From assembly GCA_946803715.1 (NCBI GenBank), contig CAMPET010000278.1, positions 19,017 through 83,016 of the forward strand: 64,000 nucleotides of DNA. Reading direction: 5' to 3'. Positions 1-64,000 of the stretch are shown piece by piece. The translations under genes were made by a program, and so were the position numbers. Position 1 is the stretch's first letter. Each line of letters begins with the position of its first letter. The notes under the pieces are model-generated. The model was not told the DNA's origin. It did no database searches and saw nothing but the letters and a program-made list of their open reading frames with translations. This DNA is from Beroe ovata (Eukaryota > Ctenophora > Nuda > Beroida > Beroidae).

Positions 1-463
1 TCCATTACACCGAAGTTCAAAGTAATAAAAGCTTAATTATTGTGCATTTGAGGCAACCATTGATTAATATTGCTATTGTATAGCCTTCTTGTTTAGTTAT
101 TACTCATTGGCTACTTACCTTGATAATCTGATATGACTTTTCGAGATTGGCATTGAATATTTGGATTAATCTTCTGTCAAAATCACTCTTTGTTGTTATA
201 CTTTAATCTTAATATTCTGCTTGTATGAACTGTTTTGAAATATTCATTGCCAGAGAAGTTGCCAGTAGTATTGACCAACGTAGTTGAAGAAATTTTAGCT
301 GATGAATTTTTCCCATCATAACTTTACCATCATCTAAGCACAAAAATTGTAGCAATTTCATATTCCTTACAGTATTAGGCATTTCCATTTATATTAATTC
401 TTAAGTCAGCTCATATCCATAATAAATAGGAAGTCTCAGTGAAGCTTGTCGAGCAGAGAGATC
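1..463. other. 5' flank of SNU13, no gene supported
   Basis: This is AT-rich sequence with no supported gene. It must hold the promoter and 5' UTR of the SNU13 gene that starts at 464, but I see no convincing TATA box or other named element. A short open stretch at 256-321 preceded by an AG could be the last exon of a gene lying to the left, but it is too short to support. Confidence 0.4.
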
Positions 464-1039
464 ATGATGGCAACAGATGAAGCAGTGAACCCCAGAGCTT
501 ATCCATTGGCTGATGCCACTCTAACCAGCCAGGTAAGCATGTAAACTGCATGCAGGAAGAGATCAGCAATACTTGTCATTTTTTCCTTTGGGTTGAAAGC
601 CAGGGATTAAATAGTAATTATGGAAATTTCAGATTCTTGATTTAGTTCAGCAGTCAGTTAATTACAAGCAGATCAAAAAGGGAGCTAATGAGTCTACAAA
701 ATGTTTGAACCGTGGTATAGCAGAGTTTGTAGTAATGGCTGCAGATGCAAACCCTATTGAAATCCTCCTTCATATCCCCTTATTGTGTGAAGACAAAAAC
801 ATCCCTTATGTATTTGTCAGAAGCAAACAGGCTCTTGGTAAGATAACTTGTATTCAATATTGAATATTTGTTATCCAGGAGACTAACAAGGCAGTTCAAG
901 TTATGGAAAATATTCTTCAGGTCGGGCATGTGGAGTTAGCAGAGCAGTTGTTGCAGCAACTGTGACCATAAATGAAGGGAGCCAGCTGAAGCCACAGATC
1001 CAAACTATTCATGGTGCCATAGAGAAACTCCTGATCTAA
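464..1039 (+). CDS. SNU13: SNU13 / NHP2-like protein 1 (U4 snRNP and box C/D snoRNP protein)
   Basis: Three coding exons, 464-532, 633-837 and 921-1039, join in frame across GT-AG introns and give 130 residues; human SNU13 has 128. The protein is an L7Ae-family kink-turn RNA binder of the U4/U6.U5 tri-snRNP and of box C/D snoRNPs, acting in nucleus and nucleolus. The sequence reads almost residue for residue like the animal family: AYPLADA near the N-terminus, KGANEST and [13 protein letters not shown] in the centre, then [13 protein letters not shown] and the [10 protein letters not shown] motif. Two ATGs lie in tandem (464 and 467), so the true start could be either, changing the length by one residue. 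It is followed about 320 bp later by H6PD on the same strand. Confidence 0.96.
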
Positions 1040-1358
1040 TAACCTGATCAGTGGCAGTAGCCCCAAACAATTGAGACATGGCTGTTTTTAATAACCTGAT
1101 TGATAATTTATTTATTTTTATTTTATCTTATCACATTTGTTGTTTTACTGACGTCTGACATACTCAACATTGATTGCTACTTGCATGTAGATTGAGGTGA
1201 TATGAATTCAATTCAAATCAATTCAATTCATTAATGTCATCCTTTTGCAATTTCTTCTAAATGGAACAAATGACTAGAACAAAAATAACATAGTATACCA
1301 AGGGAAATTTATTCATAGAATGGAAAGTTATGATTTCTTTGGTTAAGTGCCATTCCCA
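1040..1358. other. SNU13 3' UTR and H6PD 5' flank
   Basis: This is a short AT-rich gap between two same-strand genes, including a TTTATTT-rich stretch just after SNU13 and ATTCAA repeats near 1205-1230. No canonical AATAAA signal is evident for SNU13. I see no further gene here. Confidence 0.4.
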
Positions 1359-3776
1359 ATGATGAAGCTCCTGTACTGTGCATTGTTAATTACACTTTCC
1401 CCATTGTCACTATGTGCAACGAAATTTGTGTTGGTTGGAAGTTTGGGAGACATTGCCAAAAAGTATCTCTGGGCTGCCATTTCAGAAAATGTCTCAAAGT
1501 TGGATTCAGACATAACCATCTATGGAGCTAGTCGTGGCTCTGAGGCAGAAGGGAGGCTAGCACTCAATAATATCCTTGACACTCTTCCTCAACATACGCA
1601 TCCACTTGATGGGCTGGAGGAAAAGTTTGCATCTCTACTTCATTCTTTCCCTGGGGGTGAAGACCTCCTCTCCCAGAGCCAAAGGTCATTTTTTGGTTTA
1701 TTTGACCAACTCGGTGTCACTGGATCAAGTTTATATGAAAAACTAAACACTTTGTTTGAGAGAGTTCCAAAGACTAGTACAGAGGTCAAATCAGACCTTG
1801 ATGAAATTTTCAGAGCACTCAGTTCTAGCAGTGAAAACTTCTTGAAAGAAAGTCCTGGGAAGTTTTCAGAACTTGCAGCAGGAGTGAGTCAATTTGTTGC
1901 AAAATTTTCTGAAACTAGCTCTAAGTCTTCTGAAAGAATCATGTCAGAAATGTCTGTTTTCCTACGAAATAGTCAGAAACATATTTCAGGCTTAGCAGAC
2001 AAGATGAAACAACTTAATTTCAATTCCAGACCATTTAAGGAGAGGGTTGAATACTTGCAGTTGAAGAGTGCATCTGATTATGAGGCTTTTTGTGAGAAAG
2101 TGGCCAATGATCATTTGATATTTTATCTTTCTATTCCCCCTTCTGCTTATACAAGTACTACAGGGCTTATCTCTAAGTTTTGCAGGAAAAATGGAAATAA
2201 AATCAGTGTTGCTTATGAGAAACCATTCGGCTATGACTTTAAATCATCCGAGGAGTTATTTTCATCATTAGATAGATTGATAGGTAAGCAGAATATTTTT
2301 CTCATCGACCATTACATAGGAAAGTCTATATCTCAGCAAATCATATCGGTAAGGAAAGCAAACCCAGCACTTGAATCCATCCTCAATAAAAACCATGTTT
2401 CAAGTATCAGAGTGAATCTTCTTGAAGAGGCCGACTGTCTTGGCCGAGTTGGATATTATGATAAGAGTGGTGTTTTCCGTGACATGTTACAGAACCATGC
2501 TACTGAGCTCCTTGCTTTGGTAATGGCCGATTTACGATCAGATTTCAGTAGTGCTAAGATTGAGTTGCTAAATTCTTTAACCAAACCAAGCAAACATCAA
2601 ACTGTAGTTGCTCAGTATGATGGCTATGTTGAGCATGTTGGACATTCCACTTCCACCCCGACCTTTGCCTCAGTTCTCTTTTCATCCTCCCTACAAAGGT
2701 GGTTAGGTGTTCCCATCATACTTACCTCAGGCAAATCTCAACACAGCGACCAAAAATCTGTCATTGTGACCTTTACTGACGGTAACCAATTGTTATTTGA
2801 TTACATATCATCAACTGTGACTTATCGAGGTCAGAGTCTATTGCCTGCTTCATTTACCGTTATTCAGAACAGTTACACTAACCTGATCAAGAACATCATC
2901 ACGGGGAACAGAGAAATTCTACCTGATGCTCCATCAGTTCTGGCATCCTGGCGTATCTGGGATGACGTGATCAGTCTCCCGCACAACACACTCGTACATG
3001 AAGCCCACAAGGACCTGCACGTTGAGCTTCATGGCAGATTTCTCATTGCAAGCAATACTGTTCATGGAGAGGAAGATGATTCTGAGACTGGTATGAAATT
3101 CTTTAACAAAGCGTTGCTTGTGAGTGACCATGAGGAACATTTGTATGAGCACATAGTACTCGATATGATCAGAGTGATCAATATGAAGGGGGATGATGAA
3201 ACAGTCCACCTAGCTCTTAGTGGTGGTTCCACTGTACTTGGTGTTTACAAGTATTTAGTTTCTAATAGAGACAAGGTGGACTGGGTAAATGTGCATATTT
3301 GGCAGGTTGACGAGAGGTGTGATTGGAAGCATACAAATGCGGCTAATTTGCAGTATTATCTCTTAGAGAGTATTGATGTGAGTCCTGATAACGTTCACTT
3401 GATGCCCGTTAATAGAGATGGTTGTGGAGATGTAGCCAAATATCAGGATGAATTTGACTCTGTGATAGGTGGAAAAAGGTTTGATTATGTGCTGCTAGGG
3501 CTAGGAACAGACGGTCATACAGCATCGCTTTTCTCCGATGGGGACGTTCTGTCGACTTCGGCAGATTTCAGTATTGTCAGAGTTGAAAATGTGGTTTCAC
3601 CCCACAGAATGACAGTGACATTTGACCAGATTAACCGGGCTGATTGGGTGTCCATATTAGTGACCGGTGTAGAGAAAAGAGACATCATTCAGAGCTTGAG
3701 AAATGGTGATCATTATCCAGTATCGCACGTTTCCAATGAACATTTGACTTGGTATATTGATGAAGTTCTTCTGTGA
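1359..3776 (+). CDS. H6PD: Hexose-6-phosphate dehydrogenase / 6-phosphogluconolactonase (ER GDH/6PGL)
   Basis: Single exon, 805 residues. I start at the tandem ATG at 1359; an in-frame TAA lies just upstream and the codon at 1347 is GTG. The enzyme oxidises glucose-6-phosphate with NADP+ in the ER lumen and hydrolyses the lactone. A signal peptide covers residues 1-20. The dehydrogenase half shows the nucleotide loop GSLGDIAKKY (27-36), EKPFG (287-291), the catalytic DHYIGK (317-322) and RDMLQNHATE (374-383). The lactonase half shows LSGGST (620-625), DERC (651-654) and GLGTDGHTASLF (714-725). Both halves therefore look active. No KDEL is present; the tail is WYIDEVLL. Residues about 80-225 hold an extra Ser/Phe/Leu-rich helix-like segment of roughly 130 residues compared with vertebrate H6PD. 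Lack of introns is unusual beside its intron-rich neighbours and could reflect retroposition or intron loss. Confidence 0.95.
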   Translation: MMKLLYCALLITLSPLSLCATKFVLVGSLGDIAKKYLWAAISENVSKLDSDITIYGASRGSEAEGRLALNNILDTLPQHTHPLDGLEEKFASLLHSFPGGEDLLSQSQRSFFGLFDQLGVTGSSLYEKLNTLFERVPKTSTEVKSDLDEIFRALSSSSENFLKESPGKFSELAAGVSQFVAKFSETSSKSSERIMSEMSVFLRNSQKHISGLADKMKQLNFNSRPFKERVEYLQLKSASDYEAFCEKVANDHLIFYLSIPPSAYTSTTGLISKFCRKNGNKISVAYEKPFGYDFKSSEELFSSLDRLIGKQNIFLIDHYIGKSISQQIISVRKANPALESILNKNHVSSIRVNLLEEADCLGRVGYYDKSGVFRDMLQNHATELLALVMADLRSDFSSAKIELLNSLTKPSKHQTVVAQYDGYVEHVGHSTSTPTFASVLFSSSLQRWLGVPIILTSGKSQHSDQKSVIVTFTDGNQLLFDYISSTVTYRGQSLLPASFTVIQNSYTNLIKNIITGNREILPDAPSVLASWRIWDDVISLPHNTLVHEAHKDLHVELHGRFLIASNTVHGEEDDSETGMKFFNKALLVSDHEEHLYEHIVLDMIRVINMKGDDETVHLALSGGSTVLGVYKYLVSNRDKVDWVNVHIWQVDERCDWKHTNAANLQYYLLESIDVSPDNVHLMPVNRDGCGDVAKYQDEFDSVIGGKRFDYVLLGLGTDGHTASLFSDGDVLSTSADFSIVRVENVVSPHRMTVTFDQINRADWVSILVTGVEKRDIIQSLRNGDHYPVSHVSNEHLTWYIDEVLL

Positions 3777-3811
3777 TTGCTTATCGATGGATGTTAACTT
3801 TTCGTATCTCC

Positions 3812-3817
3812 AATAAA
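3812..3817 (+). terminator. Poly(A) signal of H6PD
   Basis: AATAAA lies 35 bases after the H6PD stop codon, followed by a T-rich and GT-rich stretch as expected for cleavage and polyadenylation. It is the only hexamer in a good position before NIPBL begins. Confidence 0.7.
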
Positions 3818-4142
3818 TATTTATTTTACTGTCTTATGTTTGATTTCGTAACATGTTTTATTTAGTCCCTTTGTTAGTTTTGTCAACTTTCAGTGTATGA
3901 TTTGTGCGATGTTTGTTTATCAGACGTTTTGTTTACATTATCAATTTGGCGTTGATGTCATTTGTTGTTACAAACGGAGCCTGGACCGAAAGAACTACCA
4001 AATCTAGATTTAAAACTGATCACTACAGTAGAATTATACGTTACAATTGACACAAAATCAATTTCATCCTGAATATAGTATCTCTGTGGAATTCCAAAAT
4101 AATGACCACCACACTCCTACTACAGTAGTGTAATAAGATGTT
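3818..4142. other. Intergenic, H6PD to NIPBL
   Basis: This is an AT-rich spacer of about 325 bp holding the NIPBL promoter and 5' UTR. No named element or gene was recognised. Confidence 0.4.
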
Positions 4143-7100
4143 ATGGAGAAGGCTACAGATTCAGCAGATAAGTTAGCACTGAACAGAGTGTCGTTGTGCG
4201 GGGTCACTGGCCTGTGCGATGTTCTGCCCGAACTCTCCTTCCCAACTCCCCTGCCCTCCACTCAGGAGAAGAGCCTACTCTTCAGGTGGCTACGACTCAT
4301 TTTGATGTTCTTGATCAGTTCATTCCTTCCTGGCGTAAACTTGTTCTAAAATGTCGATACTGCAGACGACTCTGTCACAGAAGTTGATAGCCTAATCACA
4401 TTTTATAATCTTAACAATGATCCTATCCTATAATCTTAACAATGATCCTATCCGGATCTTATTATAATTTGTCTGTTTTCAGTTCGTTGGTCACAGAGAA
4501 ATCACAGCTGTTGAGCAGCAAGTTCTCCGATCTTCTTCTCAACCATGTAACCGAGGCTATCGACAATGTCAGCACACAGCACATGTAGGTTACAAGGTTC
4601 AATACATTGCTAACGATGATTTATTCTCGATTTCCATGCTGTAAGTTGATTTTGGTTTTTATCATGGTCATGTTTCAGCGAACTGAAGACTGAGAGAGAA
4701 AAGGTTGAAAATACTGAGTCGTATTCAGGTCTTGTACAAACAATTCTCACACGCACCCCACATGTCTTCAACAACATCGCGGGTGAGTTGCGATCTGTTT
4801 CTGTTTTGGTGTTAATGATGAGAAGAGGGATAGCTGACAATTGTTGAATGTGTTGTTAATTTCATCCATGATAGAATATGCATTTTCGCAGGAGTGGCGA
4901 GGAATAAAAAGAAGATAGATGCCCCGAGCAATGGGGCAAGTGCCAAGGTATGATTTTTAATTTGCTTGTTAATTCGCGCGAAAAAGAAAGTATGTGAAAG
5001 TGGGGCATATGTGTAACATTAACTAAACTACTAGCTGCGAAATGTCAAAGATCTGTCGAGAACCCAACATTTCATTGTTTTCGCATCAAAAAAACGCGCG
5101 CGACGCGCTGTATTTGCGCGCTGAAAACGCAGAAAAGGGGTTGGGCGTTCGCGACTCCCGACCACAACATTGTTTGTGTCTTGACGAGGTGTCTTCCTCA
5201 GGACCAGACAACTCCTTCAAAAACCTCCTTCATGATGGATGACCTGCTCGATAAGAAGAAGACCCCCTCCAAGCCCGAAGAGAAAACTCCCAAGAAATCC
5301 AAAAAGCAGCTCGAGACGGAAGAGCTGGACTTTCTTCTCGCTCAATCCCTTGCGGGCGGAGGAATCGGTGAATCAGTCCGCAACCGACGAAATCGTGGCG
5401 CTCGTGGTGGTTCGGCAGCCGGAATTTCTCCGGAGAAACCATACGCTTCCGACCCTAAGATCAAACCCAAACATATGAAGAAGAGTACTGCGCAGCCGGC
5501 AAAGTTTAACCTGAAGAAGCACCAGAAGAAGAAATCGTACGTGATGTCTAGCTCGGACGAAGATGATGCGCCGGCGATAGAGATTAATCCCGAGGACCTG
5601 AAACCAGAGAATATCAGCGAACCAGCTGCTGAACCCGACGACCCAGGTAATAGAAGAAAATAATGATCGTGTAAACTCTCAACGCCGTGTGTTTGGAGAT
5701 TTAGATTTACCGAATGTATTGTTCATAGTGGAGGATGAACACGAGAATGAGGATGAAGATTCCGGTGAGGATCAGCCTGCTGCCTCGGCACCGGTCTTTG
5801 AGGATAAGGAGTTGCACATCGAGAAGGACGACTCGCAGGAAGACGACGAACCGATGGAAGAGAGTGAAGAGAAGAGGGAGGAAATGGCGGATGAAGATAT
5901 CGGTGGGTATGATATGTTATGAAGAAGCAAGTCAAACGTAGTGATGCTGTCAAGATTAAGTAGTCAAAACCTTTATATAACACTTCAGATGAGGATCTCC
6001 ATTCGAATGAAGATGATGACGAGGACTATGTTCCTCAATCTTCAAAACCAAAGAAGATAAATCTCCTGAGGAAGGAAAACGGGAAGACGAAGACACTTCG
6101 TGACATCAAGGGTAGGGTAAACTAGACATATTACGTTCACTAAGCTCACTACCTGATGATGTTATCCGGTAGTGAGTGTTTATGAATGATCTTTCAGTTG
6201 AGAGGGCTGAAAAACTGAAGAAAGAAGCGAAACAAGCAAAGCAGCAGTTGATAAACGAGGACGACATGTCAGATCCATTACAATCGGCGAGTTTCAAACG
6301 ATACTCGAAACTTCTTGATATCATATTTGAACACGAGGATGAAATGGTTCCTGAAAACTTCAAACTTGGTAAAATTCCTACTAACTTTTCACTTGCTCCT
6401 CAAATTTCCTACTTCCCTCGAACCATAGAGGATTCAAATCGGGGGAATTTGGACTTTTACGAATCACACGCAGGTACGGTGGAAGATGACGACTTCCAGG
6501 CGTCGCCCGAGACACTTCTATCACTACGGAAACTGGAACTGTTGAGCGCCGAGGGAGCAAAGTTGAAGCAGATGAAGGTTCTCAACTGTATTCCTCAAGA
6601 TCGATTGGTTAGATTGCTCAACATACTCGACAGACACATCAGAGACAGTGTCCAGCTGAGCCTTAATCCTGATCCGGTGAGTTAATGGGTAGGAATCGTA
6701 AGATTCACGCTATTTGTCGTTAAATTCTGGCCATTTTTCGACGATTTTTGTACGAATAAGCAACGCAAAATGAAACTATCAACTGCAGTTCTGTCATTAA
6801 TGGCAATTTTCATAATAAAAAGTTACTCGTGAAACGATATGCCAGGCAAAAGTTCCATTTCGTCATCAAAATCCTCCATCTCAGTTCCAATGTCCAATTT
6901 GAGAGTTAGTAAATGGGCGAGTAGGTTGACTCGTAGAAGAATGGAGCAGTATGGCTGGTTCCAGTGGGTCTTGACCACGGCTGCGTAAAGAGGAACTGCT
7001 CACACAGTGGATTCCAGTTGAGATGAAGATCCTTCAGGTTGCTCTGGATACCTTCATCCTTTAGATCCACCCTGTTCCAGAATCCGATTATTCGTCCCAG

Positions 7101-10100
7101 ATAGTCGTGTGCGAACATGTCGCCGGGGGCGGCGTAGTATTGCGATGCCACCCTGTTATCGTCGTCCAGGAGGAGGGTTATCCCGGCATTCCTCGTCTGT
7201 TTGTACAGGTTCACGGTGGAGAAACTCGTCTTGCTGGCGGGAGACGAGTCCACGATTACCACGTAGCTCGGAGAATTCCACTTCTCCGACAGATCAATGA
7301 CGTCACGGAGGATACCGTTTGTCGTGAATTCCTCCATGTCAGCTCGAATGAAGATGACTATCGTCAGAGATGTCCCAGCTCGTAGATTCCTGAAGTCTCG
7401 TCCGTTAAGTTCCCACTCATCCGCCACTCTGCAGTACAGTTCCTCGTATTGAAGCTCGTCGCATACCGTCTTCCTCTCCTTAGTCATGAGCAGGGTCCGG
7501 TGGACGACATCTCTCCAGTGCATGTTGCTGTCCTGTCCGTTCTTCCTGGACCTGATCAGGACACCGTCCCGTAGGAACCTGATCATCCGTCCCCATTGAT
7601 CGACCAGATACATGTCGTTCCTCTTCGATCTGAACTCGGCAGTTTCGTTCTCGAACTTTCCTGCGTTATCGACGATGTAGTCCCCCAGGGTGTCCCAAAC
7701 TCCGCTGACACTATTGTCCTGGAGGAGAGTGACGTAGTCCGCGACGTTGTATCGCCCTTTGATCGCTCTGTTCATCATTCCGAACTTCCTCCTCGACTCG
7801 GGCTTGTCTCGGTTAAAAACCACGATGTTCAGCAGGACAGACATATGTTCACGTCTGGTATGTTTCCCGAACAGCTCCCATCTCTTGGCAAGTTGCCCGG
7901 CGATCCCAGCATTCGATTGGCAGGTACCGCACTCCGCTTCAGCCAGGTAGATTATAGAAGGTTTGCCGTCAATGTTGGAGTAGAAGTCCCACTTGCTGCG
8001 CGACTTGGGGTTGGTGACATGTAACTCGGGGATTCGACCACACATGTTAGGATGATAGTGGAAGAAGTACGGCCTGGGGAGTAAATTATTCGTGAATCAC
8101 CAACTTGAAATACTGAGGGGAAACTGTGGGAAATTAATAATGGACAGTGGTGTTTTATCAAAGTGTTACCTAAAGTGTTCGCCCATAATATGGGGAGTAG
8201 GTGTGAAGTAGGAAGTGGTGGCAGTTTCCACTGTCGTCTCGCCCTGGGTGAAATCCTGACCAGCCACCGCCACTATGCCAACCACAAGAAGGATGACACT
8301 GAGACTCATGCCTAGAGAGAGAGAGGGGAGAGCAGGGGGTGAGAATGAGACCTGACTATGAAACTCGGATATGATGTGAATATGGAAATGTACTGAATAT
8401 CAAGTCAAATGTGGAGCAAATAGCCACTGGAAGAGCCACCAGCACGCCCTTAATCAGCGAGAAAAGAAGGAAAAACGGAAACAGCCATGGATAATATAAG
8501 TTTCTTGCGTGTCAGTTTCAGCAAAATACTGCATTCCTATTGGCTGACCGCCTAACCGTGTGACCCTCCTGCCCCTTATAGTGGTTGTGATAAATTTATT
8601 ACATGTTCTCATGTTTCCAAAGCCCTTGCTTCTTTAATCAGATTACGACGGGTAATTGTTTTATCGGACCTCGAGTTTCTGTCAACTCTGTCCCACGCAC
8701 AGCATGGTTTTGTCCACGAGTTTCCATGCTTGCCAATATTATATGCTTGAGGCAGCACCCAGAAATATGGATACTTATTTTGGATGCGGACGCTCTATAT
8801 TGAAACAAATTGGTGAGAGACGGAGGACTTGTATCAATTATTGATAGTAATTGAGTAATTAGAATTATCTATTTGGAGCGCCGACGCAAAAACCCATGCG
8901 TGAGGTGACCTCAATTCTTTATCAATGTTCTCATATTCATGTCTATTATTTGCATAATTTGCAAGTATAATTACAGATACCGGGCGCCGAATTTTAATAC
9001 ATTCTAGAATGAATAAAATTCTCGGAGGTTTCAGCCTCGCAACCATTTCAGGAAACTCTTGACGAAGATTTGTACTCCTACCAGAAGCAAGCGTTGTGTA
9101 GGATGCAAGTTTCGGCTGAGGCTGCGATATCATCCTTCCATATCCTAACATCTCCCGATATGCCAAAAGCAGGTTCAATTTCTTAGTTCTAACACGTACA
9201 CGCTGACAGTGAATAATCAAATCTTGACAAATCTGAACAAAGAGCGTCGATCATCTCGCTGAATCAAATGATCTCTTTCGAGCGCGCGCGCGCTCCCGTG
9301 CATGAAACCCCAGCTTGCTCCATCTCTGCCGGGGATAGAGCGAGGGTCAGCTCTCTGGAGTTGGAACCTATTTTCACAACATCCTCCCTTTAGTGTACCT
9401 AGAGGACGTGATAGAGAGAACAGTAATGTACCTGAAATTCCATCTCACTAACGGGATATATCCGGCTTATGATCCAGTGTATGCGGACCCTAAGGGGAAA
9501 GGTGGGTTGCTTTGGGACCTGAAATTTGTCAGTCATACCAGAGGATTTCATAGAAGATCTTTAAGTGGATTTCTCGAACTATGAGTGAGTTTTGCGATAA
9601 TTCGTGGAATTTTAGTCGTGGTACACAATACACAACTTCCACAGATGATGGTCAGTCAGTGAAGAGCAAACGTAAGAAGAGTGTTATGCCGACTAACACG
9701 CTGCTTGTGTCAGTGTATAACCGTATAGTGGAGTTGATGGAACTAATGCCTGGACTCCTCACTGTACAGACACTACCGGATACCCTCGTACTGCAGGTCA
9801 CACAATACTCCGCAATCAATTTGCATGTTTTTTCCCACGACCCACGTCGGTAGTCGCCCTCTCCTCAGTCCTCTTCTCCGAGCACACATTATGACAGCTC
9901 CCTCAATATAACTCCTCTCCCCTCGCCTGCTCTTCCTCTCTTGCTTCACAACTCCCCTCTAAGATTTTGCTTAAACTCTTCCTCTCACTGCTCCAGAGCT
10001 GTTGTAATCCATCATTCTGAACTCTCTCCCAGATTTCCACCCTGTCCGTGTCTCCGTTCTTTGTGGAGAACGTGGGCACGCTCCAGCTTGCAGCTCTCTC

Positions 10101-13100
10101 CGTGTGTAGGGGTATATTCTGTCTCTACGAGAAACATCGACAGATCATCCTGGATGATATCTTTTCCTCACTCGCTCGTCTCCCTTCCTCCAAGAGGAAC
10201 TTCAGGAGGTTCGTTGTCACGAAATTTACATCTTAACTCGTCTCAAACACGCAAAATTCACCTGGTTTTTGGTCTGATTACGGAATATGTATCTGATTAT
10301 ATTTCCCCGTGCCTGAGTCACACCCTCTCACTCCCCCTGACAGTTACACGCTTTCCAACGGAGAGAGCATCCAGATGGTGACGGCCCTGGTGCTTCAGCT
10401 TATCCAGTGTATTATCAAAGTTCCAGCTGCAGAGGAGAAGAAAGAACCTGTAAAGGAGATAGAGCTCTATGAACGGAGAATGGAACAGGTCGGTTTTATA
10501 GCCATGAACAACTAGACCGAGAAAAACATACGATCTGACAACTCATACTGCACGAAGAGTCTGATTAATAACGTCCGATCTAAGTCACGTGACAATCCTC
10601 TATCCAGGATGACGATCAAAGTCACGTGACAATCCTCTATCCAGGATGACGATCTAAGTCACGTGACGACTATTATCCCAGGATGACGAATCCCCGAGGA
10701 AGAGCAAGAAAAAGAGAAAGGGGAAGAAAGGCCGTCGATCTGGTCGTCGGAGTTCGGAAGAAGAGCCCTCGACTCCCCCTCCCCCCTCCACGGCAGCGGA
10801 AGAGAAAGCCCCGGAAATTCAGGGAATAGTAGTGGAAGCGGAGGAAGGGGGAGTGGAGGGAGGAGCGAAGGAGTACTATGCTCCAGATGCGGATGTGTTG
10901 ATTGTGACGTCATACGAACAGGCGCTACAGACAGCACATCACTTCCTGTATGCGTTCCTGCGTAAATGTTCGGGTGAGTTGACGCCACCTTGACACCAGT
11001 TTCTTGAGAATGTGGTCCTCTTGACATCTGTTCCCCTTGTCACCTTCTTTTAACAGCTTTCTTTTACCAATCAACTCTCCATGTAGCCAAGGAGCAGGAA
11101 GATTATCGACCACTATTCGAGAATTTTATCGAGGATCTTCTCACCTGTCTGAACCTGCCTGAGTGGCCCTCTGCCGAAAATGTTCTCAACCTGCTGGGTC
11201 GCCTGCTAGTTGCCACATTTTCCAGCAAGCACTCTGACTTTGCCATGAGGACTGTGACGATTGAGTACCTGGGAAACATCGCTGCTCACCTGAGACGAGA
11301 TGCAGTGAATAGTCGCAATGACAGCGCCAAGCTCAAACAGGTAGGTAGTAGTTACTCTGCAACGAATAGGTCACTGCACGCAATGAAAAATTGGTATTAT
11401 TTGACCGTTCATTGAGCATATCACCATCAATGATTGGTTGACTTTAGGTTAGTTACCAGGTGTTATGTCCGGGATTCACGTTACTCACGTTTGTCAATCA
11501 CGTGACCCCACTATCTGTGTGACCCAGGTGCTAGTGGAACAGTGGGCACATGAGAACAACGAGATGGAGGACTCGTGTCCTCTCTTCCCCCACGACGAGC
11601 AGAAAAGGTCCTCACAAGTTGATTTGGACGAGGAGGAAAACATCAAGAGTAACATACTCTCGGATCACATCACCGAGTTACAGCTGNAGTGAATAGTCGC
11701 AATGACAGCGCCAAGCTCAAGCAGGTAGGTAGTAGATACTCTACTTTGCAACGAATCCGTCACTGCGCGCAATTTGAAATTGGTATTATTTGACCGTTCA
11801 TCAACTGATTAGTTGAGTTTAGGTGAATCACCAGGTGTTATGTCTGGGATTCACGTGACTCACATCTGCAAATCACGTGACCCCACCGTTCTTTGACCCA
11901 GGTGTTAGTGGAACAGTGGGCACATGAGAATAACGAGATGGAGGACTCGTGTCCTCTCTTCCCCCACGACGAGGAGAAAAAATCCTCACAAGTTGATTTG
12001 GACGAGGAGGAAAACATCAAGAGCAACATACTCTCGGATCACATCACCGAGTTACAGCTGATACTCCTAGCGTTCCTCGTGGAGCACAGCGATGTGAATC
12101 CTGAGCTTGTGGTAAGTTGAGGAAGAGAGATGTCATGATTGAACATCTTGTCTTGTCCCGATGTTACAATTGTCATGTGGGATACTGGGATAGTATCTCC
12201 AATAGTATACCAATAGTATTCATCTATCCTCCGGTTTACAAGATCTAGTCAGCAACCTAATTTTGTAATCGGATTGTTTGAGTGGTCATATTCAAATCTC
12301 CCCCTCTGCCAGCATGCCCGGAGGTTTTTCCTGGGACAGTGGATCCGAGACGCGCAGGTGACGTGCGAACAACTGTTGAAGAACCCTCCCAAACCCCCTG
12401 CCACGAAGGGAGAAGGGGAGGAAGATGTTACCGAGGAGGAATTGCTCGCAGAGCATGAGGATAAGGTGAAAACCTCATTTTAGGGAGGGGAGAGAAGGAG
12501 GGGAATGGAGAGTTGAAGAATGAGTGGGAAGAAGGGGAAATTTGGAATGTGAAAAAGAGGGATATTTGTAGAGAATTTGGCTATATAGCGACATTTTTCA
12601 AGAAAAAACGCTTTATTATAAAGTGGTCTGAACAAATGATTGAGTGTAATAATTTCCAGTAAATTAGTAGAATCCCCAAAAACATGGTACTGGATCGGAC
12701 CGTGGTATGGGCAGGCAGTAGCCCAATTCCTCACACCCTGGCGGCGCCCAATTCTGAACAGCATTATCGCACATGTTGAGGTCCGGTTTTCCCGGTACCA
12801 GCGCCGCTTTGTGCGCCTTAACAATTTCCCTGATAACGGGTATCGCTGATTTGTATTCCTTGGCGTGCGGGCTGATTGGGTATTTCTCCCCCGGATCGCG
12901 GTCTATGTTGAACAGAACAGGTTGGTCCGTGTGATTCATCTGCCTATGTGTAGTGACGTTAGCAACGTATTGTCCGCTGCAGAATGTATAGTGACCTGTT
13001 CTGTATCCTTTAGATACCCAGAGCCAGTAGTGTGCCTTGTAGTGACCTACGCGAACTGCCATCATCTCATTTCCTCGGTAGAAAAACACTGGTCGGTCTA

Positions 13101-16100
13101 TCACGTCTTGTGTGGTGAGGATCGTGGTCAGATCTATCCCGTCTATGAATCTATCGGCTGGTACTCCAATACCAGCGATAGACAGAGATGTGGTGAACAG
13201 GTCCATGTTTGTGGCGAGCTGATGTGTGATGGTACCAGCTGGTATCTTTCCCGGCCACCATGCAATGCCTGGTACCCTCATACCACCCTCGAACGTGGTG
13301 CACTTCCCGCACAGGAAGGGGCCATTGTCGCCTCCCTCTCCGCCTCTGTACGTGGCAGCACCGTTATCCGACGTAAAGAACACGAACGTGTTTTTATCAA
13401 TCCCCAAATCCTTCAGTTTCTGCAGAATTACCCCGACACAATAGTCCATTTCCATGACCGCATCGCCGAATATTCCCCGGATACTTTTCCCCAGGAACAT
13501 TTCACTAGCGTAGTTCGGCCCATGGTTAGCATCTGGTGTCCAGTAGAGAAAGAATGGCGTACTTTCTGCGTTTTGTCGTTCGATAAACTCAAGTCCTTCG
13601 TCCAGGAAAATCTGACTCATGTTTGAATAACCGAAATTTCTGTCGATTGTGAAGTTCGTGTAGTATCTACCGATCATCTTATCGTTCCTGTAAACGGGAA
13701 TGTTTGGCGTGTTTCTATCGTTAAATGGTCCAAGGTGGCAGTTGCCCGAGCCGTAGAACTCGTCAAATCCTCGGTTGAGTGGCAGGAACTGTTCTCTGTG
13801 ACCGAGGTGCCACTTTCCGACGATCTTGCTCCTGTACCCCTTTTGTCGGAGTAACTTCGGGAGTAAAATCTCCGTGTAGCTGATACCACCGACAATTTTC
13901 TGTGGAGTGTACGAGTTCCTGGCATGGTAGTTATCGGTGTAAAAGCCGTTACGAATTGGCAGTCTGCCAGTGAGCAGAGCGGCTCGAGACGGCGAGCAGA
14001 GCGGATTTCCCGCGTAAAAATCCTGGAAAAGCATCCCTTCAGCCGCCATCTGATCTATATTAGGGGTCTCCTTAGCCCAGTTACCGTTAGCACCAATGTC
14101 ACCCCAGCCCATGTCGTCCATATTCATCAGAATTATGTTGGGCAAAGGGTCGGGTCGGCACGGAGATGGCTGGAGAAGTAGGAGAAAACACGCGAGTAGC
14201 ATTCTGCGATGAGAGAAAAATGAAATGTAAAAATGATAGAACAAAACCAACATTGGCTGAAAATGCCAGATTTCATCTCCGATAGGTATTTTGGAATTCA
14301 GGTTTTTATCGATGACAAAAAGTTAAACGCCTCTGCACGATCGTTATGCTGAGGAAAACGAGAATTCTAAGGTTCCACCATGCGACTTGTGAACATTAAA
14401 CCGTACTGTTATCTTCAAAAAATAGCGAAATCTGATATGCTCCAGCAATTTGATAACAGTTTTGTATATGATAGTGAAAAATCATATTTCTCAATGAGTC
14501 CCTATTTGGAGTTCAAGTCATTTATAGAGGGTTTTATACTAAGTCACATTATGGTTTTATACTAAGGGTAATGTTTTCATGCTTATGCTATCCCAGATAA
14601 GAAAGCAAATGAGTGACCTTGAGGAGAAGAAGAATCTACTGAAGAATTTGCTCCAAAAAGACATCATCAAACCATCCACTCTCAAGTAAGTACCCCTTTC
14701 TTCCAGCAGTTAGACATTCACGATCATGTCTCCTTGTTACGGAAGATGTGGCATTGAAACATGGTTTTATTATTGGAATAAATCGCTCACAATTTCACCT
14801 CCCACACTATTCACAGATCGCAGCGGTGGTCTGTGAGTGGGTCGAACGCAGTACGAATCGCCCAGTTCCTGGCGTCTTCCCGATCGCTCAGCGTCAACTT
14901 CGACATCTACCTCAACAAGATCCTTATCGAGCTGCAGGAGAGCGCTATCGGACTGAGAACAAAGGCTATGAAGGCTCTGGCGGCTATCATATCTGCCGAT
15001 CCTAATCTGTTGCACAGGGTAAGTGGAGTGTTTTGATACGGCTTGCTAACGAGTGCAGATGATGTTGAGACTTTCTCTCTTGAGACTTTCGCTAGTTATT
15101 TGAAGTTCGAATTTTGGACCTGATAGAGGATATCACGATTTCGGCCCATTGATTTAGAGAATCAAAACAAAATTGGACGCTGAATCGATTCCCTCTCGAA
15201 CTTTGGCCTCATCCTTCTTACCCGAGGTGATGTCTGTCACGTGACTTCGAGACTCACACGTGGGAGAGAATGCAATTTTGACCTATTTCTCGACGAGTTA
15301 GCCCAAAAATTCTTCCAGATTCGGATTCTACGTCAAAAAATAAGCCGGAAACACTCATTTCCGCTATTACTCTAGTAGCAGGCTGCAGTTGAGTATGCAT
15401 TTCGATGCCCAGAAGTTTTGAGAGTTGGAAGTTGTAGTCTGGGTGTCCCTGAGCCGGAATCACGGGGTTACGCATATTGTATCCGTACCAGGTGTTCAGG
15501 GGGGCCACGCCCATTTCCTTATTTGGTCACGCGTGTGACCACAACCTATCTCGGCTTCTGATCANNNNNNNNNNNNNNNNNNNNNNNNNNNNNNNNNNNN
15601 NNNNNNNNNNNNNNNNNNNNNNNNNNNNNNNNNNNNNNNNNNNNNNNNNNNNNNNNNNNNNNNNNNNNNNNNNNNNNNNNNNNNNNNNNNNNNNNNNNNN
15701 NNNNNNNNNNNNNNNNNNNNNNNNNNNNNNNNNNNNNNNNNNNNNNNNNNNNNNNNNNNNNNNNNNNNNNNNNNNNNNNNNNNNNNNNNNNNNNNNNNNN
15801 NNNNNNNNNNNNNNNNNNNNNNNNNNNNNNNNNNNNNNNNNNNNNNNNNNNNNNNNNNNNNNNNNNNNNNNNNNNNNNNNNNNNNNNNNNNNNNNNNNNN
15901 NNNNNNNNNNNNNNNNNNNNNNNNNNNNNNNNNNNNNNNNNNNNNNNNNNNNNNNNNNNNNNNNNNNNNNNNNNNNNNNNNNNNNNNNNNNNNNNNNNNN
16001 NNNNNNNNNNNNNNNNNNNNNNNNNNNNNNNNNNNNNNNNNNNNNNNNNNNNNNNNNNNNNNNNNNNNNNNNNNNNNNNNNNNNNNNNNNNNNNNNNNNN

Positions 16101-19100
16101 NNNNNNNNNNNNNNNNNNNNNNNNNNNNNNNNNNNNNNNNNNNNNNNNNNNNNNNNNNNNNNNNNNNNNNNNNNNNNNNNNNNNNNNNNNNNNNNNNNNN
16201 NNNNNNNNNNNNNNNNNNNNNNNNNNNNNNNNNNNNNNNNNNNNNNNNNNNNNNNNNNNNNNNNNNNNNNNNNNNNNNNNNNNNNNNNNNNNNNNNNNNN
16301 NNNNNNNNNNNNNNNNNNNNNNNNNNNNNNNNNNNNNNNNNNNNNNNNNNNNNNNNNNNNNNNNNNNNNNNNNNNNNNNNNNNNNNNNNNNNNNNNNNNN
16401 NNNNNNNNNNNNNNNNNNNNNNNNNNNNNNNNNNNNNNNNNNNNNNNNNNNNNNNNNNNNNNNNNNNNNNNNNNNNNNNNNNNNNNNNNNNNNNNNNNNN
16501 NNNNNNNNNNNNNNTTTTTGATGTCGGTGTGTCCCAGTGATTTTCGTGTTTTTGCACCTTTTGCTTCCCACAGGTTTGAAATTGTGATTTGAGCGTGGTC
16601 TCATGGCAAGTATGAATCCAGTATGGTCATGAAAAGAGTGGTTACTGGTAGTGTGAGAGTAGGACAGATGATTTGGTGAAAAATTAGCCTCCTAAGTGCC
16701 CGTTTCGTCTCCATTAGAAGCCATCAAAAATGAAGTATAAAAGTGTGGGCATCATCGATTACACTTTCTACCGATACTGAGATCAGAGATTCGATGAAAA
16801 TTTTTTGTTAAATTTCTATGCAAATACCATTGATTCCTACGTATTTTGGGACGCTGAATCGATTCCCGTCCGAATAAAAGCCCTATCTCACTTCCTCGAG
16901 GCGCTGTCTGTCACGTGACTTCGAGACTCACACGAGAGAAGAAAATGCAATTTTGACCTATTTCTCGACGAGTTGTCCCAAAAATTCTTCCAGATTCGGA
17001 TTCTACGTCAAAAAATAAGCCGGAAACACTCATTTTCACTATATTTCCACGGAAAAAAATTTTTGATGTCGGTGTGTCCCATTGATTTTCGTGTTTTTGC
17101 ACCTTTTGCTTCCCACAGGTTTGAAATCGTGATTTGAGCGTGGTCTCATGCCAAGTATGAATCCAGTATGGTCATGAAAAGAGTGGTTACTGGTAGTGTG
17201 AGAGTAGGACAGATGATTTGGTGAAAAATTGGCTTCCTAAGTGCCCGTTTTGTCTCCATTAGAAGCATCAAAAATGAAGTATAAAAGTGTGGGCATCATG
17301 AATTACACTTTCTACCGATACTGAGATCGGAAATTCGATGAAAATTTTTTGTTCAGTTTCAATACAAATACCATTGATTCCTACGTATTTTTGGACGCTG
17401 AATCGATTCCCGTCCGAATTATAGCCCTATCTCACTTCCTCGAGGCGCTGTCTGTCACGTGACTTCGAGACTCACACGTGAGAAGAAAATGCTGGAAAAT
17501 CCTGCAATGACTTTCTACCCGCTTTCAGAACGAACTGAGGCTTGGTGTTCACGGCAGATTCATGGATCAGGCGGCGTCTGTTCGAGAAGCGGCTGTCGAC
17601 TTGGTGGGGCGTTTTGTCCTGGATAAACCCCAGCTCACACTCCAGTACTACCCGATGCTGAGCGAACGAATTCTTGACAAGGGTGTCGCAGTCAGGTATG
17701 ATCGGGTCTAACACTCTATTATTGCCAAATAATGCTCTTCAATAATTACACTCAATCACAAACAGGAAACGGGTTATCAAAATACTCCGAGATATTTGTA
17801 TACAGCAACCTGACTTCCCCAAACTGACAGAGATCTGTATCAAACTGATTCGCCGTATCAACGACGAGGATGGTAAGTGTCACCGGTGTTGCAAATACCA
17901 GACTTCCACCCAAAATCCTGTCTTCACTAGAAGCAAATACTATCTAAAATAATATATTTTCTCACCGAATGATTGTTAGCTATGAACCGACGTATTTAGG
18001 AATCAGAGAGGTCGTAGCGAAGGTGTTCATGGATCTCTGGTTTACCGAACACACTGGGGAGACGCCAGATGGTCTGATAAAACGTGTGGTCTCCATAACG
18101 GAGGCCGTGGCCGAGAGTCCCGATCAGAATTGTGACTGGTTTAAACTGCTTCTCAATCAGTACCTGAAACCCGGTGATGAGGTGAATATTCACAGGAATT
18201 TCATCGGCTGATGAATGAATGCGCGGCGTCATTCCGGATTTGTTCCTGAATGGAAAATATACATCATCAATCCGTTCCCAGCTGTTGTTTACCACTATTC
18301 ACTCTACAGAACACGACGGACAAGGATGAAGATCAACGTGTCCGTATCACCGCTCAGAGCAAGAAGATGATCGACTGTCTGGTGGATAGTGTCCTCAAAC
18401 TGGAGAACTTCGGTGCGAGCAGCTCGGAAAACTCGTCCCGTCTCGTGTCGTGTCTCCATACCATCTACCTGTTTGCGGAGGCAATGCCCCACCTGGTAGC
18501 GAGACATTGCACCACCCTCCATCCCTACCTCAACATGAAGTGTTCCCAGCAGATTGATTATCTTGTGCTCTACCATGTTACCCAGTGAGTTGGATATATT
18601 CTCTCTTTGGTTTTTTCATAATATCTCTCCATCATGATCTTTCACTGTTTTCCGATGAGAACTCAAATCAAACCTGACGAGATCGGATTATCATAATTTC
18701 CACCGTCCCAGGACTCTGGAAATAGTGCTTCCCTTGATGGAGCATCCGTCTGACGACTTCCTGGCCTCAGTAGAGGAGGATATGATTACCCTGGTCATGC
18801 GATATGGTCAACTCATCGTACAGGTACATCATAGCGCATATTACGGAGTAATTCATTCTTTCGTGGCATGATCGTTCATCGTGAACAACCGTGTGATTCA
18901 TTCATGATATCAGTCTTTTGTTTAATATCACAGCAATTCTCACTATTCAGGCGTGTATCAGTTGTTTGGGAGTGATCATTAACAACATGACGCACAACTA
19001 CAAGTTGGCTCAGGACTGTTTCAAGAAGTTTTTCATCTGTCTCGTCCAGTACAAGAAACAGTACACGGAAAACCCTGAGGAATCCAGTTTGGAATCGTCG

Positions 19101-21499
19101 CGGGGTCCCGTCATCCGATCTCTCTTTACCGTGGGATTGCTCTGCCAACACTTTGAGTTTGATCAAGGCTAGAACCGAGATGTTTTTTAGTAGTACCTGA
19201 CTATCTGTGACACAATGGCAAAGAGGGGATATCAAATTTTGAGTCTCCGTCCAATTATATCAATGTTTCAGGTAAGCACAACACGAACAAGTCAGTAAGC
19301 AGCATACAGAATCAAGTATACGAGATTCTCATGTTTTTCGCCGGGTTCCAAGACGAGGAGATTCGAAACAGGGCTATCTGCGGCCTCGGCTTCTTCTTCA
19401 TCCGATACGATAAGATGATGCTCAAGGAGCAATCCCGCCAACTCTATATTGAGATTCTCAAGGGTTTTGATGCACCCACCAAACTCAAGGTCCAGGTTCT
19501 CAAAAACCTCCAACTTCACCTCCAATCGGACGAGAAGAGACTCACGAAACAGAACCAGGCGATGAGACAGGAATTGAAGAGGGACGGTATTACTGATCTA
19601 AAAACGTACGGAGACGAGAAGTCGTCCGTTTCGGGGGCAGTTGCCCAAATGTTGCTCGAACCCATCCATCATTGTTTCTTCCACAAACTCACACAAGTCC
19701 GATCTGCTGCGGTCCACGTGGTGTGCCAGGTGCTGCACCAAGGTCTCCTACATCCAATATCATGTATTCAGTTCCTCATCGCAATTTGTACAGACATTGA
19801 CGAAATTAACCGAGTCAAAGCGGAACAAACCCTCATCGAACTGGACGGGAAATACCCGCTCTTCTTGCACAGCCAGTTTTTCCCCGGTCTGCGGGAAAGT
19901 TTCAAACTTCAGACCGCGCTGTTCAGTACGTATCCCGTGCGCGGGTTCCGGAATAACCCACCAATTTCCCTGCTATCACACGTGTACGCGCTCATCAGAA
20001 ACTCTAAATCACACAGACACTCGCAACTCATTACCATGATCAAACAGTTTGATGATTACAAGAAAACAGACATCAACCTTCTCTTGTACATTGCTGACAA
20101 CCTTGCTCATATGTCTTATCAGGTAAGGGCAGTGCTTCCCGAATAACTGCAAATTGTAATACGATATATATGGGAAAATCATAATGGTTTCACGTCAGAA
20201 TTTTGGAGTTTACAGAAAAAATATATCCTTGTGTTTGACCAGGTTGTTGAGGAGCCGCTCTTCGTTATACACCACGTGGCATTGCTCATCTCAACGTCGG
20301 GTACAACGTATTTGGAGCAAGCTAAAGATGCGGTATATGGGAGAGATATTGCTGAGACCATCAAGGATGAAGACGAGGAAAACATCGATGAAATAGGTGA
20401 GTTGAGCTGAGGGCGAGATCAGGTGAGTTGAGAGTGAGATTGGGTGAGAGGGAAAGAAGATATGACTGTTGACACTCCTGATCCTGCGATATGAACTACT
20501 AAATCTGATCCTGTCATACCACTCCAGACCAAGTGGAAGATTTGCCCCGTCTGACGGAAGTGCTTGTCTCGTGTCAGTCGTGTACGCTTCTCATCCTTCT
20601 CAAGAAACATCTCATGACGATGTATAACTTGACTGGTAAGAGTCCGTGACTGGGTAGTCACAACCGAACACACTAGCAAACCATATGGGATTTATAGAAG
20701 TCCTTGACCGAAGTCAGGTGATCCCGGTTACTATGCGTTGCTATAAACTGGTTGCTATGACAACATCATCGCAGATAAACGTTGTCACGAATTCTCACCC
20801 CTGGAGTCGGCCAAAGTTTACGACAAGCAGATCACGAGGCACTCCAACCTAGCGTACGATCCGTCCCCTGTCCTGACTGCTGTCCAGCAGCTAACTCTGG
20901 ACGTGGATTATGAGAGTGAGGAGTTTGAGAAGAGTGCCCTGCTCTACTACAAGGAGGTAGGGAGGAGACAGAAAATTGATCTCCTTCTCTTCAGTCAAAA
21001 TCTGACTTTCTTCGCGATAAAAATGTTTTCTTGTGTTTCAGTTCCGGGATCTCATGACACAGCAGGACCTCGCGGAGTTCAAGTGTAGCGATAGTGAGAA
21101 TGAAGATGCCGAGAAGTCTGTCAAATATGTGAGTGACAGGAAGAGTTCCATCGTGTGTGGCAGTCAAAAATGTATTTCGTCGCATGATTTGATTGAAATT
21201 ACGCGTGACTTCATCGAATTTTTGCGTTATTTGTTCTCCAATTTCGTCAAGATTTGATTTTTAATTTCGTGACTTCCTCTCAGTATGAGCGACGAAAAGA
21301 ACTTCCAGTCAAAGTTCGGAAAGAGCGGAAACCACGAAACTCAAAAACTCCCGCGAAAGACGGCAAGAAGCGTCGTCTCTCCAAAACGACACCCGCTAAG
21401 AAAACGACCAAAAAGCGACGTCGACGGTACGTCGTTCGGTCCGACTCCGAGTTTAGCGAGCAAGACGACGACGAGGACGAGGACTATGACGGAGAATGA
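4143..21499 (+). CDS. NIPBL: NIPBL / Nipped-B / Scc2 cohesin loader
   Basis: Visible coding exons: 4143-4285, 4483-4584, 4679-4782, 4892-4947, 5202-5646, 5729-5902, 5989-6111, 6198-6676, [one exon not found], 9394-9501, 9645-9796, 10033-10208, 10344-10488, 10682-10973, 11087-11340, 11902-12111, 12313-12465, 14597-14685, 14817-15018, 17529-17695, 17766-17872, 18000-18181, 18310-18584, 18712-18823, 18951-19167, 19272-20122, 20243-20396, 20528-20635, 20775-20956, 21042-21128, 21284-21499. All phases agree except at the missing exon, giving about 2020 residues. NIPBL with MAU2 loads cohesin onto chromatin. The MAU2-binding N-terminus (GVTGLCDVLPELSFPTPLP) and the HEAT-repeat body (PFFVENVGTLQLAAL, SLARLPSSKRNFR, IQMVTALVLQLIQC, RKRVIKILRDICI, LLLYIADNLAHMSYQ) match vertebrate NIPBL in order. 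The middle is acidic and low complexity, and the C-terminus is basic then acidic. Two minus-strand genes sit in its introns. Confidence 0.95.
6906..8309 (-). CDS. Secreted selenoprotein-P-like protein with two thioredoxin-fold domains
   Basis: Two exons, complement(6906-8073, 8170-8309), give 435 residues. Exon 1 encodes a signal peptide (MSLSVILLVVGIVAVAGQ), so the product is probably secreted. Residues about 80-210 resemble the N-terminal domain of selenoprotein P: a strand leading to C95-G-T-C98, a following helix, a VWDTLGD stretch and then DMYLVDQWGRMIRFL, which parallels the conserved DxxGRLVYHL segment. The redox position that is selenocysteine in vertebrate SelP is an ordinary TGC codon here. 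A second, weaker copy (about 270-390) repeats the strand pattern and the DYLGRIIGFW segment but has no CxxC. The family call is inference from remembered motifs; another thioredoxin-fold family is possible. The whole gene lies inside a NIPBL intron on the opposite strand. Confidence 0.6.
8310..9393. other. Rest of NIPBL intron 8, repeat-like, no exon seen
   Basis: About 1.1 kb between the nested SelP-like gene and the next NIPBL exon. It includes a (GC)n run near 9281-9292 and a 387-base minus-strand open frame at 8834-9220 that I could not tie to any family. A conserved NIPBL exon is expected somewhere in 6677-9393 but I could not find it in any frame. Confidence 0.45.
10577..10687 (+). repeat. 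Three 37 bp tandem copies of a 3' splice site
   Basis: Units at 10577-10613, 10614-10650 and 10651-10687 each read GATC(T/A)AAGTCACGTGAC, then a pyrimidine-rich stretch, then CCAGGATGAC. The last copy is the authentic NIPBL acceptor, with the exon starting at 10682 and reading GATGACGAA. The two upstream copies carry an identical CAG/GATGACGA junction and so are ready-made alternative acceptors. Each would add 37 or 74 nt and shift the frame. Confidence 0.9.
11304..12060 (+). repeat. Direct duplication of a NIPBL exon and intron joined by a single N
   Basis: The stretch 11304-11686 (end of one exon, an intron and most of the next exon) recurs at 11688-12060 with scattered differences, and the two are separated by one N at 11687. 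Exon copy 11528-11686 encodes the same VLVEQWAHENNEMEDSC segment as 11902-12060. Only the second copy continues to a normal donor at 12111. This looks like two alleles placed in tandem by the assembler rather than a real duplication. Confidence 0.85.
12612..12617 (-). terminator. Poly(A) signal of GALNS
   Basis: On the minus strand this reads AATAAA, 46 bases beyond the GALNS stop codon, and it still lies inside the NIPBL intron. The nested gene therefore appears to have its own complete transcription unit. Confidence 0.65.
12664..14202 (-). CDS. GALNS: N-acetylgalactosamine-6-sulfatase (lysosomal sulfatase)
   Basis: Single-exon gene, 512 residues; human GALNS has 522. It removes 6-sulfate from GalNAc of chondroitin sulfate and Gal of keratan sulfate in lysosomes. 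I chose the ATG at 14202 because it begins a clean signal peptide (MLLACFLLLL) and because a pyrimidine tract plus CAG sits directly before it; an in-frame ATG at 14253 would add 17 residues. Metal ligands DD are at 29-30. The sulfatase signature CSPSRAALLTGR begins at residue 69, where Cys69 would become formylglycine. KIVGKWHLGHR, FVFFTSDNGAA and GPFLCGKCTTFEGGMR follow in family order, and the C-terminal NWAPPGCEELG is typical of GALNS rather than arylsulfatase A or B. All catalytic motifs are intact. It is nested in a NIPBL intron on the opposite strand. Confidence 0.94.
   Translation of the reverse strand: MLLACFLLLLQPSPCRPDPLPNIILMNMDDMGWGDIGANGNWAKETPNIDQMAAEGMLFQDFYAGNPLCSPSRAALLTGRLPIRNGFYTDNYHARNSYTPQKIVGGISYTEILLPKLLRQKGYRSKIVGKWHLGHREQFLPLNRGFDEFYGSGNCHLGPFNDRNTPNIPVYRNDKMIGRYYTNFTIDRNFGYSNMSQIFLDEGLEFIERQNAESTPFFLYWTPDANHGPNYASEMFLGKSIRGIFGDAVMEMDYCVGVILQKLKDLGIDKNTFVFFTSDNGAATYRGGEGGDNGPFLCGKCTTFEGGMRVPGIAWWPGKIPAGTITHQLATNMDLFTTSLSIAGIGVPADRFIDGIDLTTILTTQDVIDRPVFFYRGNEMMAVRVGHYKAHYWLWVSKGYRTGHYTFCSGQYVANVTTHRQMNHTDQPVLFNIDRDPGEKYPISPHAKEYKSAIPVIREIVKAHKAALVPGKPDLNMCDNAVQNWAPPGCEELGYCLPIPRSDPVPCFWGFY
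15173..17490. repeat. Tandem ~545 bp repeat in a NIPBL intron, interrupted by an assembly gap
   Basis: A unit beginning GACGCTGAATCGATTCCC and containing GTCACGTGACTTCGAGACTCACACG recurs at about 15173-15370, 16515-17059 and 17060-17490; the matching points at 16520 and 17065 set the period at 545 bp. The 950 N gap falls inside the array, so further copies are probably unresolved. A diverged copy lies in the SLC35A intron at 36372-37013. I see no coding potential, so this looks like a satellite or non-autonomous element. Confidence 0.85.
15565..16514. other. Assembly gap of 950 N
   Basis: This is a run of N inside the 545 bp repeat array of a NIPBL intron. The real length is unknown. No NIPBL coding exon needs to fall here, because the reading phase joins correctly across it. 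Confidence 0.99.
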
Positions 21500-22416
21500 G
21501 GTCAGATGACGTCAGATGACGTCGGATGAGGTCAGATGACGTCCCCCACTATAGCATTATATACATGATCGAGTATTTATATGATAGTTCTGGTTTGGAT
21601 GTATGTTGGGACTTCGTGCGCGACGGAAAGGATGAAACTGAGAGATGAATGACTGATTTGTATTTGATTTACTGCTCGGGGGCTTCTCCCATTATCTGAA
21701 CCAGTAATTCTATGAAAGACGTCGACAAAATTGTTTCATCGCCATGAACTTCATGCATTTCTCATAATATCTTTTTGTGCTCGTATATTATTCCAGTGTA
21801 TTTTTAGTTATTTGATTTTCCAACATTATAATTTTGAACTGCTGTTATCATTAAATTTTATGTTATTCAAGTTAATTTTCGTAAATTATTTATTTTTACA
21901 AATCATTTTTCGTCCTGAAAACAGGAGGCATCCTTCAGGATCACCAGAGTTGTATAACCAAAACTTCAATCTGTGATTTTACAGGCATCTTTATAACAAT
22001 GTATAGATTGTTTGTGTGAAACGTTCTTGGATTAAATTTCCGAAAATCAGCGCCAATTTTGCTGTCCATTTATCGAACAGTGCGTTTCACGACACTTGAC
22101 TCAGGCTTGAAAGTCATGAACCGCTTTGGTTGTTTGATCCTAGATGGAATTTCAGTCGAGAAATATCAGAAAAGACTGCTTGTGTATCATTTTATTTTAA
22201 ATCTACTCTTAAAATGTATCATAATATTCTGATAACTTCTGTTCAAATTGATCTACTGTTTCTTTGACTCTACTAACAATAAACATCCTCCCCCTGAAAC
22301 CACCTCTCGTCCGTTCATTATTTTCTCTAAACACCTCTCCTCCCATGTAGCAAATGTGAGAGACACGCACAGACACAGCGTACCTCCACCTCTTCCCCTC
22401 CAGCGGACAGACGCAT
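21500..22416. other. NIPBL 3' UTR and intergenic, no gene seen
   Basis: Just after the NIPBL stop the motif GTCAGATGAC is repeated several times (21501-21542). The rest is AT-rich, with a possible ATTAAA poly(A) signal at 22031-22036. The last 100 bp must contain the INIP 5' UTR. No further coding exon was found. Confidence 0.4.
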
Positions 22417-23122
22417 ATGGGAGACAAAGGTAACTCCAACACTCCGCTTGCTATCTGTGTACTTTTGCTTTTGTTTTTGCTTTCCCCTTTCAAAAGTATA
22501 ATTTTCAGCGTCGCAGCGCATGAAATTACTAGAAGATTTACAGAATCACAAGATGCAACTACAGGGAAAAGTGGAGCACCCACGAAATGGTAGGTTTCCA
22601 TAGCAACTACTGACTCTGAGGTTGCTATGCGTGTTGCTATATCGACTGTTGCTATATCGACTGTTGCTATGGGTGCTGTTTGATATTACGATGGGCACCT
22701 CTGTTGCCCAGGATCTCCCCAAAAGTCCGGTCCGGTGGAGGAGCCAATGGAGAGGACTCCTGCCGAGGCGAACAGACTTCACGCGGGAAAACAGCTTGCT
22801 CTGCAGGTAAACACAGGGAAAGGGGGGGCGCACAGAGAGGGCGGATTTTCACACCGTCCTTCTCATTCCGCCCTCTTTTCCGTCCTTGTGTGAATGTAAT
22901 GTGTACACATGCCCGTAAAGAGCACTGTTTAAATACAGCAGTCTGAGTCACGATTCTTAAATTACTTATAAACGCTTCCTCTTCACTCAGCAAAGCAATC
23001 AGCAGTCAGATGGATTTTTCATCACCCAAGACAGTAACTTTGGAAACCTGGTGATGTCAGTCGTACCCAGGTTTAATCCTGACGGATCACTCGCAGCTGG
23101 AAACTTGCCAAGGACACTGTGA
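22417..23122 (+). CDS. INIP: INIP / SOSS complex subunit C
   Basis: Four exons, 22417-22429, 22509-22589, 22712-22806 and 22991-23122, join in phase to 106 residues; human INIP has 104. The protein is the small subunit of the SOSS complex, which binds single-stranded DNA with the INTS3 and NABP proteins at double-strand breaks. The C-terminal segment DGFFITQDSNFGNLVMSVVPR is a close match to the conserved GYFITQDSAFGNLILPVLPR of the family, and the N-terminal QRMKLLEDLQNHK matches the conserved short helix. The central linker is Pro/Glu-rich and not conserved. The start exon is only 13 coding bases and is the least certain part. Confidence 0.88.
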
Positions 23123-23219
23123 TTCACTGTTCAGAAACCCAATCTGAGATTGGAGATGGTTTTCATTCATCATTCTTGATGTCCTCCCCCAGCTGCAGTT
23201 TTCTGTGACCTATTTCAGA

Positions 23220-23340
23220 TGGGAATTGTCGATCGATGATAGACCCTGTCGAGAATTTCGTTGCGCGCGGCGCAAACTTATTCTCAGACGCAAGCCGCTT
23301 CGCGGCTTGCATCAGCGGTCTGGCATCGTCCGACAAAGAT
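23220..23340. repeat. GC-rich inverted-repeat fragment shared with 60.05-60.20 kb
   Basis: The sequence around GCAAGCCGCTTCGCGGCTTGC (a perfect hairpin) with flanking CGAGAATTTCGTTGCGCGC and AGCGGTCTGGCATCG reappears in reverse orientation at about 60065-60205. It is therefore a dispersed repeat in this genome. Confidence 0.75.
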
Positions 23341-23397
23341 GGGAAATGACCAGATTGTGGCCACAGTAACTATTGACGTCCATAGATAACCCAGGGG

Positions 23398-24860
23398 CCA
23401 GGACAAGTAGTACAAAGTGAGCAGTACAATGTGCACACGTTGTGCCCCCTTGTTTTACCTGAGATCTAAAAGGTAAAAAACCATGGATGATGCAGCAGCG
23501 CGGTAACATAGTCAAAAGTTCAAGCTCAATGTAACACTAAGAGATAGATAATGTAAAACTAAATCGAAACGTTTTCCTGACTGCTGAGTACTACTACTAG
23601 AAGTAGAAGTGACATTTGTCGAGATTTGACTCGAAAAACTGATAAAATTAAAATCAGTAAGCATCAGTAAGTGATCTGAATCCTGAATGTTTAAATTTTT
23701 ATTCATATGATGACTTGTTCTTATTCTTAAATGTACTTAAGGCAAACTTGTCCTTCTGTTGCGCATCATTAGTCATTACTGCATACTGGCTGTCCACTGT
23801 TTCGGCCTTTGAGTTTGACGAGTGATGAAGGCGCGCGCGAGGAAAAGTGGACAGATCTTGTCAGATCACAGATCTGATCTCTCTGATTCTGATCGCGCGC
23901 GCGATCCGGCAAGTTGCAGCGCGCGCGGAACCCGGTCATCACATATCTTAGGTGGGCGCGTGCCGGCTCAGCTTCATCATTCATCAAAACTCAAAAGCCC
24001 CGGCGGGCCCCAACCTCAAATTTCATCACCTTTGCCGCAGACAAAAAAATAGGCGCCGTGCGCAAAATGAAATTCTCGCTAAGGTCATTCATCAATTGCA
24101 GACAAGCTGACATGGATATTTGTATCCCAGCTGCTATTCTGCCTCGTTTGAATCCGCGCACGACGGTTCTTGCGACGCGCCTGCCAGCTTTTATGCTAAC
24201 CTAACTTTAACCTTAACGGTTAGGGTTAGGGTTAGGGTCAGGGTTAGGGTTAGGGTTAGGGTTAGGGTTAGGGTACTATGGTTAGGGTTAGGTTAGGGTT
24301 AGGTTAGGTTAGGGTTAGGTTAGCANCCAGGACAAGTAGTACAAAGTGAGCAGTACAATGTGCACACGTTGTGCCCCCTTGTTTTACCTGAGATCTAATT
24401 CTAAAAGGTAAAAAACCACGGATGATGCAGCAGCGTGGTAACATAGTCAAAAGTTCAAGCTCAATGTAACACTAAGAGATAGATAATGTAAAACTAAATC
24501 GAAACGTCTTCCTGACTGCTGAGTACTACTACTAGAAGTAAAAGTGACATTTGTCGAGATTTGACTCGAACAACTGATAAAATCAGTAAGCATCAGTAAG
24601 TGATCTGAATCATGAATGTTTAAATTTTTATTTATATGATGACTTGTTCTTATTCTTAAATGTACTTAAGGCAAACTGTTGTCCTTCTGTTGCGCATCAT
24701 TAGTCATTACTGCATCATGCATACTGGCTGTCCACTGCTTCGGCCTTTGATGAATAATGAAGGCGCGCGCGAGAAAAAGTGGACAGATCTTGTCATGTCA
24801 GTGTCACTGTCAGATCACAGATCTGACCTCTCTCTGATTCTCGCGCGCGCGATCCTTGTC
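23398..24860. repeat. Direct ~500 bp duplication around a telomere-like tract, joined by a single N
   Basis: The sequence from 23398 (CCAGGACAAGTAGTACAAAG) to about 23910 recurs from 24327 to about 24860 with few differences. The second copy begins immediately after the lone N at 24326. Between them lie a GCGCGC-rich palindromic segment and the TTAGGG tract. Allelic copies set in tandem by the assembler are the simplest explanation. I see no gene in either copy. Confidence 0.8.
24218..24325 (+). repeat. Interstitial telomere-like (TTAGGG)n tract
   Basis: About 108 bp of TTAGGG with TTAGG variants, preceded by the reverse-oriented CTAACCTAACTTTAACC and ending at the single N at 24326. This is the standard animal telomere unit, found internally. 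It could be a fusion scar, telomerase-mediated break repair or part of a repeat. Truncation by the assembly join is also possible. Confidence 0.9.
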
Positions 24861-25266
24861 AGATTTTATCTGACCTCTGTTTCTCGCGCGCGGCGAGCGC
24901 GCCTTCAAGTTCATCGAAGGCGCGCGCGCGAGAAACAGGTCAGGTAACATCTGACAAATATTTACGCGCTGCGTGACCCAAGCACTCCGCGCAACTTGGA
25001 TCAAGGGGGACAAACTGGTCACCAAAGACGGCTGGCCTATCAGCGATAAGCAAAAAACTGAATTTAGCTTTAGCAATGCAATGTAATATGCATAATTTTT
25101 TGCAATATTCATTGTGCCTAGCTTGTAGCTGTATTTGAAAACCTTGTTGATATTATAAATAAATCATTCATTCAAAAACGCTTTTCCTTAGAATCATTGT
25201 TCAAATTATTTGTTATTGAATTCACATTCCTTAACAGAAATCATAGTATAATAGCACCAACCACAG
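24861..25266. other. Repeat remnant and AP3M 5' flank
   Basis: It begins with an inverted GCGCGC-rich pair around 24885-24945 (CTCGCGCGCGGCG against GGCGCGCGCGCGAG) and then becomes AT-rich up to the AP3M start. AATAAATCATTCATTC lies near 25158. No gene was seen. Confidence 0.4.
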
Positions 25267-27269
25267 ATGTTGATCAACAGCATTTTCTTTATCAACAATT
25301 CTGGGTGAGATGCCCGTACTTTTATCAGTGGCACAAGTATTTTTAGGAGTAAGCAATCCAGATTCCTTATCTGAGGTGAATATTATCAATATCCCATAAT
25401 TGCAGTGACATATTCCTGGAAAAGCATTGGAGAGCAGTAGTTAGTAGATCTGTATGTGACCACTTCTTTGAGGCTCAATCAAAAGCTAGTTCTCCTGAGG
25501 ATGTCCCTCCTATCATCACTGCCAACAAGAACTACTTAATTAGTATTTACAGGGAGAAAATATATCTTGTTGCTGTTGCACAAATGGAAGGTAGATTTTT
25601 AATTTGCATTGACAGTTATCAGCTTATGATATCTGTTCTTATATCCTTCAGTGTATCAGTAGTGAGTAAATCTAATTATAATTTCAGTTCAGCCATTATT
25701 CGTTGTGGAATTTATGCATCGTGTTATGGACACATTCACAGAATACTTTGATGACTGCACAGAAAGTGCCATCAAGGATAACATTATTGTGGTCTATCAG
25801 GTATGTAAACAGAAATGAGCCATGGTTCAATATACCATGTGATCTTTTAGGTGAGTGTTCTTTTTTGCTGCAGCTCCTAGAAGAAATGTTAGATAATGGA
25901 TTCCCACTTGCAACAGAGCTGAATATCCTAACAGAACTTATTAAACCTCCAACGATAATAAATAAAGCCGTTTCTATTGTCACAGGCAAAGAGGGGTAAG
26001 CTTCTCTCCTTCTATAGAGAAATTGAAGTTTTTAAGTCATTGATATGATAATCATCTGCTGTTATTCACACTTACAGCTCTTTGTTTTAGAGTCAGTTCT
26101 GTGCTGCCCGGCTCTCAGTTATCAAATGTTCCTTGGAGGAGACAAGGTGTGAAATATGCCAACAATGAAGCTTACTTTGACTGTGTGGAGGATGTTGATG
26201 CAATTATTGATGCACATGGATCTGTTGTTTCTGCTGAAATACATGGAAATGTAAGTTGTGAGTAATAGATATGCCTCGAGGCCCTCTTCAGTATAAGATT
26301 GAAATGAAGTAAAAAGATAAATCTGACTCAATTTTAATTCAGCACTTCACGGTTCCTACCCTTATCTCAGATAAACTGTAATGTACATCTCTCTGGCATG
26401 CCTGATCTGAACATGTCCTTTGTTAACCCACGGATCCTAGATGATGTCTCATTCCATCCTTGTGTGAGGTTAAAACGCTGGGAAAATGAAAAGATACTTT
26501 CATTTATACCTCCTGATGGCTGCTTTGTACTCATGAGCTATCACATCAATGCCCAGAAGTAAGTATGATCATCATGATTCACCCAAAAATTATGAGAAAT
26601 TGGATTATCCATCTCATTGGATTATCCATCTCATTGGATTATCAATTTCATCTTTTCAGTCAGGTGGCGATACCAGTTTATGTTAGAGCTATGATAAATT
26701 TCAAAGATGGTCATGGAAAGATCGATATCACTGTTGGACCCAAACAGACTCTTGGAAAGACTGTATGTTTTATTTATATGACAGACATCGACGCCTTCTA
26801 ACGTGTCATCTATTCCAGTTATTCATCTAATTCATGGTATAACCTAGGTTGACAACGTTGTTGTAACTGTTCCAATGCCGAAAGATGTTACTGGCTGTTC
26901 CATGACAACATCAGTTGGTAGCTACACATTTGATCCCGTTTCCAAGCAACTCAAGTGGGATATTGGGAAAATACAACCTCTCAAAGTACCAACCATGAGA
27001 GGCGGTGTGAGTTATTAAAGAAGTTAATCCTTGGGTGCCATCAGATGTGATAGTAAACTAATGCCTTCACTTTATCCCGTCAGTGTACCCTGGCAATTGG
27101 ATCAGAGTGTAAAGTAGCTCACCCAACGATTCATGTGGAGTTTAAGATAATGCAGTTAGCTGTGAGTGGACTGAAGGTGAATCGTCTTGATATGTTCAAT
27201 GAGAACTACAAACCGTTTAAAGGAGTAAAGTACATTACGAAAGCTGGCAACTTCCAAGTGAGAACGTAA
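25267..27269 (+). CDS. AP3M1: AP-3 complex mu subunit
   Basis: Nine exons, 25267-25304, 25406-25590, 25688-25800, 25874-25995, 26091-26250, 26371-26558, 26660-26762, 26848-27006 and 27084-27269, join in phase to 417 residues; human AP3M1 has 418. The protein is the medium chain of the AP-3 adaptor, which sorts cargo from endosomes to lysosomes and related organelles and binds YxxPhi signals through its C-terminal domain. The longin-like N-terminus (FFINNSGDIFLEKHW), the linker start (LLEEMLDNGFPLATE), PWRRQGVKYANNEAYFD, LDDVSFHPCVRLKRWE, and the closing SGLKVNRLDM...KPFKGVKYITKAG all match the family in order. There is no sign of decay. Animals may have AP3M1 and AP3M2; the symbol denotes the family. 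Confidence 0.96.
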
Positions 27270-27781
27270 CAGGAGGCATTGGTTTATATGAAAGTTCGAC
27301 ACTTAAATGTGAACATTCAATAGCTAAGATGGCCCGAATGTTTGATATTGGCTATGATGAAATGACAAATATTCAATGAAATGGGAAGTGGAATCTCCAA
27401 TTTCATCTTATCGATAAGATAGGTGCTGCTTCAATAATATGACTGCGGATAAATTGATGTATTGATAGTGATTGAAATCCAATTTGTGTATCAAGATATT
27501 TCGTGACAATGTATTGTGTGTAATTTCATTGAAACTTCCCGCTGGACTGGATTTTTTAGCACGGCAGTTTCATTGATCTCCTCACTCTCAAGTGCTCATA
27601 AATCCATCTTTTTCCCATGATCCTGTTAGAGGGGTGAGGGGTGGGCCCGATAGGTAAGTGTGAACCACGAGTTGTGGTAAATTCTGACAATTGCACACCC
27701 TCCCCCTCTAGCAATCATGATGACTCCCATGTAGTTATAGTTGGTGTAGTTGCCTCTTACACACCACAATCACACGATGGA
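27270..27781. other. AP3M 3' flank and PAN2 5' UTR
   Basis: A spliced PAN2 5' UTR is plausible here: a GTAAGT donor follows GATAG at about 27655 and a pyrimidine-rich CTCTAG acceptor lies near 27711. In-frame coding could extend upstream of the chosen PAN2 ATG towards 27711. No other gene was seen. Confidence 0.4.
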
Positions 27782-30700
27782 ATGACCGAGAGATTATTCG
27801 GGTTCACGCGGAGTGAACTTGTCGAACATACAGGATGGTTAACCGATGTTGTCTTTGACAATCAGCAGGTAATGGGATCAATCAGTTACTGAGGGGTAAC
27901 TCATGAGATGAGTTATGGAATATGGAACTCGAACCTTTGGTTAATTGAGGCCCTGAATTGTTATCCAATCAGAAATCGCCGTCTCCCTCAGATTCTCCCT
28001 CTCCCAGATTCCCCTCACTCCCCCTCTCCCCCAGGAGTTGATATGGGCCGCAGGACAGAAGGGTTACGTGACCAGTTACTACTCCTGTGGGGTCCAGCTG
28101 TACACCAAGTTCCAAGCCAATGACGAAGTTGTTCAGCTCCTCCCAGTAGAGGCTGGTATTCTCAGCCTGTCATCCAACCGACTCAACTTACACACACGAC
28201 AGGTATTTTCTCAAAATCATATTCAGCAGAATCTCAAGTCTAAGGTTAACGTTTTTGATGAAAGAAATCAGCTGTTCTTGTATTCCAGTTATCCATTATT
28301 CCAGGGGTTATCTCAGCACTCGTTCACTTCTCCCAACATGACCCAGATGTGTTGCATGTGTGACGATCCCAACTCAGGTTACTATGGAGATTACAGCTTA
28401 TCCTGACTTGCTTTGTTTGTTGATGCGAAGAATTCTTGTGTCCTAGTGGTAGATTATTTCCAAATCTTAGTTAAAACTCTAATCTCAAACTCAGGAAGTG
28501 TGCTGTTGGGCGGACACACGAAAACAGTTACAAAGTACGATTTGGGTAAGCAGATGGTTGTCAATGAGATAACACTGGGAGACGCTGGGTGTGTGATTCT
28601 GAAGGAAACGAGCACCCTCGCTTGCATGGGTAAGATGGATTGGAATCAAGTGAGCACTTATAAACGTTTTTGTTTGATCAGCGTTATACCTAATTATTTT
28701 TCAACTTAACCTATTCATTCAAACCCTGACCTTGCCGTCTTGCATAGGTTGTCCCGATGGTGATATAGTGCTGTTCGACAAAAACACAAACAAGAAAGCT
28801 ACAACCATCCCAGCCCACTCTGGAACTATATCGGACTTCGATATCTGCGAGAATCTTCTGGTTAGTCAATCTCATTTCATAAAGTAGAATTCAAACTTTT
28901 GAATGATTTGCTCAGACTAGTTACGTACTGGTAACGCGTTAGTGTCTCCGAATAAGAAACCATAACGATTGTCGGCCAAAATCTTTCAAACGTCGAAATC
29001 CTTTCCCCTCCCTCGTCAGCAATAACAGATCCACGTGTATTTTTCCCGACACCACGTTACCATGACAACTCACGTAAACACGTGCAGGTCTCGTGCGGGT
29101 TCGCATCACGTGGTAACGAGATGTCCGTCAAGCGGTCGCTCCTCGTCTACGATCTCCGAATGATGCGGAGTCTAAATGCGGTACATTGCGCTATTGATCC
29201 TGTTCAGTTGAGGTTCATGCCCATGTACCATTCACAGGTAGGTTTTGATATATGAGTTAGGTCAGATGATTTCCAAGGAGTGAGGAGTATAATTCTCTCC
29301 GGAATATAATAGTATAATGATGAAATTCTTGCTCATTTTTGCTCTATTCTTGCCCTAAAATCGATGAAATCGATCATCCTGAAAAAATCATCCATCATTC
29401 CCCACTCCACAGGTTCTCATAGCCTCGCAGTCGGGTCAGTTTCAGCAGCTGGAAGTCACAGCGGCTTTGCCCCAGAACAAATACCTTTTCGAAGTGGATT
29501 TGGGTGGGAATTGTTGCAATGCTATCGATCTGTCGTCTACTTCCAAAGCTTTAGGTACAGTATGCCAAGACGTGGCTTATTAAGATGAATGGGTCAGATA
29601 AATTTAGGTAAAAATTAAAGCTCTCAGCATCTTAATTGGTGGTTGTCCAATCACACACACCTATCGGTTACCTCATATCCATAGCAATTGGAGACTCAGC
29701 TGGCATGTTACACTTGCTAGCTTCACAAGAAGGAACCGCATTCAACTCATTCTCTCAACCGACCTTCTTCCCAACCGAAAACATGCTCAACTTCCCCAAA
29801 GTCAATGTGAGTCGAGCAACCCACGTGGATGTTGCTATGGCTATATAGAGGTGTTGCTAGGGATATAAGAGGTTGATTTTTCTGTCATGTTCCGTTACAG
29901 GAACTAACTTTCCCAGATTGATGATTACAACTTCTGTCTGTCTAAAGTCCCGATGCCCCACACAACAGAGAGATTGCTGAGTGACTGGCCCGCTGAGTTC
30001 AACAGGCCGGGGGACCGACGACCAAAACCAATCGACCCTGAACTAATCAGAAACATGAAAGTGGTAATTTTCGTGGAGTAATTTGTTATGGTGGAGTTGA
30101 GTTATGGTGGAGTTGAGTTATGACCGCGAACCGACATAAGCCTATTCGTAGAGTTTTTACCGATCATATTGAGTCACAGCGACACATAAGTCGATCAATA
30201 CCCACGTCAATTCCCAATAGGACTTCACTAACAGATCGTATAGTCAACAATGAGTATTTGATTACCAGGTAAAGTATGTTGGGGGATACTCGCCCAACCC
30301 CAACAACATGTACAAGAACACCATCCCGTACGAGTTGAACCTTCTCCAAAGAACGGAGGAGGTGAAGAAGAGGATTGATTTGGTGGCGAAAGTACCTCGG
30401 GTAAGTGATGTTGTACCCTGTGTGCACTGTACAGTAGGTGGTGCACAGTGATGCAGTACCCTGTGTGCACTGTACAGTAGGTGGTGTACAGTGATGCAGT
30501 ACCCCTGTGTGCACTTTACAGTGTGCAGTAGGTGGTTCACACTCAACACAGTGATCAGTATACACTATCAGTGACTATAGTGTGACTATAGTGTGCACTT
30601 TTGTTTGCACTTTAGTGTGCAGTGTGTAACAGTGTGCGGTGTGTACTAGTTGTGCAGTGCACTCATCACTATCAGTTATCATGTCAGTGCGTCCAATGAA

Positions 30701-33700
30701 AGAGCAGTGACGCGCATCGTTCACAATGTTGCAGTGACTCAACATTCACTGTAATAGCATCGACTCTGTGTCCACTGCTCCATCCCAGGTCTATCAGCGG
30801 GTGGACATCGATCCCACCGCGTTAACCGACACTGAACTTCATAACTACAACAGAACAAAGTTCAGCGTGTTTTACAACACGAAGGGAAATCAATATTTCT
30901 GCACAATTTTGCAGGTATTAAGGGGTATTTTCTAAATTTGTCGAATGTCGTGTAGGATGTAAACGGAATTCTCAAATCTAGGTATAAAATCCCGGTATCA
31001 GTCTAGGCAGTTACATGGTTTACTTTCCAGATGCTGTATTACCTAGAGCCGATATCTCTGGCTTTGAAATCACACATTTGTCAAAACTCTGGGTGTTTGG
31101 CGTGTGAACTCGGCGTGCTATTCTACACTCTGGACGTGGCGGATGATAAGATAACCGATATTGATAACTTTATCAATGTAAGAGAGACTCCCTTTCATAT
31201 CCTACGATCCTCATAATTCAACGAAAACTCGCTACAAAGTTGCAGTTTATAATAGTTCTTAACTCCTTCTTTTTCCGCAGACATTTGATCAGTTAGCAGC
31301 AACGAAATACCAAGATTGGAATCTTTACGACAGACACATTGATCGGAAGGACCTGTTAACCTTGCCCCAGAACCTCATGACATTCTTACTGAGACACCTC
31401 CATGAGGAAATACTCAGACCTCCCCAACCTACCACTGCCATATATCTTACCTTTGGGAGCAAGGTAACACAGGCACAAGCGCGCACACATGCACAGAAAC
31501 ACACACACACACACATGCACACGCACAGAGACGCAGACACAGACACACACGCACTTAGACACAGATTCACAAAATGAGACACACACACAAACACACACAC
31601 ACACTGTAAACAGTGAGATAAGGTAGTGACACACACGTCACACACAGAATCGGACTACTTTATTTCACTCTTCACTTCGTCTCAGGTAGCTCACAGGACT
31701 ACTTGCGGGACTTGTCAGCAGAGTTGGTTTAACAAGCCCAGTATCAACCTATCCTGTACACTGGACTACCCCAGAGATGTAACCAAAATCAGCTTCGTTG
31801 ATGTGAGATCATATTCCTCATTGATACCAATCCTGAATTTGTAAAATTTGTAGGACATAATCGCACACACACACACACACANNNNNNNNNNNNNNNNNNN
31901 NNNNNNNNNNNNNNNNNNNNNNNNNNNNNNNNNNNNNNNNNNNNNNNNNNNNNNNNNNNNNNNNNNNNNNNNNNNNNNNNNNNNNNNNNNNNNNNNNNNN
32001 NNNNNNNNNNNNNNNNNNNNNNNNNNNNNNNNNNNNNNNNNNNNNNNNNNNNNNNNNNNNNNNNNNNNNNNNNNNNNNNNNNNNNNNNNNNNNNNNNNNN
32101 NNNNNNNNNNNNNNNNNNNNNNNNNNNNNNNNNNNNNNNNNNNNNNNNNNNNNNNNNNNNNNNNNNNNNNCACACACAAAATCATTCTTAGTTGTGTTAT
32201 GAGATGTAGTGTGATGCTAAGATAAATTGTTGTAATCGGATCCGTGGATCTGACACGAGTGTGTTTCAGTTATTGAAGCAGACTATGCAGAGTGAGAAAA
32301 ACGCGCGTCACATCGTGTGTAATAGGTGCAGAAACTACTCACCATTTACAGATAAAGCTATACTCGAGTCTCTACCGTACATCCTGCACATAAACTGCGG
32401 TAAGCGACGTCACAGCAACACTATAGCAACCTTATAGCAACCTCATCTCAACGCTCAGCATCCGCTTAGCAACATGACACATGTTGCAGGAATGTCGCCT
32501 GCTGACGTGGAATTCTGGCAACAACAGATCAAGATTCACAAAGAAGAGAATCACAAGGCATGCCCCCAGGGACTGGGGTGTAATAACGCAGAGTGTGAGC
32601 TCAGTCATGGCGCCGAGAATAGCAGTTGGCTTCCGTTAAACGTATGTGATTACCGTTCGTTCATCTTCTAACACTCAGAAATAGGCTACTATTAAAAATT
32701 CAAATTAAAGGTTTTTGAAGCAATGAAACAAGGATCAATTCAAGTCCCCTTCCAACAATAATAGTTCCACATTCATTGTTCATGATAATGTTCATTTCTC
32801 AGTTTCATATCCGAACTGGCACGGAGCAGGGCATGCTGCAGTTTACACGGGGCTTAGCACCTGACGACAAGGAGAGCTCCAATGTGGGTGTCTTCGAGTA
32901 CGAACTGTGCAGTGTGGTGGCACTCATAGATACTTCAAGTGAGTGTTGTCAGCATAAAGTGGTACAGTGAAGTGGTGTCAGGGTAAAGGGCCACTTTACC
33001 CTGACACCACTTTAAGGGTGATGTTAGAGTTAAGTAGAGCCAGGGGGAAGAAGTGTCAGCGAGAGTGGTGTCAGGGTAAAGTAGTGTCTGGGTGGACTGG
33101 TGTCAGGGTAAAGTGGTGTAACAGGGTAAAGTGGTGCAAGATTAAAGTGGTGTAACAGGGTGAAGTGGTGTAACAGTGAAGTGGTGTCAAGGGAACTGCG
33201 CTAAACACTTTGTGGTGTGTGTGAACCTGTGCTACCAATCTGCCCGACCTTGCAGCGTCCCAAGGACTGATGCTCCACTCACTGGTTGATCGAGGCTATC
33301 ATCAGCGCCAAGGAACTGACGACAAAGCCTGGTACCTGTTCAACGGCTGTTCGGCTACCAGCACTCACAATAAAGTAATCCTTCTTCGAATATTCTTCGA
33401 AATTTTCGTTGTCTGATCAGGAATCGAAGTCTCTTCCGTTCAAAAGTTCCAATTTGCATTTGTTCAAAATTTGTAGTTTTATTTTGAGACAAACCTCCCT
33501 GACAGGAAGCCACGAGCTTCGGTCAACCGTGGAAGACACCATGCGTGATTGTGTACAAACAAGTGAAGCTGCCCAAGGAACTGTTCAACCACACGACACC
33601 CAACATTCACGAGCTTTTTACCCCCTTCACCGTGATTCCGGTACTTGCACAATAAACTACAAATGGAGAACAATTAAATCGTCCATCCTACTATCCTAAA

Positions 33701-34660
33701 GTATAGAAAACCTATCATTCAACCACATAGTTGAATATCGCACAGTTGAATATCGCACCAAGATATCGCATATTTCCGCTACTTCAACTTTGTTTCATCG
33801 CAACCGTAGATCACGCCAGCCCAATTCAATATCCCGAACAGGGACTGAACCTGATCCCACTGGCGCCGAGCGAGAACCTATCAAAGGGGGAGTTAGTGGG
33901 TATCGGGGTGTCCATGGAGCCGCATCCTAACTGTCTACTCCGGGTTGTGCTGGTCAGGGGGCAGGGGGATCAAGAGGGAATCCCCTTCAGTCACGATTTC
34001 TGTCCAACCAACTACCCCATGGTGAGTGTCATGAGGGGATAATTGTCACCTCAGTAGAGAGAGAGAGGGAGTGTGTGAAGGTAATTTACGATAAAAATAG
34101 GTGCTGGAAGTCTTAATGATCAGTTTAATTTTGGGTCCATCCCCCTATTCGTAGTTGATTAATTTTCGTCACTTTTTCGTCAGGAGGGCCACCAAAACGT
34201 GAAGATCCTCTACTTCAAGATCAAGTGCCTGGTGGACCGGGGACTGATCCTCGTGGGTCACAGCATTACCAAACAGTTGCGATACCTTAACATCCACATT
34301 CCTGCTCAGCAATACATCGACACCGCCGATCTGTACCGATCTCAGAACTCAGGTAGGAGAAGTTATTAATGAAAAGTGAAAAAACGAGGCATCATACTTA
34401 CCTTCGTGTTTTCAACCCCTTCAAACAAGCTGTTTGTATCGGGGTTCGCCGTTTCTAAACTCCGATTTTTCATACCATTCCCTATAACAGGATCCATACC
34501 GCCCCTACAATTCCTCTGTCCCTCTATACTGAACATGGAGAACATCCCTGGAGCGCACAATGACGCTGTCTTCTCCCTCCAACTATACGAGAAATTCTTG
34601 GAGCTGAAACGAGCCGGACAGTTTGAGAAAACTCTGAAAGCGATCCACGCAGATCAGTAG
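27782..34660 (+). CDS. PAN2: PAN2, scaffold/nuclease subunit of the PAN2-PAN3 deadenylase, with degenerate exonuclease site
   Basis: Twenty-two exons: 27782-27868, 28035-28202, 28305-28377, 28495-28629, 28748-28860, 29088-29237, 29413-29554, 29685-29806, 29917-30063, 30269-30400, 30789-30914, 31031-31177, 31281-31463, 31686-31802, 32270-32399, 32490-32641, 32803-32938, 33256-33374, 33506-33640, 33842-34021, 34184-34352 and 34491-34660. All join in phase to about 1010 residues; human PAN2 has about 1200. The WD40 domain ([31 protein letters not shown]) comes first, then the linker ([14 protein letters not shown]), then the inactive ubiquitin-hydrolase-like domain ([20 protein letters not shown]), then the RNase-D-like exonuclease domain. 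In the last, motif I DxE is replaced by G860-V-S862, the motif II Asp by Gln929, and only the motif III Asp (979) remains. The surroundings ([32 protein letters not shown]) stay family-like. The start ATG is uncertain. Confidence 0.92.
30405..30533 (+). repeat. 43 bp minisatellite in a PAN2 intron
   Basis: Units starting GTGATG at 30405, 30448 and 30491 contain GTACCCTGTGTGCACTGTAC and AGTAGGTGGT. The third is partly degenerate, and further GTGTGCAGT-rich sequence follows to about 30700. The intron 30401-30788 is otherwise featureless. Confidence 0.8.
31882..32170. other. Assembly gap inside a (CA)n microsatellite
   Basis: A run of 289 N is bounded on both sides by CACACA, inside the PAN2 intron 31803-32269. 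Its true length is unknown. The exons on either side join in phase. Confidence 0.97.
32950..33190 (+). repeat. AGTGGTGTCAGGGTAA minisatellite in a PAN2 intron
   Basis: Diverged copies of (A)AGTGGTGT(AA)CAGGGT with a period of roughly 16-17 bp fill most of the intron between the exons at 32803-32938 and 33256-33374. One inverted copy near 32992-33014 could form a hairpin. Confidence 0.75.
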
Positions 34661-35670
34661 CAGCTTCGGGAATCGAGAAACTTCCGTCTTCGGATTTGAT
34701 TCCGTTATGGGATTCGGAAACGAAATTGCTTTTAACTGAATTTGAAATATTTAACTGTACAAAAACTTTTTCCTTTCTTTCTCTGATATATATATTGCTT
34801 CACCGACGATATAATATTCTTATTACTGTTGGGAATCAGTTTGATTTTTATGTTGACATTCGCATGTTTTTATGTGCACGCAGGGCTGAATCTACGAATT
34901 AAATTCTATTTATATCCTGAATCTACCCTACGATAAGGATATACGAACTGTAATATACAACGAAAACACTTTCACCCTTGGACAGCACATCCGCACTTCT
35001 GTACTGATATACTTCACCTCCATACGATAACATATCCGCAACATATCCGATAATATATACCGCAAACATTTCAAAATCTTCGTACCATGAGATTCTTGTT
35101 CCAGACCCTATCCAGCATTCTGCAGCTGTTGACTATTTTATCAGTGTAAGCTTCATAGAATGTGATCCATTCCTGGACCTTAATTAATGACGATTGATAC
35201 CAATGATTCACGACGAACAAATGTCGCTGTTTTCTAATCACAGTCTGTATCCGAAAGAGGAACCTGATTATCGGACAGCACTCTGCCATATTATCGAATT
35301 GATCATATAATTTGATAAATTCTGTCAATGACAGGTTTGATATAAATTTGATTTTAATTAAAAGCAAATTATTTTCTACACTTAATACGAGGCATTTGTT
35401 TTACTGTGACTTTATCATCATCATGCATACCTGCAATGGACGCTTCTTTTTATCATAAATAAACGCTTGACTTTTTCTATATTCAGTTACCTCGATCAAC
35501 TGATTTAATCGAGTCTAGCAAACCTCAGGTCGATTTGTGCGGAACCTTTTCTCTTCCTAGGTGAATGAGAACCTCCTTGAACAGTTCAACGTCCCCCATG
35601 ATATAACAGCTTGAAGTAGCTAAGCACCCCATAATTGTCTACATCGGGAAGCGCCAGAGACTCGCTAGAA
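34661..35670. other. PAN2 3' UTR and intergenic, no gene seen
   Basis: About 1 kb of AT-rich sequence. An AATAAA at 35458-35463 is the clearest poly(A) signal and would give PAN2 a 3' UTR of about 800 bases; nearer AT-rich signals (ATTAAA near 34898) are possible. No additional exon was recognised. Confidence 0.4.
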
Positions 35671-38207
35671 ATGTCCATGAAATATGTGTGTCTGGCTGTC
35701 CTTGTACTACAGGTAATTGAGTAGATAGATTCAGACGACAGTTTTTGAGGATTATAATAAGAGGTAATCGCGGGGAAAGATTCAGACGACAGTTTATAAG
35801 GGTCGATGTCTTACTTGTTATGTAATCGTGTGGAAGGGAGTGAAGTGAAAAGAATGATACTGTCATAGGAAAATCCAACTTCTCTTACAGACGGTAACAA
35901 ACGTGATGCTGGTACGAAGAGCACGACATCTCTCCTGCTCGGTTCCTATCGTGGTGTTGTGTCAAGAGATTGTCAAACTGGTGTCATGCTGCGCAGTGGT
36001 AGTTAGTAGGTGAGAAAATAATATGGTGTCAATTATACTGTGTGTCGTCGCGATTATGATGGTGTTGGAGGGGGGGGGTTAAGGCAGTAAACCTAGGCAT
36101 GTAAAGAAGAAATAAAAATTTTGCGATAAATAAAGATCAAAACTGTTTTGCCTTCTCCATAGCGATAGTTGGTGTCATGGTCATATCTCTTTTCAACTTC
36201 TAGTTGTGGGCCAAAGAAAGCAGTGAGTGATATCAACCGATTCGTTATCAAGGACTGGTTAACCACGGTTAAAGTTGGTGTCCCTGCCTTCCTCTACATT
36301 ATCCAGAACCAGCTTCTCTTCCTAGCGCTAGCTCACCTTGACACAGCAACGTATCAGGTAGGTAGAACTACTCGTCACGTGACTTCTATAACCTAACACC
36401 TGAGAAGAAGATTGAATTTTCCCCAATTTCCCGATGAGCAAGCTCAAAAATTTTCTCGGAGTTGAATTCTGCGTCAAAAATAGGTCAGGAACACTTATTC
36501 CTAGTATACCCACTGCCAAATAGTTTTCGACTGCTTTTTGGTATCGGTGCGTCTCATTGATTTTCGCGTTTTTGTTGTGTTTGTTTCCCACAGGTTTGAA
36601 ATTGTCATTTGGGCGTGGTTTCACGGCAAGTATGAACTTCAAATGATCGCAAAGAGGAATGATACTTGTAGTGTGATAGTAGAAAAGATGAATTGACCAA
36701 AAATTTTTGTTGTTAGTGACAGAAAAGTATCCATTGGAAACCCTCAAAATTGACATATAAAAGTGTGGAGTCATTCAGTTCACTTTTACCGATACTTAGA
36801 TCAGGAGTTCGAAGAAAAAATTTTGTCCCATCTTTATGTAAATACTACGCATTCCCATGTATTTTTGGACGCTGAATCGATTCCCAGTCGAATTTTTGGC
36901 CTATCTCGCTTCCCCGAGGAGCTGTTCGTCAGGTGACTCCTTACCTAACATCTGAGAAGAAATTCGAATTTTCCTCGATTTCCAGATGAGCTAGCTCAAA
37001 AATTCCCCCGCAATTTACTCAAGTAAACTGATCACGATATTTCAGATAACATATCAGTTAAAGATCCTGACTACAGCGATCTTCTCCATAGTGCTTCTGA
37101 GGAAGAAAATCAGTGTAGAGCAGTGGTTGTCACTTGTTCTTCTAACTGTCGGGGTCATCCTAGTACAGGTAGAAACATCTTCGCATTAAGTAAAGGAGAA
37201 GAAGTAGCCATGGAGGAAGACAATCGAGATTGTCTTGTATTGGCGCTCGAAATCAGGTCTCATTCCTTCCATTCCACCTAGCACTCACACCCCTCACATA
37301 TTATTCTCAGTGGCGTGCCAGCGATAGCGCCGCCTCCTCTATCGACTCGTCATCGCCGCTAGTCGGCGTGATGGCAATCCTCATGGCGTGCTTGACATCT
37401 GGCTTTGCTGGCGTGTTTTTCGAGATGATGTTGAAACGAGGGGGTGAAACCACTGTCTGGATAAGGAACATACAACTGGGTAAGAAGTGTAGCTTTGGTA
37501 AACAATTTCGTCATTCAAAAGGCAGATTTCCTTTTCATGGTCAAGAATCGCGAATTAAGGTTTACGAAACCCAAACATTGACAAACATTTTCACCTGTCT
37601 CACAGCGTTGTGTAGTTGTTTAGTTGGGCTTGGTAACGTGTTGTTGACGGAAACTGATCATATGTCACAGAACGGAGTATTCCACGACTTTCAACCGGTT
37701 GTCTTAGCAGTGATCTTCTCACAGGTCATTGCTAATACTTGAGCTCACTTCTTATAGTAAAAACGTTATACGATCATAGCTTGAGCCAAAAACAGGGAAT
37801 TCCTGACAACATCTTCTCCACATGACAATCTCACACGTATAGGCATACGGTGGAATACTGATTGGACTTGTGGTAAAGTATGCAGATAACATACTGAAAG
37901 TGTTTGCAACTAGTGTATCTATCATCATCTCTTCTCTTATTGCTATCTTCTACTTCAACGACCTTCACTTCACACTGTAAGTATTATTACGAATTCAAGG
38001 CCGTCGTTCTCTACAACACTTACAGTTGAATGTGGTTAAACTATACTTTTATTCGTTCAAACTCATGCAAAGAATTTCATCAAAAACTTGACGGTAACAT
38101 GAGTTTTGTTCTCTATCAGGACATTTGGTAGCGGATTGGCGCTAGTGGTTACAGCTACAGCTGTTTATTCCCTCTTCCCATACAGGGAGAAAGCTAAAAC
38201 GCAATAG
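35671..38207 (+). CDS. SLC35A-family nucleotide-sugar transporter (UDP-galactose / UDP-GlcNAc type)
   Basis: Eight exons, 35671-35712, 35891-36009, 36204-36357, 37046-37168, 37311-37479, 37606-37724, 37843-37976 and 38120-38207, join in phase to 315 residues with about ten hydrophobic segments. The family exchanges a nucleotide sugar for the nucleoside monophosphate across the Golgi membrane. Recognisable stretches are [11 protein letters not shown] at the N-terminus, [29 protein letters not shown] in the middle, [13 protein letters not shown], and the diagnostic [15 protein letters not shown] near the end; all match SLC35A1/A2/A3. Which substrate it uses cannot be read from the sequence. The second exon ([13 protein letters not shown]) is less conserved. 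Its 0.7 kb third intron is filled by a copy of the 545 bp repeat. Confidence 0.92.
36372..37013 (+). repeat. Diverged copy of the 545 bp repeat in an SLC35A intron
   Basis: It contains GTCACGTGACTTCTATAACC at the left, CCCACAGGTTTGAAATTGTC in the middle and GGACGCTGAATCGATTCCC at the right, the same order as the tandem array at 15.2-17.5 kb. The two GTCA(C/G)GTGAC motifs are about 553 bp apart, so slightly more than one unit is present. Confidence 0.8.
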
Positions 38208-38346
38208 TTTTGAGTAATGAGCACCGATTTACTGTCTTCTTTACTGCTCATTTTTTGTGCTTTTTTATTCTAGATTCTTCGTTGGGTATGACTTCGAATA
38301 TTCGTATTTATTGATGGGTCTTATGTTTCAAATACTCTGGGATCAA

Positions 38347-38352
38347 AATAAA
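38347..38352 (+). terminator. Poly(A) signal of the SLC35A gene
   Basis: AATAAA lies 140 bases after the SLC35A stop and is followed by a T-rich stretch. It precedes the next gene by about 180 bases. Confidence 0.6.
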
Positions 38353-38533
38353 TGGTTATATCGATTCTGTTAAAGAAATTTGCTTTTATTCGTCGCAGTC
38401 TGAGTTTAATTCGAGAATGCTTAGTTATTTTGGTCAAGTTTATGAGTCTAATCTTAAGTTGTTTTTCATAGGACTCCAACACTAACTTTATTCTATTCAA
38501 GGCTAGAATGACCTAAGGAAGAACCAAACGACC

Positions 38534-41500
38534 ATGGATGTGAGTACATTGTTCTTCAGATGTTCAAGATCAAACCGTTGCTTTATTAGCCGAGTGGTAT
38601 TTGGCGAAATTTTTTCAAATTCGTGCAACGTTGACAAACGCCCGATTAGCGTGCCTCTGGTAATTTTATTCAGATAACCGTTAATTGGAGAGTGTACGCC
38701 ACTTCACGTTTGTTTTCGAAAATTAACATGAAGTCGTGCGCGTGTGTTTTGCGCGGCTTATATAGTTGCTGAAAAGATTAACTTTGCACAATTTTGCGTA
38801 TTGGAAAGTGAAAAGCTAACTTTTTCAGCATAGCAGTTTCACGTGATCCAGCGCGCGCGTGTGGAATTCAATGCGCGTCGCACGCATTGCACTGTTTTGT
38901 ACACACTACACAGCAATTTCTCATCGGATCCCGATTACACACTTTCTCCATATTTAACACACGTTCAATAAGGGACTGTTCACATATTACGAAATCAGCC
39001 GAGGGGGAGGTGGTTTCCAAATGACTACCCTTGATTACGGAGGGGGAGGGGGTTTTGACCTCGATTACGTAATCAAGACATTTTTAGAATTCTTGGCCCT
39101 CGACGCCTGTCAGACTGTAAGTCCAAAGTTTGGCATGCATCATTTTCTCTGATTACAGTATGTGTGTATATCTCATGGTTGTAATTATCAGATCACGTGA
39201 CACTTCAGCAGTATGTAATGACTCGACCTTATTACCTCATTAAGGACCGGTTTGAAACACAAGTTAAAACCACGTGGCTTAATATGAGATGTAAGTAACT
39301 GTTTGCAGGTTTGGCTCCCTCTATTGAGCGTATACTCACTGTGCCTCTTCTACTGCACTGAGTGTTTACTCACTGTGCCCTATTCTAACGAGCGTATACT
39401 CACTTTTTACACTGTGTAGTGTGTATCCTCTCTATTGAGCGTATTAGCCCAGTACTCCGCTCAAAATGGCCAACAGGCTCCACCGATAAAAATACAGTGA
39501 ATAATAGTTGGCATACTACGCAATCATAGCAGAAAGCAGTCTAAAGGGCGAGTGTAAGCACTAAGCAAGTCTGGGAACACCCTACAGGCATGTCTGATCA
39601 AAATGTTCATGGTTGCCCCTAGAGATCGACCTAGGGATTTGAACACTAAATGACAGCAGAGCAAGATTAATCCACCGGATAAGGCTCTATGTCATATTCC
39701 TTTGTCCCTTTCAGACCTTTCCGTCAGAAGGGGGGGGGGGTTGGGCCCGTGATTACGTAATATTTCCCTTCTAAGAGGGGGAGGGGGTTTGTGCTTTGAT
39801 TACGGATGATTACGGAGGGGGAGGGGGTAACAAATGCCGAAATTTTGATTACGTAATATGCGAACGGTCCCTAAGTGAGCTTTTACCCCACTTAGACGTT
39901 CAATCTATGAATCAAACATGTATTCGAGTTCGAATTTAACATGTATTCGAGTTTGAATTTAACATGTACTAGAGTTTGAATTAAACATGTATTATCAAAG
40001 TTTGAGTTAAACGTAGAATGGGTTAAACTTCAAACTCGGATACCTTTCAGAGAGAGTTACAGATTTTGAGGGAGGCGGCTCTCATCTCTATGAGCAAGAA
40101 GGCACGCTTACAAGAGGTATGCAAGAGAGATGGGTTAATTCTCAATGTATGTCAGATCATACTCCGAACAATAATCCGTTATTTAATAATCGCAGGCTAA
40201 AGAACTGGCTGACTTGCGGGAAGCCGCACTGCATTCAGCACGTGAGGTATTCAGACACGTTGTGACACGTGAAATCTCGACTAATGAGCCTGATTTTGTG
40301 TTATTCTGATTCTTTACACATGTCTCCGTTTCAGAGGAAACTCTCTGATCCACAGAGAAAGCGCCGACTTGAGACACCACCCTCACATCACTACAATAAT
40401 CGTGAGTGTCAGGCAATGGTTGTGATACCCCTTCAAGTCGTTGCATTAAAACTCTGTGGAACATTCTGTGTGCTTTTTTACTTGTTCAGAAATGAATTTT
40501 GAAAACTTGTGCCATGCCGGTATCGATGTTACAATAAGACAACAACAATAACAACAACAACAGCACAAAAATAACAACAACAAAAGCACAAAAATAACAA
40601 CAACAATAACAACAACAACAGCACAAAAATAACAACAACAATAACAACAACAACAGCACAGAAATAACTCAAAAATAATGCAACAACTACAATAACGGAA
40701 GAATTTATTACAATCTCGAGTTCATTCCTCTCCCCTTCCGTAGGATCGTCTCCCTCTTACGATTCTGATGGCTCGGGACAGCACACTCCCAAAATGTCCG
40801 AGTGTGATTCCCCTCAGCACACGCCACACCGAGACGATTCCGTCCAGAATACTGTGTTTACAGTGAAGGTTAAAATAACCGTGGACGTGTTTTTGTGAAA
40901 TTCACCTGAATTTTCGTGATGGAAGAAAAAAATAAAATTATGTTAAAACATTTGTTACAGGTGACAGACAGCGTATTGATAAAACGTAACCAGAGAAAGT
41001 GTAGTAGAAGTTCTGAGAGTGGGAAAGTACCGTCCATAGCCAGCATTCCTGACTCACCTGTTTCTGCGTTAGTATTCATCCTATAGTATAGTATTCATCC
41101 TATATGTATAGGTAATGAGGATGATGACAATTTATTTCACTTAGATGTAAATAAGTAGATGTTATAATTCGATCGAGACTAAAACTTGACCCACACCTAT
41201 CATCTACATTCTATAGGGATAACAACATAACTGTATCGGTTGCGAATAAGGATAGTCCGGATGAACCAAGAAACGGGGACAGTCTTAGGGATGTCGACAT
41301 TGACAACGAATCTAGCGATGTTAAGAGTGTTGATGAAATTCCAAAGCCCCAAGTGGAGAAACCTAGGGATGAGAAACATAATGAGAAGAGTCCAGAACCC
41401 ATCAAACATGATTCCAAGGTCAGTGCATGCAATTCACGCCCACCTTTTCCCTGGCACATCAATATTTTGAAAAATTGACGATCAAAACGAGAAATTCTTG

Positions 41501-43289
41501 GCAGTTGTCAACGCTTTTTTCAGGGTATTACCGTGACGGAAGTGTCCCCCGCTCTGAGCAAGATTTCCTCCGTTGACGTTCCCCGCGATTTGTCTGAGCC
41601 TAAGAAACCCCGGAAGAAGCACAAGAAGAATAAAGGTAGCGGAAAGAGGAAGAAATCTTCCAAGACACTGGAATCAAGCTCGGAGGATGAGAGAATTTCA
41701 TCATCGAAGTCAGGTCATAGTAAACTGGTCAAGAGTCAGAATGGTGGCTCCAGACACGATAGAGAATCAAAGAAGAACTCTCGAGATAAAGTTAAAAGTC
41801 ATAAGACTGGTTCGGAAGAGAAGCTGGGCAAGATCCCGCGAGACCTCAAGAAAGAAATAATCAGTGAACTTGATTCGAAAATTGACAAAAACATTGAAAT
41901 GCTTCAAAGAGCTAAGAAACTTAGAAACGAGCATAAGATCTCAAAACCGAAGAAAGTTATATCTGAGATATCATCTGCAGAAGAAAATGAACTTTTAGGG
42001 GATATAAAAATGAAATCCTCGTCTCCCAACCATAAGAAGGAGAAACTGAGAGAATCATCGAGGCCACAATCAAGATCCCCAGCCTCAGTCCCGGACATTT
42101 CGGTTTCGTTGAAATCAAAGCGGGAATTCGAACAGATGAAAGCGGAAATGAACAAAAATGCCCCGAAGCCCAACGAAAAGGAGGATTTGAAAAAGCAAAC
42201 GGCCCGAAAATCGAGAAAACGTTCTCCATCTCCCGCTAGGAAAGATCACGTCTCGAAGAAAGAAGTTTCTCCGGTGAAGAAAGGTGCTGTTATCATCCCC
42301 CGTGTTATTGGACCACCGCTTCCTGTTGCCGAGCTTCCAAAACCACGGCCAATCCCGATGAAACCAGTGACCCCCTCTTCAGATGTCACGGAAATTGTCA
42401 TTGATAAGGTTTGAAGTGCTGCTAATAGAAATGATTATTTTTGAGACACTGACCTTGAACACTTGACATTTCCTTCTCACAGAAGGAAGAAGAGCAACTG
42501 CTGGGGACAAAAGATAAACCGCTTGACACCACTGATGGTACAATCGCAGCTGATAAGGGTGGTGACGCTGTTAACGTACTGAGAGAAGATGACAGTTCAT
42601 CCGAGTCTGACCAGGTATCAGATGTTGTAGTACTGTAATTGTACTCTCATGTTCTTGACAGTATGAGTAGGAGGTCGTGGTGAATAGGACTAGGGTAACC
42701 ACCCAGAGTGCGTTTACCTAATATCAAAACGTGATATATGAACGTGATATATGAACGCAAAATGCTTACACCTTTATAGACAATAGACATGTAGAAAAAT
42801 ATTTCTTTGTTCCAACTCCAAGAATCAAAGTGTATGTGTTATGAGGGAATGACTTATCTTCTCTTTAAAGTTTAAATTAAACTGAAATTGTTCAAAGATA
42901 CTCATTATCTTTATTATGATAATCTGTAGGGAGGCGACATCGTGAGTGTCAGTTCTGATATGAAGACGATAGACGCGAAGAAAAAGAAGCTGAAGAAGAG
43001 TAAAAAGAAGAAGAGCAAAGAGGAAAAGAGGAGGAAGAAAAAGAGGAAGAAAAGATCTGTAGATGGATCTTCAAGTAGTGACAGTGATAGCCCCGAGAAA
43101 AAGAAGGCGAAGGTTAAGATCGATAAGTCAGAACTGAACAAAATTGTTCAGTTTTTGAAACAGCGCGATGAGCAGCAGAAAGCCCTGGAAGGCAATTTCG
43201 GCGCTAGTAAAGCGGCATTTAATCCCAAAATTATTAGCAAGGACACCAAACCCATAGAAATAAAGTTGAAGTCCAAGCCAAAGAGGTGA
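38534..43289 (+). CDS. Unrecognised Lys/Ser-rich, probably nuclear protein
   Basis: Ten inferred exons, 38534-38539, 40051-40116, 40196-40246, 40335-40401, 40744-40868, 40961-41067, 41217-41418, 41524-42408, 42483-42614 and 42930-43289, join in phase to 666 residues. I do not recognise the family. The N-terminus holds two copies of a short motif, LREAAL-(I/H)-S, each within a charged helix. The middle is Ser/Asp-rich with many SP and TP sites, and the large exon 41524-42408 is extremely Lys/Ser-rich with KKPRKKHKKNK-type runs and SRSPAS stretches. The last exon has a KKKKLKKSKKKKSK block, acidic DSDSPEKKK, then a more structured tail (KIVQFLKQRDEQQKALEGNFG). Composition suggests a nuclear speckle, chromatin or RNA-processing factor; that is inference only. 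The first exon codes just Met-Asp, with a good ACCATGG context, and is the weakest part. Confidence 0.7.
38972..39871. mobile_element. Non-autonomous DNA transposon, PIF/Harbinger-like, 900 bp
   Basis: The ends form terminal inverted repeats: the left starts GGGACTGTTCACATATTACG and the right, read inward, starts GGGACCGTTCGCATATTACG. Both flanks carry TAA (38969-38971 and 39872-39874) as the target-site duplication. GGG-starting ends with a three-base TAA duplication are typical of PIF/Harbinger elements. The interior has repeated GGAGGGGGAGGGGG blocks next to GATTACGTAAT motifs and no transposase frame. It lies in the first intron of the Lys/Ser-rich gene. Confidence 0.8.
40531..40690 (+). 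repeat. AAC/ATAAC-rich minisatellite
   Basis: About 160 bp of AACAACAACAATAAC units interspersed with GCACAAAAATAAC, lying within the intron 40402-40743 of the Lys/Ser-rich gene. It has no coding meaning. Confidence 0.85.
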
Positions 43290-43550
43290 CCAGGTCACTC
43301 TGAATCTGTGCCCCTTAATGATTTTCAAAATCATAACAAACCTCATAATCATGAACTATCAATGCAATACTTGCGTCTGTTCCCTTGGTTTTACAAACAA
43401 TGGTATATGAGCACAATGAAGAAACGGAATAATGGATACGCTTGCGGCCTGTTTTTGGATTATTTCTAGTCGTTGACGTTCGACTATTCGGTTTAGACCA
43501 AACGGATGCAGCCATATTATCGCACTTATCTATTTTTACTATAATATACT
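43290..43550. other. 3' flank of the Lys/Ser-rich gene
   Basis: A short AT-rich stretch between the stop codon at 43289 and the foldback element at 43551. No clear AATAAA and no gene was seen. Confidence 0.35.
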
Positions 43551-43924
43551 GTTACATCACACCTGTGAGGTGCGTACTTGGCCATATTTCTCGAGGCGAA
43601 GCCGAGTGAAATTTGTGTGCACACGTTGCGCGCCCCTGTTTTACTCAGTGAACTGAAAAGTCGTAGAAAAGTCGTGGAAAGAAAAGTCGTAGAAGTCTCC
43701 AAACCACGGACACGCGCAGCGCGCGCGGAGTATTTGGGTCAACTCAAGCATGTTCCCGCGCTGCTTGAACCAAATAGTAATACTCCGCGCGCGCTGCGCG
43801 TCTCCGTGGTTTGGACTACGACTTTTCAGTTCACTGAGTAGAACAGGGGCGCGCAACGTGTGCACAGTCAAGCAGCGCGGGAACAGAAATTTGGGCAATA
43901 CGCACCGAATAGGTGTGATGTAAC
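43551..43924. mobile_element. GC-rich foldback/MITE element, 374 bp
   Basis: The left end GTTACATCACACCTGTGAGG and the right end, read inward, GTTACATCACACCTATTCGG are inverted repeats. Inside, arms of about 100 bp are near-perfect inverses: GTGCACACGTTGCGCGCCCC near 43618 pairs with the end near 43865, and both arms carry CAGTGAACTGAAAAGTCGTAG. The centre has GCGCGCGCGGAGTAT and its inverse. No coding frame is present, and I could not identify a clear target-site duplication. Confidence 0.8.
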
Positions 43925-44617
43925 AATATTATGTGACGATTGGAAAGCAAGCTACTGTTACATTTCATTTTCATTTTCAACATTTCAACGGCTGAGACAT
44001 CCTCATGAGTTACATAATATGTAAATGTAATTTATCGCACTCATTTTAATATGAGTACGATAAATTATAGCAACATATTATATAAGTGCGATAGAAATTA
44101 GGAATATAATGGGTTTCATTTAAATACCATTAACCTTTATACCCCAACTCCATACAAACTGTTTCAAATTCAGTGCCCATGTTTAACTGTTCTATTATCA
44201 GGGGGTTGGCAAGCCCCCCGCGGCATCTGTAGCTTCTGTTGAACGTGCGAGCNTTTTAAGATGCTCTCTCGATTATAATATAGATGTGACGATTGGAATT
44301 TCCAATCGTCACATAATTAATAATATTGTTACATCACACCTATTCGGTGCGTATTGCCCAAATTGCTTTCCAATGGAAAGCAAGCTACTGTTACATTTCA
44401 TTTTCAACATTTCAACGGCTGAGACGTCCTCATGAGTTACATAATATGTAATTTATCGCACTCATATTAATATGAGTACGATAAATTATAGTAGCAACAT
44501 GTAAGTGCAATAGAAATTAGGAATATAACGGGTTTCATTTAAATACCATTAACCTTTATACCCCAACTCCATACAATTTGTTTCAGTGCCCATGTTTAAC
44601 TGTTCTATTATCGTTCT
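43925..44617. repeat. Direct duplication around a single N at 44253
   Basis: About 260 bp starting GGAAAGCAAGCTACTGTTAC (near 43940) and running to AACTGTTCTATTATC recurs from about 44372 with small indels. Between them is a perfect palindrome TGTGACGATTGGAATTCC-type hairpin (44286-44313) and a partial copy of the GTTACATCACACC end. The pattern fits two alleles, one with and one without the 374 bp element, placed in tandem at the N. Confidence 0.75.
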
Positions 44618-45096
44618 CTATTTGCTTTGAGAATTACTAAGATCAGAATGTGTTCAGTTTGCTTCATTTCAAATTTAATCTGTAATATCAGTGTGTTGTG
44701 TGCGACCTACTATTTCAGAGCATAATCTATGTATGATCATGATATGGTACTGGAAGATGGGAACAAAATGCGCGTGTGATTGATCTTCGCGCGCGCACTG
44801 CGCGCTCACAAGAATGCTAATAGATGACATGATACGCTTCGCGCGTTACAATACCTTGAAAAACTCCTTGATTTGCAGTAGACCTTTCGAGCATTGCCAC
44901 ACTCAGGAGTGTGGCAGATTTTCGCTACACTATTTTGCGATTTCTGCCACATTATTCGATCCGAACTTACGAAGAGTGTGGCTGCCACACTGCTACAGTT
45001 GATTAATAACCGGTAAATGTGGGCAAACTTAAACACACTTTTAGGGCCAGATCGTCTTTCTGGTGATACAGAGATTAAGTAGGGAGTAGGATGGGG

Positions 45097-45188
45097 GCGG
45101 TGCCGATGGTAAAAAATTGTTAAAAGTGCTCTTATGGTGAATTGTTTGAAAAAATGAAAAATTCACAATTTTTAACCATCGGCACCGC
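45097..45188. repeat. Hairpin with 24 bp arms
   Basis: GCGGTGCCGATGGTAAAAAA(TTGT) at 45097-45120 pairs with the inverse at 45165-45188 with one mismatch, around a 44 bp loop that itself has short inverse pieces (GTGAATTGTTTG against AAAAATTCAC). It could be a small foldback element. No flanking duplication was evident. Confidence 0.7.
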
Positions 45189-48100
45189 TTTCTTGGATGT
45201 CATCAAAAATTACTGACAATATCTTTTTGATTTGCACCAATGTTTCCAAAACGTTTCTAAAATCCGGTTGGATACTTCAACTCAATTATTAGGCAAGACT
45301 TTGAACTGAGAATATGGTCCATTCGACCACTCTTACAGTGGGAACTTTATAGAACCCAAGAACATCATAACAATATGTGACGCCATATCTAGATTAAAAA
45401 GTCATCATCAGTGGTCGTTGTATACCAATTGTCTGCCGACTGCTATTCTTCAGTACACCCCAAGTAATTCTAACGGAGCAGTGTCTGACCCATTCTATCC
45501 CACCCACCAGGCAACCTTCCTTCGACAAATATATATTGAGTAGCTAAAACTTGTCATTACTCATCACCAGCATGAGACACGATGGCTAATGATTGAAGTC
45601 ATGGTGGCGTGTGCTGTGTAATGCCCCCCCTCCCCCTCAATAGACAATACATACGCAGCGTATGGCAGGATGTAGTTCGGAGAGCCAGCGTAAACGGTTG
45701 AATGAAACGACAAAACTCGAGATTCTATTTCGGAATTGTATATGCCGTTACGATCATGTTTCTATCTTTTATGGTTCTCGAGTTTNGCAAAACCCTTTTG
45801 TAGCCAAGAGAAAGGGAATAAATATTTACTAAATGCCTTTTTTAAATTATTTCCTTTAAATTTGAATTGATAGGCAGCTAAGTGCCTATGGAGTGTAAGC
45901 TACTATCTGAGTTATGACTGAATGTAAGTTGTGATGGTTAAAGACCATAATATTTATATTTTTTTATTTTAACAACCTGAAGGCTGAAAGTTTAAGTTCA
46001 AATCACATCCTAATCCCTCAGAGCAGCAGTAAGAATGCTTGGTCCTCTCGCCCCGGTCCCCAATCACCCTACTCCCTGCCAGTCACTCACCAACATACCA
46101 GTTTCTCTACCAAACTTTCCTTGCAAAGGCTACATATAAACTTGCTCTATCTTTCAACAATCTATATCAGTCCTCAGAAAATCATTCATAACAAAAACCA
46201 AAAGCTTGAACTCATAGGGTAGCTCTGAACAAGTGGAAACATACCTACAATAACTGCTCCATGCTGACTGCTGAGCAACTTTCAGATAATTGTCTTACAA
46301 AACTTTGTACTCAATCAAAAATAAAAACAGCAACCAATTTGCATTTGTCCTTTCAATGTTTTCAGATAACATTATGCAGATAACATTATGCAGCATTGTA
46401 CTCAGATAACATTATGTAACATAACAACGAAAAGCAGCACAGATTAGAGATAAAGATGCAAGTAAAAGGTCGAATGTATAAAGTCCTGATATAGTAATCA
46501 ATAGACTATGTAATGCGCAATGAAATCAACAATGTATTGACAACACTGTAACAACAATGTAATAACAAATTGATGATTTGAAGAATCAAGCATTCAAATG
46601 CTCTGCTAATCATGACAGATGATTGACCATGACAGATGATAGTTCATTGAATTGCACTGAGTACATGTTGCAAGGTCAGTGGCATGTTTGATTTGATCAC
46701 TCAATTGAGGTGCTCCCTGTATCAAACATGATGGCTTCATGATGTTCAGCTTCAAAGTTATAATTTGTATTCATACATATTATGATTCTTTTGTTTTTGT
46801 TTTTCAAATAATCTTCCTCTATTGATATCTTGTCAAGGCTCACATCTTGCATTTAGCAGTTCATGGTGCTAAAATGTTTTATAATTCATTTTTGACTAAA
46901 TTAACTCAATGACTAAATTACCTCCCAGTGATAATAACTATTTCATATAATTTCTTAGGAATGAAAGGGGAATTTTTGGGCCAATGGAGAACATAAAAGA
47001 ACATGTGAGTGCCCGTATTATCACCTCTTCATTAATTAATCAATGTTTTACATAGTTGATACTTGATCATTATTTTTCAATGGATGATTTTTGTACATTG
47101 TAATAGTTTGATGTTTCAAATTGATAATCTGGTGGTGATTATCCTCATTTATGAGAGCTACTCATTATTGCTGTTTACATCTTATTCGTTACAGCAATAA
47201 TTATACTGTGACAGAAAAGGTTAGAATAGCAACTTTGTCATACATAATGGTTGTATTGTCTCTCGTAACGAATATTACATAAAAGCATATGGGACACGTG
47301 GTATGTAATTATAGGTTGCTGCATGTCACCACCTACGAATTTCCACTGGGCAATGCATAGACAAGTATGAGTAACTGTATTTTTCATAGATGACCAGTAA
47401 ATAATTACTTTCTCTGGTAAGAGGGTTTGAACAATGCGCAGAAATTCTTGACTTCAATACAATATGTGAAGACAGTTTCGATGTTTTATCACCTACCAAA
47501 AACATGTTCTGTTGAATTGTATTATAATGACATATTCAAATCTGTTCTACTATGGCTTGATACGATGCATATTGAGATCCCCAGAAGTCTAGTTTAAAGT
47601 AAGATGTTATAGTTCCTGCATAAACCATGAACTCGGGTTTTCTCTAAAATCAATCTTCATGTGATCTTAATTAATCAGTCCTTCCTTGGCTGAGATGGGT
47701 CATGGGTGGTTCAAGTAAATAACACGGTTGTGATACTGCACCCACCTACTCAGATGAGATATGTCACTGTACTCACCAATGTATACAATACAAACCATTC
47801 CTTCTATCATACAGGAATTTTAACCGGCAAACTACGGCACTTATAAACTCCTAATTGTCACTTAATCAGCTTAATTTTCCTTCCACACAAACCCTGATAC
47901 TCATATCACGGAATGTTTCAACTGAATTCCCCAGATTTATCCTGGGGAATTAGCCTGGGGAATTAGCCTGGTCATTGTGCAGAGTTGAATGCCTCCATCA
48001 TAACAGTGGGACACCACTTGAATGATATAAGATATATCGATTTATTATCGTATAGCTGTATACCTACCTATATATGATATACGCTTATATCATGGAATCT

Positions 48101-48798
48101 GATGCTTGGTCGTATACTATGGGGGAATTATATATAGACTCTTTTATTTGAGTCTAATCGATCCAATATATAGACGCGCGCATATATGATGCGTATATTT
48201 ACATGTATGAAGTTAACGCAGACTCATAGAGGGCTGAAACTGGAATGCCTCATGTTTAAATATATTGAGTGAGCTCTGCCCGCATATATACATGTATTAT
48301 GTATCTGTATAGTAAAACACGCTGACGAAAATCATTTCATTTATCCGTTTATCATCTAAACGCTCCCCCTCCCTCTCGTCAGAGAGATAAACAATCTCAG
48401 GAATCGGGAGGATATGACATGTCCGAAACACCATAGAAACGAGTTTCATCGTAACAAGAGTAGAATATTAAGTGCATTTCTAACTTAATATCCCTATATC
48501 CATTATCCGCGTAGGTACTAGGTACTGTATGTGGATTCCATCGATACTTCCCAATATCCCCGGTCAGTTAAAACCGAAACATCCAATATAATACCGGGCT
48601 CTAGACTGTAAAACTTTCTAGAATCTGAACTCGCTCTTTCATGGACTTCACATCAACTTCTTACTCACTGAATACTGTGTCGCACTGCAGTGTTAAAAAC
48701 CGCAGCTTTCACGTTTTGCTCATGCGAGAAGGAGTGTTCCTCCTCCTCCTCAATAATATACGGATTCCCTGTGTGCGTGTGTGTGTGCGTGTGTGTGT

Positions 48799-48841
48799 GG
48801 TTTACAAGGTTTACAAGGTTTACAAGGTTTACAAGGTTTAA
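48799..48841 (+). repeat. GGTTTACAA tandem repeat
   Basis: About four and a half copies of a 9 bp unit GGTTTACAA follow a GTGTGCGTGTGTG tract. It is non-coding. Confidence 0.85.
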
Positions 48842-49840
48842 AATTCAATATTGACCTGCTGACGCCGGTCGTCATATCATACATTAAAACAGCAAAACAA
48901 ACAAATCATAAATCATACATTGTTGAGGATAACCAGGCGTTTTCATAAAAGATTGACCGATTCACGGGGTTAGGAGTTGGGGTTGGGTGGGTGGTGAGGC
49001 GTGAGGGGGATGAGTGGAGGTGTTGAGTGTGGTGTAGACAGGGTGGTCTACTAGCGGGATTAGCAGTGCTAGCGATTCTTAGGTGTTACTGGTGAAATGA
49101 ATTGCCAAAGTATTCTTTTGGTTNGCGGGTATCCATAGTTACTATTATCATCTAGCTAGAGAATTGCACGTGCGAAACGCACGAACATGTATATTTCCGA
49201 TTTTCGGATATTGTGCCCGTACGATAAACAATGGCACGCAGTTATGCTATACCCAATGGTGCAATCGTATATCATGTACCGTTATTAGCGTACATTATTG
49301 TAACCCCATACAGTGCTAGGGTAGACAATAGATGTTTTGTCAAAACAGGCCACACGCACACACGCACACACATGCACACACATACATAAATTAACGCATA
49401 CACCCATTAACCACGCTGTTTGGAGCTACATCATCGGTGATGATTCACCTATATTTACTAAACCTCCCAATTATGGAGTGAGTGATGAGTCTGGAGCGAG
49501 TCATTAATGGTAGAGTCCCTGGGCTTTTGCCATAGGTAGATATTGTGGAATTTACCGGGGGAATTACCGTGTAGTTACCGCGTGTATTTACCGCGTGTAG
49601 TAACCATGGTGATTCAGTACAAATTCGTAATACTCAGACTTCACAATGGTTAGCAACCTAGAGATATCATATACCTGTGACCCACACTCCAATTATGGTA
49701 ATTATAGATCTATTATTTGGGGATTGCAATTATTAATTAGTGTAACTCAAGTTACACGCACACACACTCTCGATATCTTAGGATTCTCATTGTTCAACGA
49801 AATCCTCACAGTTATATGAACGCCATTATGTATTCAAAAA

Positions 49841-49996
49841 CACAAGCTTTCAAACACACAGACAATAACACACAAGCACACATACACAAGCACACAGACA
49901 CAGACACACGCGGACACAGACACACGTGGACACAGACACAAGCAGACACACACAGACACACGCACACAGACACACACAGACACCCATACAAACAAT
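49841..49996 (+). repeat. CA-rich degenerate microsatellite
   Basis: ACACACAGACACA-type sequence with frequent G, T and GC interruptions. Frames through it (Cys/Val-rich or His/Thr-rich) are artefacts of the repeat. A shorter CACACGCACACA tract lies at about 49345-49385. Confidence 0.85.
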
Positions 49997-50375
49997 AAAC
50001 ATACGATGCCATCTCATTCTGTTCCGAGCCTGTACCACTTGGTTATCTCGACAATGGGATGTATGTCTCCAGACATGATATCTCTAGGGTTATCTCAGTG
50101 TTGGCTTGCTCTAGAAATCATCGTTAGTCATATACTGTCATGTTAGAGGGAAGGAGAATGGTTTGTTCATTCCGACACAAATGCAGTACTTAGGAACAAT
50201 ACAGAACTCAGGAACAATACCAGAACTCAGGAACAAGGTTGCTCTTACGGGAATCTTCGAACTTTTTAGTAATATGATATGAAAAAAGGTCTGAATAAGG
50301 TTGATAATTTTCTGCTGGTTTAATTTCATATACCACAGTGGACACTTCTGTGTTGGGATTGTCGATCAAGTTCAA

Positions 50376-50447
50376 TAGCTACCCGGTTGAGTGGTTAGTT
50401 CGTCTGCTTCGCAATCCAGCGGTAGCAGGTTCGATTCTAGCTCGGGG
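50376..50447 (+). repeat. tRNA-like sequence, probably a tRNA-derived SINE head
   Basis: A box A-like TGAGTGGTTAG at 50388-50398 and a perfect box B GGTTCGATTC at 50428-50437 lie at the normal tRNA spacing. The anticodon arm (CTGCTTCGCAATCCAG) and the acceptor ends do not pair well, so a functional tRNA is unlikely. No clear poly(A) tail or tandem copy marks it as a complete SINE. Confidence 0.5.
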
Positions 50448-51277
50448 AAAACCCCACTTGTAAAATCGGTAAACGTGCCAAGATTACCTTGGGTTGCTTA
50501 CTTTTCGGATTTCAATGCACTATTCAGGCGTCTGAGCTGGAACTGGCTTCAATGCTAGTGTGTCAAGTTCAGTAGCTGACATACAGCTTTCCATTATAGA
50601 ATACCTCACATCACACATCAAAGCACTATTAATATATCAACTAAAATCTTTACAGTGCACTATAATAAGTCTTCTTAATTATAGTCATCAGGTAAGGTAA
50701 ATTCATATCCTACTGATTAATGTACATCACTTTGATCTGATAAAGTTACTCAATTAAGTAACCCTGAATCAGCTGCCGTTTTGAGGAGCACTTGACTTTG
50801 ACAGAGGACAGTTTCATAAACTTTAATAAACTTTAATAAAGTATACGACTCAAATAAACTTTGAAGTCCGTTATATCATCCATGAAGTTCGTTATATCAT
50901 CCATGAAGCTCCAAGCCTATGTAATCAACTGATTGTATTGGTATTAAACGTTGTTGGTTCTTATTTCACGTATAAAGGGGTCATATTGTGAGAGGTTATG
51001 ATGGCGATGCCATATTTATCACAGAAAGGAAAAGGTGGAGAATACATTCATTTGAACTGTGAAGTCATCAGTGCGTCTCTCCAGAATATTCCAATACCTA
51101 GTAGCTGAAGCTGTATAATTCTTGAGTTGTAAAAGTTTTCGTGATGTAGACCACTATAATTCTGGGAAATAATCCACATTGCAAGACACAACGGGAGGTC
51201 ACTGATTGTACAAATAGTGCGTCTAATCAAGTGATTAGCAGCAATCATACATGTGTGTGTGTGTGTGTGTGTGTGTG

Positions 51278-51640
51278 NNNNNNNNNNNNNNNNNNNNNNN
51301 NNNNNNNNNNNNNNNNNNNNNNNNNNNNNNNNNNNNNNNNNNNNNNNNNNNNNNNNNNNNNNNNNNNNNNNNNNNNNNNNNNNNNNNNNNNNNNNNNNNN
51401 NNNNNNNNNNNNNNNNNNNNNNNNNNNNNNNNNNNNNNNNNNNNNNNNNNNNNNNNNNNNNNNNNNNNNNNNNNNNNNNNNNNNNNNNNNNNNNNNNNNN
51501 NNNNNNNNNNNNNNNNNNNNNNNNNNNNNNNNNNNNNNNNNNNNNNNNNNNNNNNNNNNNNNNNNNNNNNNNNNNNNNNNNNNNNNNNNNNNNNNNNNNN
51601 NNNNNNNNNNNNNNNNNNNNNNNNNNNNNNNNNNNNNNNN
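51278..51640. other. Assembly gap inside a (TG)n microsatellite
   Basis: 363 N bounded by TGTGTG on both sides, in the gene-poor region. Open frames crossing it are meaningless. Confidence 0.97.
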
Positions 51641-52172
51641 GTGTGTGTGTGTGTGTGTGTGCGTGTGTGAGTGTATATGTTTACGAATTGGTGATGATTT
51701 TGCCCTCAGCCATTTTAATTCTAGATTTTAACACTTTTAGCGCCGATGGAATGTCTCTTATACCAAAGAACGTTTCTAGTCACTGTATGTGTCAAAATAA
51801 AATGTGTACATAGTATACGCATCCGCATTAAGGCGTTAAATACCTTTCATTTATGCTCCACTATAGAGCTATTGAATGGTAGATAATAAATTCATTCCCA
51901 CCCTGTGCACTTAATACTTTGACATTCACCGATGTTACCTATAATATCTTGACGGCATATTGAGAAATGAACGTCACATTCATAGTTTCACAGCATAGTC
52001 GCCAAATTTTTCTCAAGCTTTGCGTGACGCGCTCCGTCATTTTCCTTTAAAAAGGACCGCACTTGCTCAATCACTGTATCGGTAATTTCGCGCGTGGCGC
52101 GCACGTTCCGCGCCGCGCGTATGTCTGAACTCAGATCAGCAATTTTGTGATCTATATATAAACCGTTCCCAG

Positions 52173-53030
52173 AGCGATTTTGAAGCAGCCTTGGAAGGAG
52201 GCGGTGACAAGTTACTGATATTCGTATTCACCGCCCGATGGTGCGGTCCGTGTAGAGTCATTACCCCAAAAGTTCAGGTATTTCAATTTTCAAGGATACA
52301 AAACCGTCAGTTTTGTTTTTTCTCTGGAGTTGAATTAGCTGGCTACTATGAACCCTGAGGCGTTATTTCCAGGTCAAATTTCCTATAACTATGACATACC
52401 TGTTCTCTACTCAGGATATAGTGAAAGAGAACACAGACGTTGCATTCTACCAGATAAATGTTGACGATAACATCGTAAGTTGACAATTTAGCAATTATGG
52501 GACATAGGCAAATTATTATCATAATTCATAGACAGGTCACAGGAACCTCTACATGGCCCGGCTATTTAGAGCGTCCTTTTTATAAGGTGCCTATGGTTTC
52601 TGATGGAGCCCATTTTCAGACGACATCACAGACATGTGGAGTAACGTGTGTACCGACCTTCCAATTCTTTAGAAGATGTAGAAAGGTTCGTATATCACAA
52701 CCCCCAACATTGCCCTATCCTCTTCATTGATCCCAACTGTTTCCCCCTCCCGACACCCACACCACCCACACACATAAGTCTCCAGCCGAATGACACTGTT
52801 TCCCCCTCTCTCTCCCCCACCCTCACCACCCACAGTCCACACATATTTCTCCCCTAACCATGATCAATCTCCCCCGTTCCCCTACTTTTCCCCCCTCTCT
52901 TCCCTCAACACAGTCCACACATGCACATATATATCCAGCTAATGGAAACTGATTTTAGATTGAAGAATTCTCCGGATCCAACGAACAGAAAGTTCGTGAC
53001 TTCCTTGCCAAGCACAAAAAGTCCAGCTGA
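52173..53030 (+). CDS. TXN: Thioredoxin (first exon not found)
   Basis: Four exons, 52173-52277, 52415-52474, 52620-52685 and 52959-53030, all starting and ending in phase 0, encode about 100 residues of a classical thioredoxin, the general cytosolic disulfide reductase. It begins SDFEAALEGGGDKLLIFVF, followed by the active site RWCGPC, then QINVDDN, the cis-proline segment VPTFQFFRR and the C-terminal EFSGSNEQKVRDFLAKH. Only the first few residues, normally a start Met and about six residues, are missing; they must lie on a short upstream exon that I could not identify. The active site is complete. It converges on a thioredoxin-like gene on the other strand. Confidence 0.88.
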
Positions 53031-53669
53031 GTGTTCTATATAGACATAAACATTGTTTTTAGAGCACTATACGAAGTAGCAGCAGATGTAAGGTTACCCA
53101 GGGTACCAGTTGTAAACTTGTAGATGGTCGAGTGAGTAGTGAACAAAACGTGTATGCTTCAGAATCAGAGAAATATAGACTGAGGACGCCGAGTAAGTAA
53201 TAAAATTTTTTGATTTTGCTATCATCCAAAGATGCTTGGTTTGTTGCTACCATATTACTATTATAGTGCTTAATTTTGATCCTGCAGAACTATATTGATA
53301 GTATCGCACTCGCAGTATGTCATGATGTCTTACTATAGATCACGATATACCTATCTGTGATGATATGCTGTAAATAGATATTGTGTGTGTGGCCGATGTT
53401 TAATAAGTGATCAGTGATTTTATTTATTTAGTTATACAATGCTTATGTCGTCCTGTTTATGTGATAACTGATGATGAAGATGTTAGTTTTTTAGTTCTTT
53501 TAATGAAAAAATACGCGTGTTTTCATTGAAACCATGGTAAGACAGGCCAAATAAAGATTCATTGAACTCAAAGTTTTAAGATGATAAAATTTCGAATCCA
53601 AAACAGTCAAGTATACAAAAAGAAGATTGCCGAGCTCTTAATAATTCTCACCTACTATTGAGTCCATCA
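53031..53669. other. Convergent 3' UTRs of the two thioredoxin genes
   Basis: AATAAA on the + strand at 53550-53555 and AATAAA on the - strand at 53419-53424 (TTTATT as written) imply 3' ends that overlap by about 100 bases or more. No extra gene was seen. Confidence 0.5.
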
Positions 53670-53999
53670 CTACTGACTATGCTTGTTTAGAGCAGCAGAA
53701 ATCTTACTTGTATTCCCTTCCGCAATTGTTTCAACACACTTCCCGTACCGGTAAAACTTTACCAGCGGTAACTTCTTCACTTTCTCCCAGTTTTTAATCT
53801 CGGGACAGTCGTCAATGTCCACCTCGTAGAACAGAACATTGGGGTACTTACGGACTTGTTGAACAAACCACGGGGTCAGAGCTATGCAATCTCCACACGT
53901 AATACTGACGTAATCCACAACAACCAGTTTACCGCCCGTGTAATGGATCACGTTCTTGTCGAATTCTTCCCACGTTTCTATGGCAATAGCTTCCGCCAT
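53670..53999 (-). CDS. Thioredoxin-like protein with a CGDC active site
   Basis: Single exon, 109 residues, the normal length of a thioredoxin. The fold is readable: FDKNVIHYTGGKLVVVDYV leads to the redox helix, the DIDDC strand follows at 61-65, and the cis-proline region KKLPLVKFYRYGK has Pro78. The active site is T34-C35-G-D-C38 instead of W-C-G-P-C: both cysteines are kept but the Trp and Pro are changed, which normally alters redox potential and partner choice. It is intronless, unlike the four-exon thioredoxin it faces, so it may be an old retrocopy that diverged. Start ATG 53999 has a good context (ACCATGG). I infer a specialised oxidoreductase role without evidence of its partner. Confidence 0.8.
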   Translation of the reverse strand: MAEAIAIETWEEFDKNVIHYTGGKLVVVDYVSITCGDCIALTPWFVQQVRKYPNVLFYEVDIDDCPEIKNWEKVKKLPLVKFYRYGKCVETIAEGNTSKISAALNKHSQ

Positions 54000-55572
54000 G
54001 GTAACTATAAATAAAAGAGATTTTGGGAGATGGGCGTGGTTAGATTGTGTCGGTAAAATGCTGAAAACAGTCTTTTATTTCTGATGTACCTATCTAGTTC
54101 TAATTCTAGAGAAAGCTGCAAACAAACGCTACAATCTTACTAAAGTACTAAGAATTGTACCCGATAGCAATACACATGTATAATGTATACACATGTATAA
54201 TGTATAATGTATATGAATGATAGCAATCATAGAGAATTTGCATGATTATGTCAGTGTGGAGGAAACTTCATGCGTATTTCTTGACAACGCCCAACCAACG
54301 TGAGACCTACGATAATCAACAACAAACATCCACAAGTGTAACATTAACATTAACTCACAACAAATATCTACGGACTTCATTACTTATAAATAAGTGAATA
54401 GCGCCCAGAGAGTGATGAAAGACGCAGTGTTCAAGACGTGTAAAAACGCAGGATTCTAGCTACAGCTCATGTATGTTCATGATACAGAAAAACGTTTCAG
54501 GGATTTCAGTGTTAAGACTTAGAGTTAAAACGTATACTCAAACATTGTTGTGGAGAGCTCCAAGTGGTCATAAACTGTTAACAAAAACCCCCCATCCATG
54601 CACCCACAAAACACCCCAATTATACTCCAACTCCTTGACAAATCCTGTGAAACTGAAACAGTGCGTCATACCCGGTAATGTAGAGTACAGTTTTTGGAAT
54701 TCATTGTGACTTAGGCCCTGGGACAAAACTTGGACCCATGCCAGATACTAGAATATTTGATCTGACTATTGTCACGGGATCATGAGTCATCCTGTCCACA
54801 GACAGAGTCCTCTCTGCCACCCGTAGTACTAGTACGACCTGTTCTATGAGTATGATGCGCTAATTTGATACATGTTTCCAACATCAAATATTTTGAGAGC
54901 ACGTCCCTCCAGAGGAACACGTGCCAATTAGCTAATTACCATGGTGATTAAACTCATTTCACTCCATGACTACTGTGTGACACATGTGTCACTACTGATC
55001 AGATAGATAGGCCGCGACACACACAATCTCTCTCTCTGTGTTTCCTTCCTCCTTTATCGCATCATAGTGTGGCGTGTTCATGGATTGCAGTAGTCACGTG
55101 ATGCCCATTTGGGCACTGCGGTGGAGCGTCAGATTCCCACTGACCCTCAATACTATAGATACAGGATTGAATGGCATGAGGGCTTGTAAGACAGAAACAG
55201 ACACTCGCATAGCTTGTCTTGTGCTTCTTGACAGTGACACTCTGTGGGTGACTTTAATTTCGGTTCAATTACCCATATGTCTATGCGTAGTACGTACACA
55301 GCACACACTACTGACAAACACACATCGGACCATGATGACTGTTCATTTACAGAAAGTCCCAACAAATAACCCCCCGCCCCCCCGGCCCCCCCATTAATCA
55401 CTCCTCATCACATTATCGAAGAGAGGAAATGACTGCTGCAGCAACGCTTGAGAAGGATTCAATCATCATTTCATCGCGGGGAATGATTACTTTGTCTCCT
55501 CATGAGGGACTTGATCACGATGTTGCTGACCATCAAAGTGCTCATGGTAAGCGTTGTTGCTTTTGTGTCTTA
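54000..55572. other. Intergenic, no gene seen
   Basis: About 1.6 kb of AT-rich sequence upstream of the thioredoxin-like gene and left of the foldback element. It contains an ACACATGTATAATGTATA repeat near 54170-54210. The open frames on both strands show no family signal or splice pattern. Confidence 0.4.
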
Positions 55573-56108
55573 TATGGCGGATCAGAAGGCTCACCCGGAA
55601 TTTTATCTCTGAAAATAGAATTTGACCCTTGTGCTCCGCACGTGGATCACAGGGCTCATCTAAGGTGAGCCTTCTGATCCACGTGGCGCTTCTCTGGGGT
55701 CAAGTCAAAATTCGGTGATCCTCCTGATCCACCTTAGGTGGATCAGGAGGATCACTCAAATCCAATTTGACCCCAGGGAAGCGCAACGTGGATCAGAAGG
55801 GTCACCTAAGGTGAACCCTGTGATCCACGTGTGGATCAGGAGGGTCACACAGAAAAATAGAATTTGACCCTCCTGATCCATACACGTGGATCACCGAGTT
55901 CACTTAAGTGACCCTTCTGATCCACGTTGCGCTTCCCTGGGGTCAAATTGGATTTGAGTGATCATCGAATTTTGTCTTGACCCCAGAGAAGCGCCACGTG
56001 GATCAGAAGGCTCACCTAAGATAAGCCCTGTGATCCACGTGCGGAGCAGAAGGGTCAAATTCCATTTTTCAGAGATAAAATTCCAGGTGAGCCTCCTGAT
56101 CCGCCATA
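55573..56108. mobile_element. 536 bp foldback (long inverted repeat) element
   Basis: Nearly the whole element is a nested palindrome. The ends TATGGCGGATCAG and its inverse CTGATCCGCCATA enclose further inverse pairs (ATTTTATCTCTGAAAA, GTGCTCCGCACGTGGATCAC, GGCGCTTCTCTGGGGTCAA). The 6 bp GTCTTA flanks both sides (55567-55572 and 56109-56114) as a target-site duplication, so the boundaries are well fixed. The motif GTGGATCA(G/C) occurs many times in both orientations. It has no coding frame. Confidence 0.88.
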
Positions 56109-56114
56109 GTCTTA

Positions 56115-57429
56115 TGTTGCTTATGTGTGGTACGTTTTTCATGAGGTGGTGTGTTTTTACTTTTATATGGTGTGTTTTTACTTTTTATTATGAGAAGTTT
56201 CTTACTTCATACTTAATATTGGTGTTTGTAAAGTTGCTGTAAAGTTTCTTGCTGATTTTTAACTCGAAATCTTTCATTGTTTAATTGAATTATTGTTTAG
56301 TTTTGTTTTTGGTTTGCCACAACTTTCATCTGCATCTCTATCACATCTTCATGATTCTTCAAAAAAAGTCGAAAGCAATGTTCGGATGTTTCATAGTAGC
56401 CACTTGCGTGTCGCGTTTTGAGAATAACGTGATAATCTATTATACTTATAGTTGAAGATCATGGCAATGTTACATCAAAACTAAACAGAGCACAGAGATA
56501 GTTGTTAAACATCATGCGCGCTCATCAGGGTTTGTATAACTGTGCATATTATGGTCGCAAGCACACAGATTGTATGCTTGTTAGCAGCGATAGTTTGTGG
56601 TCTGTGGTCGTCCTGAGATTGTTATGTGAAGGTCGTTGATGATAATCCGAATTTACCGATTGATTTCTCATATTGCTCCTTCATAAAGTATTAAATTGTT
56701 TGGAAGCTTTTCAACGGAGCCATCCATAATTTCTGATTTGCAAGGATAGAAATTTCAATCCTATTATTTCTGCGAGACCTGTTGATTGTCGCTAGCTAAT
56801 TTCTCCTCGGCCCATTGTTATATTTTCTTTTTTTTCGTTTGTACCGCACCCCTTTTTAATTTTGACCAATCAACACTAATTCAATGATCACATTGGAATT
56901 TTGGAATTTCAAATTTGGGGCTGGTTATATTTCATCCTCAAATTTTGAAGGGTGCATTAAAATCTCTTGTTAATCATTACATGGTTTGTCGCTATAGCAA
57001 TATTCAAAAAATCACACAATCACATTTTATGTAGGTATTTATTTCTCCAAATATAAAGACATTTTCGATCGTTTTGTAAGGAAGATTCCACGATGTGTTT
57101 ACTTGGCATCTGATCAAGAGACATGTTACCATGTTACCGATACCATACTTCTTTGTTGCAGCTTATGCTGTCACATATCCCTTCCTTTGTGAGCAGCTAA
57201 GTGCACTCAATGTAAATACTGCTGGGGTGAAGCGAGGGTGAAATACAGGTTCGGTTTCCATGGTGACCGCAGGATCGGTAACTTGAGTACTGTACGCTGC
57301 TCCAATGTAACTTTATATTCAGCTGGATTAAAACTCCTCAAAGTGAACCCCATTTTTTATTGATATTATTCCTTGCTGCTTCGACCGTTTGTTTTTGTTG
57401 TTTTGAAGAAGTTGTAGTAGTACGAAACC
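56115..57429. other. Intergenic, no gene seen
   Basis: 1.3 kb of AT-rich sequence, including TGGTGTGTTTTTACTTTT repeated twice near 56145-56180. The 3' end should hold the promoter of the gene starting at 57430. Confidence 0.4.
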
Positions 57430-59262
57430 ATGGAAAGTGGTATGTCAAAACACGATTAGGTACCCTATCTCGGAATATTTATTGCATTTTCAAATATATC
57501 CTTGTGTTCGATCTGCTTTCCACCCAGACAGTGACATGAGATCTCACTTGGGGAGCAGGCCCCCAACGGCAGCAACAGGACTGTCAGACAGCCCTTACCA
57601 TTCATCTTCTGATAGGAGCTTCGCATACAGTGTCATAAGCAGCAAATTTCAGTCAACTGGCGAGGTATCCTGCATGAGATTGGGGTTTCACTTTTTTGAA
57701 ATGCAGGATTCAACTTTCACTGAGACTTGGCTAGCCCGAATGCTCCGTCATTCTGAATTGATCAATGCGCAATGATTCTCGACTCTAATTCTAACTATCT
57801 AGACCCAGGTCTTGCTCCTGCCAAAAGTGAACGCCCGAAAGTCCATCAAGTTCGATAAGGAAATGACAGGTCCCAAAATCATGGCTGTACGAGAGACCGC
57901 TCAGTGGCTGATCAGGTATACAGGCGGGAGAGCTCTTATACTAGGGCCTCGTATCCTAACTCTAAGGGCTATTTTATGTCCTTGAGTAAGGTGATTTTCA
58001 CATTTCACTTATAAAGTTATAACTCTAACCCCGTTACGAAACATGAATAACCTTTCCCTAGCAACATTAACCTTTCCCTAGCAACAATAACCGAATGACA
58101 GATGACCTTAGTAGGGAATGTCGCAGACTGGATGAGTCCTATCTGAAGTGGTACAGGAAACATTTCAACGATGTTAGTAGTCGCCCGTCCATCTTAAACA
58201 TGTTAAACCTGAGTATTTCAGACTCGATAATTAATATATTCATGTTTGTTTTAATCAAAGTTAGCATGGTTATTCGCGTTTTGATCTGAGATAAATGCAA
58301 TAGATACTTCTTTCAGAAGAAAGATGTGCTGGAGAGAGTCAGTAACTTGCTGAATCACGCAAAACAAGAGTCAACTGAACGGTCAGTTAAGCCAAAAAAC
58401 TAAAAGATAGTGATCGTATAAGTGTATAAGTGCTTTGTCACATTATATCTCATTTTACCGACCGATATACTATGCTTGTATTGAATTTGACGCATATTTG
58501 AAGCATAGTTAATATCAAATTTAATAAGGAATGTGTCTGATTCTCGCACTACTCCTGCAGGGCGCTTTCCAAGTCTCCTGCCCGGACAGTGAAATCCACG
58601 GGCACAAGATCCACAACTCGCCACCACATGTACCCGGCGGCAGCGGCGCGGGATCGCCGTGCGGGTTTCTTCCCCACAGAGCTGCCGGACGTGGAGAATG
58701 TTTACCGGGTAATACTATATGCATGAGAAATGAGCATGTAGTATCATTCGCTTTACTGTAAATCGTGGTAATGGTCATGTAGCTGCGTGTACACTGTACA
58801 GGCTTTATCTACGTAGTTCGGGTACAGGAAAATTATATTCACATTTCAAAGGCATGACCCAATCTGCAGGTAATGGTTAAGGTTTCTCAACGGGAGCATT
58901 TATCATTTTATTGTCTTGTATTTCGCTTAAAAATTCTGTGTGACCTAATATATAACTGCAACTTCCCTCTGACATCTGAGTTATCTGTCTTTATCTTTTC
59001 AAATCGGTTATTGTTTATGCTCAACATAAAGCTTTAGGATACTACAGTAGACGAAGTCAAGCCGGTGGCGGTTGGCGCAGAAGATAAGGAGCTGGTTCAA
59101 GAAGAGAAGGTCACGACGAAGGAGACCAGAGATAGTGATCAGGCGGAGGAAACGGATGTTAGACGGAGCATAAGATCTGGCAAAACTCCAACACTCAGTA
59201 GGGAAGCTGGGAAGGTAAACAGTCGCGGACTGAAGGAAGTGAGGATAGTTTCACCACTTTGA
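57430..59262 (+). CDS. Unrecognised multi-exon gene (about 262 residues)
   Basis: Inferred exons 57430-57439, 57528-57664, 57803-57915, 58082-58172, 58317-58381, 58561-58708 and 59038-59262 join in phase. A GTAAAC donor at 59215 means the last exon could instead end at 59214 and continue elsewhere; reading on gives a stop at 59260. The protein starts MESDSDMRSHLG, is Ser-rich to residue 50, then has a well-formed charged region (LLLPKVNARKSIKFDKEM, AVRETAQWLIR, CRRLDESYLKWYRKHFND, KKDVLERVSNLLNHAKQ) that looks helical. It then becomes basic and Ser/Thr-rich (SKSPARTVKSTG) with a TELPDVENVYR segment and an acidic tail. I do not recognise a family. Consistent splice phases over six introns argue that it is real. 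It could be a rapidly evolving cytoskeletal or centrosomal factor, but that is a guess. Confidence 0.6.
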
Positions 59263-59627
59263 ATTTGAACAATGATGAGCAGTGGACCATCGTGATCGTG
59301 AACGCAGTGTCGCACCATTCACCAGTGCACTACTGCAGTCATACTCATAATCATGTAGGTCCGCGTACCTACAGTCCTGCCCCCGTTTTATGAGCATTGG
59401 AATTTCAATTAAGAAATGTTAATGTTAATGTTACTGTTTAGTTATTCATTATTGTTAATGTTTAGTTATTCATTATTGTTCATTCAAAAGCTAATTTGTG
59501 GTCCCCGTCCAATGCAAGTGTTCCGATCGGGCTCTTAGTCTTACTAATGTAATTATACATTGTACACATTGTAAATTCATCGCTTTAATACTAATAGTAA
59601 TATAATAGCAATTTTCGCCGGATTTTC
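59263..59627. other. Intergenic, no gene seen
   Basis: AT-rich spacer with two copies of TTAATGTT(A)..TTTAGTTATTCATTATTG around 59424-59480. No gene or clear poly(A) signal was seen. Confidence 0.35.
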
Positions 59628-61460
59628 ATCATTCACAATTCATGTTATCGATATATCTGTCCACTGTTTCTTGCGCGCGCCTTCATGCATGCATGAAATT
59701 GAAAGGCATTTTAAAGCCGAAACTTGAGCTTGCCGGGCGATGCTAAGAGTAAGCCCAGATGACGCGATCCGAGTCGCAAAGTGGCTTGTAGTTGTAGGAT
59801 TTTACCGGTCGCGGTTTACCCTACCGTCGGTGCGCGCGATTTTCAATCCGCCCCGACGGCGAGCGCCGCGCCATGCCAGCGAAAATAATTTGCGGCGTGC
59901 GCGGAAACCCGGACAGGACAACTGAAGGCGCGGCGCGCGCGCGAGGAACAGTGGACAAGTAACATGCGGCAAGTATTGTGCAATACGGTTGCCTAGCGTT
60001 GCTAAAACGGCTGATGCAGATGCATATTGCGCCGGGAAGTGGCTTGCGTCTTCAAATACTTGTCGGGCGATGCCAGACCGCTGATGCAAGCCGCGAAGCG
60101 GCTTGTGTTGCGTCAGCAAGCTGTCTGAGCTTCTCGACAGGGTCTATCATCGATCGACAATCAAATACGTTTGCGCTGCGCGCGCAAAACGAAATTCTCG
60201 ACGAAAATCATCGATCGACAAGGTATACTGGTTTAATCCATTTTCAATCTGGTTACATATTTTGATTTTTGCAGCCATCTGCCCATGCCATAGTGACATG
60301 AAATATGAATTACATTCCATTAACAAAGCTACAGCAGAGAAAATTTGAGTCAAAATCTCAGCTCTGTACAGTTAAAACATGATATGAAAAGCCTTCCTGA
60401 GACCTGCAACTTGAAGCCAATAGAAACTATTGTTGTTTCCATTTCACAGGATACATTGTACATATTGCATTAATGCATTGTGTTTTAGATAAAAAGAATC
60501 TAATCACTTATGGGCAACCATTCTGACNCCGGCGAAATGAACATCCGGCGAAATAATTATTTCGCCGGATGTTCATTTCGCCGGATCGTTCATCATTCAC
60601 AATTCATGTTATCGATATCTGTCCACTGTTTCTTGCGCGCGCCTTCAGCTTCATGCATGAAATTGAAAGGCCTTTAAAGGCCGAAACTTGCCGGGCGATG
60701 CTAAGCCCAGCTGGCGCGATCCGAGTCGCAAAATGGCTTGTAGGATTTTACCCAGTTACCCGGCCCTACCGTCAGTGCGCGCGATTTTCAATCCGCCCCG
60801 AGTCCCGACGGCGAGCGCCGCGCCATGCCAGCGAAAATAATTTGCGGCGCGGGCGCGCGAAACCCGGACATGACAACTGAAGGCGCGGCGCGAGGAACAG
60901 TGGACAAGTAACATGCGGCAAGTATTGTGCAATACCGTTGTCTAGCGTTGCCAAAACGGCTGATGCATATATTGCGCCGGGAAGTGGCTTGCGTCTTCAA
61001 ATACGTTTGCGCTGCGCGCGCAAAACGAAATTCTCGACGAAAATCATCGATCGACTTGTAGGATTTCACCCTACCCTTGCTGGCGGGATTTTATCCCTGG
61101 CCGTCGGGGCGGATTGAAAATCGCGCGCACCGACGGTAGGGTAAAATCCTACAACGATCGACAAGGTATACTGGTATAATCCATTTTTAAATCTGGTAAC
61201 ATGTTTTGATTTTTGCAGCCATCTGCCATAGTGACATGAAATATGAATTACATTCCATTAACAAAGCTACAGCAGAGAAAATTTTAGTCAAAATCTCAGC
61301 TCTGTACAGTTAAAACATGATATGAAAAGCCTTCCTGAGACCTGCAACAAGCCAATAGAAACTATTGTTGTTTCCATTTCACAGGATACATTGCACATAT
61401 TGCATTAATGCATTGTGTTTTAGATGAAAAGAATCTAATCACTTATGGGCAACCATTCTG
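59628..61460. repeat. Direct ~0.9 kb duplication of GC-rich MITE-like sequence, joined at a single N
   Basis: 59628-60527 and 60589-61460 are near-identical, differing by small indels; the N at 60528 stands between them. The first copy ends with the same bases (TTATGGGCAACCATTCTGAC) that encode the last residues of the GPCR in the second copy, so only one is likely to be real at this locus. Each copy holds a ~300 bp element bounded by TGTCCACTGTTTCTTGCGCGCGCCTTCA and its inverse (59658-59960; 60612-60909). The second copy has an extra inverted piece at 61055-61155. Confidence 0.85.
60529..60586. repeat. 58 bp near-perfect palindrome next to the N join
   Basis: CCGGCGAAATGAACATCCGGCGAAATAATT followed by its inverse. 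The unit CCGGCGAAAT also repeats within each arm. It appears in only one of the two duplicated copies. Confidence 0.85.
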
Positions 61461-63886
61461 ACTTTTAGGATATAAATCAATCTAGCAAGCTTCTCTGGTA
61501 TTATTGAGTTACATCTAAAATGGTATATAAACGGATTGATGGTGGAGTTTAATGTGAAAAGCAGAGTGGAACATACCAGGCTCAAGTATATATAAACTGT
61601 TACTATCTCAAGGTTGAAGTTTTTGATCAGTGCAGGATCAGGCAGCATTTCCATGTAATTTAACATCTCATACATATTAAGAGCTATTCCAGGTAACAGG
61701 CAAATGATGTAAAGGAGAATTATAAATGCAATGAAAGCATTATTAATGCCTTTTGCATGGCCAGTATCTATTGCAGGTTTAGAGAGAGTTGATTGTATGT
61801 CATCAGTGACTTTCTGTGGATCTGAGGTTCTCAAGCATTTTTGAGAAGAACTCATTTCATCAGTGTTAAATTGTAATTGTATATCTTGTAAATCATAATT
61901 ATCTGGATATCCGTCTTTTGCAAATTTACATTCATGCTCTTGTACCTCATTAATAACGACCGAATTTTGAAGCTCCCTGCTTACTGTAATATGCTTACTT
62001 CCCTGTAATATCTTTGGCTCAATCATTTTGGTCAGGGTGTGCACAAGAGGAAAATTGGTTCTCTTGATATTCCCAGATGTTGCCTTAAAGCCGCTCCTTT
62101 TGTAGACCTCCAGCCGCCACATGACAGCTATCCAGAACCCCACTGTCATGATGAAGGGTATTAGGATGGAGGCATTGCTTAGGAAAATAGCGACTCTTCT
62201 CTCAGTGTCAGTGGTTTCCAATACAGTAGAAACAAAAGTTCCAATAACATCAAAGTAGTAGTAGTGTCCACCTCTTATGAAGGGATAAGTGCTACTCAGC
62301 ATCTGAAAAAAAACTGTTTTGAAATAAACAACACTAATTATTACAATAAAAAGAAATGCTGATTATTTGAACATATTTTGTGCAAAGTATAAGATCCCAT
62401 CACTGTAAGTAAAATTATGAGCCACCCTCGAGTTATTACAGCAAGACTTCCATTTTTTATATCAAGCTGTGCATGATCGTTTCAATTACCTTTAACAAAA
62501 CTAGGTACCTACCTCAAGTCTCTTTTAATGAGTATGATGAGCTCGGTTATGTGTTTCACCTAGCTTTTAGCTGATCTCTTTCAGGGAAACACGATACCTA
62601 TAAGCGGAAAATTTGTTTCTCCTTCCCCGTTCCCATTATAATTTTACGTCAAGGTGCAGGGAAAAATTGTAAAGCTAAGCAGGTTATATGGTCGCCAATC
62701 CTATTAAGTAGTGAGATCCAGTTGTAGACACTCACAACTTCCTATATTACTGACAACATGGTTACAGACCACGTGATTAAAGTAACAAAGTTTTTGGGTT
62801 TGATATTGTACTAAAGAAGCGTGAACATGTCTCTGAACTTCAAATTCCATCGTGAATTGCCAAAGAGAAATAAGGTTAATTGACAGTGTCCATTAGCTGT
62901 GTTCATTACTCGTCATGGGACAAAGGATGGACCACGATAGCTTTACAAGAGTCAAATTCTAGATTTCATGGTATGTTACTTATGTCTGAAGGTAACTTAT
63001 TGTCGAGGTAGCCTATGTGTTAAGTTAATGAGTTTTTAGTTAACACCACTCGTTGCATTCTCCACTGTTCACAATCAACCTACCGGTAGTAACCAGCTTA
63101 TCGAACAGAGAGTAGTGAGCTGAGTGCTGGTCAGGAACTGCATTCTCTGCATGGGGTAGAACACCGCAAAGAAACGGTCCAGACTCAGCACTGTGACGAG
63201 GTAGAGTGACGCTCCGGCCATACTTGAGGAGACCCAACCTGCGTGAGAAGGAGAGGATACTGTTGGAACTAGGAACTTGATTAGCATCTTCGCTACGGAT
63301 GTCTGATCAACTTCTGGTATATGATATTCGTCACTGGCCTACTTCGTACGTTCAACATGCATGTTTATGACTCGTTTTAGTGGATTTATTCTTAATACGT
63401 GCTACTGCTATCAATCAGCTGCCCACACATACAGCCACACGACTCTATAACCGATTCCTAGAATATTTACCGTAACCATGACAACAATGACAAGAGTTGC
63501 TCTAGACGAATGTATGATGCAACACTGCAACAGATTGCTATCGCATACATTGAATTGGGAGATTATGTTTACCTGTAAAGCTAGCCATTGCTTTCCCAAC
63601 TAGTTCACTGCCACCGATCCACAGGGGCAGACTTCTCTCACTCAACAAAGCACCTGGGACGGGGAAAAGTCGGAAAGTTGAGGAGGATATGAACTCTTGA
63701 ATTCGCAAACAAAAGGAAATGTTTACCTCCCACGGCAGGTGCGACTGTCAGACAGGTGAGGAAATCAGCAGCTGCGATCTGAACTAGGAGGAAGCTTGTG
63801 CGTGATTTCCTCTTCCCCCTAATCCGGTCCGTGTAGAGATGAGTGGACATGATGGCATTGGACGCCGTTCTGAGGATGTTAAAGAT
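61439..63886 (-). CDS. Rhodopsin-like (class A) GPCR, 5' end beyond the window
   Basis: Four exons on the minus strand, 63886-63727, 63653-63573, 63238-63084 and 62302-61439, join in phase to about 420 residues. They cover the end of TM1 to the C-terminus; the N-terminus lies beyond the right edge. TM2 carries the conserved AAADF (IAAADFLTCLTVAP). The TM3 end is SLDRFFAVFYPMQ, so DRF replaces DRY. TM7 has NPFIY in place of NPxxY. TM6 reads IICLLPG and lacks the usual CWxP Trp. The Cys normally at the top of TM3 is Ala, and the second extracellular loop has no Cys, so the usual disulfide is absent. Intracellular loop 3 is long, about 120 residues, charged and Ser/Asp-rich. The C-terminal tail is short and basic. 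The ligand cannot be inferred. Confidence 0.85.
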
Positions 63887-64000
63887 CTGGTGTGGGTGTT
63901 AGATACGGCAAAACTGAGCGGGTGTGGGAGTGTGTGTGGGGTGGGGTGTGCTTGTGGGACGTTGGTGGGGTGTGTTTGGGGATATGTGTGTGGGTGGGGG
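63887..64000. other. GPCR upstream intron, G/T-rich
   Basis: On the + strand this is GTGTGGGGTGTG-rich; read on the GPCR strand it is a C/A-rich stretch ending in an acceptor (ACACCAG) before the exon at 63886. The remaining 5' exon(s) lie outside the window. Confidence 0.5.

Follow-up and report, generated by a model that had tools for sequence, protein, structure and literature searches.

The PAN2 protein of the ctenophore Beroe ovata ends in a degenerate DEDDh exonuclease domain. The lesion is shared with Mnemiopsis leidyi and, for the most part, with a third PAN2 sequence (P0004). In other organisms PAN2 takes part in shortening mRNA poly(A) tails, and PAN2-PAN3 is regarded as one of the two conserved deadenylases of the cytoplasm. 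A first-pass annotation of this DNA had proposed that the deadenylase active site of PAN2 is lost; that proposal is well supported here and, read at the level of protein sequence, a PAN2 with a degenerate exonuclease in ctenophores is a real finding, stronger than the annotation had stated.

The PAN2 gene and its domains

The window is the whole 64,000-nucleotide stretch of B. ovata DNA that was analysed, and it carries PAN2 on the forward strand at 27741..34660. The hand-made model has 22 exons, GT-AG introns and one continuous reading frame (1009 aa), with the following features.

27741-27868, 28035-28202, 28305-28377, 28495-28629, 28748-28860, 29088-29237, + strand: PAN2 exons 1-6 (hand-made model)
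29413-29554, 29685-29806, 29917-30060, 30269-30400, 30789-30914, 31031-31177, + strand: PAN2 exons 7-12 (hand-made model)
31281-31463, 31686-31802, 32270-32399, 32490-32641, 32803-32938, 33256-33374, + strand: PAN2 exons 13-18 (hand-made model)
33506-33640, 33842-34021, 34184-34352, 34491-34660, + strand: PAN2 exons 19-22 (hand-made model)
27782 (possible start ATG) and 34658-34660 (stop TAG), + strand: ends of PAN2; the 5' end and start Met are uncertain
27741..29806, + strand: exons of the WD40 (PAN2_N) domain (PF20770, E 1.2e-45, residues 24-301)
29685..30914, + strand: exons of the PAN3-interaction linker (PID; residues about 311-440, alignment A1)
30789..33640, + strand: exons of the UCH-like (pseudo-ubiquitin-hydrolase) domain (PF13423, E 1.7e-48, residues 456-782)
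32561..32608, + strand: CCCH pattern C-x5-C-x4-C-x3-H (residues 681-696, inside the UCH region)
31882..32170, no strand: assembly gap (N run), (CA)n-flanked, within an intron of the UCH region
33842..34660, + strand: exons 20-22, encoding the degenerate DEDDh exonuclease domain (aligned with intact PAN2)

The N run lies outside the exonuclease domain, and no residues are lost there relative to the Mnemiopsis protein P0003. The intron at 32950-33190, between two exons of the UCH region, consists mostly of imperfect AGTGGTGTCAGGGTAA-like repeat units, as judged by eye. Upstream of PAN2 lie exons for the medium (mu) subunit of an adaptor complex (PF00928; 26848-27266), and downstream an exon for a nucleotide-sugar transporter (PF04142; 36169-36393).

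The protein is assigned to PAN2 by sequence and by the predicted fold of its ctenophore relatives. PAN2_N and UCH_1 score 156.4 and 166.3 bits (Pfam cut-offs 26.6 and 22.2), a predicted exonuclease fold follows the UCH domain, and the best match is a PAN2; by sequence the best solved chain is human PAN2 (9qtu, E 5.8e-116). The order WD40, linker, UCH-like, exonuclease-fold is that of PAN2 in the known PAN2-PAN3 structures (human 9qtu, yeast 6r9j/6r5k, Neurospora 4czw). The LLSDWP motif of the linker is retained (alignment A1, 12 rows), and a PAN3-binding role of the Pan2 linker is described in an excerpt of PMC4158885.

The window shares the CCCH pattern in the UCH region with 31 of the 41 rows of alignment A2, ctenophores included; P0003 and the coral protein P0017 also have zinc-finger profile matches below the Pfam cut-off. 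Ten rows lack the pattern, namely those of two fish, one tunicate, the limpet Lottia and six distant sequences (P0064-P0069). It may represent an animal RNA-binding insertion that chordates have lost.

Degeneration of the exonuclease domain

The positions of the three catalytic motifs can be read directly in the last three exons.

33905..33913, + strand: motif I, G-V-S where intact PAN2 has D-A-E
34274..34276, + strand: motif II, Gln for Asp (yeast D1020)
34556..34564, + strand: motif III, H-N-D, with the Asp (34562-34564) retained and the His three residues out of register

The residues at motifs I and II and the retained Asp of motif III agree with the first-pass annotation; residue numbers in the present model (G859, S861, Q928, D978) are one lower than in that annotation. 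The two exons that it names, 33842-34021 and 34184-34352, are flanked by AG and GT and join in phase, and the whole gene is one open frame. About 20 residues are indeed missing before motif II, and about 19 more are missing after motif I; the loop at motif III has lost three residues, which places the His 2, not 5, residues before the Asp. Relative to known PAN2, three acidic residues (Asp and Glu of motif I, Asp of motif II) are replaced in the window protein, the His is displaced, and deletions have removed two conserved loops, of about 19 and 20 residues, as well as some of the loop at motif III. In yeast numbering, the window protein and that of Mnemiopsis both lack D910, E912, F913, Y975 and D1020; by residue count, the window equivalent of Y975 falls in the stretch deleted before motif II. 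Y975 stacks on the last adenine in yeast. F913 and Y975 are named as RNA contacts in part of PMC7116106.

Profile searches give the same picture. RNase_T (PF00929) has no match in the window PAN2 even at E up to 10, and is absent from P0003 and P0004 at E up to 0.1 (control coral P0017, E 1.4e-19); the sole exonuclease trace in the window protein is DEDDh_C (E 0.1, 13.2 bits against a cut-off of 27, residues 915-985). Motif I, motif II, the H-x4-D of motif III and RNase_T, by which an active DEDDh deadenylase is recognized, are therefore all wanting. The presumed CNOT7/CAF1 of the same genome also belongs to a DEDD deadenylase family, but its DTEF, SPYDFGY and HQAGSD motifs are kept.

Single changes at these residues inactivate the enzyme: E912A abolished Pan2 activity and Chaetomium E899A is inactive (passages of PMC4158885), and D1020A and human D1087A were used as catalytically inactive mutants (passages of PMC6547884). 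Since one change of the published type suffices and the window PAN2 has three together with deletions, we strongly infer that it is unable to trim poly(A). The laboratory mutants (Pan2 D1020A/E912A, human D1087A), which alter the same residues and served in an RNA-binding study (PMC6547884 and PMC4158885, in the portions available), differ from the window PAN2 in that the change in the latter is natural, extends between species and is accompanied by loop deletions.

The closest protein match is a hypothetical protein of Mnemiopsis leidyi (P0003, 1008 aa, 81% identity over 100%), followed by P0004 (1017 aa, 57% identity), which comes from a 3174-base contig; its 1017-codon frame, against 22 exons in the window gene, is most simply explained if that contig is a spliced transcript. 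The remaining 65 of the 67 matches have 23-39% identity. At motif I the window has G-V-S, P0003 has G-L-S, and P0004 has G-V-E and so keeps the Glu corresponding to E912; motif II is Gln in the window and P0003 and Ser in P0004; motif III is H-N-D in the first two, with Gln and Glu at those columns in P0004. P0003 therefore has the same lesions as the window and P0004 most of them, and both proteins, obtained from different sources, align colinearly with the model and show the shortening of the domain as well. The loss is thus ancient and shared, and no assembly error. Outside the ctenophores the site is intact: D, E, D, H and D are all retained in 38 of the 39 non-ctenophore rows of alignment A2 (41 of the 67 matches, 26 having been left out by eye as truncated or near-duplicate), and the 39th, the Nematostella isoform P0011, ends before motif III and retains the first three. 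The alignment across animals and the inspection of close relatives that the first-pass annotation had proposed thus both bear it out.

In a tree of the non-exonuclease part (24 chosen proteins and the window, 25 rows) the window, Mnemiopsis and P0004 group with 100% bootstrap; P0004 is placed by this tree alone. Eight of the 67 matches lack PF00929: besides P0003 and P0004 these are six proteins of 613-919 aa, of which P0059, the one that was read, stops before the exonuclease. A search with the C-terminal pieces gave five proteins and one with P0004 gave eight, including P0003 and P0004; no further ctenophore-type PAN2 was among them, the other five and six proteins all having PF00929 and 29-38% identity.

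Constraint, partners and alternative explanations

The dead exonuclease domain looks constrained: the window and Mnemiopsis are 84% identical there and 76-89% identical in the other domains, a judgement made at the protein level only and from three ctenophore-type sequences. The UCH-exonuclease fold is still predicted in AF2 models of the ctenophore relatives of the window PAN2; these models derive from alignments dominated by intact PAN2, and the structural match was made over more than the exonuclease domain. For the branch lengths of two partitions, AIC prefers the unlinked model (78591 vs 78665 for proportional) whereas BIC prefers the proportional one (78909 vs 79060 for unlinked). Motif II differs between lineages (Gln vs Ser), as is expected without selection.

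The genome (a 77.8 Mb assembly in 534 contigs with gaps) has one match to Pan3_PK (PF18101, E 5.6e-48), in an uninterrupted ORF of 569 aa that finds human PAN3 in the 9qtu structure (E 5.4e-103). This PAN3 has an N-terminal CCCH finger (19.5 bits, Pfam cut-off 20.5) and an A-P-P-F-I-P stretch, which resembles a PAM2 motif. As a single ORF beside a 22-exon PAN2, the gene is possibly a retrocopy that replaced the original, which is speculation. The PF04857 match with the intact motifs named above is presumably CNOT7/CAF1; a further gene retains its motifs by eye and is assumed to be of the PARN/PNLDC1 type, and CNOT1-type exons (PF04054) and two MLLE domains are present. CNOT6 was not identified among the 60 genome matches to Exo_endo_phos (PF03372), 25 of which lie in ORFs of 800-1231 aa that are probably non-LTR retrotransposons.

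No second PAN2 was found in the genome with a single query, Nematostella P0011, an isoform that stops shortly past motif II. It gave six matches, five in the window PAN2 gene and one on contig C35; its exonuclease part matches the PAN2 gene only at 34196-34345. The ORF on C35 was rejected as a second PAN2, as it has a DCEM motif (RNase_T, E 1.7e-12) and is a DCEM-type exonuclease, which we take to be of the REXO type. The genome list of RNase_T profile matches is incomplete, this ORF being missing from it. PAN3, CNOT7, the PARN-type gene and CNOT1-type exons being present, and no second PAN2 having been found, the complex appears to be kept alongside other candidate deadenylases.

The explanation that we consider probable is that PAN2 is a conserved pseudo-nuclease, acting jointly with PAN3 as a scaffold for poly(A) and PABP while CCR4-NOT does the cutting; the placement of the loss on or near the ctenophore stem is part of this explanation and is probable to the same degree. 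PAN2 would have lost its two-metal DEDDh active site together with the loops holding the 3' end of poly(A), and would have been retained under constraint as a folded pseudo-nuclease. With the RNA-holding loops lost, tail binding would need PAN3, PABP or the CCCH finger, and the finger in the UCH region may contribute an RNA contact. Pan3 binds RNA and isolated Pan2 does not (an excerpt of PMC4158885), and binding of a dead Pan2-Pan3 mutant to poly(A) RNPs is described (in part of PMC6547884), which together suggest that a PAN2 without an active site could still sit on PABP-coated tails. The dead PAN2 and PAN3 would then still bind poly(A)-PABP particles and could act as a scaffold or as a sensor of tail occupancy or length, perhaps passing tails to CCR4-NOT, which, with the motifs of CNOT7 intact, would perform deadenylation. 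Tail shortening appears to occur in ctenophores, since some cyclin mRNAs lose tail length in Mnemiopsis development (from the accessible text of PMC10284499). A scaffold with CCR4-NOT as the cutter had been offered in the first-pass annotation and is the best-supported option, PAN3, CNOT7, CNOT1-type exons and MLLE domains all being present; the scaffold role itself keeps the status of a proposal.

The retained UCH and WD40 domains might instead serve a role unrelated to poly(A), in ubiquitin or protein-interaction biology, with the exonuclease fold preserved solely through its packing against the UCH domain; UCH-Exo is described as a contiguous, rigid unit (part of PMC7116106). Deubiquitinase activity is reported for human USP52/PAN2 (in the portion of PMC5876348 available), which fits such a role and also qualifies the earlier claim that the UCH domain is already dead, a claim that stands on the structural view. 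We regard a role of this kind as unlikely, because PAN3 and the PAN3-binding linker are retained, which argues that PAN2-PAN3 assembly still matters, and because UCH is the least conserved domain between the window and Mnemiopsis (76.3%).

The S. cerevisiae deadenylase subunit Caf1/Pop2 likewise has a non-canonical metal site and is retained in its complex; such a site can keep some RNase activity, and purified Pop2 is reported to keep broad ribonuclease activity (passages of PMC3870282). By analogy PAN2 could be a weak or altered nuclease with other ligands, the motif III Asp being retained in the window and Mnemiopsis and the motif I Glu in P0004. This is very unlikely, however: the PAN2 of the window and Mnemiopsis is without three metal-site acids (both of motif I and the Asp of motif II) and the substrate loops, including those with the yeast contacts F913 and Y975, its His is displaced, and motif II varies in the manner expected without selection.

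That the window gene is an inactive paralogue of a second, active PAN2, as the first-pass annotation had allowed, we hold to be extremely improbable; a gapped assembly of 534 contigs could miss a locus and the one query is truncated after motif II, but this intact-site query gave only the window gene and the DCEM-type exonuclease on C35, and the one Mnemiopsis PAN2 among the protein matches is the dead one. Almost no credence is given to an artefact (assembly error, wrong exons or an alternative exon restoring the active site), for which the hand-made gene model and the N run in one intron might speak, since the proteins of Mnemiopsis and of the transcript-sized contig, which have different origins, run colinear with the model and share its shortened domain, and the P0011 query found no alternative intact exon that would restore the motifs.

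MicroRNA loss and significance

No report of active-site loss in a ctenophore PAN2 was found in the open literature as far as its text was accessible; ctenophore PAN2 was not seen in the accessible portions of PMC10284499 or PMC4793324, and 'pan2' occurs 0 times in that of the former. Drosha, Pasha/DGCR8 and recognisable microRNAs are missing in Mnemiopsis (an excerpt of PMC3563456), and a table of PMC4793324, seen in part, lists Drosha and Pasha/DGCR8 as not found in Mnemiopsis or Pleurobrachia. GW182/TNRC6 of the microRNA complex recruits PAN2-PAN3 (from part of PMC3870282). The PF16608 (GW182) profile has no match in the genome and likewise none in the controls. Loss of microRNA-linked demand is an attractive idea and may be the cause of the change in PAN2. 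Bolder, and on balance doubtful, is the proposal that a phylum-wide, nuclease-free PAN2-PAN3 counts or guards tails and regulates the access of CCR4-NOT, in a change that may be linked to microRNA loss and the disappearance with it of one recruiter of PAN2-PAN3 for decay; in that case ctenophores would be a natural separation-of-function experiment for the non-catalytic role of the complex.

Non-catalytic roles of PAN2-PAN3 are hard to separate from cutting. If the reading of PAN2 as a conserved pseudo-nuclease is true, a lineage that keeps the complex without its cutter would demonstrate a selected, non-nuclease role of PAN2-PAN3. The annotation of ctenophore 'deadenylases' would change, and the absence of the microRNA machinery in ctenophores would offer a testable link.
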